This document shows, piece by piece, positions 1 to 55,413 of a DNA stretch of 55,413 nt. Source of the stretch: Candidatus Levybacteria bacterium GW2011_GWA1_37_16 (GTDB lineage Bacteria > Patescibacteriota > Microgenomatia > Levybacterales > UBA12049); contig CALRGR010000006.1 in NCBI GenBank assembly GCA_943357985.1, forward strand, positions 1 through 55,413, given 5' to 3'. The translations under genes were made by a program, and so were the position numbers. How positions within the stretch are numbered: position 1 is the stretch's first letter; every line of letters begins with the position of its first letter. Below the pieces are notes generated by a model, which saw nothing but the letters and a program-made list of their open reading frames with translations, ran no database searches and was not told where the DNA came from.

Positions 1-2
1 GA

Positions 3-1439
3 TCTGACTGTATCCAGCAGCCCGGCTCGGGAACAAGCTGCACAAATCAGCAATGCGTTGACCGCGGCCCTGTCACAATTTCGGGAAACATATTCACGGA
101 TTACAATGCAAATAGAATAAAGGACCCAGCCGAACCTACTTCTTCCTGCACGTATAATATAAGCGCTACTTATTTTAGTGCTCCTGGCGTTACCCCGGCT
201 CCGACCCCGGCCCCAACGGTTGGTCCGGGTTGTTATGGCGGATACCTTAGTGCCTGTCTTTATAATTGCGGCTTAGCAGGATATAACTGCCCAAATGGTG
301 GAAATAATTATTGTCCTTCCGCCTGTGCGCCTCTACCAACACCAATACCAACACCAATACCAACGCCTGCTCCCGTTGCCGTAAATCAAAGCGGAAGCAG
401 TTATTCTATAGCTAGTTCTCTGTACGGAACTTATACAGTTACTGCTTCTACTACATGCGGCACATTTACAGAACCGGCAGGCGGTTCTTTCTCTGTTATT
501 GCCGGCAATCAGCAAGTGTGCAGTACCGGCGGTTCTGCAAACGCATCATGCTATCTTGGCGGAATTAAAAACCTGCATTTTGGAGTAAAAGGCAATAATC
601 CATGGATTCAGTCAATTGGGGCCGACATAAGGCAAGACAGCGGGTTTTCCCAGCAGATTCCGGCAAATGCGTCCTGCGGTTCCTATGCATCTTTGCCAGG
701 CGCCGGCGGTTCTCCTGGGATTATTTATTCGGGAGGGAGTACTTCAAGCTTTGGAAGTGGACAAGCATCATCTACAAATTGGGTTGCAGGAGGAGCCACT
801 TATCCGTCAAACTATACTCCAGCCCGTCCAAATCTTATCCGTACGTCCTACAATTATCTTTTCTCAGTCGCAAAGCTTGCAGCTATTACACCTATTGATA
901 TTGGTATCTACTGTGCGGGCGGACTAAATGATTGTACGCTTCCTTCAAATCTTCCAAATGGTCTTTATATTTCAAATGGAAGCCTCACATTATCAAGCAC
1001 AACGTATACTTTTCCGGCAAACAAAAACTTTGTCATACTGGTAAACGGAAACTTGAATCTAAAAGGTAAAATATTAGTGCCAAGCGGTTCAACTGCCACA
1101 TTTTCATCTTCGGCAGACATAACAGTTGACAGAGGGGTTGGGCAAGCTAGTGTTTCTTCTACCAACTCTGATGTTGAAGGATTTTACTCAGCAGACAAAA
1201 ACTTTATAGCAGACGGGAATAATAACTGCGGAATAGGAACAGATCTTAGACTAAATATTGCAGGAGCAATTGTTGTAAACGCGGCACTGTCCGGCGGAAC
1301 TTTCCAGAATAACAGAAACCTTTGCGGAGGCAATGACAATTGTCCTGCGTTTTCAGTAAAAGAAAGACCGGATTTCGTACTTAATGCTCCTGAGTTTATA
1401 AAGCACCCAAGCTACATCTGGCAGGAATTAGCGCCGTAA
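3..1439 (+). CDS. Partial (5'-truncated) Cys/Pro/Thr-rich secreted or surface protein with an SdrD-B-like motif (SGNIFTDYNANRIKDP), upstream of pilus genes
   Basis: Frame is open from base 3 to the TAA at 1437-1439; the ORF track begins only at an internal GTG (516). PTPIPTPIPTP linker, many Cys. Confidence 0.75.
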   Translation, partial: SDCIQQPGSGTSCTNQQCVDRGPVTISGNIFTDYNANRIKDPAEPTSSCTYNISATYFSAPGVTPAPTPAPTVGPGCYGGYLSACLYNCGLAGYNCPNGGNNYCPSACAPLPTPIPTPIPTPAPVAVNQSGSSYSIASSLYGTYTVTASTTCGTFTEPAGGSFSVIAGNQQVCSTGGSANASCYLGGIKNLHFGVKGNNPWIQSIGADIRQDSGFSQQIPANASCGSYASLPGAGGSPGIIYSGGSTSSFGSGQASSTNWVAGGATYPSNYTPARPNLIRTSYNYLFSVAKLAAITPIDIGIYCAGGLNDCTLPSNLPNGLYISNGSLTLSSTTYTFPANKNFVILVNGNLNLKGKILVPSGSTATFSSSADITVDRGVGQASVSSTNSDVEGFYSADKNFIADGNNNCGIGTDLRLNIAGAIVVNAALSGGTFQNNRNLCGGNDNCPAFSVKERPDFVLNAPEFIKHPSYIWQELAP

Positions 1440-1459
1440 AAAAGGCAGGACCCGTCCAA

Positions 1460-2284
1460 ATGGTTGACACACAAGTCCACTCTTGTTACGCTAAAAGTAT
1501 GATCGGAAAAAGTCAAAATGGTCAAGTTCTCTTAATCATAGTTCTTATTATGGTTGTAGGTCTTACTGTGGGTCTTTCTCTTGCATCAAGGAGTATTGTA
1601 AGTCTTAGAACCTCGGAGGAAGAAATAACTTCTCAGCAAGCTCTTTCAGCAGCCGAAGCAGGCATTGAGCAAGCTTCAAAAACAAATACGGCTATTGCAA
1701 ATGGATCTTTTTTAAACAGTGCAACTTACAATACCTCAATTACTACGGTTTCCGGAAATAGTTTTCTGTTAAATGGAGGTAATTCAGTTTTAAAAGATGA
1801 TGCTGCGGATGTTTGGTTATCTGATTATTCAACAGATTCTGCAAAAATTTATAAGAACCCATGGAGCGGAAATTTGACTATTCTCTGGGGTAAAGGTAGT
1901 GCAGGTTGTACTCAAGCAGCTTTGGAAATTATTGTAATATCGGGAATTAAGGCCGCTCCCATAACACGCAAATATGCATTTGATCCATGCATAACCCGAA
2001 GCAGTACGAATAATTTTACCGCTCCTTCTGCCGGAGGATCATTCGGAGGTAAAAATTTTCCGTTTGGAGCAATAATCCCCATATCTAGTGGGCTAATTGT
2101 CCGCGTTGTTCCTCTTTACTCAGAAGCTTTGGTTGGAGTTTCTGCAGACTCAGTTCTGCCGTCTCAGGGCTTTATTGTTACATCTGTTGGAACTTCCGGA
2201 ACAGCCAGCAGGAAAGTAACCGTATTTCAAGGTTATCCAACTCTTCCCTCCGAGTATTTCCCATATGGTATTTTTTCTCCATAA
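1460..2284 (+). CDS. PilX-like prepilin/pilus assembly protein (likely start at ATG 1499)
   Basis: GQVLLIIVLIMVVGLTVGLSLASRSI hydrophobic N-terminus followed by AAEAGIEQA, typical of PilX-type minor pilins; next to pilM. Confidence 0.7.
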   Translation: MVDTQVHSCYAKSMIGKSQNGQVLLIIVLIMVVGLTVGLSLASRSIVSLRTSEEEITSQQALSAAEAGIEQASKTNTAIANGSFLNSATYNTSITTVSGNSFLLNGGNSVLKDDAADVWLSDYSTDSAKIYKNPWSGNLTILWGKGSAGCTQAALEIIVISGIKAAPITRKYAFDPCITRSSTNNFTAPSAGGSFGGKNFPFGAIIPISSGLIVRVVPLYSEALVGVSADSVLPSQGFIVTSVGTSGTASRKVTVFQGYPTLPSEYFPYGIFSP

Positions 2285-2287
2285 CTA

Positions 2288-3316
2288 ATGAGTAAAAAAT
2301 CTTTCGGACTTGATATTGGGACAAAGACCATTAAGATGGTTTCCTTGTCGCCTAGTAAAGACGGGTTTATTCTTGACGCTTCAATAATTACCCCAATGCC
2401 TGAAAAGGGGATGTTGTCTGAGTCTCCTCTTGATGAAGAAGAAATGGCTACTGCTATAAAAAAAGCCTTAAATGACAGTGGAATCGAGAGTAAATTTGTA
2501 AACATTGCATTACCGGAAACTCAAATATATACAAAGGTCATTGAAATGCCTGCGCTTTCAGATAAAGAGCTGTCGTCTGCTATATATTGGGAGGCAGAGC
2601 AGTATATCCCTATTCCTCTTTCTAGCATAACTTTTGTCTGGAGTATTTTAAAAAGGCCTCAAAAGTTCACGGCCGGAGACAAGATGGAAGTTTTAATGGT
2701 GGGAGCCCCAACTACGCTAGTTAATAAGTATAAGAAGATTATAAGCATGGCGGGTTTAACTGTAGTTTCTATGGAAACACAAATACTTTCTGCAATTAGA
2801 GCTTTGGTTGGTTCTCAATTTCCCCCGTCTCTTCTGGTTGACATAGGTGAAGTAAGTACATGTCTGGCTATAGTTAAAGATGGCATAATGATTTTTACTT
2901 ATTCAACTCCTACTGGCGGAGGTGCAATTAGCAGAGCAATTGCTTCAAGCTTTGGATTTTCAGCAGCCGAAGCTGAACAGTACAAAAAAACCTATGGATT
3001 TGCTGACCGTGTTTTTGGAGGGAAAATAGGTCTTGCAGCGCATCCTATTCTTATGACAATTCTAACAGAAGTAAAAAAGGCGCTCTCTTTTTATGACCAA
3101 AAATACAAAGACGAGCCAATTAAGCAAATTCTTTTATCCGGAGGAACTGCAAAGCTTCCGGGCATTGATGCTTTTTTTGCAAATAATTCGGGCATTGAAA
3201 CTGTTATTGCCACTCCATGGAAGCGCTTGGCAAGTCAGCAAATTCCAAAACAGATTTTAGACAACGGTGCAGAGTACACAATTGCTGCAGGTCTTGCCAT
3301 GAGGGATTATGAATAA
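2288..3316 (+). CDS. pilM: Type IV pilus assembly protein PilM (actin-like ATPase)
   Basis: FGLDIGTKTIKMVSL; LLVDIGEVSTCLAIVKDG; ILLSGGTAKLPGIDAFF. Confidence 0.9.
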   Translation: MSKKSFGLDIGTKTIKMVSLSPSKDGFILDASIITPMPEKGMLSESPLDEEEMATAIKKALNDSGIESKFVNIALPETQIYTKVIEMPALSDKELSSAIYWEAEQYIPIPLSSITFVWSILKRPQKFTAGDKMEVLMVGAPTTLVNKYKKIISMAGLTVVSMETQILSAIRALVGSQFPPSLLVDIGEVSTCLAIVKDGIMIFTYSTPTGGGAISRAIASSFGFSAAEAEQYKKTYGFADRVFGGKIGLAAHPILMTILTEVKKALSFYDQKYKDEPIKQILLSGGTAKLPGIDAFFANNSGIETVIATPWKRLASQQIPKQILDNGAEYTIAAGLAMRDYE

Positions 3317-3845
3317 CGACATAAATCTTATTTCTGGAGATTTGGGTGTCTCACAACGGGCAACATGGAAACTTGATAGAGTCAAGCTTATTGCTAAGGT
3401 TACTGTACTTGGAGTAGGTCTTCTTTCAATACTACTCTTTCTTCTTAGTCGTGTATTTTCTCCTCAATCAATTATAAAACAGCAGAACGAAGTAATTGCG
3501 GGTATTGCCATTCTTGCCGATAAACAAGCAAAATTAATAGTTTTAAATCAGCGGGTAAATGATATTTCAACGATATTTAAAAAAAGAAAAAACTATGATC
3601 TTGTTTTAAGCGCCATTATTGCGGACTTCCCTGCCAATATTTCCATAACATCTCTTTCTGTAGACAAGTCAAAGATATCTGCAATAGTAAGCTCATCCTC
3701 TCTTATTTCTTTGAATGATTTTATAGATTCACTTAAGGGGATGGTTGAAAAGAAGCAATTTCTAAAAAATGTAACTATAAATAACCTTAATTTGAACGGT
3801 AAAACTTCAGGGTATATATTAACTTTAGATATGGATTTACTATGA
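3309..3845 (+). CDS. pilN: PilN-like fimbrial assembly protein
   Basis: Starts NDINLI, single TM, position after pilM. Confidence 0.7.
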   Translation: MNNDINLISGDLGVSQRATWKLDRVKLIAKVTVLGVGLLSILLFLLSRVFSPQSIIKQQNEVIAGIAILADKQAKLIVLNQRVNDISTIFKKRKNYDLVLSAIIADFPANISITSLSVDKSKISAIVSSSSLISLNDFIDSLKGMVEKKQFLKNVTINNLNLNGKTSGYILTLDMDLL

Positions 3846-4573
3846 ATAAAGATATAACTTTAGATTCCCAAACTTTAAAATCCTTATACGGAAATAATAA
3901 ACAGTATGTTATGCCGTTTGTTATGTTTTTTGTGTCTCTCATTCTTATTTTTGTTACAATTCTGCCGCAGTTTAATGATTTACTGTCTACTTTATCACAG
4001 CGGGAGGATGAAACTGCAAAGCTGCAAATTCTAAAAAATAATCTTATTTTTTTGACAAACACAGATGAAACCACTCTCAATTTTGAACTTGAGACTTCTT
4101 TGAAAGCCCTGCCGCAGACTAAGGATTTTGAAAGTGTTTTAAAATCCATATCCTTGGCGGCAAGTAAAGCAGGTGTGGGCTTGGGAAATTTTGAATTTAA
4201 AGTTGGAAATATTTTAAAAACTGAGTCAGGTAATGATCAACTTCCATCTCTTGCGGTTAAGATTATCATAAATGATGGAGTGGGCGGCGCTGCCCGTTTT
4301 ATGACTAATCTTGCAACGTTGCTTCCAATATCCGAGGTGAAATCCGTGGATATAAATGGAAATTATACAAACCTCAATCTTGTATTCTATTATAAAAATT
4401 TACCCTCTATAAAGGTAGCGCCTGATGTTAAACTTGTTCCTTTGTCATCTAAACAAACGCAGCTTCTAAAAGAAATTTCGTCTTGGGACAGTGGATCTAC
4501 TCCTTTTTTAGCCGTGCCAGAGCTTGAGTCTCCCACTGCTTCGCCTGCCTCAAATTCTAGTGTGCCTTTTTAA
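3842..4573 (+). CDS. pilO: PilO-like pilus assembly protein
   Basis: Single TM plus coiled-coil architecture, position after pilN. Confidence 0.6.
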   Translation: MNKDITLDSQTLKSLYGNNKQYVMPFVMFFVSLILIFVTILPQFNDLLSTLSQREDETAKLQILKNNLIFLTNTDETTLNFELETSLKALPQTKDFESVLKSISLAASKAGVGLGNFEFKVGNILKTESGNDQLPSLAVKIIINDGVGGAARFMTNLATLLPISEVKSVDINGNYTNLNLVFYYKNLPSIKVAPDVKLVPLSSKQTQLLKEISSWDSGSTPFLAVPELESPTASPASNSSVPF

Positions 4574-5243
4574 GAAGATCCGGTCTTAATTTGATTGTAA
4601 CTTTTTTTGACTCCTCTTTTTTCCATTGTTTGATTTTTTCATGGTTGCCCGAAATAAGTGTTTTAGGAACGGAAAGGTTATTGTAAATTCCGGGTCTGGT
4701 ATATTGAGGGTATTCAAGCGTTCCTTCAGAAAATGATTCGTCATCTGTTACGCCTTCTGGTAATACTCCTGTTATAAGTCTTACAACGGCATCTGTTACA
4801 AGCATGGCAGGGATTTCTCCTCCTGTTGTTATGAAATCTCCTACGGAAATTTCTTCATCAATAAAATTTTGCGTTCTGGCGTCGATTCCTTCGTAATGTC
4901 CGCAAACAAGTATTAAATGTGAAAGTTTTGAAAATTCTTCCGCTTTTTTTTGTTCAAAAGATTTTCCCTGTGGACCAAGAAAGACAACTCTTTGCTCTTT
5001 CCTGCTAAGGTTTTTGTCTAAGGAATGATTAATTGCTTCTGCCAGCACATCAACCCTAATAACCATTCCTTTTCCGCCTCCATAGGCTTTGTCGTCAACA
5101 GTTTTATGTTTTCCCAGGCCAAAGTCTCTAATGTCTATAGAATTAATTTCTACCAGTTTTTTGTCCCTTGCTCTTTTTACTATCGAATAGTCAAAGGGGC
5201 CTGTAAACATTTGGGGAAATAAAGTGAGAATGGATATTTTCAC
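4557..5243 (-). CDS. trmD: tRNA (guanine-N1)-methyltransferase
   Basis: MKISILTLFPQMF; YGGGKGMVIRVD; LVCGHYEGIDAR; VGDFITTGGEIPAM. Confidence 0.97.
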   Translation of the reverse strand: MKISILTLFPQMFTGPFDYSIVKRARDKKLVEINSIDIRDFGLGKHKTVDDKAYGGGKGMVIRVDVLAEAINHSLDKNLSRKEQRVVFLGPQGKSFEQKKAEEFSKLSHLILVCGHYEGIDARTQNFIDEEISVGDFITTGGEIPAMLVTDAVVRLITGVLPEGVTDDESFSEGTLEYPQYTRPGIYNNLSVPKTLISGNHEKIKQWKKEESKKVTIKLRPDLLKKAH

Positions 5244-5249
5244 TTGGTC

Positions 5250-5483
5250 TTAAGCGGTTTCTTCTAAGCTTATGTTTATTCTTTTATCAACTCTTATTGC
5301 CGGAATTCTCATTACGTTCCTAATTGCTCTAATTACTTTTCCTTCTTTTCCTATGATTTTTCCCATGTTGTCTTTTACAACATGAACAGTGAAGTTTGTA
5401 ACCCCGTCTTCTTCTGATTCATCTATCTTTATTTCTTCTGTACTAAGAATTGAGGAGATAATATATTCAAGTGTTTGTTTCAT
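5250..5483 (-). CDS. khpA: KH-domain RNA-binding protein (KhpA/YlqC-like)
   Basis: DNMGKIIGKEGKVIRAIRNVMR KH motif; trmD-KH-rpsP order. Confidence 0.9.
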   Translation of the reverse strand: MKQTLEYIISSILSTEEIKIDESEEDGVTNFTVHVVKDNMGKIIGKEGKVIRAIRNVMRIPAIRVDKRINISLEETA

Positions 5484-5710
5484 TATTTAGCTAATCTTGC
5501 GACCGTGTCTGAAGGTTTAGCGCCTACTGAAATCCAGTATTTAAATCTATCCATATCAATGGATTTTGATTCTTCTTTGCCCCTTTTTTCATACCAGCCT
5601 AAGGTTTCAATTGCGCGCCCATCCCGGTCGGAGCGTTTTTCTTTAACTACGATTCTGTACTTTTTTTCTCCCTTCCGGCCTGTTTTTGTAAGTCTAATTG
5701 TTACTGCCAT
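5483..5710 (-). CDS. rpsP: 30S ribosomal protein S16
   Basis: MAVTIRLTKTGRKGEKKYRIVVKEKRSDRDGRAIETLGWY. Confidence 0.97.
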   Translation of the reverse strand: MAVTIRLTKTGRKGEKKYRIVVKEKRSDRDGRAIETLGWYEKRGKEESKSIDMDRFKYWISVGAKPSDTVARLAK

Positions 5711-5725
5711 GGGTGTATTTTATCA

Positions 5726-6397
5726 TTATTTTGTTTTTTCCTCAAGTCCTTCGTTTGATAGTGCATTCTCCGCAGCATCTTTTTCTGCATCTTGCTTTGA
5801 GCGGCCCTTACCTATTCCTAAAACTCTATCATCTATTGTTACTTTTACTGTAAATACTTTATTGTGGGCTGGGCCTTGCTCATCTACAACTTTATACAAA
5901 AGATGAGATTGTCCTTTTGATTGAACAAATTCCTGAAGCAGGCTTTTTGCATCTTTTAAAGTTTTATCCGCCAGTGTTTCTGCCTTAGGAAGTAAAACTT
6001 CATTTAAGAATTGCGAAACTGCAGTAATTCCCTGGTCTATAAATAACGCTCCAACATATGCCTCAAAACTATCTGCCAGAAGGCTTTTGTTTTCTCTTCC
6101 TTTTAGTTGTTCTTCTCCCTTGGAAAGCCTCAAAAGACTTCCGAATTCAAGATTTCTTCCGACTTGCGCAAGGCTTTCGGTGTTTACCATTAGAGACCGC
6201 ATATTTGTGAGCTCTCCTTCATTGAAATTGGGATACTTTCTATATAAAAACTCAGAAACTACAAATGAGATTATGCTGTCTCCTAAAAACTCCATTCTTT
6301 CATTTGAAGAAATATCTTCTTTTGTTTCATTAAGATATGATCTGTGAGTAAATGCCTGAGTAAATAAATTTTTATTTTTGAGTTTTGGTAATGCCAT
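5726..6397 (-). CDS. rnc: Ribonuclease III
   Basis: [22 protein letters not shown]-terminal dsRBD. Confidence 0.97.
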
Positions 6398-6740
6398 CTT
6401 TTATAATATTTCCAAGCGCGCCGTTTATAAACGCCGGGCTTGTTTCTCCTCCGTACTCTTTAGAAAGTTCTACTGCTTCATCAATTATAACTTTTGGCGG
6501 CTGACTTTTCTCTATTAGAAGTTCATATGTGGCAAGACGCAAAATTGCCAAGTCAATTTTGTTTATTTTATCAATTGGAAATTCCGGAGCAGCTTTTTCA
6601 ATATAAGCATTAATAAAATCTTTATTTTCAATTATGGTTTTTGCATCATTGATTACTGGTTGTTTATGAAAATCAAACTTAAATAAAGCTTCAACTATTT
6701 TTTGTCGTTTTTTGTGCCTTGGGTCAAGAGCGGTTTTCAT
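6372..6740 (-). CDS. nusB: Transcription antitermination factor NusB
   Basis: NusB-like helical protein; [31 protein letters not shown]. Confidence 0.93.
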
Positions 6741-6952
6741 TAGACTGTGGGCTTCGGTTCGATTTCTTTTTTAACTGTCTTTGCAAAAACGGAAGTCCCC
6801 TTGTAGTATCCGCAGTTTTTACAAACTTTATGAGGGCTTGCGGAAGCTTTACAATTTGGGCATGTAATTACATGAGAAGCCTTAAGCACTATAGATGCTC
6901 TTCTCTTCCCTTTTCTTTGAGTTGAATGTCTGCGTTTCGGTTCGTGTGGCAC
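6740..6952 (-). CDS. rpmF: 50S ribosomal protein L32
   Basis: MPHEPKRRHSTQRKGKRRA plus CPNC...CKNCGYY zinc ribbon. Confidence 0.93.
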   Translation of the reverse strand: MPHEPKRRHSTQRKGKRRASIVLKASHVITCPNCKASASPHKVCKNCGYYKGTSVFAKTVKKEIEPKPTV

Positions 6953-7005
6953 GACTGTATTTTATCTTATTTGAGGGTAGGTTGCAATAACTAGGTTTTT
7001 TATTT

Positions 7006-7743
7006 TTAAGTAGAATTTGAAGGTAGAGTTGAAAGTTTATTAAAATAAGGTTTAATTTCCGCGGGCCTGTAGCCAAAAGTGTGGAAATTCTCAAGCTCCC
7101 ATTTTGCAAATTGTCTAATTTCCTCTTTTGCATATGGAGATTGAAGTGCCTGGATTAATGCTTCTGTTGGTTTCACAATTACACTGAATGAATGAGCTAA
7201 TTGGGTGCGTCTTTTTGCTGGTGTAAGATCATCCCCGTTAAATACATGGCTTAGGCCAAATCTCGAAGCTTGAATTTTATCTATTAAATCGGTAAGCTGC
7301 ACTTCTTTATCATTTTTCCCCTTCTCTACATAGCGACTATAAAGGTTCATAGTCAATTCTCTTAGGGGTTGGTTTTTGATTCTTTTTGCTATTGCTAGTC
7401 TAAAACTTAAACGTTCTCTTCTTTTTACAGGTCCTCTAAGGGAGTCATAGTTTGGATTAAGATGAGAAAGATCTCCAGCTAAAATTTCTCCTGCGTCATG
7501 AATATAAATCATGTGGGCAACTGTTGTAGCGTTAATCTCATTAAACATATGAGGAAAACGTTCTTGCATTTCTTCTAGTATCAAAAGCATTCCGTTAACA
7601 TGTTGAAGATCGGACTCTTCTCTGTCTGAAGATATTGATCCGTCTTTCCAACGTTGCACTTGTGAGAGTTGTCCTTCGTATTCTTGTTTTAATTCTTCAG
7701 GAATTGGGGGCCTGTATGTATGTTTTCTCTCTGCATTTGTCAT
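7006..7743 (-). CDS. HD-domain hydrolase (YfbR/5'-nucleotidase-like)
   Basis: TTVAHMIYIHDAGEILAGDLSHLN; HD superfamily pattern. Confidence 0.7.
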   Translation of the reverse strand: MTNAERKHTYRPPIPEELKQEYEGQLSQVQRWKDGSISSDREESDLQHVNGMLLILEEMQERFPHMFNEINATTVAHMIYIHDAGEILAGDLSHLNPNYDSLRGPVKRRERLSFRLAIAKRIKNQPLRELTMNLYSRYVEKGKNDKEVQLTDLIDKIQASRFGLSHVFNGDDLTPAKRRTQLAHSFSVIVKPTEALIQALQSPYAKEEIRQFAKWELENFHTFGYRPAEIKPYFNKLSTLPSNST

Positions 7744-7779
7744 GGACTACATATTAATTAGCAGGATAAATTGTGTCAA
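7741..7779 (-). promoter_or_regulatory. sigma70-type promoter TTGACA-N17-TAATAT whose -10 ends 7 nt before the ATG (leaderless)
   Basis: -35 at 7774-7779, -10 at 7751-7756, ATG at 7743-7741. Confidence 0.75.
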
Positions 7780-7782
7780 GAG

Positions 7783-9885
7783 TTAATCTGGGGAGATTTG
7801 GGAGGAGGCAATGTTGTTTAGTTCTCTTTCGAGGGCGGGGAATTTTGATAATCTCGGCAAGATTTTTTCTGCTTCAGCGTTTGCCCGTTGGATTAAGGAA
7901 GTATCGGAAAAGCTTGCGACTTTTAATTTTGGCATTCCATGTTGCATGGTTCCAAAGATATCTCCGGGGCCTCTTAGCTTTAAATCAAGCTCGGCAAGCT
8001 CTGCGCCGTTTTGAATGCTTTCCATTCCCTTAAGACGTACCGATGCTTGCGGACTTTTAGATTCTGTAAAAAGCAAACAATATGATTGCATGTCTGACCT
8101 CCCTACCCTACCCCTTAATTGATGAAGTTGAGATAGTCCAAACCTTTCTGCTGCTTCAATTACAATTATGGTAGCATTTGGAATATCAATTCCTACTTCT
8201 ACCAAAGGCGTTGCAACTAAAATATCAAATTTCTTATTTTTAAAGTCTTCCATAATTTTTTGTTTTTCCTTTGATTTCATCTTCCCGTGTAGGAGCTCGA
8301 GCTTCAGGTTTTTAAGTGAATCTTTTTTGAGCTTTTCAAATTCTACTGTTGCAGCTTTAATTGTCTGCATTGTTTCAGATTCTTCTATGAAAGGACAAAT
8401 AATAAATGCCTGAGTTTTATTTGTTTTAATTTCTTTTTCAATCCATTTATATGCATCTTCTCTTTTTAAATTTGGAGTAAGCCAGGTTTTTATAACTTTT
8501 CTGCCGTGCGGCATATCACGCAAATATGAAACATCCAAATCCCCATAAATAGTAAGCGCAACAGTTCTGGGAATTGGAGTTGCCGTCATTGTTAAAAAGT
8601 GCGGATTGTTTCCCTTCAATCTTGCGATACTTCTTTGCTCCACTCCAAACCTTTGTTGTTCATCAATAACAACTAGCCCCAATTCCGACGGATCTATCTT
8701 TTTAAATAATACCGAATGAGTTCCTACTAAAATATCAAAGTCTCCTTTTAATTTTGAAGAACTTGTTGCAAGCCCCACCTTAAGTCCAGTTTTGTCAAAG
8801 AGATTCGATATGGTTTTGTAATGTTGTTGTGCCAGAATTTCCGTTGGAGCCATTAGTACCGATTTATATCCATTGAGATGGGATATGTACATGGAGACCA
8901 TTGCAACAACTGTCTTGCCACTCCCAACGTCTCCCTGAAGAAGTCTATTCATTGGTTTGTCTTGGTTCAAATCTTTTAATATTTCCTCAATAGCTTTTTC
9001 TTGAGAATTCGTCAGATTGAACGGAAGAGATTTGTAGAATGCTGATAATTCTTTCTCGAACTGTTTAATACCAAGCGGTATTCCTTTTACTTCTTCAATC
9101 CATTCTTCTCTTTTTGTTTTAGCTTTAAGTTGTAAAAGAAATAATTCGTCAAAAGCTAACCTTTCTCTTGCCTTATTTGCTTCATCTAAGTTTTTTGGAA
9201 AGTGAATTTGGGAAAGTGCATTTCTGAGTGGAAGTAATTTCTCGTTGGAAATAATCTCGCTTGGCAAAAAATCCGGAAAGTTGTCAGGAATTTCGTCCAG
9301 GAATTTCCTAACTTGGCGTCTTATCCATTTAGAACTTATTCCACGGGTCTCGGGATAAATCGGAACAAGTCTTCCCGTATGAATCGGTTCTTTCTCGGTC
9401 AAGAGTTCATAGTCAGGAGCAACCATCATAATCGAATTTTTGTCCGTACTTACCTTTCCAGATAGTGCAATTTTGTCCCCGACGCTTATGGTTTTGGCAA
9501 GATAGGATTGGTTAAACCATAGAATATCTATTACTCCGGTTGAGTCTTTTACTTTTGCTCTTTGAAGATTTTTCCATCGTTTAGTATATTGATTTTTCAT
9601 TTCCAACACTTCCCCATTTATAGTTACAGTTTCTCCGGGTTGGACATCCGAAATTTTTGAGATGAGTGAGAAGTCGTCATATCTAAAAGGGATATGGAGC
9701 AAAAAATCCCAAGGAGTTCTAATTTCCAGTTTCTCAAGCCTTCCGGCAAGCATTTTAAAATTTCTGCCGGTATCTTTTATGGGAGCATGAAGATCCATAG
9801 TTACTGAAGTAAGATGAGAAAAGGCAGGAATGAAGTAGCAATTAGCGCAAGAGTTACAGTTATTATTATAGCTTTCCCAATCCAA
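7783..9885 (-). CDS. recG: ATP-dependent DNA helicase RecG (likely start at 9798 or a nearby internal Met)
   Basis: LLQGDVGSGKTVVA; VVIDEQQRFGVEQR; MTATPIPRT; QLRGRVGRS. Confidence 0.96.
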   Translation of the reverse strand: MDWESYNNNCNSCANCYFIPAFSHLTSVTMDLHAPIKDTGRNFKMLAGRLEKLEIRTPWDFLLHIPFRYDDFSLISKISDVQPGETVTINGEVLEMKNQYTKRWKNLQRAKVKDSTGVIDILWFNQSYLAKTISVGDKIALSGKVSTDKNSIMMVAPDYELLTEKEPIHTGRLVPIYPETRGISSKWIRRQVRKFLDEIPDNFPDFLPSEIISNEKLLPLRNALSQIHFPKNLDEANKARERLAFDELFLLQLKAKTKREEWIEEVKGIPLGIKQFEKELSAFYKSLPFNLTNSQEKAIEEILKDLNQDKPMNRLLQGDVGSGKTVVAMVSMYISHLNGYKSVLMAPTEILAQQHYKTISNLFDKTGLKVGLATSSSKLKGDFDILVGTHSVLFKKIDPSELGLVVIDEQQRFGVEQRSIARLKGNNPHFLTMTATPIPRTVALTIYGDLDVSYLRDMPHGRKVIKTWLTPNLKREDAYKWIEKEIKTNKTQAFIICPFIEESETMQTIKAATVEFEKLKKDSLKNLKLELLHGKMKSKEKQKIMEDFKNKKFDILVATPLVEVGIDIPNATIIVIEAAERFGLSQLHQLRGRVGRSDMQSYCLLFTESKSPQASVRLKGMESIQNGAELAELDLKLRGPGDIFGTMQHGMPKLKVASFSDTSLIQRANAEAEKILPRLSKFPALERELNNIASSQISPD

Positions 9886-9909
9886 GTATGTTTTCTGAAA
9901 AACTCCATA

Positions 9910-11076
9910 TTATTCTATTTTTATTTTAACAAATCTTCTCTTTCCTACCTTAAGAATTCCTTCTTCAATTTTTTCATCAGGATTTGTTATTTTCTTATCG
10001 TTTAATATTACTCCGCCTTGTTCTATGAGCCTTTTTGCTTCTGATTTGCTTTCAGCCAGATTTCCAACGATTAAAGTTTCAGAAGCTGTGATATTACTGT
10101 TTACTGTTAGTTCGAGAATGTTTGCCGGAACTTCTTTTTGCTGGACTGTACTTTTAAAATTCTTTTCTGCTTCTTCTGCTTTTGTATCTCCATGAAGTTC
10201 TTTGACTATTTGTCTTGCCAAATCTTTTTTTGCAAGCATTGGGTTCTTGTCTTTTTTAAGTTCTTCTTCAATATTCTTGACTGCTTGTATTGGAAGATTT
10301 GTACTAAGTAAAAAATAGGATACTACTAAGTCGTCATTAATGCTCATGACCTTTGCGTACATATCATTTGGATTATCATTTAGCCAAATTGCGTTACCCC
10401 AAGTTTTACTCATTTTTCTTCCGTCTGTTCCCATAAGGAATTCTGTGGATAGCACAAAGCTTTCTTTATTTCTCCATTTCTTCTGAAGAGTTCTGCCTGC
10501 CTGCATGTTGAATGTTTGATCCGTTCCACCAATTTGTAAATCGGTGTCTAAGAAATAACTATCATAAGCTTGCATCATTGGATATTGAGTTTCAGCAATT
10601 CCTATATTCTTTTTTTCATCTAATCTTTTGCGGATTAACTCGCGGCTTATGAAATCATTTAAAGAAAATGCATGAGAAAGTTTTACTATCTCTTTGTAAG
10701 TTAATTTTCTTAACCATTCACTATTGTGTACAACTTTTACTTTTGAAAAATCTAGAATCTTTTCTGCTTGTTTTTTGTATGTTTGAAAATTTTCTTCAAT
10801 TTGTTCAGAAGTTAGTAGCGGCCTTTCAGAATCTTTATCTGAAGTGTCTCCTATTAAAGCAGTGAAATCTCCAATAAGAAAAGTTACATTGTGCTCCATC
10901 TCTGCAAATTTTTGAAGTTTTCGTAAGGCAACAGTGTGGCCTAGGTGAATTTGTGGAGCAGTTGGGTCAATTCCAAAGTAGATATTAAGTTTTCCTGATT
11001 CGAGTTTCTGCTTAAGTTCTTCCTTGTTGGGTATTATATTTACCACTCCTCTAGTAAGTAACCCTTGGTCATTCAT
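9910..11076 (-). CDS. tyrS: Tyrosyl-tRNA synthetase
   Basis: YFGIDPTAPQIHLGH; KMSKTWGN; C-terminal S4 domain. Confidence 0.95.
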   Translation of the reverse strand: MNDQGLLTRGVVNIIPNKEELKQKLESGKLNIYFGIDPTAPQIHLGHTVALRKLQKFAEMEHNVTFLIGDFTALIGDTSDKDSERPLLTSEQIEENFQTYKKQAEKILDFSKVKVVHNSEWLRKLTYKEIVKLSHAFSLNDFISRELIRKRLDEKKNIGIAETQYPMMQAYDSYFLDTDLQIGGTDQTFNMQAGRTLQKKWRNKESFVLSTEFLMGTDGRKMSKTWGNAIWLNDNPNDMYAKVMSINDDLVVSYFLLSTNLPIQAVKNIEEELKKDKNPMLAKKDLARQIVKELHGDTKAEEAEKNFKSTVQQKEVPANILELTVNSNITASETLIVGNLAESKSEAKRLIEQGGVILNDKKITNPDEKIEEGILKVGKRRFVKIKIE

Positions 11077-11090
11077 AGCAAAAGTATAGC

Positions 11091-13445
11091 ATGAATACTA
11101 AAATATTTGCTATACTTAACTATAGTATGGTTGATTATAGAAGCCGTCGCAGGCGAGGACTTTTTGGAAACCGCAAGATAGACATCTTTACTCTTAGTAA
11201 GCTCGCAAAATATGCCCTTTTTGGCCTAATAGGACTGGTGCCATTAATGGTTATTCTGTTTATCTGGTATGGACGAGATTTGCCTACTCCGGGAAAACTC
11301 GTAAATTCAGGTCTTGAAGAGTCCACTAGAATCTATGATAGAACAGGAATACTTCTTTACTCTGTTTATCAAAATGAAAATAGAACTTACGTAAAACTTA
11401 CAGATATCCCCAAGCAAGTTCAACAGGCAACAATTGCCATTGAGGATAAAGATTTTTATACTAATCAGGGATTTTCCGTGACAGGTTTTGTAAGAGGACT
11501 GCTCATAGACCCAATTTTGAGAAGACGAATCACTGGAGGTTCTGGTATTACTCAACAGCTAGTTAAGAATGTTCTTCTTACCTCAGAGAGGTCGCTTCCA
11601 AGAAAAATAAAAGAGCTAATGCTTGCCATTCAGGTTGATAGAAAGTATACAAAAGACCAGATTCTGGAGATGTATCTAAATGATGTTCCTTATGGCGGAG
11701 CAAATATTGGAGTTGAAGCGGCAGCCGAGAGTTACTTTGGTAAAAAAGTAAAAGAACTAAATTTGAGCGAATCTGCATTTTTGGCAGGACTTCCCCAGTC
11801 TCCAAGTATTTATTCTCCTTTTACCGGTCAAAAATATTACATAGAAAGAACTAAGCAGGTACTTACGCAAATGGAGAACGTTGGATACATAAATCAAAAA
11901 CAAGCAGACATTGCGCTTGAGGAAATAAAAAAGAAACAGTTTTCGTCCGCAGAAGATAGGGGCATAAAAGCACCCCATTTTGTTATGTATGTAAAGCAGC
12001 TTTTGGGTGAACAGTTTGGGGAAGCAATAGTTGAAAACGGAGGACTAACTGTTACAACAACGCTTGATTACAAAATAGAAAAAGAGGCAGAGGCAATTGT
12101 AAAGTCAGAACTTGATAAATTAAAGGGGATTAATGTAGGAAATGGTGCTGCTGTAGTTATGGATCCTAAGACAGGAGAAATTCTGGTAATGGTTGGAAGT
12201 AAGGACTATTTTGATACAGAAAATGACGGCAACTTCAACGCCGCCTTAGGAAGCCGTCAGCCCGGTTCTTCACTAAAACCCATCATGTACGCAACAGCTT
12301 TTGAAAAAGGATACACACCCGCGACTATGGTGATGGATGTCAAAACAGAATTCCCTTCGGGGGATCCTAAGAATCCCATTTATGCTCCGGTAAATTATGA
12401 CGGTAAATATAATGGGCCAATGCAGCTAAGATTTGCTTTGGGAAATTCTATAAATGTGCCCGCAGTCAAAATGCTTGCAAGAGTTGGAATAAAAGATGTT
12501 ATGCAAAATGCTTACGACATGGGAATTGAGAATTGGGAACCAACTCAAAAGAATATAGAAAATGTAGGACTCTCTTTGGTTCTTGGGGGGCGTGAAGCAA
12601 CACTTCTTCAGGAAGTAACTGCTTTTTCGGTTCTGGCAAATGGAGGAGTAAAACAAGATACTATTGCAATTTTAAAGGTAGTTGATTCTAAGGGGAAGAC
12701 TATATATGAAAATAAAAAAAGAAATGGAAATAGAGTGCTTCCTGCAAATGTGGCTTATCTTGTCTCTCACATCTTGCTGGATAATGTTGCTAGAGCGCTT
12801 GTGTTTGGACCAACTTCATACCTTAATATTCCAGGCAAGACTGTTTCTGTAAAAACAGGAACAACGGATGACAAGCGGGACAACTGGACTCTTGGATACA
12901 CGCCTTCTTTTGCTGCTGGAGTTTGGGTTGGAAACAATGATAATAGCCCTATGAACTCGGCAATCGCCTCAGGAGCTACTGGAGCATCTCCAATATGGTA
13001 TAGGATTATGAACTTTATTTTAAAAGGAAAAGCAGACGAACAGCCCGTTAAGCCTACTGATATAATTGCTTTGCAAGTTGACGCTGTTGGCGGTGGCCTT
13101 CCTGTTGACGGACACGCTACGCGCTCTGAGTATTTCATAAAAGGAACAGAGCCAACTAGTACTGCTATTTATCAAAAGATTCCTGTATCAAGAAAGCAAA
13201 ATGGTAAGAAGGCAAATCAAGCCGAAATAGATCGTGGCGACTATGACAATAGGGATTTCATAATATTCCGTGAAAACGATCCTTTTTCAAATGACGGACA
13301 AAATATGTGGCAAAAAGCAATTGACGGATGGATTGAGCAATATCACAAAGACGATCAGCTTTATCATCCGCCAACAGAGACTTCGGATTTTAAGTATGAG
13401 TCTCCTACTCCATCGGCAACATCTTCGGCAACGCCTGCTCCTTAA
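11091..13445 (+). CDS. Penicillin-binding protein 1A-type transglycosylase/transpeptidase (likely start at 11127)
   Basis: ATIAIEDKDFYTNQGF; GGSGITQQLVKN; SRQPGSSLKPI; VKTGTTDDKRDNW. Confidence 0.95.
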   Translation: MNTKIFAILNYSMVDYRSRRRRGLFGNRKIDIFTLSKLAKYALFGLIGLVPLMVILFIWYGRDLPTPGKLVNSGLEESTRIYDRTGILLYSVYQNENRTYVKLTDIPKQVQQATIAIEDKDFYTNQGFSVTGFVRGLLIDPILRRRITGGSGITQQLVKNVLLTSERSLPRKIKELMLAIQVDRKYTKDQILEMYLNDVPYGGANIGVEAAAESYFGKKVKELNLSESAFLAGLPQSPSIYSPFTGQKYYIERTKQVLTQMENVGYINQKQADIALEEIKKKQFSSAEDRGIKAPHFVMYVKQLLGEQFGEAIVENGGLTVTTTLDYKIEKEAEAIVKSELDKLKGINVGNGAAVVMDPKTGEILVMVGSKDYFDTENDGNFNAALGSRQPGSSLKPIMYATAFEKGYTPATMVMDVKTEFPSGDPKNPIYAPVNYDGKYNGPMQLRFALGNSINVPAVKMLARVGIKDVMQNAYDMGIENWEPTQKNIENVGLSLVLGGREATLLQEVTAFSVLANGGVKQDTIAILKVVDSKGKTIYENKKRNGNRVLPANVAYLVSHILLDNVARALVFGPTSYLNIPGKTVSVKTGTTDDKRDNWTLGYTPSFAAGVWVGNNDNSPMNSAIASGATGASPIWYRIMNFILKGKADEQPVKPTDIIALQVDAVGGGLPVDGHATRSEYFIKGTEPTSTAIYQKIPVSRKQNGKKANQAEIDRGDYDNRDFIIFRENDPFSNDGQNMWQKAIDGWIEQYHKDDQLYHPPTETSDFKYESPTPSATSSATPAP

Positions 13446-15313
13446 TTCTGTGTGGCGCCAAATTTTTCCTTGAGAGATTTAACTATTTTTTCGTGTATGA
13501 CTGCGACTTCCTCTTTTGTCAGATTTTTTTCTTTGTCCTGATAGATAATATGAAATGTTTTTGAGTCTTCAAATTCATCAATTAGAGTTACGCTGTAAAT
13601 TATGGAATTTTGATTTTTTATTGTTTCAATAATATCTTCTGTTTTAACTCTTTCCGACACTTTGATTGAAAGGTCTTCAATAACCGGTGGATATTTTGGA
13701 ATTGACTTGTAAATTTTCTGCGTATTTGCTTTTTCTTCAATCTCAGAAAAGTTAATTTCAAAAAATAATCCGTTGTCTATAATTTCTATCATGGAGGAAG
13801 GATCTTTTTTAATTCCAAATTCTCTAAATAATTTTTGAAGAACTCCTTTAATTTGTGCAAAGCTTAAATTACTTGAAATACCGGACAGAAAGTATTCCTC
13901 AACTGCTTTTCTATCAATTTTTCTGTAAACTTTACCAAGTTCAAAAAGGCTTATATCATTTCTAAATTTCTTATTTTCCATAAGACCTTTTATTAAGCCA
14001 ATTTTGAGTCCCGGTCTTAAATATTCAAACTCCCGGCTCACGGGATTATCTACCCGTAACACGTTTTTTCCAACAAGTCCGAATTTATCTAAGTCAACTT
14101 CAGATACTAGACTGTAGCTCTTTATTTCTGAAAAGCCAGCCGCAATAAGAATTTCTTTTGCTTTTAACTGTAAGGAATAGTCTTTGAAATAATCAATTCT
14201 GCTTACGGGTATTTCTCCGCTGGGTAATTTTCTTTCAATTTTATTGTATCCATAAAGCCTTGCGACTTCCTCAATAATATCTTCATCAATTTTTAGGTCA
14301 TTTCTATATGTTGGAATTTTTGTCTCCAGCACTCCCCCCTTTATTACCGGTTGTAAATTAAGTCTTTGTAAAATGTCGATAACGTCTTTATCTAAAATTG
14401 TAAATCCTAAATATCTTTTTATTTTTTCTAGATTTACCTTAACGCTCCAAGGTAAAAATTCCTTTGCCTTTAAATCATATAGATCACTTGCTATTTCCCC
14501 ACCTGCTATTTCAAGTATTAAATCAACGCATCTCTTAAGTGTAAATATGGTAACTCCGGCATCAACTGCTTTCTCAAAAATAGATGACGCATCGGATCTA
14601 AGTCCTAGTTTCGTAGAGGTGCTTCTAATAAGATTTGGTAGCTCAACGGGGACTCTTATAAAAACTGTTTTGGTATCATTGTAGGTTCCTGAATTCTTAC
14701 CGCCTTTTATTCCACAAAGATCTATAATTTTTCTGCTGTCTCTTATAACAACTGCGCCTTTTGGCAAGTGGTAAGAAATGCCGTCAACGCTTTCGAAAAG
14801 TTCCCCTTCCAAGGATTGGCCAACAGTCATTTCATGTCCTTCTATTTTGTCATAGTCAAAAGCGTGTAGTGGATTTCCCAATTCATACATGACAAAATTA
14901 GTAATATCAACAATATTATTTATGGAACGCATTCCAATTTGATCAAGCCTTTTTTTGAGCCAATCCGGCGACTCCCCTACCTTTACTCCCGTTATTATTA
15001 TTCCTGTAAATCTTGGATTGATAGCATAATCAGTTTTAATTTTAAGAGGAAGAATTTTAGTAGGTTTTTTCAATTCCTTTACTTTAGGAAGTTTTAATTT
15101 TTCATTCTCAAGACTTGCAATTTCCCGGGCTACTCCAACAATAGATAGCCAGTCGGGCCTATTGGGAGTTACTTCCAAATCCAATATTGAGCCCCCTTCT
15201 TTCTTCTTAATATTTTCAACTCCAAGACCTACTTCTGTTAATCTTTCAGCAAGATTTGCCTCGGATAAGGTAATTTTTACATAGTCTTTGATAAGTGAAA
15301 GCGGTGCTAACAT
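13442..15313 (-). CDS. pheT: Phenylalanyl-tRNA synthetase beta subunit lacking the N-terminal EMAP/OB tRNA-binding domain
   Basis: VTPNRPDWLSIVGVAREIA; B3/B4 and FDX-ACB regions present; 623 aa. Confidence 0.93.
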   Translation of the reverse strand: MLAPLSLIKDYVKITLSEANLAERLTEVGLGVENIKKKEGGSILDLEVTPNRPDWLSIVGVAREIASLENEKLKLPKVKELKKPTKILPLKIKTDYAINPRFTGIIITGVKVGESPDWLKKRLDQIGMRSINNIVDITNFVMYELGNPLHAFDYDKIEGHEMTVGQSLEGELFESVDGISYHLPKGAVVIRDSRKIIDLCGIKGGKNSGTYNDTKTVFIRVPVELPNLIRSTSTKLGLRSDASSIFEKAVDAGVTIFTLKRCVDLILEIAGGEIASDLYDLKAKEFLPWSVKVNLEKIKRYLGFTILDKDVIDILQRLNLQPVIKGGVLETKIPTYRNDLKIDEDIIEEVARLYGYNKIERKLPSGEIPVSRIDYFKDYSLQLKAKEILIAAGFSEIKSYSLVSEVDLDKFGLVGKNVLRVDNPVSREFEYLRPGLKIGLIKGLMENKKFRNDISLFELGKVYRKIDRKAVEEYFLSGISSNLSFAQIKGVLQKLFREFGIKKDPSSMIEIIDNGLFFEINFSEIEEKANTQKIYKSIPKYPPVIEDLSIKVSERVKTEDIIETIKNQNSIIYSVTLIDEFEDSKTFHIIYQDKEKNLTKEEVAVIHEKIVKSLKEKFGATQN

Positions 15314-15315
15314 AG

Positions 15316-16374
15316 TTAAAATTGTTCTAAAATTCTTAGATCCGGATTAGTTAAAAGTCTTAAGTCGTCCATTCCAAATTTAAGCGTTGCCATTCTTGAA
15401 AGTCCTGTCCCAAAAGCAAAGCCTGACCATATATCTGGATTTATTCCAACTGCTCTTAGTACGTTTGGATGAATCATTCCCGCTCCTAAAATTTCTACCC
15501 AGCCTGTTCTTTTACAAAAACTGCATCCCTGTCCGTCTGGCAGGCGGGCTTTTCCCTTACATACAACGCAGCTTATATAAGCTTCTGCTCCGGGTTCTAC
15601 AAATGGAAAATTATGACAGACAAATTTTACTTTAGTGTCTCTGCCAAAAAATTGTTTGAAAAAATAATCAAGAGTTGCGAATAGATTAGACATTGATAAA
15701 TTTTTATCCACCATAAATCCTTCTACCTGCCAAAATTCAAATCCATGAGATGCATCAACCTCCTCATATCTAAATACTTTTCCTGGGACCAAAACTCTGA
15801 AGGGTGGTTTTGTCTTTTCCATTATCCTGCCCTGCATATTTGAAGTTTGAGTTCTAAGAAGCATTTCTCCAGGAGAATAAAGCGTGTCGGTAGTATCTAG
15901 AAATAAAGTTTGCTGTGTGTCACGGCTAGGATGATCTTTTGGGATATTTAAAACCTCAAAATTATAGTGGTCTGTTTCTATTTCTGGGCCATCTGCAACT
16001 TGAAACCCAAGTGACTTAAAAATTTCAATTGTTTCATGCAGAACCTGACTAATTGGATGCATGTGTCCAATTTTTGGTTCGATTCCCGGAGCCGTAACGT
16101 CAATGGACTGCTTTATCTTGCTTGTTTTCTCGCTGGTTAGATCTAACTGCTTTTGCTCAAGCGCATTTTCAATTGTTATTTTTATTTCGTTAGCAAGTCT
16201 GCCTACTTCTGTTCTTCTTTCAATCGGCAATTTTGGTAATTCTTTCATTGCCAGAGTTAGCTTGCCGCTTCTTCCCAAGAATTGAAGCTTTGTCTCTTCA
16301 AGAGATTTCTTGTCTTCTGCTTCCCAAATAAAGGAAAGTGCAGTAGTCTTAATATTTATAAGTTCATCTTCCAT
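15316..16374 (-). CDS. pheS: Phenylalanyl-tRNA synthetase alpha subunit
   Basis: GHMHPISQVLHETIEIFKSLGF; GWVEILGAGMIHPNVLRAVGI; GFAFGTGLSRMATLKFGMDDLR. Confidence 0.96.
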   Translation of the reverse strand: MEDELINIKTTALSFIWEAEDKKSLEETKLQFLGRSGKLTLAMKELPKLPIERRTEVGRLANEIKITIENALEQKQLDLTSEKTSKIKQSIDVTAPGIEPKIGHMHPISQVLHETIEIFKSLGFQVADGPEIETDHYNFEVLNIPKDHPSRDTQQTLFLDTTDTLYSPGEMLLRTQTSNMQGRIMEKTKPPFRVLVPGKVFRYEEVDASHGFEFWQVEGFMVDKNLSMSNLFATLDYFFKQFFGRDTKVKFVCHNFPFVEPGAEAYISCVVCKGKARLPDGQGCSFCKRTGWVEILGAGMIHPNVLRAVGINPDIWSGFAFGTGLSRMATLKFGMDDLRLLTNPDLRILEQF

Positions 16375-16435
16375 ACGGTATTTAGCATATCACAAAGTTA
16401 GGCACAAAAAAATACATTCGATTCGCACTCAGTAC

Positions 16436-16469
16436 AAAAAAAACCCCACGTCGCTAAAGATATGCGGGG
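16436..16469 (-). terminator. Rho-independent terminator after rplT
   Basis: On - strand CCCCGC-loop-GTGGGG followed by TTTTTTTT. Confidence 0.75.
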
Positions 16470-16490
16470 CTCTACGGATGTAACTAGCTA

Positions 16491-16841
16491 CTAATTATTT
16501 TTGACAGAGCTAACTATTTTTTTAAATGTTTCAATGTCATTTACAATTAGGTCGCTTAGAATTTTTCTATCAATTTCTACATTTGCTTTTTTTAGCTTAT
16601 CTATAAGTTGGCTGTATGAAACACCGATTGCTTTTGAAGCTTCGCCAATTCTTATAATCCATAAGGCTCTCATATCTCTTTTTCTGAGTTTCCTCCCGTG
16701 ATATGCGTAAGATCCAGCATGAAGCGCTGCTTCATGAGCACTTCTAATAAGTCTATTTTTGCTTCCTAGGAAGCCTTTTGTAAGACCCAATAATTTTTTA
16801 TGTTTTCTTCTTGAAACTACTCCTCTTTTAACTCTTGCCAT
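16491..16841 (-). CDS. rplT: 50S ribosomal protein L20
   Basis: MARVKRGVVSRRKHKKLLGLTKGFLGSKNRLIRSAHEA. Confidence 0.97.
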   Translation of the reverse strand: MARVKRGVVSRRKHKKLLGLTKGFLGSKNRLIRSAHEAALHAGSYAYHGRKLRKRDMRALWIIRIGEASKAIGVSYSQLIDKLKKANVEIDRKILSDLIVNDIETFKKIVSSVKNN

Positions 16842-16860
16842 ATTTGTTTACTTTCTCTAA

Positions 16861-17058
16861 TTATTTTGTTCCAAGCAATCTTCTAATTTTATTCGCAAAA
16901 GCACCTTTTAAGACGCCGGGTTCATTTTGTCTTCTTATCCTACTTTTTGATTTTATAAGTTTGTGGTGGCCTGCGTATTGATGGGAAAACAAAACCTTAC
17001 CGGTTTTAGTTACCTTGAATCTGCGGCTCACTGATCTCTTGATTTTTATTTTTGGCAT
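16861..17058 (-). CDS. rpmI: 50S ribosomal protein L35
   Basis: KRSVSRRFKVTKTGKVLFSHQYAGHHKLIKS; between infC and rplT. Confidence 0.93.
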   Translation of the reverse strand: MPKIKIKRSVSRRFKVTKTGKVLFSHQYAGHHKLIKSKSRIRRQNEPGVLKGAFANKIRRLLGTK

Positions 17059-17605
17059 TTTTTCCTTTCTTGTCTGGTGAGAGAAGACATATTAACTGTT
17101 TTCCCTCAAAGTGCATATCTCTGTCTATTTTTGATACATCTTCTATTTGTACAATTGTCTTTTTTAAAGTTTCCTGTCCAAATTCCGGATGTGTAATTTG
17201 TCTTCCTCTAAATCTTACAACCAGTCTTACTTTATTTCCGTCTTCTAGAAATCTTCTTGCACGTCTTACTACAACTTCTAAATCGTGGTCGTTAATAAAA
17301 GGACCAACCCTAACTTCTTTTGTTTCTGTTGTTTTGGTCTTTTTCTTTTCCTCTTGCTTCTTTTTTTCTTGTTGATATAGGAATTTTTTAAAATCTACAA
17401 TTTTTGCAACCGGCGGAGTAGCATTTTCTGCTATTTCTACCAAATCCAATTCTTGTTCTCTTGCTAATGTTAATGCTGCGGTTTTAGTTAAAATTCCTAT
17501 CTGCTTGTTTTCGCTGTCTAAGACCCTTAAGCTTTGGGCAAATATCCTATCGTTAGTTCTGTAAAACTTCCTGTTGTCTTGTCTTCTTTTAAAATTTCTG
17601 CTCAA
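17006..17605 (-). CDS. infC: Translation initiation factor IF-3
   Basis: YRTNDRIFAQSLRVLDSENKQIGILT; KEVRVGPFINDHDLEVVVRRARRFL. Confidence 0.95.
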   Translation of the reverse strand: MSRNFKRRQDNRKFYRTNDRIFAQSLRVLDSENKQIGILTKTAALTLAREQELDLVEIAENATPPVAKIVDFKKFLYQQEKKKQEEKKKTKTTETKEVRVGPFINDHDLEVVVRRARRFLEDGNKVRLVVRFRGRQITHPEFGQETLKKTIVQIEDVSKIDRDMHFEGKQLICLLSPDKKGKNAKNKNQEISEPQIQGN

Positions 17606-18821
17606 TTTCTTTTTTTAGGACACTTTGGAACTTAGAAAGTTCCATTGTTTTTGAGTCGCCTTTCTTGTCTCTTATAGACATTAAATTACCTCCTGCGACT
17701 TCTTTCTCCCCTATTATACCTAAATAAGGCACTTTTTGTAAAGTGGCTGTCCTAATTTTGGCTTGAAGTGTTTCTGACCTGCTATTTACCTCTACTTTAA
17801 TGCCGGCACCGGCAAGCTCAGAGGCCAGTTTTTCGGCGTGCTCCTTTTGGTTATCTGTAATCGGCAAAATTGTAACTTGAACAGGGGCAAGCCATAATGG
17901 GAAAGCTCCCTGATAATGTTCTGTCAAAATTCCAATAAATCTTTCTAAGCTTCCTGTAATTGCTCTGTGGATTATAACTGGTCTTTTCCCTTTTCCGTCT
18001 TCTGCTATGTATTTAAGACCCATCTTTTCCGGGATTTGAAAATCAAGCTGTATTGTTGCTAATTGCCAATCTCTTTTTTGCGAGTCTTTAATGTGAATGT
18101 CAATTTTAGGTCCATAAAAGGCTCCATCTTTTTCTTTTACGCCATACTCGACTTTTGAATTATTCAGAGCAGTTTTAAGTGCTTCCTCTGCCTGCCCCCA
18201 AAGCTTTTCATCCCCCATTGCTTTATCTGGCTTGGTTGATAGAAAAAATTCAGGCTTGAAATCAAATATTTTATAAAACTCAACAACCAATTTCAAAAGA
18301 TTTTGTATTTCTTCTTGAATTTGGTCTGGTCTTACGTAAATATGTGCATCGTCAATAGTAAATTGTCTTACTCTAAAAAGTCCGCCCAAAACTCCGGATA
18401 ATTCATTCCTGTGTAAAGTTCCAAAATCGCTGTATCTTATTGGTAAGTCATGATAGCTTCTTATTGTGTTTGAAAATATAAGAGCGGATTCGGGACAATT
18501 CATTGGTTTTAGAGAATAGCTTTCGCTTTCTACATCCAGGCTAAACATATTCTCTTTGTAGTGATCCCAGTGTCCTGATGTTTTAAATAGCTGACTCTTG
18601 GTCATAACAGGCGTTGAGATTTCTGTATAGCCTTCTTTGGCAAGAAGTTCTCTTATGAAATTCTGAAGTGTTAGATAAATTTTCCAGCCTTTTGGGTGCC
18701 AGAAAACTGCACCTGGGGCAACTTCATGGAAAGAAAACAAGTCTAATTCTTGGCCGATTTGGCGGTGGTCCCGCCTAGATGAGCTTTCGGCGAGGTTGGC
18801 TTTTAAATTTGAATTATCCAT
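17589..18821 (-). CDS. thrS: Threonyl-tRNA synthetase, catalytic and anticodon-binding domains only (no TGS or editing domain)
   Basis: DHRQIGQELDLFSFHEVAPGAVFWHPKGW; SLKPMNCPESALIF; RVRQFTIDDAHIYV; 410 aa. Confidence 0.95.
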   Translation of the reverse strand: MDNSNLKANLAESSSRRDHRQIGQELDLFSFHEVAPGAVFWHPKGWKIYLTLQNFIRELLAKEGYTEISTPVMTKSQLFKTSGHWDHYKENMFSLDVESESYSLKPMNCPESALIFSNTIRSYHDLPIRYSDFGTLHRNELSGVLGGLFRVRQFTIDDAHIYVRPDQIQEEIQNLLKLVVEFYKIFDFKPEFFLSTKPDKAMGDEKLWGQAEEALKTALNNSKVEYGVKEKDGAFYGPKIDIHIKDSQKRDWQLATIQLDFQIPEKMGLKYIAEDGKGKRPVIIHRAITGSLERFIGILTEHYQGAFPLWLAPVQVTILPITDNQKEHAEKLASELAGAGIKVEVNSRSETLQAKIRTATLQKVPYLGIIGEKEVAGGNLMSIRDKKGDSKTMELSKFQSVLKKEIEQKF

Positions 18822-18824
18822 GAG

Positions 18825-19043
18825 TTATTTTAACAATTGGGAGTTACTTTGTACATAGAGGGTTATTTTTGCCACGAATGTTCCTATAACCGGAATTAAG
18901 TCAACTTTACTAAAAAGCATACTAATTATAGCAACAACAATTGTACTGCCTATAAAAACCCCAAGCGCCCACATAATTCCGCCAATAAAATTATTTAGAG
19001 CCATTTGTTTTCTGTTTCTTTCTACTTTCTCGTGTGGTTGCAT
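18825..19043 (-). CDS. Small membrane protein (DUF5665-like), likely start MQPHEKVERN; the track ORF extends to 19133
   Basis: Two hydrophobic segments after an amphipathic N-terminus. Confidence 0.5.
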   Translation of the reverse strand: MQPHEKVERNRKQMALNNFIGGIMWALGVFIGSTIVVAIISMLFSKVDLIPVIGTFVAKITLYVQSNSQLLK

Positions 19044-19070
19044 GAAACTAGTATAGCTTATTTTTAAACG

Positions 19071-19170
19071 TGAAAAAAGCCCTAGAGATATTGATAATGA
19101 ATGCGCGCGTGCGCGGTGATGACGCAATGTCATCTAAATCCATTATCAAGGAATCTTTCGGGCTTTTTTC
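19071..19170. terminator. Large (~100 bp) hairpin/bidirectional terminator-like element
   Basis: Nested arms GAAAAAAGCCC/GGGCTTTTTTC, TTGATAATG/CATTATCAA and GATGAC/GTCATC. Confidence 0.75.
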
Positions 19171-19195
19171 TTGCACGAACATTTTGTTTGCGGAA
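19167..19195. repeat. Left member of an imperfect ~30 bp inverted repeat flanking the GC-shifted locus
   Basis: TTTCTTGCACgaacattTTGTTTGCGGAA pairs with 19678-19708. Confidence 0.7.
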
Positions 19196-19260
19196 TCGGC
19201 AGAGGTAAACGCTCGCAGGCGTTATTCATGGAATTCTCCATGCTGCTACCACTAAGGCTA

Positions 19261-19587
19261 TCATTCGAGTCCGATCACCGGAGCTTGCCGTTGAGACCTC
19301 TTCTTTTGGTGATGGCGTCGTAGATAAGCGATAATGCCGATGATGGCTACCAATGTGGTAATGACCACATGGATTATCGCTTGCGTGATCAATAGTGGGT
19401 GCTCGATCGAGCTCCACCTGTTCATGGCAATCTTCACGACTGCGATCGTGATAAAGATCAGCAGGCATTCTGCAACGAGTGCAAACTTTTGCATTCGCCC
19501 ATTGGCGCCGTCTGATCCCACTAACTGGTACATGAACGTCGTAATGACGATCATACTAGCGGACCAATATGCCCAAAATAGTAACAC
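19261..19587 (-). CDS. Small (~108 aa) predicted 3-TM membrane protein, GTG start, composition higher in GC than surroundings
   Basis: SD AAAGGAG 6 nt before GTG; three hydrophobic stretches and basic C-terminus RRHHQKKRSQR. Confidence 0.6.
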   Translation of the reverse strand: MLLFWAYWSASMIVITTFMYQLVGSDGANGRMQKFALVAECLLIFITIAVVKIAMNRWSSIEHPLLITQAIIHVVITTLVAIIGIIAYLRRHHQKKRSQRQAPVIGLE

Positions 19588-19624
19588 GGAAGTCTCCTTT
19601 CGGGAGATTAACTTAAAATTTACT

Positions 19625-19671
19625 CACAGTTACCTTACTAAGTACCAAAAAAGATACCTACTAAGGTAACT
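19625..19671 (-). promoter_or_regulatory. Strong 5'-UTR hairpin upstream of the 19587 gene
   Basis: ACAGTTACCTTA ... TAAGGTAACTGT, 12 bp perfect stem. Confidence 0.7.
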
Positions 19672-19677
19672 GTCAAT

Positions 19678-19708
19678 TTCCGCAAACAAATTGTTAATGT
19701 GCAAGAAA
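19678..19708. repeat. Right member of the inverted repeat
   Basis: TTCCGCAAACAAattgttaatGTGCAAGAAA. Confidence 0.7.
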
Positions 19709-19782
19709 ATAAAAAACTTGCCTAAAGAGACAAAAGATAGGCAGCAAAAAATTGCCAACGCTTATCTCTGAAAGAAGCCTGA

Positions 19783-19820
19783 ATATTAGCAGGTTTGGGG
19801 TGTAAGTCAAACTATAGGTT
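19783..19820 (-). promoter_or_regulatory. Promoter TTGACT-N16-TAATAT with an AACCTATAGTT element abutting the -35
   Basis: -35 at 19805-19810, -10 at 19783-19788, element at 19810-19820. Confidence 0.6.
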
Positions 19821-19842
19821 TTTTAAATCGAGGCTGAAAGTG

Positions 19843-19916
19843 TGGGCCCAAGAGGATTCGAACCTCTGACCTTTGCAATGTCAATGCAACGCTCTAACCA
19901 ACTGAGCTATGAGCCC
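19843..19916 (-). tRNA. tRNA-Val (GAC)
   Basis: Full cloverleaf; anticodon loop TTGACAT; T-loop TTCGAAT. Confidence 0.93.
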
Positions 19917-19939
19917 GTTTAACCATTTTACCATAACCA

Positions 19940-20428
19940 CTAGAATCTCTTGAATGGCAATGCCTGTAGGCTCTTGTAAGCCGGTAGGAGATAGGGTTGT
20001 TTGTAGTCCGGTATTCTTCTAAATGATGTTTGCGCTTGTGCATTTTCTCTGTCAAGCATCTCAACTAAATCCCCTACTGAATGATTGTCCGGAAAAGCGT
20101 CTAAAAGTTGACCGGGTAAATAAACAGAGCTTGGTATTTCTCTAATCCCCAAAAGTGGAGCGTATCTGGATCTATGGTGCCCGTCTATTATTAGTAGTTG
20201 AGTTGCGTTTCCTCTAAGCAATGCGCATGCAATAATAGGGTTTTTTGTAAGAAATTGTGTGTCAGCTTCCATTTCCTTTAATACGGATTTTCTCTTGGCT
20301 TTTGTAAACTCGTTTTCACTTTGCCTGCCAAACAGATAAGAAACAGGGATAATCATCCTTTGTCCCGAAATTAATATCTCGCGAAGTTTTAGTTCATCCG
20401 GATAACGTATTCTGGATTCTATAGACAT
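19940..20428 (-). CDS. ParB/sulfiredoxin-like nuclease-fold protein
   Basis: LLIIDGHHRSRYAPLLGIREIPSSVY resembles the ParB N-terminal motif; SD AGGA upstream. Confidence 0.55.
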   Translation of the reverse strand: MSIESRIRYPDELKLREILISGQRMIIPVSYLFGRQSENEFTKAKRKSVLKEMEADTQFLTKNPIIACALLRGNATQLLIIDGHHRSRYAPLLGIREIPSSVYLPGQLLDAFPDNHSVGDLVEMLDRENAQAQTSFRRIPDYKQPYLLPAYKSLQALPFKRF

Positions 20429-20432
20429 AGAA

Positions 20433-21053
20433 TTATCCTGTTTGGGTGGCTACTGTGCGTTCATTTGAAAGACCAAATGATGTCCCATGTTTTTTAAATT
20501 GTGTCCAGTATTTCTTGTCTTTCTTGCTATGCATTGCAGACATCCAGCCAACCGATTCTTCAATTCTTATCCTTGCGGTCTTAACAAGAGAGTACATCCA
20601 TTCAAGTAAATTCTGGTGATATTTACCTGGTTTTACAATCTGTGTTTCCACTATAACGTCCTTAAATTGTGTCGCAAGCTCTTGGGAAGAGTCAGTCAAG
20701 CGTTTTATTTCAACAAGGATTTCCTCTACTCTTACTCTGATTTCATGGTCTTCTGAGGAAGATGCTTTGTCGGCATGAATTATTTCTCTTCTATAATCTA
20801 TTCCAGGCTCTATTGCAGCATCTTTTATTTTTTTAAGATCCAAGGCTTCTCCTTCATGTAATTCCCCGCCTCCTTTGTGTGGCTGCCTTTTTTGAGGTTC
20901 TATTCCAAACATTTGGCCAAAGAAGTCGGAAGCTCCAGCTCCTGCTAAATCTTTTACTAAAGTAGTACCTGTCCCCTGGATAATATTTCCTAAAGATTCC
21001 AGTGGATTTTGATTAATAAAATTTCTTTGTTGTTTTTTGTCTTGTTTGCTCAT
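20433..21053 (-). CDS. Conserved hypothetical protein (DUF5660-like), likely start MSKQDKK; the track ORF extends to 21092
   Basis: NFINQNPLESLGNIIQGTGTTLVKDLAGAGASDFFGQMFG. Confidence 0.45.
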   Translation of the reverse strand: MSKQDKKQQRNFINQNPLESLGNIIQGTGTTLVKDLAGAGASDFFGQMFGIEPQKRQPHKGGGELHEGEALDLKKIKDAAIEPGIDYRREIIHADKASSSEDHEIRVRVEEILVEIKRLTDSSQELATQFKDVIVETQIVKPGKYHQNLLEWMYSLVKTARIRIEESVGWMSAMHSKKDKKYWTQFKKHGTSFGLSNERTVATQTG

Positions 21054-21069
21054 GTTAGGCCTTAAACTA

Positions 21070-21897
21070 TCACAAACTCTTGAGGAAATCAAGCGTTTTT
21101 TGCTGTCTTAAAATGCTGGCTAGAAGATAGCTGTTTGCTTGCAAGCTTCTTTTTTCATTCTCATCTTTTGCCTTAGCGATGGCCTCATCAACGTCTTTAT
21201 GTTCCACAGTTATGTTTTCTTGCCTAGCAACTTCACCAAGAGCAAATTCAATCTTTATATCATTCTCTGCCTTTTGAGAATAATCATTTCTTAACTGCTC
21301 TGCGGTTTTACCTGTTGAGGCAAGATATTGCTCAAGAGACATTCCGAGTTTTTTTACTTCGTCTAAAGTTTGGGAAAGAAGTCTTTGAGTTTCCGTCTCA
21401 ATTATAAGAGCAGGTACTATTACTTTTGTGTTTTTAATAAGCTCTTCCATAATTTGATCAAAGTTGACTTCTTGTGGTTGTTTTCCAGGAATTACAATTT
21501 TACTTTTTGCTGTGATATTTTTTATTGCAGCTTTATAGTCTCCTAAGTCTATTTTTGGCGATTCGCAAGTCTCGGCAACAAAAGTTAAATCCTTTCCCTC
21601 TTCTAGCTTTTCAATGTGAACTCTTGGATTAACAATCGGGCTTAAGTTATGCTGCTTGACTGCAAAACTGTAGGCTTTCGGCAAAAGGGTTTTTAAAAGT
21701 TCTTCTTCTACTGACTGAGGATCAATTTTGTTCTCGACAAGTTTCTTAGGGGCTTTTCCTTTTCTAAAGCCAGGGACTTGAGTCTGTTTTGAATAGGCTT
21801 CGACAATTTCATCCCGTGTTTTTTTGAGTTCTGTTGCAGGAACGGTAATTGTAAGCGTAATCGTTCCATTTTCTTGTTTTTGAATAGTTGAGTTCAT
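21070..21897 (-). CDS. tig: Trigger factor lacking the PPIase domain
   Basis: VPGFRKGKAPKKLVENKI ribosome-binding signature; 275 aa; no FKBP segment. Confidence 0.85.
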   Translation of the reverse strand: MNSTIQKQENGTITLTITVPATELKKTRDEIVEAYSKQTQVPGFRKGKAPKKLVENKIDPQSVEEELLKTLLPKAYSFAVKQHNLSPIVNPRVHIEKLEEGKDLTFVAETCESPKIDLGDYKAAIKNITAKSKIVIPGKQPQEVNFDQIMEELIKNTKVIVPALIIETETQRLLSQTLDEVKKLGMSLEQYLASTGKTAEQLRNDYSQKAENDIKIEFALGEVARQENITVEHKDVDEAIAKAKDENEKRSLQANSYLLASILRQQKTLDFLKSL

Positions 21898-21906
21898 AAT
21901 ATTTGG

Positions 21907-21926
21907 CCTGCCTGCCGGCAGGCAGG
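21907..21926. repeat. Perfect 20-bp palindrome CCTGCCTGCCGGCAGGCAGG abutting the tRNA-Leu 3' end
   Basis: Read directly. Confidence 0.9.
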
Positions 21927-22009
21927 TGCCCAGGGGGAGACTTGAACTCCCATAACCTTGCGGTCAATAGGTCCTAAACCTATCGCGTCTGCCATTTCGC
22001 CACCTGGGC
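21927..22009 (-). tRNA. tRNA-Leu (UAG)
   Basis: Class II tRNA; anticodon loop TTTAGGA; acceptor GCCCAGG/CCTGGGC. Confidence 0.93.
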
Positions 22010-22045
22010 GTAGTGACCCTGATGCAGAAACTCATTATATAGACT

Positions 22046-22600
22046 TTAGATAGAAATGGAAAGCGTATCTTGAGGGTTTCTAAGTCTGTACGCTTCAATT
22101 TGGTTCATGAAAGACTGTACTCTAACTGCCCATGTAGGAGAAGAGGCATATATTGCTCCAATTTCCCAAATATCTTTTGCTCCCCAACCATCTATGTATC
22201 TAACTCTTAGTCCTTGCGAAACAGTATCAATTCCTTGATCCCAAGAAGTAAAGTTTATTACGTTATCTCCATAAACTCCCCATCCCCAACCGTTATATGA
22301 ATTATAAGGGATTTGCTGTCCAAACGTAGATTCTAAGCCTGAAATAGCCGCAACAAATTTCCAGTCAAGGTCATATTTGTCAGCGTTTGCAACAAATGTT
22401 TTAGCATGAGGTGCAAGCGGAGAATTGTATTTTTCAAGATACTTTCTGAGTGTTTTTACACGTGTGTCTTCTGGTGTAGCTTCATTTATGCTTGCAAGCA
22501 CAGCAGAAGTTCCAGCAGCTTTTTCTTTTGCTAAAGCGCTTTTGGGGGAAACGAAAGAAAGAATTAAGACTAAGAGAAAAAACAATATAAGTCTTTTCAT
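22046..22600 (-). CDS. Secreted lysozyme/glucosaminidase-like murein hydrolase
   Basis: Signal peptide; DWKFVAAISGLESTFGQQIPYNSYNGWGWGVYG. Confidence 0.65.
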   Translation of the reverse strand: MKRLILFFLLVLILSFVSPKSALAKEKAAGTSAVLASINEATPEDTRVKTLRKYLEKYNSPLAPHAKTFVANADKYDLDWKFVAAISGLESTFGQQIPYNSYNGWGWGVYGDNVINFTSWDQGIDTVSQGLRVRYIDGWGAKDIWEIGAIYASSPTWAVRVQSFMNQIEAYRLRNPQDTLSISI

Positions 22601-22633
22601 AAATCTGTTGACCTAAATTTAGGCCAATAAAAA

Positions 22634-22672
22634 ATCCTAACGTACGCATGTATAAGACGCATACCTTAGGAT
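22634..22672 (-). promoter_or_regulatory. 5'-UTR hairpin plus U-run (attenuator/terminator-like) directly at the predicted transcription start
   Basis: ATCCTAAGGTATGC...GCGTACGTTAGGATTTTTT on - strand. Confidence 0.65.
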
Positions 22673-22681
22673 CTATTACAG

Positions 22682-22727
22682 ACTATATCAAATAACTATA
22701 GGTTTGTCAAGCCCCTAACTATAGGTT
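22682..22727 (-). promoter_or_regulatory. Promoter TTGACA-N17-TATAGT with two AACCTATAGTTA direct repeats, 23 bp apart
   Basis: -35 at 22705-22710, -10 at 22682-22687, repeats at 22693-22704 and 22716-22727. Confidence 0.75.
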
Positions 22728-22780
22728 AGAAAGATATCCGAACTGGGCTAAATTAAGGCTAAGAAGGGTTTTTGGAAAGA

Positions 22781-23371
22781 TTATAGGGATAAGGAAGATA
22801 GAGACAAGACTCCCATGAAGTGATTTACGGAGTCTGCCCAGTCCCCTTTATTGTAAGGGGTATATTTGGTTTGTATTTGCTCAGGGGTTTCAAGTCCCTT
22901 GCCTATGTATTGTAACGCTAGAGTTTTGCTAACCGAATTAATTGCTTGTCCATAATCATCAAAGGTTGTCATTTTCTTACCATAAATTCCAAATCCCCAG
23001 CAATTATTAGAATCTTTTTTTATTTTTTTACATAGGTTTGATTCTTGCATTGCAATTGCAGGAAGAAGCCTAAAGTCAATATTGTACTTGTCTGCAGCAG
23101 TTACAACATTTTGAGCAAAAGGCCCAAGCGGAGATTTGTATTGGTTGAAAAAATCCTTAACAATTTCAACTCGTGCGTCTTTTTGGTCTATTATTCCAGT
23201 TAGGTTATTTTCGGCTGATGGTAACGCTGCATAGGCTGCAGACTGTGCTGAGGCTGAAAGTGTATTTAGGTGATGGAACTGGTAGGAAATGTAAGAAAGG
23301 TAAAAGGCGCTTGTAAGAAGAAGAATTGGGGGTACGAAAAAGAATATAGTGAGCAGGGCTATCTTTCTCAT
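22781..23371 (-). CDS. Secreted/membrane-anchored murein hydrolase-like protein, paralog of 22046-22600
   Basis: DFRLLPAIAMQESNLCKKIKKDSNNCWGFGIYG. Confidence 0.65.
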   Translation of the reverse strand: MRKIALLTIFFFVPPILLLTSAFYLSYISYQFHHLNTLSASAQSAAYAALPSAENNLTGIIDQKDARVEIVKDFFNQYKSPLGPFAQNVVTAADKYNIDFRLLPAIAMQESNLCKKIKKDSNNCWGFGIYGKKMTTFDDYGQAINSVSKTLALQYIGKGLETPEQIQTKYTPYNKGDWADSVNHFMGVLSLSSLSL

Positions 23372-23439
23372 GTGTAACTAATTATATTGCCATAGAGTGC
23401 TTATGTTGTCAAGTTTTAAGCGTGATATAATCATAAAAC

Positions 23440-23522
23440 GCCCGGGTGATGAAATGGTAGACATGCAACGTTCAGAACGTTGTTCCCGCAAGGGAATGAA
23501 GGTTCAAGTCCTTTCCCGGGCA
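23440..23522 (+). tRNA. tRNA-Leu (CAG)
   Basis: Class II; anticodon loop TTCAGAA; acceptor GCCCGGG/CCCGGGC. Confidence 0.93.
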
Positions 23523-23541
23523 CTTATGCTACAATAGCGTC

Positions 23542-24345
23542 ATGCCTGAAGCTGGAGAATCGTCTATTGATGTTCTGTCCTCACAAGGAAAATTGGCAAC
23601 TTAATCACAGAAAGCCCAACAGTCGATTCAACTGTTGTCCGAATATATCACAGGACAAAAATTAATACCCGAAGAGTTGAGACCTTTTTTGGGACAAAAC
23701 ATAGAGAAACTGGGTTATTCTTTTACTGATAACACTTTAGGCAAAGTAAGAAAGTTTCATCAAGACTTTCGAAGAAAAGATGGTTTCCCTGTAGAATTCA
23801 CACCTGTTGACGTATTATTCCTAGCAAACCGCGTAGTAGATATGAGCCTTCCGGAAATAGGGAAGGCAGTAGGTGTAGGCAGAGAAACTATACGGAAGAT
23901 TTTTAAATATGCACAGTTGCCTTATGTAAAATCAGAAGAGGCTCATAAGAGAGACCTTAGGATTGGAAATGGCATCTACGCAACTGATCCAGAAACTGGT
24001 TTGACATATGGAGAGATTAATAGGAATAGAGTAGCGCATCTTGGTGGACAGGTAAGTAGTAGTCTCGCAAAGGAAAGGGGCACTGGAATTTTTGCCGTAG
24101 ATCCAGAGACAGCCGAGAAGTGGAATGTAATCAATGGGAGAAAACAAGCTAGGGAAAAATTAGGTATGTATGGAATAGATCCTGAAACAGGAGAAAGATG
24201 GGTTGTTATTGGTTCTCGAAATGGAGCTTCAAGGGGTGGTAGGAGATCATACGAGTTAAGAAAGGGCATACATGCATTATCAAGTGATCAAAAAAAAGAA
24301 GCGGGGAAATTAAGTATCTTAAGTCGTAAACAGAAAAGTGACTGA
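23542..24345 (+). pseudogene. HTH protein with GI(Y/F)AxDPETG tandem repeats; reading frame interrupted by in-frame TAA at 23602 (track ORF begins at TTG 23635)
   Basis: ATG at 23542 is in frame with the 23635 ORF; TAA at 23602-23604; SLPEIGKAVGVGRETIRKIFK is HTH-like. Confidence 0.6.
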
Positions 24346-24364
24346 GGAAGTTTGCAAATTCTGA

Positions 24365-25306
24365 CTAGCTTTTAGGCTCTTCCAGGATTACTTCTATGTT
24401 TTTGAGGTCAAGTCTTGATTTGTGGAAGAAATATCCAACAGTCCCAAACGTAATTACAGGTGAAAGCCACGCAGGGATATGGAAGCCAAAGCTATCAAAG
24501 ATCATAATTGTACCTAGGAATAAGATAGAATACATTGCTCCATTTTTAAGATATTTATATTTTTTAATTCTATCTATGTTGCTTAATGTAAGCTTTCTAA
24601 GAACAAGCGCTCCTAAGCCGTTTCCTAGAAGAATTAGCGGTATAGAAAATGTAAATGCAAAAGCTCCAATTACACCATCTATGGAAAATGTTGAATCTAA
24701 AACTTCAAGGTAAGCAATTTTGGAAACGTCAGACATTCCTCCACCCAATAGTTTCTTTTCCTGCTGTTCTGCAAAATTACGGAATCCGTGAATTATGAAA
24801 AAAGCTGTAGAGCCAAGAATTGCAGCAAATCCAAGCATCGAATCTTTTTGTAGAGCAAACCAGACAATTATAGTAAGAAGAACCGAAACAATTGCAAAAA
24901 ACCAGGCTCCTTGTGCATGAAAAAACTTTTCTGCTCTAAGACCAAAATTTTTAGGTTCTAAAAAGAGCCAGCTGAAAAATAGAAAAATTAGAAATACTCC
25001 CCCACCAAGAAGAAGCAGAGGAGAAGATTTTTCAATAGCTTCCATTACGTTTGGATCATTTGAAAACGCGGCGGTAATAACTCCCATTGGTCCAAGGCTG
25101 GGGTTTGCAATGAATACTATTAGGAAAGGCAGAAGTCCACGGACAACAAAGACGGCAAATAGGAAGCCCCACAAAAGAAACCAGCGGCGGGCTTTCTTGC
25201 TCATGTTGGATAAGACTTCTGCGTTGATTATGGCGTTATCAACGCTTGTTATGATCTCAAAAAGGGAAAGCCCTAGGACGGTTAATATGATAAAAGCAAT
25301 TTCCAT
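24365..25306 (-). CDS. DUF475/TerC-family integral membrane protein
   Basis: IITSVDNAIINAEVLSNMSKKARRWFLLWG; VLDSTFSIDGVIGAFAF. Confidence 0.85.
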   Translation of the reverse strand: MEIAFIILTVLGLSLFEIITSVDNAIINAEVLSNMSKKARRWFLLWGFLFAVFVVRGLLPFLIVFIANPSLGPMGVITAAFSNDPNVMEAIEKSSPLLLLGGGVFLIFLFFSWLFLEPKNFGLRAEKFFHAQGAWFFAIVSVLLTIIVWFALQKDSMLGFAAILGSTAFFIIHGFRNFAEQQEKKLLGGGMSDVSKIAYLEVLDSTFSIDGVIGAFAFTFSIPLILLGNGLGALVLRKLTLSNIDRIKKYKYLKNGAMYSILFLGTIMIFDSFGFHIPAWLSPVITFGTVGYFFHKSRLDLKNIEVILEEPKS

Positions 25307-25370
25307 AAAAATTGATTATATCAGTTTTCTTGAATTCGAGCCTTTTATCTTGTAGAATAATAACTCACGA

Positions 25371-25453
25371 GCGGACGTGGTGAAATGGTATACACGCAGC
25401 CTTGAGGTGGCTGTGCCTTAAAAAGCGTGAAGGTTCAAGTCCTTTCGTCCGCA
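25371..25453 (+). tRNA. tRNA-Leu (GAG)
   Basis: Class II; anticodon loop TTGAGGT. Confidence 0.93.
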
Positions 25454-25456
25454 CAT

Positions 25457-25532
25457 GGATCCATGGCTCAGCTGGTAGAGCGTCTCATTTACACTGAGAA
25501 GGTCAGAGGTTCGAATCCTCTTGGGTCCACCA
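25457..25532 (+). tRNA. tRNA-Val (UAC), CCA encoded
   Basis: Anticodon loop TTTACAC; ends ACCA. Confidence 0.93.
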
Positions 25533-25558
25533 AATTATTATTGTATAATAGGTTTCTT

Positions 25559-25631
25559 GCCGAAGTTGCCAATGTGGTCAAGGCGCGTGTCTGAAGAACA
25601 CGTTATTGGTGTTCGATTCACCACTTCGGCA
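25559..25631 (+). tRNA. tRNA-Phe (GAA)
   Basis: Anticodon loop CTGAAGA; acceptor GCCGAAG/CTTCGGC. Confidence 0.92.
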
Positions 25632-25636
25632 CTCAT

Positions 25637-25710
25637 GCGGGTGTAGTACAATGGCAGTACACCTGGTTGCCAATCAGGTTACGAGGGTTCGATTCCCTTC
25701 ACCCGCTCCA
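25637..25710 (+). tRNA. tRNA-Gly (GCC), CCA encoded
   Basis: Anticodon loop TTGCCAA; acceptor GCGGGTG/CACCCGC. Confidence 0.93.
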
Positions 25711-25727
25711 GAGTCAACCTAATATCT

Positions 25728-25798
25728 TGGGAGATCGTCTAATGGTAGGACAACAGACTTTGGATCTGTTTATCATGGTTCGAATCCATGTCTCCCAG
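25728..25798 (+). tRNA. tRNA-Gln (UUG)
   Basis: Anticodon loop CTTTGGA; acceptor TGGGAGA/TCTCCCA. Confidence 0.92.
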
Positions 25799-25800
25799 CT

Positions 25801-25850
25801 CTTCGTCGTTTCACTCCTCAGAGTCTTCGACTCAATAAATAACGACGAAG
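25801..25850. repeat. Nested inverted repeat between tRNA-Gln and the GIY-YIG gene
   Basis: CTTCGTCGTT ... AACGACGAAG (10 bp perfect) enclosing GAGTC-ttc-GACTC. Confidence 0.8.
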
Positions 25851-25888
25851 ACATTGAGGAACGCAGTGACGAAATGATAAATTAATCT

Positions 25889-26137
25889 ATGGCTTTCTTT
25901 GTATATATTCTCCAGTGCGTAGATAAAACATACTATGTTGGTTGTACAAACAATCTTGAGAAGAGATTTATCGAGCATAACACATCTAAGAAAGGCTCTC
26001 ATTATACAAAGATTCGAAGGCCGGTTGCATTAAAGCATTCCGAAGAATTTACAACTTTAATTGAGGCACGACGTAGGGAGTTAGAAATAACAGGTTGGCG
26101 TAGAGCAAAAAAGGAAAATTTAGTTAAATCTATCTAG
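25889..26137 (+). CDS. Small GIY-YIG nuclease-domain protein
   Basis: FFVYILQCVDKTYYVGCTNNLEKRFIEHN; RRRELEITGW. Confidence 0.9.
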   Translation: MAFFVYILQCVDKTYYVGCTNNLEKRFIEHNTSKKGSHYTKIRRPVALKHSEEFTTLIEARRRELEITGWRRAKKENLVKSI

Positions 26138-27320
26138 TGCTCCAGCCGTTTTCTTTAAGAGTTGACAATGCGTAAAAACGCGAAGGCATTAAAAATATTA
26201 CATGTATAAAACCATAAATTAGAAAAAGAAAAAATCCTAAGTCTCCGGTTCTGTATATTCCATAAAGCAATCTTGTTGTTGAAATTAAAAAGAGCAAGGT
26301 TATGTAAATAATGGCAGTGTTAACACTAGCAAAGAAAGCCGTATAAATTATTGCAGCCATAACAACAAGAGACATATATGGGAGTACTAACTGCATTAAC
26401 ATGTCATATACCATATAGAAATGTCTTGTTGGAACATTTTTTAGAGTCCATAATAGTTCTCTGTAAAAACTTTTATTCCATCTAATTTGTTGTTTTATGT
26501 ACCCTCTCATAGTACTTGGCACATGAGTATATGCAATCGCATTTTTTTCAAAACGTACAATATGTCCATCTTGCAAAACCAGATTTGTTAAATGTCTGTC
26601 GTCTCCGTAAGTGGAAACATGTCCAAGAAATGTTTGGGTAACATATTGTTCTTTTATTTTTTTAATAATTGATGCTCTGTAAGCAGAAAATGGTCCAGAG
26701 CAACACATTACAGCATTGAAATTACTCTGAGCAGCTCTCTCTTGATTAAAAGCTATCCAATATCTATAGAGAATGAGTTTTGTAAGTAGATTCTCGTCTT
26801 TATTAAGTACTTTTACATCTCCCGTAGCAGCGCCAACATTAGGATTTCTAAATTGTTTGATAATAGTATTTATTCCGTTTATTGGATCTATAACAGTATC
26901 TGAATCAATTGTAACAATTATATCTCCTGTAGATTTATCAAATCCTAATTTTTGAGCAAATCTTTTCCCTTTATTTTTTTCAAAAATAAAAACATCAAAA
27001 TTAGGCATTTTTTTGTATTTATTTAAAACTGGAAGAAGTTCTTTTATGTTTTTTGATCCGTCGTCTATAACTATTGTATTCAACTTGCCTAAAATTTGTT
27101 GATTGGTAATAGACTTAAGACAGCTTTCAAGTAGTTTGGGGTCTTCATTGTAGCAAGGAATAATTACAGTAACGGATAATTTGCTTTCTGAATTATCATG
27201 GGAAGATTTAAAGGCGTTTTGCTTTCTGCTATTTTTTTGTGCAAAAAACAGTTGCATTGATGTATAAAACAAAACTAGCATTGTATAAAAGCCTATGTAA
27301 AGATATATAAAGTTAATCAT
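26130..27320 (-). CDS. Membrane glycosyltransferase family 2 (NodC/HAS-like)
   Basis: VTVIIPCYNEDPKLLESCLKSI; VTIDSDTVIDP; QQIRWNKSFYRE. Confidence 0.9.
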   Translation of the reverse strand: MINFIYLYIGFYTMLVLFYTSMQLFFAQKNSRKQNAFKSSHDNSESKLSVTVIIPCYNEDPKLLESCLKSITNQQILGKLNTIVIDDGSKNIKELLPVLNKYKKMPNFDVFIFEKNKGKRFAQKLGFDKSTGDIIVTIDSDTVIDPINGINTIIKQFRNPNVGAATGDVKVLNKDENLLTKLILYRYWIAFNQERAAQSNFNAVMCCSGPFSAYRASIIKKIKEQYVTQTFLGHVSTYGDDRHLTNLVLQDGHIVRFEKNAIAYTHVPSTMRGYIKQQIRWNKSFYRELLWTLKNVPTRHFYMVYDMLMQLVLPYMSLVVMAAIIYTAFFASVNTAIIYITLLFLISTTRLLYGIYRTGDLGFFLFLIYGFIHVIFLMPSRFYALSTLKENGWSTR

Positions 27321-27465
27321 TTTAATTTTTATAGATAGTCCAGGTGGTGAATAAGATATTCAAATCCTGGAAAAAAAGATGGGAAGAATGAAGTGCGGAT
27401 TAAAATCGGAACTACACAATTACTATCTCTAGTCTTATTATACCCTTTTGGCCTAAAATTAGATA

Positions 27466-27792
27466 CTATGAGTTTTGTTTCTTCAAGCTTCTAAGAAGAG
27501 ATAGCACTTTTCCTTTTTTTATCTTCAATCTTCTTATTTCTCCACCTGGTAGTTCAATAACTTTATTATAGATAGGGTTCCATAGGAAAATTCTGTTTTG
27601 TTTTAGGTTCGTCTTGATTTTAACTACTTTTTTCGAATTGTCCAAAACTAAAACATCTATTGGAAATCTTAATCCAAATGTATGAATTCCAAATCTTGTT
27701 TCAATTAAAACCGGAGATGCATATTTTTCAAACAGGAGCCCCAGCGATTTTTCTTTAAAGCCATTGAGGATCTTAAGTTTAATTTGAATCAT
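27466..27792 (-). CDS. DUF192 family protein
   Basis: GIHTFGLRFPIDVLVLDNSKKVV; VIELPGGEI. Confidence 0.75.
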   Translation of the reverse strand: MIQIKLKILNGFKEKSLGLLFEKYASPVLIETRFGIHTFGLRFPIDVLVLDNSKKVVKIKTNLKQNRIFLWNPIYNKVIELPGGEIRRLKIKKGKVLSLLRSLKKQNS

Positions 27793-28238
27793 TAAGATAT
27801 TTTGGTTATAACGTAAGACACTATTCCTGTGGGGATTTCTATTGCTACCTTGTCTCCTGTTTTTCTGCCGGAGATTGCTCTTCCTAATGGAGAAAGTAGT
27901 GAAATTTTCTTTTCTTTTGGGTCTGCTTCTAAATCACCCACTACGTAGTAGGTTACTTCCCCGCTTTTACTTACTAAAGTAACTGTATTTCCAATGTTAA
28001 CAGATTCCTTATCTGTTTTTTCAATGATAATGGATTTTTTTATATCAAGAGAAAGCTTCTTGATTAAATAGTCAATGTGAGAAAGCTTAAATCTTGCAGC
28101 TTTATAGTATCCGTTTTCGGAAAGATCACCCATATCTCTGGCTTTTTTCAAATCTGCCACAGCAATAGGACGCTGCGCAACTGCATTTTTGTAATCTTTT
28201 TTAAGCTTATCAAAGCCTTTCTTTGTAGACCTAATCAC
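27792..28238 (-). CDS. greA: GreA/GreB-family transcription elongation factor
   Basis: Coiled-coil N-terminus with DMGDLSENGYYKAAR; C-terminal SPLGRAISGRKTGD. Confidence 0.9.
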   Translation of the reverse strand: MIRSTKKGFDKLKKDYKNAVAQRPIAVADLKKARDMGDLSENGYYKAARFKLSHIDYLIKKLSLDIKKSIIIEKTDKESVNIGNTVTLVSKSGEVTYYVVGDLEADPKEKKISLLSPLGRAISGRKTGDKVAIEIPTGIVSYVITKIS

Positions 28239-28253
28239 CGTCTTATTGTAGCA

Positions 28254-29999
28254 TTAGTTAGTGGTTATAAAGGTTTGGCAAAAAACTTCACTACTTAGTT
28301 TTTCTATCCGCAGGTCAGAAAAGCGGATTCCAAAAGGGTAAAGATGCAGGGAATAATTTCCACATGTTCTATCGTTTGCTATAGAGTAAATTGCCCCACT
28401 GTCACTTAGTTGAGCAATTGTTAAAGGCTTGCCTTTATATCTAATGTCTCTTTTGCATTTAATCCCGGACTCAAAAATTACCACGCTGTCCTTTGGTATG
28501 TTCCTTGTTTCTTGACAGGTAATAAAATGTATATTATTGAAAGTGTATTTTTGAGACTTAAATATTTTCGCGACTTCATCCTGGCTTGTACGATTGTACG
28601 AGTTGGTGTAAAACAGGTAATGTTTCAAGGGAGTTTTTGGATCTCCAGTAACCACAAAAATGCTGCTATTTCCATCCTGCAAGGATAAATATTTAGACAG
28701 TACCCTTGCGCTTAGATTGAAAGCTTCGGAATTGTAGATGGGGTTTCTGAAGAAATATATATTTGCAAAATTAATAAAGTGCGCAGCGTAAAGCAAAATT
28801 GTCACGGTTATAATAAGTTTTTTATAAAAACTATTTTTAACTAAAGAGATGATGTAGTAAATACCAAAGCCTATAAACAAGAGCAATATAAGACTAAGGA
28901 GTTGAGATCTAATTGCATAGGAAACCCCAACGTTACTTACTACTGATGGTATCGGGGAAACTGCGACAAGACCTGTTAGAAACAGCCACAGTTTCATATT
29001 TTTCTTAAATAATGCACACAGGCCAACAATAAGGAAAATAGCGTCTATGTAATAAAATGTTCCATGATTCCAAAGACTAAATAGATATTTTGCATCACCG
29101 TGTAAAAAAAGAAAGTTTGGGGAGAAGGCGTTAAAGTATTTGTCTATAGAGTCTTTTAGAAATAGCACTACTTTGTTAGAAAGAACATTGGTTAATGGTG
29201 TCTGAATAGACAATCTCCTCTCGCTATTTGTTGCTTCTATAATAGAAGGTAAGTTGGGAGTTGAAATCTCATTGGTTCGGACTTGAGAAGATGTAAAAAT
29301 GCTAAACGCAAAATACAGCAACATTACAAGACAGAAAGAGAAAAGAGTTAGATATTGTTTAAAAAATCTTCTCTTGTTTACCACAACCCATACGTATAAC
29401 AAAACAATTAATAAAAAGGGCATAAGGATTAATTTTGTCCCAATGTAGCTGTAGAATGCGATAAGAAGAAAAGGAAAGGAAAAAAGAATTTTCCACCCTT
29501 TGGCAATAAGAAGAATATATAAGGCTACTGCAAATCCACATATTGCAAGGGGTGTATCATATGCAGTTCTTCCAAAATAAATAAGCCAAGGATTAATGCT
29601 TGCAATAAGACCAACGATTAATCCTTCTTTTTCCCCAAACAGTTTTCTTGCTATGGCATATATTGTGGCAACGGTTACGGTTCCTATAATTGCATATATC
29701 AGTTTTGATGTAAAAAGAGAGAGTGGTAAAATGCCTACGAATAGTGCGGCTACAATCGAAGGAATTTCTGCTTGAGGAAAGCTGCTTGCGGGAGGAGTCA
29801 AAGATAGCGGGCTCCATGTCCCGCTTATGTCGCTCCCATTTAAAAATAATGCCTTTGCGTTAAGTAGATAATCTAGCTCATCATTGCTTATTCCGACCGG
29901 AATTCTATCTAGCCAGAGCGTCCTTATAAACAGAGAAAATAAGACAACAAAAAGTAACGGAAGTAATGAATGAAAACTTTTCTTCCAGGATTTAAACAT
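28254..29999 (-). CDS. GT39/PMT-like multipass membrane glycosyltransferase
   Basis: TLWLDRIPVGISNDELDYLLNAKAL; multiple TMs. Confidence 0.7.
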   Translation of the reverse strand: MFKSWKKSFHSLLPLLFVVLFSLFIRTLWLDRIPVGISNDELDYLLNAKALFLNGSDISGTWSPLSLTPPASSFPQAEIPSIVAALFVGILPLSLFTSKLIYAIIGTVTVATIYAIARKLFGEKEGLIVGLIASINPWLIYFGRTAYDTPLAICGFAVALYILLIAKGWKILFSFPFLLIAFYSYIGTKLILMPFLLIVLLYVWVVVNKRRFFKQYLTLFSFCLVMLLYFAFSIFTSSQVRTNEISTPNLPSIIEATNSERRLSIQTPLTNVLSNKVVLFLKDSIDKYFNAFSPNFLFLHGDAKYLFSLWNHGTFYYIDAIFLIVGLCALFKKNMKLWLFLTGLVAVSPIPSVVSNVGVSYAIRSQLLSLILLLFIGFGIYYIISLVKNSFYKKLIITVTILLYAAHFINFANIYFFRNPIYNSEAFNLSARVLSKYLSLQDGNSSIFVVTGDPKTPLKHYLFYTNSYNRTSQDEVAKIFKSQKYTFNNIHFITCQETRNIPKDSVVIFESGIKCKRDIRYKGKPLTIAQLSDSGAIYSIANDRTCGNYSLHLYPFGIRFSDLRIEKLSSEVFCQTFITTN

Positions 30000-30032
30000 A
30001 AAAGTCTAGACCAAGCATATTATATAGAAAGC

Positions 30033-31541
30033 TCACTGGAGGTCAATATTAAAATCTTGTTTTAGTTTTTCAATTCTAATTTTCGGAATACTTTTTATCT
30101 TGTCTTTTCTTACATATAAGCAGGTAGGTTTTCTTTCTGATGTAAAGTTTTTATATTGACTTTTATACTGCTTTGGGATTAATCTCTCTAAGTTTTTCTC
30201 TTTTGGGCAAGAACCATAGTAAAAAACTGGCGGATTTTCCTCAAACATTGTAAGTCTTGCATTAGAGTAGTTTTCAAATCTTGGCATAAAGGAGGTATAC
30301 CACGAATACTTATAAGGAGAAGGAAGATCTACTTGCCAGTGAGTCAGTTCATCAAAGCCGTCGGCAAAATAAGTGTCATTCTCATTTTTTAAGACACTTA
30401 TTACATTTCCCGCCTCAAGTATTTTCCCGTAGTTTGTGATAAATTCTTCGTGTGGGCTTATCTTTTCCACAAGAAAAGAGCGAGGCACATACAAAACAAA
30501 TGCCAAAGCTAAAAACAGTAATGTAGGAGCAAAGTATTTTTTGGCATAACTGCAAATAAGCAAGAACGTAAAGGATACTAGCAGTCCGTACCAAGGAAGA
30601 AGATGAAATGCTGCATAGAATATTTTTCCAGCCTCCGTACTCCTTATATTTGCCAGTCCTAAAATCAGGAATATAACAAAAAATAATTTATATTTTTTAA
30701 GCCTTATTAAATTTATTGCATGCAGAATAAATAATAAATTTATGGAAGACAAAAGTAGCATAAGGGCATTTCTTTCACTACTTAAGATTATATAAAATGG
30801 GTAAAAAAATGATCTTAAGAGATCAAGTATCTCCAACTGTCCTTTAAACATGATTGAGTTATAAACAAATACATTTTGAAAATATTCCCTAAGGGGTATT
30901 AGCAAGAGCGTGGTTGCAAAGAGGAGAAAAAAGACAAAAATAGGATAAATTTTAATTCTTTCACGATTTCCGTAAAAAATTAATACAAAAAGAAAGAGCG
31001 CAACGGGAATATATGGTTCTCTCATAAAAATGACAAACCAGGTAAAGACCGAAGCTAAAAAATAGTCTATGGGTAATATTTTTTTCTTTGAGAATTTATA
31101 AAAAACAATAACGGAAAGATAGACCAGCGGATAGACTATTAAGCCTTCGGCAAGAAATCTGTCCCCAAATAAATAAAACTTGCTAAATTCATAAATTATT
31201 GCAAAAAAGACCATGGGTAACCCAAACCTGAGGATTAACATAAAGTTGAAAATAAAACCAAAAAATAAAACAAATTGCCTGTGTTTTAAAATTAGGTCAT
31301 ATACATTTGTAGGATTTATCTGCTGAATAAAAGCGCTTATATGCGGCATTAGCATTTGATGGTTAAAGAAAATATCCGAGTAAAGAGTTTTGCCTTCATT
31401 TATGAAGTATCCTGCGGCTATATTAAAACAATCATCAAAGCATCCAAAGGCACTAACCCGGGGCATGTAAATTTTATATAAAATAAAATAAGCAACAAGA
31501 AGAAAGAATAAGATAGAAAGAGTTTTAGAAATTTTTATCAC
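30033..31541 (-). CDS. Multipass membrane protein, probable glycosyltransferase-like
   Basis: Many TM segments; adjacent to GT genes. Confidence 0.5.
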   Translation of the reverse strand: MIKISKTLSILFFLLVAYFILYKIYMPRVSAFGCFDDCFNIAAGYFINEGKTLYSDIFFNHQMLMPHISAFIQQINPTNVYDLILKHRQFVLFFGFIFNFMLILRFGLPMVFFAIIYEFSKFYLFGDRFLAEGLIVYPLVYLSVIVFYKFSKKKILPIDYFLASVFTWFVIFMREPYIPVALFLFVLIFYGNRERIKIYPIFVFFLLFATTLLLIPLREYFQNVFVYNSIMFKGQLEILDLLRSFFYPFYIILSSERNALMLLLSSINLLFILHAINLIRLKKYKLFFVIFLILGLANIRSTEAGKIFYAAFHLLPWYGLLVSFTFLLICSYAKKYFAPTLLFLALAFVLYVPRSFLVEKISPHEEFITNYGKILEAGNVISVLKNENDTYFADGFDELTHWQVDLPSPYKYSWYTSFMPRFENYSNARLTMFEENPPVFYYGSCPKEKNLERLIPKQYKSQYKNFTSERKPTCLYVRKDKIKSIPKIRIEKLKQDFNIDLQ

Positions 31542-31553
31542 TAACTTAATATA

Positions 31554-31591
31554 GCTTAAAAAGGATTGTTTTTCTACAATCCTTTTTAAGC
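31554..31591 (-). terminator. Strong symmetrical hairpin terminator
   Basis: GCTTAAAAAGGATTGT-tttttct-ACAATCCTTTTTAAGC, 16-bp perfect stem. Confidence 0.9.
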
Positions 31592-31631
31592 TTACTAAAA
31601 CCTGCCCTAGTAAACAGTAAAGTTTTACTTT

Positions 31632-31835
31632 TTAACTGCAGATTTTGCAATCTTTCTTGTGCCCTATCCCTACATAAACAGCTGATAAACCGATTAAGGT
31701 ATAAACAACGGTTTCTGCTCCTGGCATTGTGCCAAGAAGAGTTGTTACGAGATTTAGGTTAAAAAGACCAACTAGTCCCCAATTAAGGGCACCAACTAAA
31801 ACAAGAAGAATCGCTACCATGTGAAGATTTTTCAT
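31632..31835 (-). CDS. DUF378 family small membrane protein
   Basis: VALLVGALNWGLVG-type motif (LLVLVGALNWGLVGLFNLNLV); near-perfect SD AAAGGAGGTGA upstream. Confidence 0.85.
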   Translation of the reverse strand: MKNLHMVAILLVLVGALNWGLVGLFNLNLVTTLLGTMPGAETVVYTLIGLSAVYVGIGHKKDCKICS

Positions 31836-31920
31836 TTAATTCACCTCCTTTCAAATTAATACTAATTTAATGTAGACATAAAAAAACTTCTAAGTCAAGG
31901 ATTTTAAGTTAGGTTTTAAG

Positions 31921-32886
31921 ATGATAGAATATAAATTCATGAGAAAGGCTTGGATATTTCTAATAGTTGCTGTAGTTGTTGCTATTTTTGCGTATGGATT
32001 GAGCCTAAAGATTCTTGATAGGGAGTATGGTGTTACGTCTCCCCTGCCTTCATTCTTAAGCATAATAGAGAACAGCGAAGTCTCAACTTTAGACATTTGG
32101 ACGCCCGTTATAGGGGCTCTATTTACAAGTTCCGGCGTTCCTGAAATTTCCGCTAAATCGGCTCTTATTTATGACACAACTACCAAGAAGACGCTTTACT
32201 CTAAAAATGCTCTTGAGAGGCTTCCTATGGCTTCTCTCACCAAGATAATGACTGCCGTAGTAGCACTAGAAAACAGCAAAAAAGATAACTATATTGTTAA
32301 AGAGAGAGATTTGGTTGGAGAAGATAGCATGGGATTATCCAGGGGAGAAGTTATGAGCCTAAATGAGCTTTTGTATGGACTTATGCTTTACTCTGGAAAT
32401 GATGCCGCCGAGACAATTGCAAGCAACTACACAAAAGGACGTGAAGGATTTATTAAGGCCATGAATGATAAGGCAAACTCTTTGGGTCTTAAGGACACGC
32501 ATTTTACAAATCCAACAGGACTTGAAGGAGATGGCAATCAATACACAACTGTTCATGATTTACTTGTAATTACAGACTACGCAATGCGTTTTGAGCAGTT
32601 TGCAAAGGTAGTTGAAACTTTTCAACATCATATTCCATACACATTAGATCACAAAGAGTTTTTTCTGGAAAACACTACAAATCTTTTGACAAGTTACCCG
32701 GGAATCAAAGGTGTGAAGATAGGTTACACGCCGGAAGCCGGAGAGTGTTTGGTCACTTATCTTGATTACAAAGGCCACAAAATTATAGGAATTATTTTGG
32801 GGAGTGATAACAGAAGACAGGAAATGAAAGATCTTTTAGATTTTGCCTTAGAATCGGAAGGTGTTCCTCCCCCTCCCCACGGTTAA
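31921..32886 (+). CDS. dacA: D-alanyl-D-alanine carboxypeptidase (likely start at ATG 31939)
   Basis: LPMASLTKIMTAVVAL (SxxK); YSGNDAAE (SGN-type); IKGVKIGYTPEAG (KxG). Confidence 0.92.
   Translation: MIEYKFMRKAWIFLIVAVVVAIFAYGLSLKILDREYGVTSPLPSFLSIIENSEVSTLDIWTPVIGALFTSSGVPEISAKSALIYDTTTKKTLYSKNALERLPMASLTKIMTAVVALENSKKDNYIVKERDLVGEDSMGLSRGEVMSLNELLYGLMLYSGNDAAETIASNYTKGREGFIKAMNDKANSLGLKDTHFTNPTGLEGDGNQYTTVHDLLVITDYAMRFEQFAKVVETFQHHIPYTLDHKEFFLENTTNLLTSYPGIKGVKIGYTPEAGECLVTYLDYKGHKIIGIILGSDNRRQEMKDLLDFALESEGVPPPPHG
32847..32886 (+). repeat. dacA 3'-end repeat, copy R1 (authentic gene end)
   Basis: TTAGAATCGGAAGGTGTTCCTCCCCCTCCCCACGGTTAA = LESEGVPPPPHG*. Confidence 0.85.
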
Positions 32887-33218
32887 TTTAGAGATTTTTG
32901 CCTTTTTAACTTATGAACGTCTCCCCATTCCTGCATTAGTTTCATGATTGGAAGCAACGTCTTGCCATAGTCTGTAAGGGAATATTCAACATGAGGTGGA
33001 ATAACAGGGAATACTTTTCTCTTAATAATTCCATCATTTTCAAGCTCACGCAATTGTTGAACCAACATTTTCTGCGTGATACCTGAAATTCCTCTTTCCA
33101 ACTCGTTAGTTCTTAAGGAATTTGTCTTAACCATAAAAAGAATAAGAGGTTTCCATTTCCCACCTATGATATGTAGAGTTTCTTTTACCGATGAACATTC
33201 TATCGTTATTGTCTTCAT
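32883..33218 (-). CDS. HxlR-family winged-helix transcriptional regulator
   Basis: IIGGKWKPLILFMV; GISGITQKMLVQQLRELENDGIIKRKVFPVIPPHVEYSLTDYG. Confidence 0.93.
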   Translation of the reverse strand: MKTITIECSSVKETLHIIGGKWKPLILFMVKTNSLRTNELERGISGITQKMLVQQLRELENDGIIKRKVFPVIPPHVEYSLTDYGKTLLPIMKLMQEWGDVHKLKRQKSLN

Positions 33219-33233
33219 GCTTACTTTTTTATT

Positions 33234-33258
33234 AGTACCTTACTTTATAGTAGGTACT
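33234..33258. promoter_or_regulatory. Inverted-repeat operator candidate upstream of hxlR-like gene
   Basis: AGTACCTtactttatagtAGGTACT. Confidence 0.6.
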
Positions 33259-33293
33259 TGTACTTTAAGACATTATAGCATATAAATCAAGCC

Positions 33294-33956
33294 ATGGAAA
33301 GAGAAAAGCAAAATAGGTCTCCGCAGGAGTTAAATGCGGAATTTGGGAAAATTCTTGGTGCATTGCCCGGGCCAACTTCACAAGACTTTGAGGATAATTT
33401 TGAGATAAGCGAAGAAGCGCAGGCTGTTCTTGATGGTTTAATACCACGAGATTGGTTAGATGATGATCCTACAGGAACTGTGCGAGAGATATGGACTGAT
33501 TTAGCAAAAGTTGAAGCGTCTAAGAATAGACGTGAGAATAGCTTGTATGGAGGAATATTGATGTCTAAATTCCAAGAATTAAGGCCTTTTGTACAAGGAA
33601 CAGAAGCTTTTAGGGAACATTTACCAGAGGAGTTAAGATTATTTATTAAGATTGGGGGTGCTTGGGGAGAATATTTGCACGGCGATGACCAGGGAGGTAT
33701 TTTCCATTCGGAATCAGTAAGGCCAATTGAAGAAAGAAGTTATCAAGAGCTTTATCAGCGTGTTCGTTGGTTTGGTAAGGGTATATTTCCTGATCCATGG
33801 TGGAAAGAGCCGGACTATGCTAACGAACCTGCTTATCAAGAAATGGTGTCTTTGGGAAAAAGATGGAAAAATGAATTTGTGCAAAAGTATGGATATTCTC
33901 CGCTTGATGGATTTGGAAGAGAAATCGAATTCAGAGGCGACGGTAAAGAACTTTAA
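33294..33956 (+). CDS. Hypothetical protein (220 aa), no family recognised
   Basis: Long ORF divergent from hxlR-like gene. Confidence 0.55.
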   Translation: MEREKQNRSPQELNAEFGKILGALPGPTSQDFEDNFEISEEAQAVLDGLIPRDWLDDDPTGTVREIWTDLAKVEASKNRRENSLYGGILMSKFQELRPFVQGTEAFREHLPEELRLFIKIGGAWGEYLHGDDQGGIFHSESVRPIEERSYQELYQRVRWFGKGIFPDPWWKEPDYANEPAYQEMVSLGKRWKNEFVQKYGYSPLDGFGREIEFRGDGKEL

Positions 33957-33960
33957 AAGT

Positions 33961-33985
33961 TAGAAGGTGTCCCTCCCCACGGTTA
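33961..33985 (+). repeat. Displaced dacA 3'-end remnant, copy R2
   Basis: TTAGAAGGTGTCCCTCCCCACGGTTAA = LEGVPPHG*; 15 bp CCTCCCCACGGTTAA identical to R1. Confidence 0.8.
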
Positions 33986-34528
33986 AACACTTAGTGGAAA
34001 TTTTCTAAAAACAGTGTAGGTTTGAGAAATAAGAGGAATATCTACTTCTCCAATCTTGGGATTTTTTCTAAAGTCGTCTAATTGCATTCCCTCTCTTAAA
34101 CCACAGCTAACGCTGCTATATATTAGACATCCATTGGGCTTAAGCGTTCTCATTACATCGTCAAACTCTTCTTCTGAAAGGTGAACGTCTTGAATGAAGG
34201 CCGCATCGAAGGCCTCGTCTACAAAAGGAGAGTGTTCAATTTTTCCGTATAGTGCGTTTTTATTTTGGGAATGTGCCGTTTCCAGATTGGTCACTTTGCC
34301 GCTGTCCAGATTGACAATTTCTTCCGGGGTAAAAACAATACTTAGAGACAAGGTGTCATTCCCACTGCCCGGATAGTAGATTCTGGATATGGGAAATTTA
34401 TCCCTAATTCTTTGTAAATCTATTAGTCTTTGTAATCCTGTTGGTGCTACATCTTTTCTGGGAGCAAACTTATCTACCAAAAAGGTTGCTACTTTTTCTG
34501 CGGTTCTATTGCCAAGTCTTTCAAACAT
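33983..34528 (-). CDS. Class I SAM-methyltransferase-like protein
   Basis: ISRIYYPGSGNDTLSLSIVF; EAFDAAFIQDVHL; LKPNGCLIYSS. Confidence 0.65.
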   Translation of the reverse strand: MFERLGNRTAEKVATFLVDKFAPRKDVAPTGLQRLIDLQRIRDKFPISRIYYPGSGNDTLSLSIVFTPEEIVNLDSGKVTNLETAHSQNKNALYGKIEHSPFVDEAFDAAFIQDVHLSEEEFDDVMRTLKPNGCLIYSSVSCGLREGMQLDDFRKNPKIGEVDIPLISQTYTVFRKFPLSV

Positions 34529-34546
34529 TTTTGGATTATATCAAAA

Positions 34547-34585
34547 TTAGAGTCTGAAGGCATTACTCTCCCACAGCACGGTTGA
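34547..34585 (+). repeat. Displaced dacA 3'-end remnant, copy R3
   Basis: TTAGAGTCTGAAGGCATTACTCTCCCACAGCACGGTTGA = LESEGITLPQHG*. Confidence 0.7.
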
Positions 34586-34619
34586 TTGAACCACTGATTT
34601 AAGTTAGAATATAGACTCA

Positions 34620-34702
34620 GCCGTGGTGGTGGAATGGCATACACGGAGGCCTTAAGAGCCTTTGTCAGCAATGGCATGAGAGTTCGACTCTCTCCCGCGG
34701 CA
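34620..34702 (+). tRNA. tRNA-Leu (UAA)
   Basis: Class II; anticodon loop CTTAAGA; acceptor GCCGTGG/CCGCGGC. Confidence 0.92.
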
Positions 34703-34719
34703 CATTATGAGTTAGATTT

Positions 34720-34795
<76 letters not shown>

Positions 34796-34830
34796 ATAAC
34801 TAGATCAGTGCAGATAGGTATTGTATAATA

Positions 34831-34925
34831 GTTGCGCGACAGCGTCGGCTCGTTACGGATTTTACCCGAGCAGCGCAACCTTAAAGAGAAATCGTGTGGG
34901 AAAAACCGCGAGGTTTGTCCCAACA
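34831..34925 (+). ncRNA. Candidate structured RNA between tRNA-Pro and tRNA-Gly (unknown class)
   Basis: TATAAT at 34824-34829; stem GTTGCGC/GCGCAAC; second stem TGGGAaAAACC-GCGA-GGTTTgTCCCA with GNRA loop. Confidence 0.4.
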
Positions 34926-34930
34926 GAGTC

Positions 34931-35001
34931 GCGGGTGTAGTTCAATGGTAGAACGCAACTTTTCCAAAGTTGTCACGAGAGTTCGATTCTCTTCACCCGC
35001 T
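34931..35001 (+). tRNA. tRNA-Gly (UCC)
   Basis: Anticodon loop TTTCCAA. Confidence 0.93.
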
Positions 35002-35031
35002 CACATTTCGATAAGGCTCAAATATGAATAT

Positions 35032-35104
35032 GTGCTCGTAGCTCAATGGATAGAGCACCTCCCTTCTAAGGAGGTGGTTGGTGGTTCGATCCCACTCGGG
35101 CACA
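35032..35104 (+). tRNA. tRNA-Arg (UCU)
   Basis: Anticodon loop CTTCTAA; acceptor GTGCTCG/CGGGCAC. Confidence 0.92.
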
Positions 35105-35123
35105 CAATATTTATAAGCGAAAT

Positions 35124-35196
35124 GGTGGATGTAGTTCAACAGTAGAACGCCTGCTTGTGGAGCAGGAGGTCGCGGGGGCGGCACCCGTCATCCACC
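35124..35196 (+). tRNA. tRNA-His (GUG) with unusual D- and T-loops
   Basis: Anticodon loop TTGTGGA; G-1:C73; acceptor GTGGATG/CATCCAC; T-loop GGCGGCA. Confidence 0.8.
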
Positions 35197-35198
35197 CA

Positions 35199-35531
35199 CT
35201 ATTTTTTGGCTTTGGTTTCCTCTATGTCTTTGAGGAGTTCTGCTTTTAAAGCTTCCGCAGTTTTCCTAATCTTGTTCTCTATGTTTTCAGCTTTAGTCTT
35301 AAGTAAATCCCAAATCTTGTCATGATTATCATCTCTTACGTGTCTAAGAAATTCTTTTTTATCTTCCTGTGGAAGCTCGGATAAGACTGTATCTAAAACT
35401 GCATGGTGAATGTTGCTTTCGGCAAGAGACAGAAGATGTACTCTTTCATCCTGGGTTAAATCCATATCCGCAATTTCAATAGAAATTGACGTTGTGTCAA
35501 CTACGTGGCTATAAAAATGTTTATTTTTCAT
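35199..35531 (-). CDS. Hypothetical coiled-coil protein (110 aa)
   Basis: Helical Lys/Glu-rich ORF directly downstream of tRNA-His on the opposite strand. Confidence 0.5.
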   Translation of the reverse strand: MKNKHFYSHVVDTTSISIEIADMDLTQDERVHLLSLAESNIHHAVLDTVLSELPQEDKKEFLRHVRDDNHDKIWDLLKTKAENIENKIRKTAEALKAELLKDIEETKAKK

Positions 35532-35536
35532 TGTAC

Positions 35537-36412
35537 TTATTGTACTACGTTAATTGGCCCCAATGGAATTTTATCTTCCGGATCGTCAATAAAGAAATAA
35601 ACAACAGAGCCTACTTGTGATCCGTCTACTCTTTCTAGGTAATGCATTACTTCGGGTGACCCTCCAAGATGCTTTTTCGTCCATTGGGCAGGTCCTGCAT
35701 CTCCAATAACTACAACCATTGCCTTGCCATTGTCGGGATTTACTATCAGCATTTTTTTGAATCTAAAAAATTCGGAAAATTTCCTAACATTTTCATTGTA
35801 TCCAGGAGCAAGAAAAGTTTGAATTGCCAGATAGTATTTTTCCCTCATGTTATCCTGTTGAGTCATTTGAGATGAAGAGGGGGCAAAATACCTCCATGCT
35901 CCAAGCCCAGGAGCCATTCCAGAACTCCAGTATTGTCTTGCGTCATTTTCGTTGTCAAAATGAGTTGACATAGTATCTCCCGAATATCTTGCTAAATGCT
36001 GCTCTGCGCCAATTCTTCCATAATTTCTCTCAAGTCTTATTCCATTTTCCTCTGCGCTAATAGCTAATCCATAATTCCGTTTTAAAATTTCTATGGTTTT
36101 GTTTTCCTGGTCTTTTGTCAATGGTTGGGCTTGTTCCGGCAAGGCGGACAAAAGGTCTGATATTAAAAAAACTTTTTTATCTATCGTTGCCGCAAGTTCC
36201 TGACCTGATGCAACAGGAATGTGGTTTACAAGAAGCGGTTTTCCCGGAGATGCAAGAATCAATAAGCCCCCAAGAGAACTTACCATTATTTGCTTGGAAT
36301 TTTTGCTTAACCACTCAAGGGAGTCTTTGTGCTTTTCAATAAGAGTTTTTTGTAAGTTTTTGTGACGGGCTGTCCACTTTTCTTTTAGATTGCGATAATG
36401 AGAATTAGGCAT
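35537..36412 (-). CDS. Hypothetical secreted/membrane protein; C-terminus possibly DPBB/RlpA-like
   Basis: One TM; KMLIVNPDNGKAMVVVIGDAGPAQWTKKHLGGSPEVM. Confidence 0.5.
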   Translation of the reverse strand: MPNSHYRNLKEKWTARHKNLQKTLIEKHKDSLEWLSKNSKQIMVSSLGGLLILASPGKPLLVNHIPVASGQELAATIDKKVFLISDLLSALPEQAQPLTKDQENKTIEILKRNYGLAISAEENGIRLERNYGRIGAEQHLARYSGDTMSTHFDNENDARQYWSSGMAPGLGAWRYFAPSSSQMTQQDNMREKYYLAIQTFLAPGYNENVRKFSEFFRFKKMLIVNPDNGKAMVVVIGDAGPAQWTKKHLGGSPEVMHYLERVDGSQVGSVVYFFIDDPEDKIPLGPINVVQ

Positions 36413-36449
36413 TACTTAAACTATATCACAGAGGATTGGCGTCAATCTA

Positions 36450-36677
36450 CTATGCTCCTTTTGGAGGTTGCGGTTCATCGTTGCTGTCAGGCCTGGGGCG
36501 GGGAATTCTGGTCACGTTTGTTCCCTGAAAAGGTCTTTGTAAGTCTGCTTGTTCGGTCTGCCACGTTCTGTCTATAACTTCCTGGTCACTGAGATTTTGA
36601 GTAATTAATGCTGGAGTGACGTTTGGTATCTCTTCTGCTTGTGATGACTTTCTACTAAATTTAAATATTTCCCACAT
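36450..36677 (-). CDS. Small hypothetical Pro/Gln-rich protein (75 aa)
   Basis: ORF only. Confidence 0.35.
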   Translation of the reverse strand: MWEIFKFSRKSSQAEEIPNVTPALITQNLSDQEVIDRTWQTEQADLQRPFQGTNVTRIPRPRPDSNDEPQPPKGA

Positions 36678-36748
36678 TTTCTTTAATGGATTAGGTTAGC
36701 CTATGTTATCCATAATATGTAATGTACAGTTTAAACATCCTTGTGTCA

Positions 36749-36767
36749 ATCCCGATTCAATCGGGAT
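36749..36767. repeat. Perfect palindrome ATCCCGATT-c-AATCGGGAT in intergenic region
   Basis: Read directly. Confidence 0.85.
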
Positions 36768-36841
36768 CAATGGGAAATTTGATAGCAAGAGTATTATTTT
36801 GTTCTATTGTTTTTCGCCTATAATTCGAATATTATTTAATT

Positions 36842-38122
36842 ATGCATACTGCTCGTGTTGCCCGTCTTGACTCGCTTCAGCCGAGGCAGATTATGCATAT
36901 AGACTTTGATTCTTTCTTTGCAAGTGTAGAACAGCAATATAATCCCCTGCTTCGCGGAAAACCAATTGGCGTGACTGCTGCAAATGGAACGCCAAATGGC
37001 GCTTGCATTATTGCTTCAAGCAGAGAAGCAAAGAAACTTGGGATTCAAACCGGAACCAGAGTTTGGGAAGCTATTAACATTTGTCCTTCAATAACATTTG
37101 TTAAGTCAGATTTTTTAAAATACTTGGAGATAAGCAAAGTTTTTCTTAAAATTTGCTCAGACTACTCCCCTTTTGTAGAGCTTTTTTCTTTGGATGAGGT
37201 TTTTATAGACATAACTCCAACTATTCATTTGTTTGGTAGTCCCGAAAATATAGTCAGGCTCATAAAGACAAGAATTAGAGATGAGATTGGAGAGTATATA
37301 ACTGTTTCTGTTGGGGTTTCTCATAATAAACTTCTTGCAAAACTTGCCTCTTCTAGAAATAAACCAAATGGTTTTGGAAAAATTGAAGAAAATGACATTG
37401 ATAGTATTTACTCAACAATAGAACCAACAGATTTATGCGGAATAGGCAGAGCAATGGGTTCACGCCTTAATAAGATAGGAATCAAAAATCTTCTACAAAT
37501 TAGAAATTATTCTAAGGAAAAATTAGTCTTGGAGTTTGGTCCGGCCTACGCGGATGTTTTGGAAAATATGGCTTGGGGTAGAGACGACCGTCCTGTTGTC
37601 CCCTATTATTTGCTAAATGAAACAAAATCTGTAGGGCGCAGCTACTGTCTGCATCAAAATGAGTATGACAAGAGAATTGTTATGCAGAATTTATATGAGT
37701 TATGTGAAGAAGTAGGGATTAAGCTTAGACGGCTAAATAAGAAAGCAAGGGGTGTTTCCGTTTCGCTTGCCGGAACATGTGACATTCATGGACGGAAGAC
37801 TTATGGGGATTATTTTGACACTGGCGCCGAGATTTTTAAAAGACTTAAACCGATTCTTGAGAAACATACTTGCTCAGTCTCAAGAGAGTACGTCAGGCAA
37901 ATTAGTATCTCAGTTCATAATTTGAAGGATAACGGAGACTTGCTTCTTTCCTTATTCGACAATCCCAAAAAAGACAAAGTTCAAGCTACGATTGATAGGA
38001 TAAATGATAGGTTTGGCGATCATACAATAAGAAATGGTTTTCTTCTCTACTCCGACAAGCTTACAACTATGCCAAACGGTTACATGGCAGATAGGTTTGA
38101 GAGGGCAAATCTTGCTACCTAA
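36842..38122 (+). CDS. dinB: DNA polymerase IV (Y family)
   Basis: IMHIDFDSFFASVEQQYNPLLRGKPIGV; SLDEVFIDIT; SVGVSHNKLLAKLASSRNKPNG. Confidence 0.96.
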   Translation: MHTARVARLDSLQPRQIMHIDFDSFFASVEQQYNPLLRGKPIGVTAANGTPNGACIIASSREAKKLGIQTGTRVWEAINICPSITFVKSDFLKYLEISKVFLKICSDYSPFVELFSLDEVFIDITPTIHLFGSPENIVRLIKTRIRDEIGEYITVSVGVSHNKLLAKLASSRNKPNGFGKIEENDIDSIYSTIEPTDLCGIGRAMGSRLNKIGIKNLLQIRNYSKEKLVLEFGPAYADVLENMAWGRDDRPVVPYYLLNETKSVGRSYCLHQNEYDKRIVMQNLYELCEEVGIKLRRLNKKARGVSVSLAGTCDIHGRKTYGDYFDTGAEIFKRLKPILEKHTCSVSREYVRQISISVHNLKDNGDLLLSLFDNPKKDKVQATIDRINDRFGDHTIRNGFLLYSDKLTTMPNGYMADRFERANLAT

Positions 38123-38936
38123 TTTTATCGGCTTCCATTACAAATTTTATTTCGGATAGAACTTTTTCTTTTTTGTCATTTGTAAGTCCAAGCATTTGTA
38201 AAGATTTTGGATTTTGATAAATAGTTTTACAAAGGATAATCCCCTGGTCTAAAAGTTTTTGTTTTTCAAAAGAAGATAGAGAAGAAAGAACGGTTATTGG
38301 ATGAAGTCTTGATTTTTCAATTAAATCCCTAAGTCCTGCATTTTTCGGATAGTCCCAGCTTAATATTTTCATCCCGGCGCACAAAGCATAGCTTAAAGCA
38401 TCTGATGTGACTTTTGTATTTGTAGCAATCCAAGCTTCTCTTAAGTCATATTTTTCTTTTACGTCATCAAATCTTGCTTTTGTATAAAGAGAAACTTTGA
38501 CATCGGAGCGGGCTCCAGGCGTATTATGGAATTTTGCTTCTATCATAAATTTTGTTTCATTTTTTTCTGCTATAACATCCACTTCATGAGAAACGCATTT
38601 GCCAGAAAGAACTTGCCGTGTTTGAGTTTTGTAGCCATCGGTTTTTAGAAGTTCGGAAACATAATCTTCAAATGGATATCCAGTTGGGCCAAAATCCATA
38701 ATTGCGTGCTTTAGAGCATAAATTGCCCTGCTAAAAGGATGGGAAGATGTTTTTAAAAATTCTGTTATATGGCTGTATATTTCAGATGTTGGAATATTTT
38801 CATAAAGCTTTGATTTGACGTGCTGCAAAACCTGTTGGTGTATTGAATTGGGAATGCCTGCTCTTTTTATGGAGTTATTAATTTTCTCCTCATTAAACGG
38901 TTCTTTTTCTCCGTTTGCCTTTATAACAGTTATCAC
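38115..38936 (-). CDS. ATP-cone domain fused to a PD-(D/E)XK (Mrr-type) nuclease-like domain
   Basis: VIKANGEKEPFNEEKINNSIKRAGI (ATP-cone); SHEVDVIAEKNETKFMIEAKFHN (D-x-EAK). Confidence 0.75.
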   Translation of the reverse strand: MITVIKANGEKEPFNEEKINNSIKRAGIPNSIHQQVLQHVKSKLYENIPTSEIYSHITEFLKTSSHPFSRAIYALKHAIMDFGPTGYPFEDYVSELLKTDGYKTQTRQVLSGKCVSHEVDVIAEKNETKFMIEAKFHNTPGARSDVKVSLYTKARFDDVKEKYDLREAWIATNTKVTSDALSYALCAGMKILSWDYPKNAGLRDLIEKSRLHPITVLSSLSSFEKQKLLDQGIILCKTIYQNPKSLQMLGLTNDKKEKVLSEIKFVMEADKIR

Positions 38937-38948
38937 AAATATATAGTA

Positions 38949-40256
38949 TTGTTTCTTAAAATTTTCTGCAACCCCAATACTTCAGATAAGATTATCGAAT
39001 TTTTGGTATTGTTTGGGACAGTGTATCTTGAAACGTTTAGTCAAAGACGCTATACTGGAAATATAAAGGCATGGGCCTTTTTTTATTGCAAAATGGACAA
39101 AAGAATACCTCTCCTATATGTAACAGTTTTTATTAATATTTTAGGATTTGGAATGGTATTTCCTCTTTTCCCTCTTTTTGCTGAAACCCTTAAGGCATCG
39201 GTTTTGGATATTGGCCTTTTGGCAGCTTCCTTTTCGTTTGCACAATTTCTTACCTCACCACTCTTAGGCCGGATGTCAGATAGATTTGGCAGAAAGCCCA
39301 TTATCATCTTTTCAATAATAGCCTCTACAATATCTTTTTTTATTGCAGCTTTTGCGCCAAGCCTGACTATTCTATATGTCTCTAGGATAATTCATGGAGT
39401 TGCTTCCGCAGGGATTTTTCCCATAGCGTCTGCTTATATTGCCGATATTACCTCACCTGTAGACAGAGCCAAGTATCTGGGTAAAATTGCAGGAGTGTTC
39501 TCTCTAGGATTTATGTTTGGTCCTGTAATTGGCGGATTTTTGGGAAGCAGCGGCTTCACATTGCCATTTCTTGTAGCTGCTATTGTTTCCTTGCTAAATC
39601 TTGCGTTTATATCTGTAATGTTGCCAGAATCTTTAACTAAGAAAGCAGAAAAAATGGTTTTGAGGGAAGGCCTTTTCAATTTTACACAAGTTTACCATGG
39701 GTTAAGAGGAGATTTTGGAGTTTTATTTTTCCTGCTTTTTTCTTGGGCTTTTTATATTGGAAATTTTCAAGTTGCAATACCTCTTTACATGCAAAAACTT
39801 TTTTCTGCAGGAACCGTAGAAAACGGCATATTTTTTTCCGTAACCGGTGCCGCTGCAACAATTGCACAATGGTTTTTTCTTCCCCTTGTAATTAAAAGGA
39901 TTGGAGAGCTTATGACGATATTAATAGGCATTGGGCTTATGATAGTGGGGCAATTTTTTGCGACTATTTGGGCATCACAAATTCTTTTCTATTCCTTCTT
40001 TATTGTATCTATAATTGGAAGCGGGCTTAGCCGTCCAACAGTGAATGCGGTGTTATCCAAAGCAACACGCACAGGGCAAGGAGCTACAATGGGACTTGCT
40101 TTTTCATTTGAAAGCTTGGGCAGGGTTGTTGGACCACTTATTGCAGGAGTTACAATATCTTCATTTGGACTCCGCTTCCCCTTTTGGGCAACAGTAGTAG
40201 TCCTTACTGTTGGTCTGATTCTCTTCTGGAAAATTGAGATGAAGAAAGACAAATAA
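38949..40256 (+). CDS. MFS transporter (TetA-like), likely start at 39093
   Basis: FGMVFPLFPLFAETL; GRMSDRFGRKPIII; GPVIGGFLGSSGFTLPF. Confidence 0.93.
   Translation: MFLKIFCNPNTSDKIIEFLVLFGTVYLETFSQRRYTGNIKAWAFFYCKMDKRIPLLYVTVFINILGFGMVFPLFPLFAETLKASVLDIGLLAASFSFAQFLTSPLLGRMSDRFGRKPIIIFSIIASTISFFIAAFAPSLTILYVSRIIHGVASAGIFPIASAYIADITSPVDRAKYLGKIAGVFSLGFMFGPVIGGFLGSSGFTLPFLVAAIVSLLNLAFISVMLPESLTKKAEKMVLREGLFNFTQVYHGLRGDFGVLFFLLFSWAFYIGNFQVAIPLYMQKLFSAGTVENGIFFSVTGAAATIAQWFFLPLVIKRIGELMTILIGIGLMIVGQFFATIWASQILFYSFFIVSIIGSGLSRPTVNAVLSKATRTGQGATMGLAFSFESLGRVVGPLIAGVTISSFGLRFPFWATVVVLTVGLILFWKIEMKKDK
39028..39084 (+). promoter_or_regulatory. Promoter TTGAAA-N17-TATACT followed at once by hairpin AAAGGC-atgg-GCCTTT + T7
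   Basis: -35 at 39028-39033, -10 at 39051-39056, hairpin at 39065-39080, T-run to 39084. Confidence 0.65.
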
Positions 40257-40258
40257 TG

Positions 40259-42703
40259 CTAATTTCTCTTCTGAAAAACCACAAAGTCTCCCCTGCTAAT
40301 TAGCAGTTTGTATCTGCCGTCTTTTTTAAGTTGTTCTACTATTTCTTTTTGAGATGCCAGCGAAGGCTGGGCAAATGGATCATTTAAGAGAAATGCTACT
40401 ATATCGGCGTTCTCAATGCCCTGTGGAATCGTAAAAATATACTGTCTTTTTGATAAATGTGAACCAAGATTATTAGTTGCTGCAACTTTGTATTCTTGCG
40501 GTATCTTTTTTATAAAAGACTGAATTAGCTTTCTGTCAGGAAGTTGTTTCGTAAACATGTCAATGTTTGGGTTTTTAGCTCCAGGCAAAGGTCCAAAGTT
40601 GTGAACAGATATTAAAGTTGAAAAAATGACCAAAAACAAAACTATATTTAACGTCTCTTTCTTAGGAAGCCATTTTGTTAAATTTTTTGCTCCAAATATT
40701 GCGGCAATAAAAACAAAGGGTGTAATAACAGCAGTATATTGATAATAAATTTGATGCAGATTTGTATTATTGCTTAAAAGATTAATACCTAAATCGGGAA
40801 CTGCAAAAATTAAAGCTAGCGGAGATAGAAATGAAATAAATCCAAGAGGAAGAAACGTGTGTAAAAGATATGCAGGCCTATCCCCCGTAGCTATTATTTC
40901 AATAATTTTTCCGGGGGAAAATAAGATGTTTCTTATTACATTAAATGGAGAGTCTCCAAAGTCGGAATAGTAAGAAAGAGCAAAATGGCTCCCTTCCCGA
41001 GCTTGCGGTATTGCTATCCAAATAAGGTAATAGAAAATAAAAAAAGAGACACCCGATACTCCTAGCCCAAACAAAAAATTAAATAGTGTAGTCTTTAATC
41101 TTAGGGGAAATTTTTTCCTTGCAATACCTACTGCTTGGAAAAATAGAATATAGAGTCCAAATACTGCTATAACAAGCCAAACTTGTTCTTTTGTAAGTCC
41201 AGCAAGGATTGCAAAAAATAAAAAATGTAAATATTTTTTTTGAATAAAATAGTAAAAAGCGCCAAGCAATAAAGTGGTGGCAAGAGTTACTGGGTGGAAG
41301 TCATACAAATTTGTAAATTGAAGAGATGGGTTAAGAAGGTATGCAAGAGAAAAAAATGCTGCCGCATTTTTACTATTCAAAATCATTTTGGCAATTTTAA
41401 AAACAAAAACTGCTCCTAGTGCCAGCACTATTGTCTGAAGTCCCAACAGTACTTGCGGATCTGCCCAAATGAGATAAAGTGGTGCTGTAAAGATTAAGAT
41501 GAAGTCTGCGTGTCCGGAAAGCCTTGAAACTATGTTTACGCCGTCGGTTGTTTGGAAAATTCTTCCATTGGCTGTATTCCACACAGTTTGGTCCATATTT
41601 CCAAGATCGAACCTCCCTGTATGAAAATTATCGTAACGCAATAAAGTTGCTGTCGTGAAATAAATTATGTAAATAATAATTGCCACCCCTGTTAAAATTT
41701 CTTGTTTGTGGGTTGAGATAAAGCTTTCCGTCTTTAGGACTAATTCACTTTTAGTTTTATTCAATATGAATGTAAAACCCAGAAAAACAAGTTCGGAAAT
41801 AATAAAAGTTACTCTGGCAAGAATTGCGGAAGCAGAAGCGAGTGGAAGAGGCATAAAAGTTGTAAGTCCATAAATTATTACGCCCTCCCTAACTCCAAGT
41901 CCAATTGGTACCAGAAATGAAAGATAGCCAACAAGGAGGGATAGGACAAAAAAGCCGACAAGCTGCCAAATTAGAACGGGCGTCAGGAAGCTAATGGAAA
42001 TAATTGTTAAGTATGTTCCTAAACCAAAAAAGAAAATACCTATGGAGCTCATTGCTAGAAGATGTAAATTTATAATCGGAGGAAATATTGGTAAGGAATT
42101 TGTTGCATGTTCTAGCACGGATTTTTTAAGAAACGGAATTTTAGTCTTCTCTATGTAAGCCGCCAAGCGTTTTGCAAAAGTAAATATTACGGAAGATATT
42201 ATTGCACCTACAACTAAAATAACAAGAATCAGATTTTTGACCAGAGGATCCATAGAAAAATGATTAATTATAAGGGGTATTGTCAAAAGAGATACTATGA
42301 AACATCCTACCAAAAATGCCTCCGCCTCTATGGCTAAAGAATATGCAACTGCCTTTTTCTTTAGACCATCCTTTGAAAAAGATAGAGTTTTTGATATTAG
42401 TGGCCAGATAAATCCTGGGGCAAATCTTTTTATTTCCGCCATCTCCCAAAGAAAAACTGTTTTTCTAAAAGGTGCCCTGTGTCCCTTTTCTTCAATAATT
42501 TTGTGCCAAAGATATGCGCGGCAAAAAAAATAAATAAGAAAAGAAACGATTGAAAAAAACAATAGTGCAGGATTGATGTGCTCAAAACGGGAGATAATTG
42601 ATTTGTTTTGGATTACAATTCTTCCAATAAACAATACCGCAAGAAGGGAGATTGGCCAGCCTATGAAAAATTTAAAAAATTGAAAAAACTTTTTAAGTGA
42701 CAT
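40259..42703 (-). CDS. Fusion membrane protein: LPG-synthase-TM/UPF0104-like N-terminus + DUF2079-like C-terminus
   Basis: MAEIKRFAPGFIWPLISK and LVPIGLGVREGVIIYGL; then DLGNMDQTVWNTANGRIFQTTDG. Confidence 0.75.
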   Translation of the reverse strand: MSLKKFFQFFKFFIGWPISLLAVLFIGRIVIQNKSIISRFEHINPALLFFSIVSFLIYFFCRAYLWHKIIEEKGHRAPFRKTVFLWEMAEIKRFAPGFIWPLISKTLSFSKDGLKKKAVAYSLAIEAEAFLVGCFIVSLLTIPLIINHFSMDPLVKNLILVILVVGAIISSVIFTFAKRLAAYIEKTKIPFLKKSVLEHATNSLPIFPPIINLHLLAMSSIGIFFFGLGTYLTIISISFLTPVLIWQLVGFFVLSLLVGYLSFLVPIGLGVREGVIIYGLTTFMPLPLASASAILARVTFIISELVFLGFTFILNKTKSELVLKTESFISTHKQEILTGVAIIIYIIYFTTATLLRYDNFHTGRFDLGNMDQTVWNTANGRIFQTTDGVNIVSRLSGHADFILIFTAPLYLIWADPQVLLGLQTIVLALGAVFVFKIAKMILNSKNAAAFFSLAYLLNPSLQFTNLYDFHPVTLATTLLLGAFYYFIQKKYLHFLFFAILAGLTKEQVWLVIAVFGLYILFFQAVGIARKKFPLRLKTTLFNFLFGLGVSGVSFFIFYYLIWIAIPQAREGSHFALSYYSDFGDSPFNVIRNILFSPGKIIEIIATGDRPAYLLHTFLPLGFISFLSPLALIFAVPDLGINLLSNNTNLHQIYYQYTAVITPFVFIAAIFGAKNLTKWLPKKETLNIVLFLVIFSTLISVHNFGPLPGAKNPNIDMFTKQLPDRKLIQSFIKKIPQEYKVAATNNLGSHLSKRQYIFTIPQGIENADIVAFLLNDPFAQPSLASQKEIVEQLKKDGRYKLLISRGDFVVFQKRN

Positions 42704-42711
42704 TGGAGATA

Positions 42712-43902
42712 TTATTCATATCTTAGTGCTTCAATTGGCGAAAGTCGAGATGCTCTTATTGCTGGAGCCATTCCAAATACCACACCCACTAATACAGAAA
42801 ATCCAAAAGCAATAAATATTGACCAGGGAGTAACTTGAGAAACAAAAAAGTTAGATAAAATTAAGGATGCTCCTACTCCAAGAGCTATTCCCAAAGAGCC
42901 TCCAGTAAGCGAAAGTATTACAGACTCAAGCAGAAACTGTCTTAATATGTCTGATCTTTTAGCTCCAATTGCTTTCCTAAGTCCTATTTCTTTCGTGCGT
43001 TCTGTTACCGATACAAGCATTATATTCATAATGCCAATGCCGCCAACCAGAAGTGAGATTGCTGCAATTCCCCCAAGAGCAATTGATAAAATATTTGTTA
43101 TATTGTTAATTGTTGAAAGAGTAGATTCTTGAGTTTCAAGCGTAAAGTCATCCTCTGTTAATCTTTTAAGGAGAATTTTGCTAACGTCATTTTTAACAGT
43201 TGCAACTAGTGTAGATTTTTTTGCAGAAACATATATGGTATTCACGTTTGTTATTCCAAATTGTCTTTGGGCAGCAGTAATTGGAATTATAATTGTATTG
43301 TCTTGATCTATTCCAAAAAGTGCTCCTTTTTTAGCAAGAGTTCCAATAATTGTATATTTTTCTCCCGCCACTGAAATTTTTTGTCCTATTGGATTTGTTC
43401 CATTAAATAGATTTGTTACAATAGTTTGTCCTGCAATTGCTACTTTTTCTCCGGAACGCTCTTGGCCTAAAGAAAAAAATATGCCCTTTACTATGTCTGT
43501 TTTTACAACTTGTGGATAATTTGCCGTAGCTCCTAAAATTGAAACTCCTTTATCTGTTTTATTTTTATATTTCAATGCTGCTAATTGTTGTACAACGGCT
43601 CCAATGTCTGCGGAATTTTTAAGTCTTTGTTGTAAGAGCCTTGAGTCTGATAGAAGAAGTTTATTTGAGACAACTCCTCCTGGAGTTCTTGCTCCTCCAA
43701 CTCTTCCTGGAATTACAAAAATTAAATTTGATCCAAGACTTGAAATTTCAGAAGTAATATATGCTTGAAGTCCAGAACCAATTGAGACTAAAAGGATAAC
43801 TGCAAAAACTCCAATTACAATTCCAAGCGTTGTTAGGATAGTTCTTAATTTATTTGCAACGAGTGACCTAAATGATATTTGTATTATTTCTCTTAGATTC
43901 AT
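42712..43902 (-). CDS. MacB-like ABC transporter permease
   Basis: [53 protein letters not shown]. Confidence 0.94.
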
Positions 43903-43904
43903 AG

Positions 43905-44585
43905 TTATTTAACTATTTCTCCATCTCTTATTTTTATTATTTTGTTTGCAGTTTTTGCTATATCTATTTCATGAGTAATTAAAATTATTGTTTTGCCTTG
44001 TCTATTTAGTTCTTTGAAGATTTTCATGACTTCTTCTCCTGACTTTGTGTCTAGATTTCCTGTTGGTTCATCAGCAAGTATTATTTTGGGGCCGTTCATA
44101 AGAGCTCTTGCTATAGCAACACGTTGTTGTTCTCCTCCTGATAATTGATTTGGTCTATTTCCCATTATATTCTCAAGCCCCAATCTCACAAGCAGTTCCT
44201 TTGCTTTGGTTTCTCTTTTACCTGTTTCCATTCCTGCGTACATTCCAGGAAGCATTACATTTTCAAGCGTTGAAAGTCTTGGAAGAAGATTAAATTGCTG
44301 GAAAACAAATCCAATTTCCTCGCTTCTTAGTTTTGCTAAGCTATCCTCCGATAATCCGCTTGTTTGTTTTTCATTTATTTCATAGGTGCCGCTTGTAGGG
44401 GTATCTAAGAGCCCAATAATGTTCATGAGCGTTGATTTGCCGGAGCCTGATGGACCTGTTATTGCATAAAAATCGCCCTCTGCAATTTTTAGTGTAATTC
44501 CTTTTAAAACCGGAGTTACAACATCAATGGTCTTATATTCCTTTTTAATGTGGGCAAGATTAATTACCGCTTTTTGCGTTTTCAT
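43905..44585 (-). CDS. ABC transporter ATP-binding protein (LolD/MacB type)
   Basis: [44 protein letters not shown]. Confidence 0.96.
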
Positions 44586-44588
44586 TTA

Positions 44589-45632
44589 TTACTTTTTTGG
44601 TAATTGTGAGGGTTGAAGTATTACGATGTCCCCTTCTGATAATCCACTTACTATCTGACTGTCTGAATCATTTTTAAATCCTAGCTTTACAGTTTTTTTA
44701 ACTATGCCAGAAGAAGTTTTTACATAAACGCTGTTTCCATCTATTGCAAAATTTGAAACAGTTAATATATTTTTCTTTTCCGCAAGAATAATTTCTGCGT
44801 CTGCATTCATGCCAATTCTGTATAGCTTGTCTGCATTGTCTAATAAATCTGTTTTGATTGTATATGCATTTCCGCCTGTTGATGTTGTATGGCTTGAGAA
44901 ATCAATACTTGAAACAGTTAGGGTGATAGTATCGTTTGGGAAAGAATCCAAAACGATTCTTACTTGTTGTCCTATTTTAATTTTAGATACGTCTGCTTCA
45001 TCTACATCCATTTTAAATAACAAATTTTTGCTATCTGCAACTTGATATGTTGTGGTAGTTGAAACATCAGCTCCCGGAATTATTGCGTCCGCTCTTATTA
45101 TGGAGCCGTTTAATGGGCTTACTAGGCTTGAGTCTGCAAGTTGCTTTCTAGCTATTATATAATCGTCGTAAGCGTTGTTTTGAGTTGCTTCTGCGGCGGT
45201 TTGTGTTACTTTTTGAGCAAAAGTTAAATCGGTTGCTCTTTTTGTTTGATCATAGACTTGCTCAACAACTGCTTTTGCTGCATTAAAATCTTGCCATGCT
45301 TGTCTAAGATTTGCCTGGAGTTTTGTTGAATCAATAGATGCAATTATTTGTCCCTTGTAAACGCTCTCGCCAACCCTTGCTCCAACATATGTTAGCTGTC
45401 CTAACGTTTGGAAAGTTAAGCTAGCAGAACTTGTTGAATCAACACTCCCTGTTACGGAAACGCTTTGAATAATATCTGAATATTTAATGGTTTGAGTTTC
45501 TAGAACTGCGGCTGGTTTTGGTTTTATAACAAACCCAATAACAACAATAACAATAATTAAAACCGCAGAAATTATTTTGTGATCCTTAATAAAGGAAAGT
45601 GGTTTTTTAAATAAGTTTTTTATTTTTTTCAT
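44589..45632 (-). CDS. HlyD/MacA-like membrane-fusion protein (track ORF extends to 45698; likely start MKKIKNLFKK at 45632)
   Basis: SVSVTGSVDSTSSASLTFQTLGQLTYVGARVGESVYKGQIIASID. Confidence 0.9.
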   Translation of the reverse strand: MKKIKNLFKKPLSFIKDHKIISAVLIIVIVVIGFVIKPKPAAVLETQTIKYSDIIQSVSVTGSVDSTSSASLTFQTLGQLTYVGARVGESVYKGQIIASIDSTKLQANLRQAWQDFNAAKAVVEQVYDQTKRATDLTFAQKVTQTAAEATQNNAYDDYIIARKQLADSSLVSPLNGSIIRADAIIPGADVSTTTTYQVADSKNLLFKMDVDEADVSKIKIGQQVRIVLDSFPNDTITLTVSSIDFSSHTTSTGGNAYTIKTDLLDNADKLYRIGMNADAEIILAEKKNILTVSNFAIDGNSVYVKTSSGIVKKTVKLGFKNDSDSQIVSGLSEGDIVILQPSQLPKK

Positions 45633-45639
45633 TTTGTTT

Positions 45640-45664
45640 GTGCGCCTGAAGGGAATCGAACCCC
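45640..45664 (-). repeat. Displaced tRNA-Arg 3'-end fragment (att-site-like direct repeat)
   Basis: GTGCGCCTGAAGGGAatcGAACCCC vs 47138-47162 GTGCGCCTGAAGGGAtttGAACCCC; 2 mismatches in 25. Confidence 0.85.
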
Positions 45665-45675
45665 TGCCTGCAATT

Positions 45676-47118
45676 TTAAGTTTGGACATTGGGGTCAATA
45701 GGTCTACCCTTAATGAAGGTGATAGTTTTAGCTCCAGGGAATTTTACTTTAAAAAATAATTTGCCACCTTCTTCAGTTATTTTGAACGATGAACTACCGG
45801 CAGTATCTTCACTTGGAGCGATAATTGTCCCATAGCTTTCAGATATGAGACTGGCAATTCCTTTTTCGCTTTTTCCCGTACTGCATGAAATCAAAACAAT
45901 AGTGGGGTTATCAGTGAAATAACCAGAGTACTTTGCCATACGTTCTCTTTTAAAAACACTGTCAATAAAAAATTCAGGGTAGCTTAATCTTTGTTCGGAA
46001 GAGTCGTCCTTACCAAATTCTATAGTGTTTTTATCTCCATGTCCTCCTACAATTGCAAATGAAATTTTATGACTGTCTCCATATTTCCTAGACAATTTAT
46101 GTAGTCGTTTAACAATATCTAACTTACCATTTGTTTCAACCACCCGTAGCGAATACTTCCCTTTTAATTGTTTCCGCAGACTATTCAGTCCTTTTCTGGT
46201 CTCATAAAATGCTCCGTTATGATCAAAAGAGTTAAATAGAATTACTCCGTATGGGAGATCTGTTTTGTCTACTTCATCGTACTGGGCTATCAGCATTTCT
46301 TCAGGATAACGTGCAAAGTTGCATATTCCAAATTGTTTATTTAAAAGAGTGCCAATTCCTGGCCTTTTTTTTTCAAGACTAACCAAAGCATTAAGATTTT
46401 CACTCACAACGAATACACCAGGAGAAGAGTCAAGCCATCTATCAATCAACTCGCTAGAATCAATGCCTAAATTATTTAGCTTATCTCTAATAAATCTAAT
46501 GGCTATCTCCTGTCCATGTCCTTTATGGTAAAAAGCAACACTTAGATAGTGATCCATCATTTGAGTTAATGCTTCGTCTGCTTTTCCTGCAGTATCTTTA
46601 TCATCCGATGAACCTGCCATTTCCAAAGCAGCAAAAGTAACAATTGGACTCACGCCAGATTCCAAATAATTAAGTTTTAGAAGATTAAGATTCCGTACGA
46701 AAATTTCGGTTGCTTTTCTTTTATCCCTACCTTGTCCAAATGCTACGATAGCTTCGGCACACTGGTTTCGTGTTTTCAAAGTGTCCTTACCTACGGGATT
46801 AGATAAATGCGATTCAATTACATCTAGATTTTCTTCTACTAAATCCAACCCTAATAGGACTGAAGATTCCATTTTTGAATTTCTTTCTAAAATGTTAATA
46901 ACCTCAATGGCAGAATTAAAGTAATCATCTGTTCTCAAAGCTTGCGACAATAAACTTTTCTTGGAAGAGAAAGCAATATAAAGCCTTTCCGGATCCGGAC
47001 TACGGAGTGCGTTGCTGTGTAACTCGCTACTGAGTTCTTCAAATTCTGCTTCTGTAAAATTACTTACTGGTCCTTGCTGACCTGGAATACCATTTCCTTC
47101 ACCTTTAATCTCTGTCAT
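45676..47118 (-). CDS. Helical-repeat protein with caspase-like (clan CD) cysteine-peptidase-like C-terminus
   Basis: Putative His motif SFAIVGGHGD and Cys motif TIVLISCSTGKSEKG near the C-terminus. Confidence 0.55.
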   Translation of the reverse strand: MTEIKGEGNGIPGQQGPVSNFTEAEFEELSSELHSNALRSPDPERLYIAFSSKKSLLSQALRTDDYFNSAIEVINILERNSKMESSVLLGLDLVEENLDVIESHLSNPVGKDTLKTRNQCAEAIVAFGQGRDKRKATEIFVRNLNLLKLNYLESGVSPIVTFAALEMAGSSDDKDTAGKADEALTQMMDHYLSVAFYHKGHGQEIAIRFIRDKLNNLGIDSSELIDRWLDSSPGVFVVSENLNALVSLEKKRPGIGTLLNKQFGICNFARYPEEMLIAQYDEVDKTDLPYGVILFNSFDHNGAFYETRKGLNSLRKQLKGKYSLRVVETNGKLDIVKRLHKLSRKYGDSHKISFAIVGGHGDKNTIEFGKDDSSEQRLSYPEFFIDSVFKRERMAKYSGYFTDNPTIVLISCSTGKSEKGIASLISESYGTIIAPSEDTAGSSSFKITEEGGKLFFKVKFPGAKTITFIKGRPIDPNVQT

Positions 47119-47138
47119 ATATAATTTTCCTATTCTAG

Positions 47139-47211
47139 TGCGCCTGAAGGGATTTGAACCCCCAACCCCTTCGTCCGAAGCGAAGTGCTCTATCCATTGA
47201 GCTACAGGCGC
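47139..47211 (-). tRNA. tRNA-Arg (UCG)
   Basis: Anticodon loop CTTCGGA; acceptor GCGCCTG/CAGGCGC. Confidence 0.93.
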
Positions 47212-47264
47212 AAGCGAAGCTTATTGCCTCGATTTACTACTTATAGTATACTAAATTTCATAAT

Positions 47265-47337
47265 GGGCCGCTAGCTCAACTGGCAGAGCAATTCCCTCTT
47301 AAGGAATCGGTTCGGGGTCCGACTCCCCGGCGGCTCA
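47265..47337 (+). tRNA. tRNA-Lys (CUU)
   Basis: Anticodon loop CTCTTAA; acceptor GGGCCGC/GCGGCTC; T-loop TCCGACT. Confidence 0.88.
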
Positions 47338-47343
47338 CAGGAA

Positions 47344-48384
47344 TTAGCTGGTTATTTTGGAGAGATAGGGAATTTTGTGAACGACGTAGGCAATAATAAA
47401 GGATACTCCAGCAACAGACAAAAAGAATATAGGGTCAAACCATACCTGCCTGATTATCTGAGGGTCTGCTTGAAAAAAATGCACTCCAAATTTATACCAA
47501 ATAAATTCAAGCACTATTACGTGTATAAAGAAAACGAAAAATGATAATCTGGCCACAGTTTTAATTAAATTTAAATGCGGTAGGGCTTTATTAAATAAAT
47601 AATAAAGAATACTTCCTAAAACCGCCGTATATAAAAGTACGCTTGGCCTCCATTGAGAATAGAATTTTAAATAGTTGCTCGTTTTTAAATATCCACTTTG
47701 TCCCTCCATAAAGACGTATCCTGCAAGAAGGAAAGTAATAGCCAATAGCATAATCTTCCATTTTTTAATAAAGACAAGAATTATGTTCTGATGGTGCGAA
47801 GCTAAAGCTCCTAAGAGAAATATGTAAAAGTTAAGCATGGCGATAGTTACGGGATAAAAAAATGGAAGGGAATGAATGTAATAGTCTTGGTACAGAATGT
47901 AGACCTGAATTACGCCAAGAAGAAGTAGCACCCACTTGTCTGTAAGTATTTTGTAAAAAATATGGAAAAGCGGAAAGGCTATGTATAAAACTAGAAGTGA
48001 TGGGATAAAATATAATTGGTAAGACGCGCTCCCAAGACCCAGAGTAGTAAGGAAGTTTATATTGTGCTTGGTATATACAAAAAAATAATAAATAAAGCTC
48101 CAGAAAACATAAGGAATTAAAATTCTACCTAATCTCTTTTTAAGATACACAAAGTAGCTTATGTTGGCGGAGTAGTTTAGCTCAAGAACAAATCCTGAAA
48201 TCATAAAAAATAAAGGAACAGCAAAGCGACTAATTTGGTTTAGAAAAAGTGTCCATGGTACTTTTGTTATATCAAGGTGATTTGCCTCAAGAGTTCTGGT
48301 AGTCGTATGAATAAGAACAACTGCCAAAATTGAAATAAAACGTAAAATATCAATTGCTGGATTATATTGTTTTTGCTCCATCAT
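47344..48384 (-). CDS. Acyltransferase 3 family protein (likely start at second Met, 48381)
   Basis: YNPAIDILRFISILAVVLIHT; FAVPLFFMISGFVL. Confidence 0.9.
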   Translation of the reverse strand: MMEQKQYNPAIDILRFISILAVVLIHTTTRTLEANHLDITKVPWTLFLNQISRFAVPLFFMISGFVLELNYSANISYFVYLKKRLGRILIPYVFWSFIYYFFVYTKHNINFLTTLGLGSASYQLYFIPSLLVLYIAFPLFHIFYKILTDKWVLLLLGVIQVYILYQDYYIHSLPFFYPVTIAMLNFYIFLLGALASHHQNIILVFIKKWKIMLLAITFLLAGYVFMEGQSGYLKTSNYLKFYSQWRPSVLLYTAVLGSILYYLFNKALPHLNLIKTVARLSFFVFFIHVIVLEFIWYKFGVHFFQADPQIIRQVWFDPIFFLSVAGVSFIIAYVVHKIPYLSKITS

Positions 48385-48416
48385 TAAATTCTATCAGGTA
48401 GTAATTTAAAAATAAA

Positions 48417-49151
48417 TTAGGTAAATTTTGTAAGGTTGAAGGATTTTCTATGAAGCTTAGATAGGCCATGTTTTTTAATCGCTGCTTGATGAGCCTTAGT
48501 TCCATAGCCTTTATGCTTTCCGAATCCGTACTGAGGGTATCTTTTCGATAGTTTTCTCATAAGCTCATCTCTTTCAACTTTTGCAATAATTGAAGCTGCT
48601 GCTATTGAAATACTAATTCTGTCCCCTTTTATAATTGCTTTTTGATTTTTAAGCCCTATTCTTTTTACATATTTAATATGAAAGCCATCGACCAATAAAT
48701 AGTATTTAGTATTAGATAGTATGTATTTTGTATCTTTGTCTTTTTTATACTTACTACTTTCTACTTTATACATAATACTTGCGATAGCTTTTCTGAAAGC
48801 TATCCGAGTTGCTTTGCCTATGCCGACTCGATTTATAATCGGAACTCCAACTGTCGCGATTGAGTACGACGCGCAGGTGTTTTTAATTAATTCCGAAAGT
48901 TTTTCTCGAGCACTTGGCTTCAAAAGCTTTGAATCATTAATTCCAAAACCATTTATCTCACCCGTCTCAGACTTAAAAACAACTGCTGCTACTGTTACAG
49001 GGCCTGCAAATGCGCCCCTGCCAACTTCATCTACGCCAATGATATATTTATTCCCCTTATTCCATAATTTGGTTTCTTCGGAGAAATTTGGTAAAATCAC
49101 AAACCTATTATACAGATTTGATTTGACAGCTATATGCTTATTTGCTAGCAT
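48417..49151 (-). CDS. rnhB: Ribonuclease HII
   Basis: YIIGVDEVGRGAFAGPVTVAAVVF; INDSKLLKPSAREKL; KGDRISISIAAASIIAKVERD. Confidence 0.95.
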   Translation of the reverse strand: MLANKHIAVKSNLYNRFVILPNFSEETKLWNKGNKYIIGVDEVGRGAFAGPVTVAAVVFKSETGEINGFGINDSKLLKPSAREKLSELIKNTCASYSIATVGVPIINRVGIGKATRIAFRKAIASIMYKVESSKYKKDKDTKYILSNTKYYLLVDGFHIKYVKRIGLKNQKAIIKGDRISISIAAASIIAKVERDELMRKLSKRYPQYGFGKHKGYGTKAHQAAIKKHGLSKLHRKSFNLTKFT

Positions 49152-49567
49152 TTTATTTATCTATGAAAACAATCTTAAGAAATACAGCAACTTATGGCCT
49201 TGGTCTTTTCTTTCTAGGTTTGATTGACGAAGGTTTAGTAATCCAAGGAGGAGTAGGTACTTATGTGGTAGGCGGGCTTGCTCTATGTCTGCTTTTTATG
49301 ATTGTGAAACCAATTCTTAACATTTTATCCCTGCCGCTTAATCTTATTACTCTTGGCCTTTTCTCTTTTCTGACAAATACTATAATTTTATATCTGGCTA
49401 CGGTATTTGTGCCTCAAATAAGAATTATGGCCTTTACTTTTTCAGGGGCTAGTTTTTCAGGTTTTATAATTCCTTCACTTTCCTTCAATACATTCTTTGC
49501 TTTTGTTGTATCAGCAGGGCTTTTGGCTCTTATTGTAGGATTTATATCATGGTTAACAAAAAGGTAG
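49142..49567 (+). CDS. Phage-holin-like 4-TM protein (PF04020 type), likely start at 49163
   Basis: IVKPILNILSLPLNLITLGLFSFLTNTIILYL. Confidence 0.85.
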   Translation: MLAFYLSMKTILRNTATYGLGLFFLGLIDEGLVIQGGVGTYVVGGLALCLLFMIVKPILNILSLPLNLITLGLFSFLTNTIILYLATVFVPQIRIMAFTFSGASFSGFIIPSLSFNTFFAFVVSAGLLALIVGFISWLTKR

Positions 49568-50499
49568 TTTGTTTAGGAGGCGGCGTAGGGACCGCAAATT
49601 TACTTTCCGGAATAAAAGATGAGTTTTCAGATATTAATGTTGTGGTTTCCGTTGCGGATGACGGAGGTTCTGCCGGAAGGCTTAGGAGATATTACAAGAT
49701 TCCTCCAACAGGAGACATTGTTAACTGTATGATTGCCTTATCGGATGCAGATAAAGTAATGTTGGATCTTTTAAAATTTAGATTCCCCGGAGAAAGATAT
49801 GGCCCTGATAACATTTTGCCGGGTCAAAAAATTGCAAATCTTATGTTTGCCGCTTTGATGCTTAACGCAAATAATATTAGTGAAGCAATTGGCAAGATGA
49901 AGGAAGTTTTCCAAGTTAAAGCAAATATTTATCCGTCCGCTCTTACAAAGATTTCCTTAAGAGCAAAGACTTCAACCGGACATATTGTAAGACGTGAAGA
50001 AAACATAGATATGGGACGCTTCAAAGGCCGGATTAAGAGATTATATATTTATCCTCAAAATCCAAAAGTTGATGTTAGGGCTATTGAAGCAATTAAAGAA
50101 GCAGATGTTATTATTGCAGGCCCCGGTGATTTGTATACTACAATTCTTCCAACAATTATTATTCCAAAAATAGCCGAAGAACTTAAAAAATCAAAAGCAA
50201 AAAAAATATTTGTTGTAAACGTAGCTAACAAATTCTTTGAAACTCCAAATTACTCTGTTTCCGACTTTATTGCCGCTATTAAAAAACACTGTGGATTTCA
50301 GCCCTTTGACACATTTCTTATAAATAACAATGTAGAGTACAAAATTCCTGATGGGTTTAGAAAAGAGTATTCCATAGCACCTTTAAGTAAGGATAAAAAC
50401 ATTGCCGTTGATTGTGTCTACAGAGATTTAATTAACGAAGAGTTTCCTATATACCACAGCTCCAAGAAACTTGCCAAAGCTATAGTTGAATATATATAA
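49549..50499 (+). CDS. yvcK: YvcK/CofD-like gluconeogenesis factor
   Basis: VCLGGGVGTANLLSGIK; SVADDGGSAGRLRRYY; ADVIIAGPGDLYTTILP. Confidence 0.93.
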   Translation: MVNKKVVCLGGGVGTANLLSGIKDEFSDINVVVSVADDGGSAGRLRRYYKIPPTGDIVNCMIALSDADKVMLDLLKFRFPGERYGPDNILPGQKIANLMFAALMLNANNISEAIGKMKEVFQVKANIYPSALTKISLRAKTSTGHIVRREENIDMGRFKGRIKRLYIYPQNPKVDVRAIEAIKEADVIIAGPGDLYTTILPTIIIPKIAEELKKSKAKKIFVVNVANKFFETPNYSVSDFIAAIKKHCGFQPFDTFLINNNVEYKIPDGFRKEYSIAPLSKDKNIAVDCVYRDLINEEFPIYHSSKKLAKAIVEYI

Positions 50500-50507
50500 T
50501 AGAGAAG

Positions 50508-50723
50508 ATGTTGTTTACCATTATATTGCAGATTATAGTTTCCGCCCTTCTCATAGGCGCAGTTTTGCTTCAAAGTCAAAGCGGAGGCTTGTCTACTGCC
50601 TTTGGTGGAGGAGGAGAATTTTATAGAAGCAGAAGAAGTCTGGAAAAGTTTCTGTATGCGGCAACTATAGTTTTGGCTGCGGTTTTTGGACTCTTATCTG
50701 TTATTCTCCTTATCCCCCGATAA
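50508..50723 (+). CDS. secG: Preprotein translocase subunit SecG
   Basis: ALLIGAVLLQSQSGGLSTAFGGGGEFYRSRRSLEKFLY. Confidence 0.93.
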   Translation: MLFTIILQIIVSALLIGAVLLQSQSGGLSTAFGGGGEFYRSRRSLEKFLYAATIVLAAVFGLLSVILLIPR

Positions 50724-52101
50724 CCTTGTTTTTATGATTTTCTTTAAAAGAAAAAGACTTATAATTTGGCTGCTTAAGGCATATATTAAAAAGCATGGCA
50801 AGACAATTATTTTCTTTTTTGTGGCAGGGATTTTTGTTTTTTCTTTTCTTTTCTTAACCAAAGATATTTTTATTGGTAAAGTTCCTTTTGTACAAAAACA
50901 AACAGTAGGCCTTGTGGGTTCATATGACATCAATAGTTTGCCTGCCGAAATTCTTCTTAGTGTATCCAAAGGGTTAACTACCGTAGATAATAAGGGAAAT
51001 ATTTCTCCTTCTTTGGCGTCTTTCTGGAAAATTGAAGATAATGGAAGAAAATATACATTTAGACTTATTAAAAATGTTGTTTTTAGCGATGGAGAAAAAT
51101 TTACCTCAAAAAGCATAAATTATGGATTTTCAAATGTTAGCACACAAAGACCCGATGATTATACGATTGTCTTTAGGTTAAAAGATAATTATTCTCCGTT
51201 TCTAGTCACCGTTTCAAGGCCTATATTTAAAAAAGGTTTTGTTGGCATTGGTGATTATAAAATAAAAAACATAAACCTGAATGGAAGTTTTGTGGAAAGC
51301 CTGTCACTTTCTTCAAATAAAGATAAGTATGGAAGCATTTCGTATCAATTTTACCCTACTCAGGCGTCGCTTAAGACAGCGTATGTGCTGGGAGAAGTTT
51401 CTCAGGTAAAAGGGCTTACCGATTTGAAATTTAAAAACTCATCTTTTTCTTCTTTTAAAAGTACAAAGGTAACAAGGGCAATAGACAACACTAAGCTTGT
51501 TTCTCTTTTTTATAATACAAAAGATGGCACACTATCGGATAACAGAGTGAGAAAAGCTCTAACTTACGCTTTGCCGGATTCATTTCCTATGGGTCTTAGG
51601 AATTCAAGTCCCTTTCCGCCAGATTCATGGGCAAGAGCCGAATCTGCGGTTTCGGAAATAAGACAGGATTATAATCATTCCAAACTTCTTTTATCTGAGT
51701 CTCAAACTGCAAGTGATGGTGCTAAGCTTTCTTTTGAAATAAAAACCCTTCCTCAGTATGAAGATGCTGCAAAAATTATCGTTGATTCTTGGAAAAAACT
51801 GGATGTCAACGCAACAGTTAAAGTAGTTGATTCAATTCCATCTTCTTTTCAAATTTTTCTGGGAGATTTTAATCTTTCAAAAGACCCGGATGAATATCCC
51901 CTTTGGCATTCATCTCAACCCAATAATATAACAAGATATAAAAACTTGAGGATAGATAAGCTTTTAGAAGATGGAAGAAAAGAAGTAAGTATAGAAGAAA
52001 GAAAAAAGATTTACTCTAGTTTTGAAAAATATATTCTGGATGACTCCCCTGCTTCATTCCTCTATCTTCCCTACAGCTTTGATGTTGTCCGGTCTAATTA
52101 A
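50686..52101 (+). CDS. Extracellular solute-binding protein family 5 (peptide-type), likely start MIFFKRKR
   Basis: LLSVSKGLTTVDNKGNISPSLASFWKIEDNGRKYTFRLIKNVVFSDGEKF; RVRKALTYALP-like. Confidence 0.88.
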   Translation: MDSYLLFSLSPDNLVFMIFFKRKRLIIWLLKAYIKKHGKTIIFFFVAGIFVFSFLFLTKDIFIGKVPFVQKQTVGLVGSYDINSLPAEILLSVSKGLTTVDNKGNISPSLASFWKIEDNGRKYTFRLIKNVVFSDGEKFTSKSINYGFSNVSTQRPDDYTIVFRLKDNYSPFLVTVSRPIFKKGFVGIGDYKIKNINLNGSFVESLSLSSNKDKYGSISYQFYPTQASLKTAYVLGEVSQVKGLTDLKFKNSSFSSFKSTKVTRAIDNTKLVSLFYNTKDGTLSDNRVRKALTYALPDSFPMGLRNSSPFPPDSWARAESAVSEIRQDYNHSKLLLSESQTASDGAKLSFEIKTLPQYEDAAKIIVDSWKKLDVNATVKVVDSIPSSFQIFLGDFNLSKDPDEYPLWHSSQPNNITRYKNLRIDKLLEDGRKEVSIEERKKIYSSFEKYILDDSPASFLYLPYSFDVVRSN

Positions 52102-53380
52102 GGTTACCATTCATTGCCTTGGAGCGGAGTTTTCTATGATATGTTATTGCAAATCTGTGTGCTTCATCTCTAATTTTCATAACTAGGTTTAAAGGGTCGG
52201 ACCCTCTAGGTAAAGAAATTTCCTGTAAGTCTGGGGTAATAATGGTTTCAAGTCTTTTAGCAAGTCCAATAATTGGAACGTCGACGCCCGACTCCTCGAT
52301 TGCCTTTTTTGCGGCAGAAACTTGACCTTTCCCTCCGTCTATAATAATCAGTCCCGGCATTGCCCAGTCTTTTCTCGCAAATCTTCTTTTCAAAACTTCC
52401 TGCATCATTGCAAAATCATTAGGGCCCAGAGTTCTTTTTATTTTAAATCTTCTGTACTCGGAAGTATTTTTTGTGCCGTTTTCAAATACAACCATAGAGC
52501 CTGTTGCCAATTTTCCGGAAATGTTTGATATGTCGTAGCACTCTATTCTCTGAACACTCTTAACTCCCACACCTTTTTCATTTAAGACAGTCCTTAAGGA
52601 GGTCATTTCCTTATTTCTGAGATCTTCTTCAAGGTTAGGATTAATTTCATAGTCAAAAGGTTTATGAGACTCGCTTGTGACAAATTTAATTGCGTCGATT
52701 TTCCGCTGGATCTCACCTGCTTTTTCAAACTCGTCAAGATTGCTTAATCGGTTTCTCTCTTTCTCAAGCCCAGCAATTACTTTCCTTGTGTTTCCTTTTA
52801 AGAAATCTATGATTCTCCTAATATTTTTTTTATATTCATTGAGCTGGAGATCTAAAAGCAACGGAGGACATGGACAAAGACGCAAATGGTTATAAAGACA
52901 CATTTTTTTAGGATGGTTAATAACCGATTGATAAGGAAAAATTTTCCTTATGGTTTTTAATACCAAGCGTACAGATGATGCACTTGGGAAACGGCCAAAG
53001 TAAATAGATTTTTTATCATCCTCTTTTCTTGATATTAAAACAGCAGGATATTTATCTTTAACATTTACTCTAATAAGAGGATAAGTCTTATCATCTAACA
53101 GTTTTATATTATAAAATGGTTTGAACTGTTGAACCATATCTGCTTCAAGCAGGAATGACTCAATTTCCGATTGAGTTTTTATAACCTTAATTTTGCTTAT
53201 TTTTGAAACCAGTTGTTTGGTTTTATATCCTAAATCTGAAGAGTTTGAAAAATAAGAAGAGACTCTGCTTTTAAGATTCTTTGCCTTACCAATATAAAGA
53301 ACATCACTCTTTTTGCTTAAAAAGATGTAAATGCCCGGACTTTGAGGTAATAATAAATATGAAAGTCGTGAATATAACAA
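52094..53380 (-). CDS. uvrC: Excinuclease ABC subunit C, without C-terminal HhH domain
   Basis: LPQSPGIYIFLSKKSDVLYIGKAKNLKSRVSSYF; UVR motif; IIIDGGKGQVSAAKKAI. Confidence 0.93.
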   Translation of the reverse strand: MLYSRLSYLLLPQSPGIYIFLSKKSDVLYIGKAKNLKSRVSSYFSNSSDLGYKTKQLVSKISKIKVIKTQSEIESFLLEADMVQQFKPFYNIKLLDDKTYPLIRVNVKDKYPAVLISRKEDDKKSIYFGRFPSASSVRLVLKTIRKIFPYQSVINHPKKMCLYNHLRLCPCPPLLLDLQLNEYKKNIRRIIDFLKGNTRKVIAGLEKERNRLSNLDEFEKAGEIQRKIDAIKFVTSESHKPFDYEINPNLEEDLRNKEMTSLRTVLNEKGVGVKSVQRIECYDISNISGKLATGSMVVFENGTKNTSEYRRFKIKRTLGPNDFAMMQEVLKRRFARKDWAMPGLIIIDGGKGQVSAAKKAIEESGVDVPIIGLAKRLETIITPDLQEISLPRGSDPLNLVMKIRDEAHRFAITYHRKLRSKAMNGNLN

Positions 53381-55139
53381 TTAAAGCACCCCCTACGGCC
53401 AAAAGCTGAACTTTTGAGAAATTAAACGGAGATATTAAAATTTTTGCCGTAATGACTTTTTGGCCGATTGTGATTGTAACCTGGTCTTGCCTATTTGTCA
53501 AAAGAGATGGAGTAGTGAATTTAAGAGGTATAGAAATGTTTCCATAAGGAGGGATTGAATCTATGCTAATTTCTTGGTTTTGAGGTTCTAATATATCCGT
53601 CTCTACTTTAATAGTCTGAGGTTGGGATATCTGACCTCCCTCATTTTTTATTATAATTTGTCCGTAAACAGGTGCCCAAGGAAAAGCAGACTTTGTGATC
53701 TCTAAGTCTGTTTTAAAGGTTGAAAGAGTTTCGTCAAGGTGGGTATCAACATTTACCAACACGTCTTTTTTATTTTCTTGTCCGGGTAGTTTATATCCTC
53801 CTGCCGGAACAGGATAACCGCTGTCTTTACCTTTTATAACAAAAGCTAAATGGTCAAAATCCAAAACATTAAAATAGTCAACCCCTCCGGTTGTTTTTCC
53901 CCAAGTGGGATCAACCATAATCCAAGTTTTTCTATCATTATCATAATACTCAGGCCACGCATGCAAGATATCCTTTACAAGCGACAATGGTCTCTCCCGT
54001 GAGTTTTCGGTGAAAGCATATCCATCTACTTCTCTGGCCGGAATTCCTGCTGCACGTGAAAGTGCTATGAAAAGATCATTAAACTCAAGGCAAACAGCAG
54101 ACGTAGGTTCATCCAACACTTTTTGGGCTCCAAGCCTAGGCTTATTAGTTGTTACTCTTGAAAAATCATAGCTTAAAGTTTTTACGACGTAGTTGTAAAT
54201 TGCCTGAGGAGTTTTAAGATTATTTGCCAGTTTTTTTATTTGTATATTGTCTGATTGCCAGAAAGGCTGCGGTTTTAAATATTCTGCTTTTAAGCTTTCA
54301 GATAATTCTTCCGGGCGGGAAATCAAACTTACTTTAGCTTTGCCTTTTACATGTACATCTAATTTCTGAGAAGCTGAGAGTACATACTCTGCTAGCCAAT
54401 TTCCATCCGAATCAACTCTGACGTTTACAGGAGCAGGTATCATCTGATTAATTTCGCTGTCTTGATAATTTGTATTTGGGGGAAGCGCAATTTCTGTTTT
54501 AATTTTAAAAAGATTGTTATTGTATAGATGATAAGTTAGGTCAAAAGAATAAACCTGGTAGTCTCCATATGCAATATAAACTCCTGATTTTCCCAAAGTC
54601 TCTTTAGTAAAGGTTAAGTTACTAGATGTTGAGTTGATAACTGCCGGCTTTATATAAGCTGGTGCTCCAAGCGCTGAGGGAGTAATTACGTTAACGCTAA
54701 AGACAGAAAAATCGTTTTGATTTGAAAGTCCCGGAATGTTTACTTCAAGAATCCTTCCTAGATTTTCAGCAATTCCCTGTGTATCAAAAGATAAATTAAA
54801 AGTTAATTTTTGCTCCAGACCAACAACTCTTTGGTTAAATGGAATGCCAACGGTTGTTCCCCTTGTATCCTTTGTAATGTCTGGTTTTATCTCACCTTCT
54901 GCGTCAGATGCTTTGATGTTTTCTATATCTGTCACGCCAAGTTGGATCTTATAATAAGAGGCGTAGTAGTTAGTGGTTTTGTTTGTTAGGATAACTTTGA
55001 AATTTACGCGAGCATTGCCATTTTGAGAGATGTTATAAGAGATAGAGTAATTGGTTGAGAAATTTTCCTCTGCATAAGCATTGCGGACAGAAAAAAAGAA
55101 AATAATTACAACAAAAAGAAGAAATAATATTTTTTTCAT
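53304..55139 (-). CDS. Secreted transglutaminase-like protein with C-terminal TM
   Basis: SAVCLEFNDLFIALSRAAGIPAREVDGYAF; HAWPEYYDNDRKTWIMVDPTWG. Confidence 0.9.
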   Translation of the reverse strand: MKKILFLLFVVIIFFFSVRNAYAEENFSTNYSISYNISQNGNARVNFKVILTNKTTNYYASYYKIQLGVTDIENIKASDAEGEIKPDITKDTRGTTVGIPFNQRVVGLEQKLTFNLSFDTQGIAENLGRILEVNIPGLSNQNDFSVFSVNVITPSALGAPAYIKPAVINSTSSNLTFTKETLGKSGVYIAYGDYQVYSFDLTYHLYNNNLFKIKTEIALPPNTNYQDSEINQMIPAPVNVRVDSDGNWLAEYVLSASQKLDVHVKGKAKVSLISRPEELSESLKAEYLKPQPFWQSDNIQIKKLANNLKTPQAIYNYVVKTLSYDFSRVTTNKPRLGAQKVLDEPTSAVCLEFNDLFIALSRAAGIPAREVDGYAFTENSRERPLSLVKDILHAWPEYYDNDRKTWIMVDPTWGKTTGGVDYFNVLDFDHLAFVIKGKDSGYPVPAGGYKLPGQENKKDVLVNVDTHLDETLSTFKTDLEITKSAFPWAPVYGQIIIKNEGGQISQPQTIKVETDILEPQNQEISIDSIPPYGNISIPLKFTTPSLLTNRQDQVTITIGQKVITAKILISPFNFSKVQLLAVGGALIVIFTTFIFIITSKSGHLHLFKQKE

Positions 55140-55311
55140 TTATAGCTTATTATACATATCTTATCCGGAGCCCCACAACTTCCCTTTCCGCAGCGGACTT
55201 GTAGAGCATGCGAATGATAGTAATTAAGCCTCTTATAATCCTGAAGTATAGTTTTCTGAAGGGAAAGAAATATAATTTTGATACAAAAATTTTCTAATTT
55301 ATTAGGGCACC

Positions 55312-55320
55312 TTATCCACA
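55312..55320 (+). other. Single perfect DnaA-box-like 9-mer TTATCCACA
   Basis: Exact consensus match. Confidence 0.4.
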
Positions 55321-55340
55321 AAAAACTTCCCTACATATAA

Positions 55341-55374
55341 ATATTCCATTTTGGCATATTCCATTGTGGAATAT
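55341..55374. promoter_or_regulatory. Operator candidate: three ATATTCCA half-sites, two forming ATATTCCA-ttg-TGGAATAT
   Basis: Half-sites at 55341-55348, 55356-55363 and 55367-55374 (inverted). Confidence 0.6.
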
Positions 55375-55386
55375 AATATTAATTTA

Positions 55387-55413
55387 TGAGTAAAGCAATA
55401 TATTCTCAAGAGC
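55387..55413 (+). CDS. Start of a truncated CDS (MSKAIYSQE...), product not determinable
   Basis: ATG just after the operator-like region, open to window end. Confidence 0.45.

Follow-up and report, generated by a model that had tools for sequence, protein, structure and literature searches.

Three copies of the dacA 3' end delimit two small gene cassettes in a Levybacterium genome and point to stepwise insertion at this gene end

In a Levybacterium genome (Microgenomates, Candidate Phyla Radiation) the last 13 codons of dacA, including the stop codon, were found three times in tandem (R1, R2, and R3), with unrelated genes in the two intervals between the copies. We read this array as a probable case (probability about 0.6) of tandem accretion of small att-flanked elements that regenerated the dacA end by site-specific recombination, in the manner of cis-mobilizable elements (CIMEs). 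The window, i.e., the whole stretch of 55,413 nt that was analyzed, is contig C6 of this 17-contig, 681,518-nt (0.68-Mb) genome.

The target gene encodes a dacA-type D-alanyl-D-alanine carboxypeptidase of 321 aa (31921..32886, forward strand; Pfam Peptidase_S11, E = 6e-48). An ortholog with a conserved PPxH C-terminus is present in most of the 73 genomes of the family. R1 (32848..32886, forward) is the current functional end of this gene. The R1-R2 interval contains a reverse gene for an HxlR-type regulator (32883..33218; Pfam HxlR, E = 6e-32) and, divergent from it, a forward gene for a 220-aa protein (33294..33956). It is closed by R2 (33960..33986, forward), which reads LEGVPPHG followed by a stop codon. 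The R2-R3 interval contains a single reverse gene, class I methyltransferase-like (33983..34528; Methyltransf_11, E = 9e-4, just under the Pfam cutoff), and ends with R3 (34547..34585, forward), which reads LESEGITLPQHG and a stop codon. The TTAA of R1 holds the stop codons of both the dacA repeat and the reverse HxlR gene, and the TTAA of R2 those of both the repeat and the reverse methyltransferase-like gene. R3 runs into a tRNA-Leu promoter, as read from the sequence (34582..34610, forward), whose -35 box TTGATT lies over the R3 stop codon and is separated by a 17-nt spacer from the -10 box TAGAAT. The tRNA-Leu(UAA) gene itself (34620..34703, forward) was located by ARAGORN. A preliminary description of this DNA had listed the three dacA ends and the cassette contents, with no integrase among them; all of this was recovered, with coordinates differing by no more than 1-2 nt. 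A tRNA-His(GUG) further downstream (35125-35199) was missed by ARAGORN; its T-loop is GGCGGCA where TTCxAxx is usual. A genome of the same genus (G034, L203) shares this loop, and AGCGTTA is found in G008.

All three segments keep the dacA reading frame. R3 is identical to R1 at 29 of 39 nt, in register and ungapped. R2 shares with R1 16 identical nt at the 3' end as well as GAAGGTGT, and two 6-nt gaps blur its left edge. Neither the R2 alignment score, in 4,000 dinucleotide shuffles of 32887-34619, nor the R3 DNA score, in 4,000 shuffles of the 3' part of this region, was reached once. Compared with a protein profile of dacA ends built from 48 relatives, R3 scored 24.5 bits, a value that none of 4,000 shuffles reached (maximum 21.5). 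The exact core CCTCCCCACGGTT has no site beyond R1 and R2 in the 681,518-nt genome, even with one mismatch allowed. It is thus not a scattered motif, which the preliminary description had named as an outcome that would speak against insertion. In a scan of 1,151 gene ends, taken from the same genome and from the loci of 46 relatives, the R1-R2 DNA match ranked 9th and the dacA match of a second genome, G008, ranked 4th; two matches ranked above R1-R2 and inspected resembled tandem paralogues or gene starts. By itself the R1-R2 DNA match is not unique. The evidence is the three copies R1, R2, and R3 taken jointly, together with the tRNA-Leu context and the second genome.

Several further candidates were rejected. 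The segment GGATTATA before R3, which could be taken for more of dacA (Leu-Asp-Tyr), serves the reverse methyltransferase gene as its -10 box (TATAATCC), and the motif of this box also precedes other reverse genes in relatives. A third candidate, in L038 at +4.1 kb, is a chance match within a reductase-like gene. Most of the extra matches to the tail profile were at chance level. What seemed a second dacA end in G065 (C17) arises because two contigs (L187/L188) share exactly 141 nt, an assembly k-mer. Several other assemblies also break within 450 nt past dacA, and the overlap in G065 suggests strain mixtures that differ at the dacA locus.

The neighborhood of dacA in relatives gives the order of events. 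Most relatives with a readable downstream region have a single dacA end directly beside tRNA-Leu, as the preliminary description had predicted for cassette-free genomes. The first tRNA after dacA is a same-strand tRNA-Leu(UAA), the ancestral downstream neighbor, in 28/49 family loci, and in 27/49 dacA lies within 150 nt of the next tRNA without a cassette. Many relatives have the dacA stop codon embedded in the -35 box of the promoter of this tRNA (AGTTGAAT, a spacer of about 17 nt, TAAAAT). In the window this context (GTTGATT, 17 nt, TAGAAT, tRNA-Leu) is present at R3 and absent from R1 and R2, which indicates that R3 is the original and oldest dacA end and R1 the newest. The methyltransferase and the HxlR/220-aa segments are therefore insertions. 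R1 resembles R2 more than R3, as expected from serial insertion in which R2 was displaced later than R3. These two observations support the insertion model put forward in the preliminary description.

The tRNA genes next to dacA vary in other ways. In 11/49 family loci (e.g., L033, L034, L038, L046, L060, L076) the first tRNA after dacA is a reverse tRNA-Pro, in several of them with a reverse tRNA-Leu right behind it, which points to repeated rearrangement of this tRNA pair. A truncated 5' piece of tRNA-Leu (GCCGCGGTGG) accompanies an intact tRNA-Leu in L041, about 40 nt past dacA, and in L057, just upstream of the tRNA-Leu; other sequence follows the piece, and in L057 it is palindromic.

A second case was found in Levybacteria RIFCSPLOWO2_01_FULL_39_10 (G008; L068/L151), which belongs to a different genus from the window genome and carries other genes between the repeats, as the insertion model had predicted. 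Its dacA ends at L068:6930, and the last 39 nt, stop codon included, recur 5.2 kb downstream at L068:12120-12158; beyond this copy come a reverse gene and, after it, tRNA-Leu. The cargo comprises a methyltransferase, tRNA-Gly, a DUF3800 gene, a degraded RAYT transposase and others. An empty site exists in the same genus (G010, L054), where dacA lies 56 nt from tRNA-Leu without a cassette. The two G008 copies are identical at 32/39 nt, and all seven differences fall on third codon positions, a pattern expected about once in 2,000 cases under unconstrained drift. This indicates that both copies diverged as working dacA ends, and thus that the new end came from the gene of another, closely related lineage. 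Likewise, the middle of the repeat takes the form of 36 different pentapeptides among 48 genomes, yet is common to the copies of each genome, which argues that donor and host are close. In a comparison of dacA identity between G008 and genomes of its genus, no sharp import boundary was seen. Both in the window (R1/R3) and in G008 (R1/R2) the homology begins at the identical base, the first base of an almost invariant Leu codon with which the last 13 codons of dacA begin, and stops at the stop codon. Only two junctions show this shared boundary clearly, and that of G008 also abuts the end of the degraded RAYT (L068 11757-12119), so that the boundary there could have another cause. In G009 (L052), too, the region between dacA and tRNA-Leu holds a REP-associated RAYT (Y1) transposase, 36-683 nt after dacA, whose hairpins are CCCACATG/AAGTGGGAA. 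Among the roughly 68 genomes with dacA, duplicated ends of this gene were found in only 2.

The cargo genes of the window are rare among relatives. The 220-aa protein has no match in Pfam, NCBIfam, PHROGs or PADLOC and no homologs in viral contigs, plasmids or phages, and its structure prediction (pLDDT 45) was unusable. One other genome of 374 in the class encodes a homolog; its contig also carries a tyrosine integrase, at a distance of about 2.5 kb. Of 281 class genomes, 5 others encode weak homologs of the methyltransferase-like gene, and none of these belongs to the same family; neither this gene nor the 220-aa gene had a homolog in other genomes of the family. HxlR relatives occur in 32/73 family genomes, none of them adjoining dacA as a close match. 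The cassettes are not set apart by GC content. A cargo foreign to the lineage fits insertion.

We propose that the dacA 3' end serves as an integration site. Incoming DNA would bring its own last 13 dacA codons and recombine with the resident end, which may have happened twice in this lineage; each time dacA would be completed by the incoming end and the old end pushed downstream. In a first step the methyltransferase segment would have been inserted, leaving R3 beside tRNA-Leu, and in a second step the HxlR/220-aa segment, leaving R2 behind. The reaction was probably conservative site-specific recombination of the tyrosine-recombinase type, by an enzyme that may act from elsewhere or has since been lost, and the cassettes, of about 1.1 and 0.6 kb, would be decayed att-flanked elements. 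Site-specific recombination is favored by the fixed 39-nt unit in two genera, the regenerated gene, the stepwise order and the foreign cargo. The window cassettes contain no integrase, recombination or transfer genes. The only recombinases of this kind in the host genome are two Xer-like tyrosine recombinases, whose types are conserved throughout the family; a serine recombinase (PF00239) is absent. In the 73 family genomes listed, no tyrosine recombinase on the contig of dacA was closer to this gene than about 49 kb. Of the likeness to tRNA-targeted integration drawn in the preliminary description, the displacement of the end is borne out, and the integrase-type reaction is inferred. The search for an intact donor element, an excised circle or a viral carrier was negative, and viral contigs contained neither dacA relatives nor dacA-end patterns. 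The 39 nt have no inverted-repeat core, and the copies have no hairpin in common. Like the missing integrase, these absences and the small number of genomes with duplicated dacA ends speak against site-specific recombination.

The main rival, natural transformation with homology-facilitated illegitimate recombination, is a serious but rather less probable explanation. A related Levybacterium donor with dacA and a different neighbor would pair within dacA, and an illegitimate join just before the end of the resident gene would leave the old tail as a scar; the overlap of dacA with the tRNA-Leu promoter would favor survivors that retained this tail. ComEC is encoded in the host genome, a mobile integrase is absent from it, and other relatives carry cargo at this place without tail copies. 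The third-position-only differences in G008 show that the incoming end there was a working dacA end. Natural competence is known in Saccharibacteria (PMC10633639), and homology-facilitated illegitimate recombination has been described in three naturally competent species (PMC3240628). However, junctions formed in this way should vary, whereas the remnants R3 in the window and R2 in G008 start at exactly the same position, 39 nt before the end. Moreover, R2 and the middle copy in G008 do not abut the tRNA, so that preservation of the promoter leaves them unexplained.

Apart from accretion by a mobile element, a dedicated Levybacteria system for inserting cassettes of one or two genes at the final 39 nt of dacA, with its recombinase encoded elsewhere, seems unlikely. 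Under such a system one of the two conserved Xer-like enzymes may be the recombinase, new cassettes may enter beside dacA, and the array may be an integron-like one in a coding gene. A tandem duplication of dacA, with the downstream copies mostly lost by fusion or fission and unrelated genes filling the gaps, was already disfavored and is very unlikely. In its favor, compact genomes are subject to DNA loss, and a duplication is expected to leave partial gene copies; no tool result gave this scenario direct support. Against it, dacA sequence upstream of the last 13 codons is absent at R2, R3, and R2 of G008, which leaves the fusion or fission named in the preliminary description as a contrary outcome unsupported; the cut falls at the same codon in two genera, and the copy beside tRNA-Leu is the old one, not the new one. 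Finally, it is most improbable that the copies resemble each other by chance or that the 39 nt serve repeatedly as a functional motif, a terminator or hairpin, between convergent genes: the stop codon of the convergent gene does lie in the repeat-end TTAA in 3/4 cassettes, but the copies preserve the dacA reading frame, the shuffles (0/4,000) never reach their scores, the core occurs nowhere else in the genome, the segment was not found between other convergent gene pairs of the host genome, and the copies fold inconsistently, three of four no better than shuffles.

To our knowledge, gene uptake by genome-reduced Patescibacteria is poorly known and few insertion sites are defined in them. In the open-access literature, no earlier description of a dacA insertion site or of such insertion in this group was found. 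A precise 39-nt unit at a conserved dacA, beside a tRNA promoter that overlaps its stop codon, makes the question testable, and Levybacteria metagenomes could be screened for the parent element and for dacA loci in the empty, single or tandem state.

Insertion at a gene end with regeneration of that end is a known style of mobile-DNA insertion. The dacA cassettes differ from integrons, as the two host recombinases score far below the integron-integrase cut-off and the repeats share no hairpin. They also differ from IS200/IS605-RAYT elements: the host genome has no PF01797 (Y1 transposase) match, and the hairpin ends present in G008 and G009 were not seen at the window cassettes. The SCC composite islands of staphylococci consist of tandem insertions at the 3' end of rlmH, separated by repeats of this end, and SCC elements use large serine recombinases (Ccr). 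Tandem insertion at the 3' end of one coding gene is common to both, but the host genome lacks PF00239 and the target is dacA, not rlmH. Archaeal integrated elements are described mobile-element classes that generally carry their own recombinase, unlike the dacA cassettes. They integrate in the 3' ends of protein-coding genes, with att repeats from 8 bp upward (PMC6563490), and, as in the dacA case, the end of the gene is supplied by the element. The closest comparison is with the CIMEs of streptococci, where ICEs, IMEs, and CIMEs accrete in tandem at the 3' ends of fda, rpsI, and rpmG and classical CIMEs measure 1.2-13 kb (PMC7563491). The dacA cassettes are smaller (about 0.6 and 1.1 kb), their target is dacA in Levybacteria, no parent ICE or IME was found for them, and their mobilization is putative. 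Like CIMEs, they are short gene sets without recombination or transfer genes, lying between direct repeats of the target end, with the reading frame regenerated, dacA ending in R1 with the family consensus and an empty site in relatives; and streptococcal accretion, with up to three elements in tandem, resembles the dacA array.
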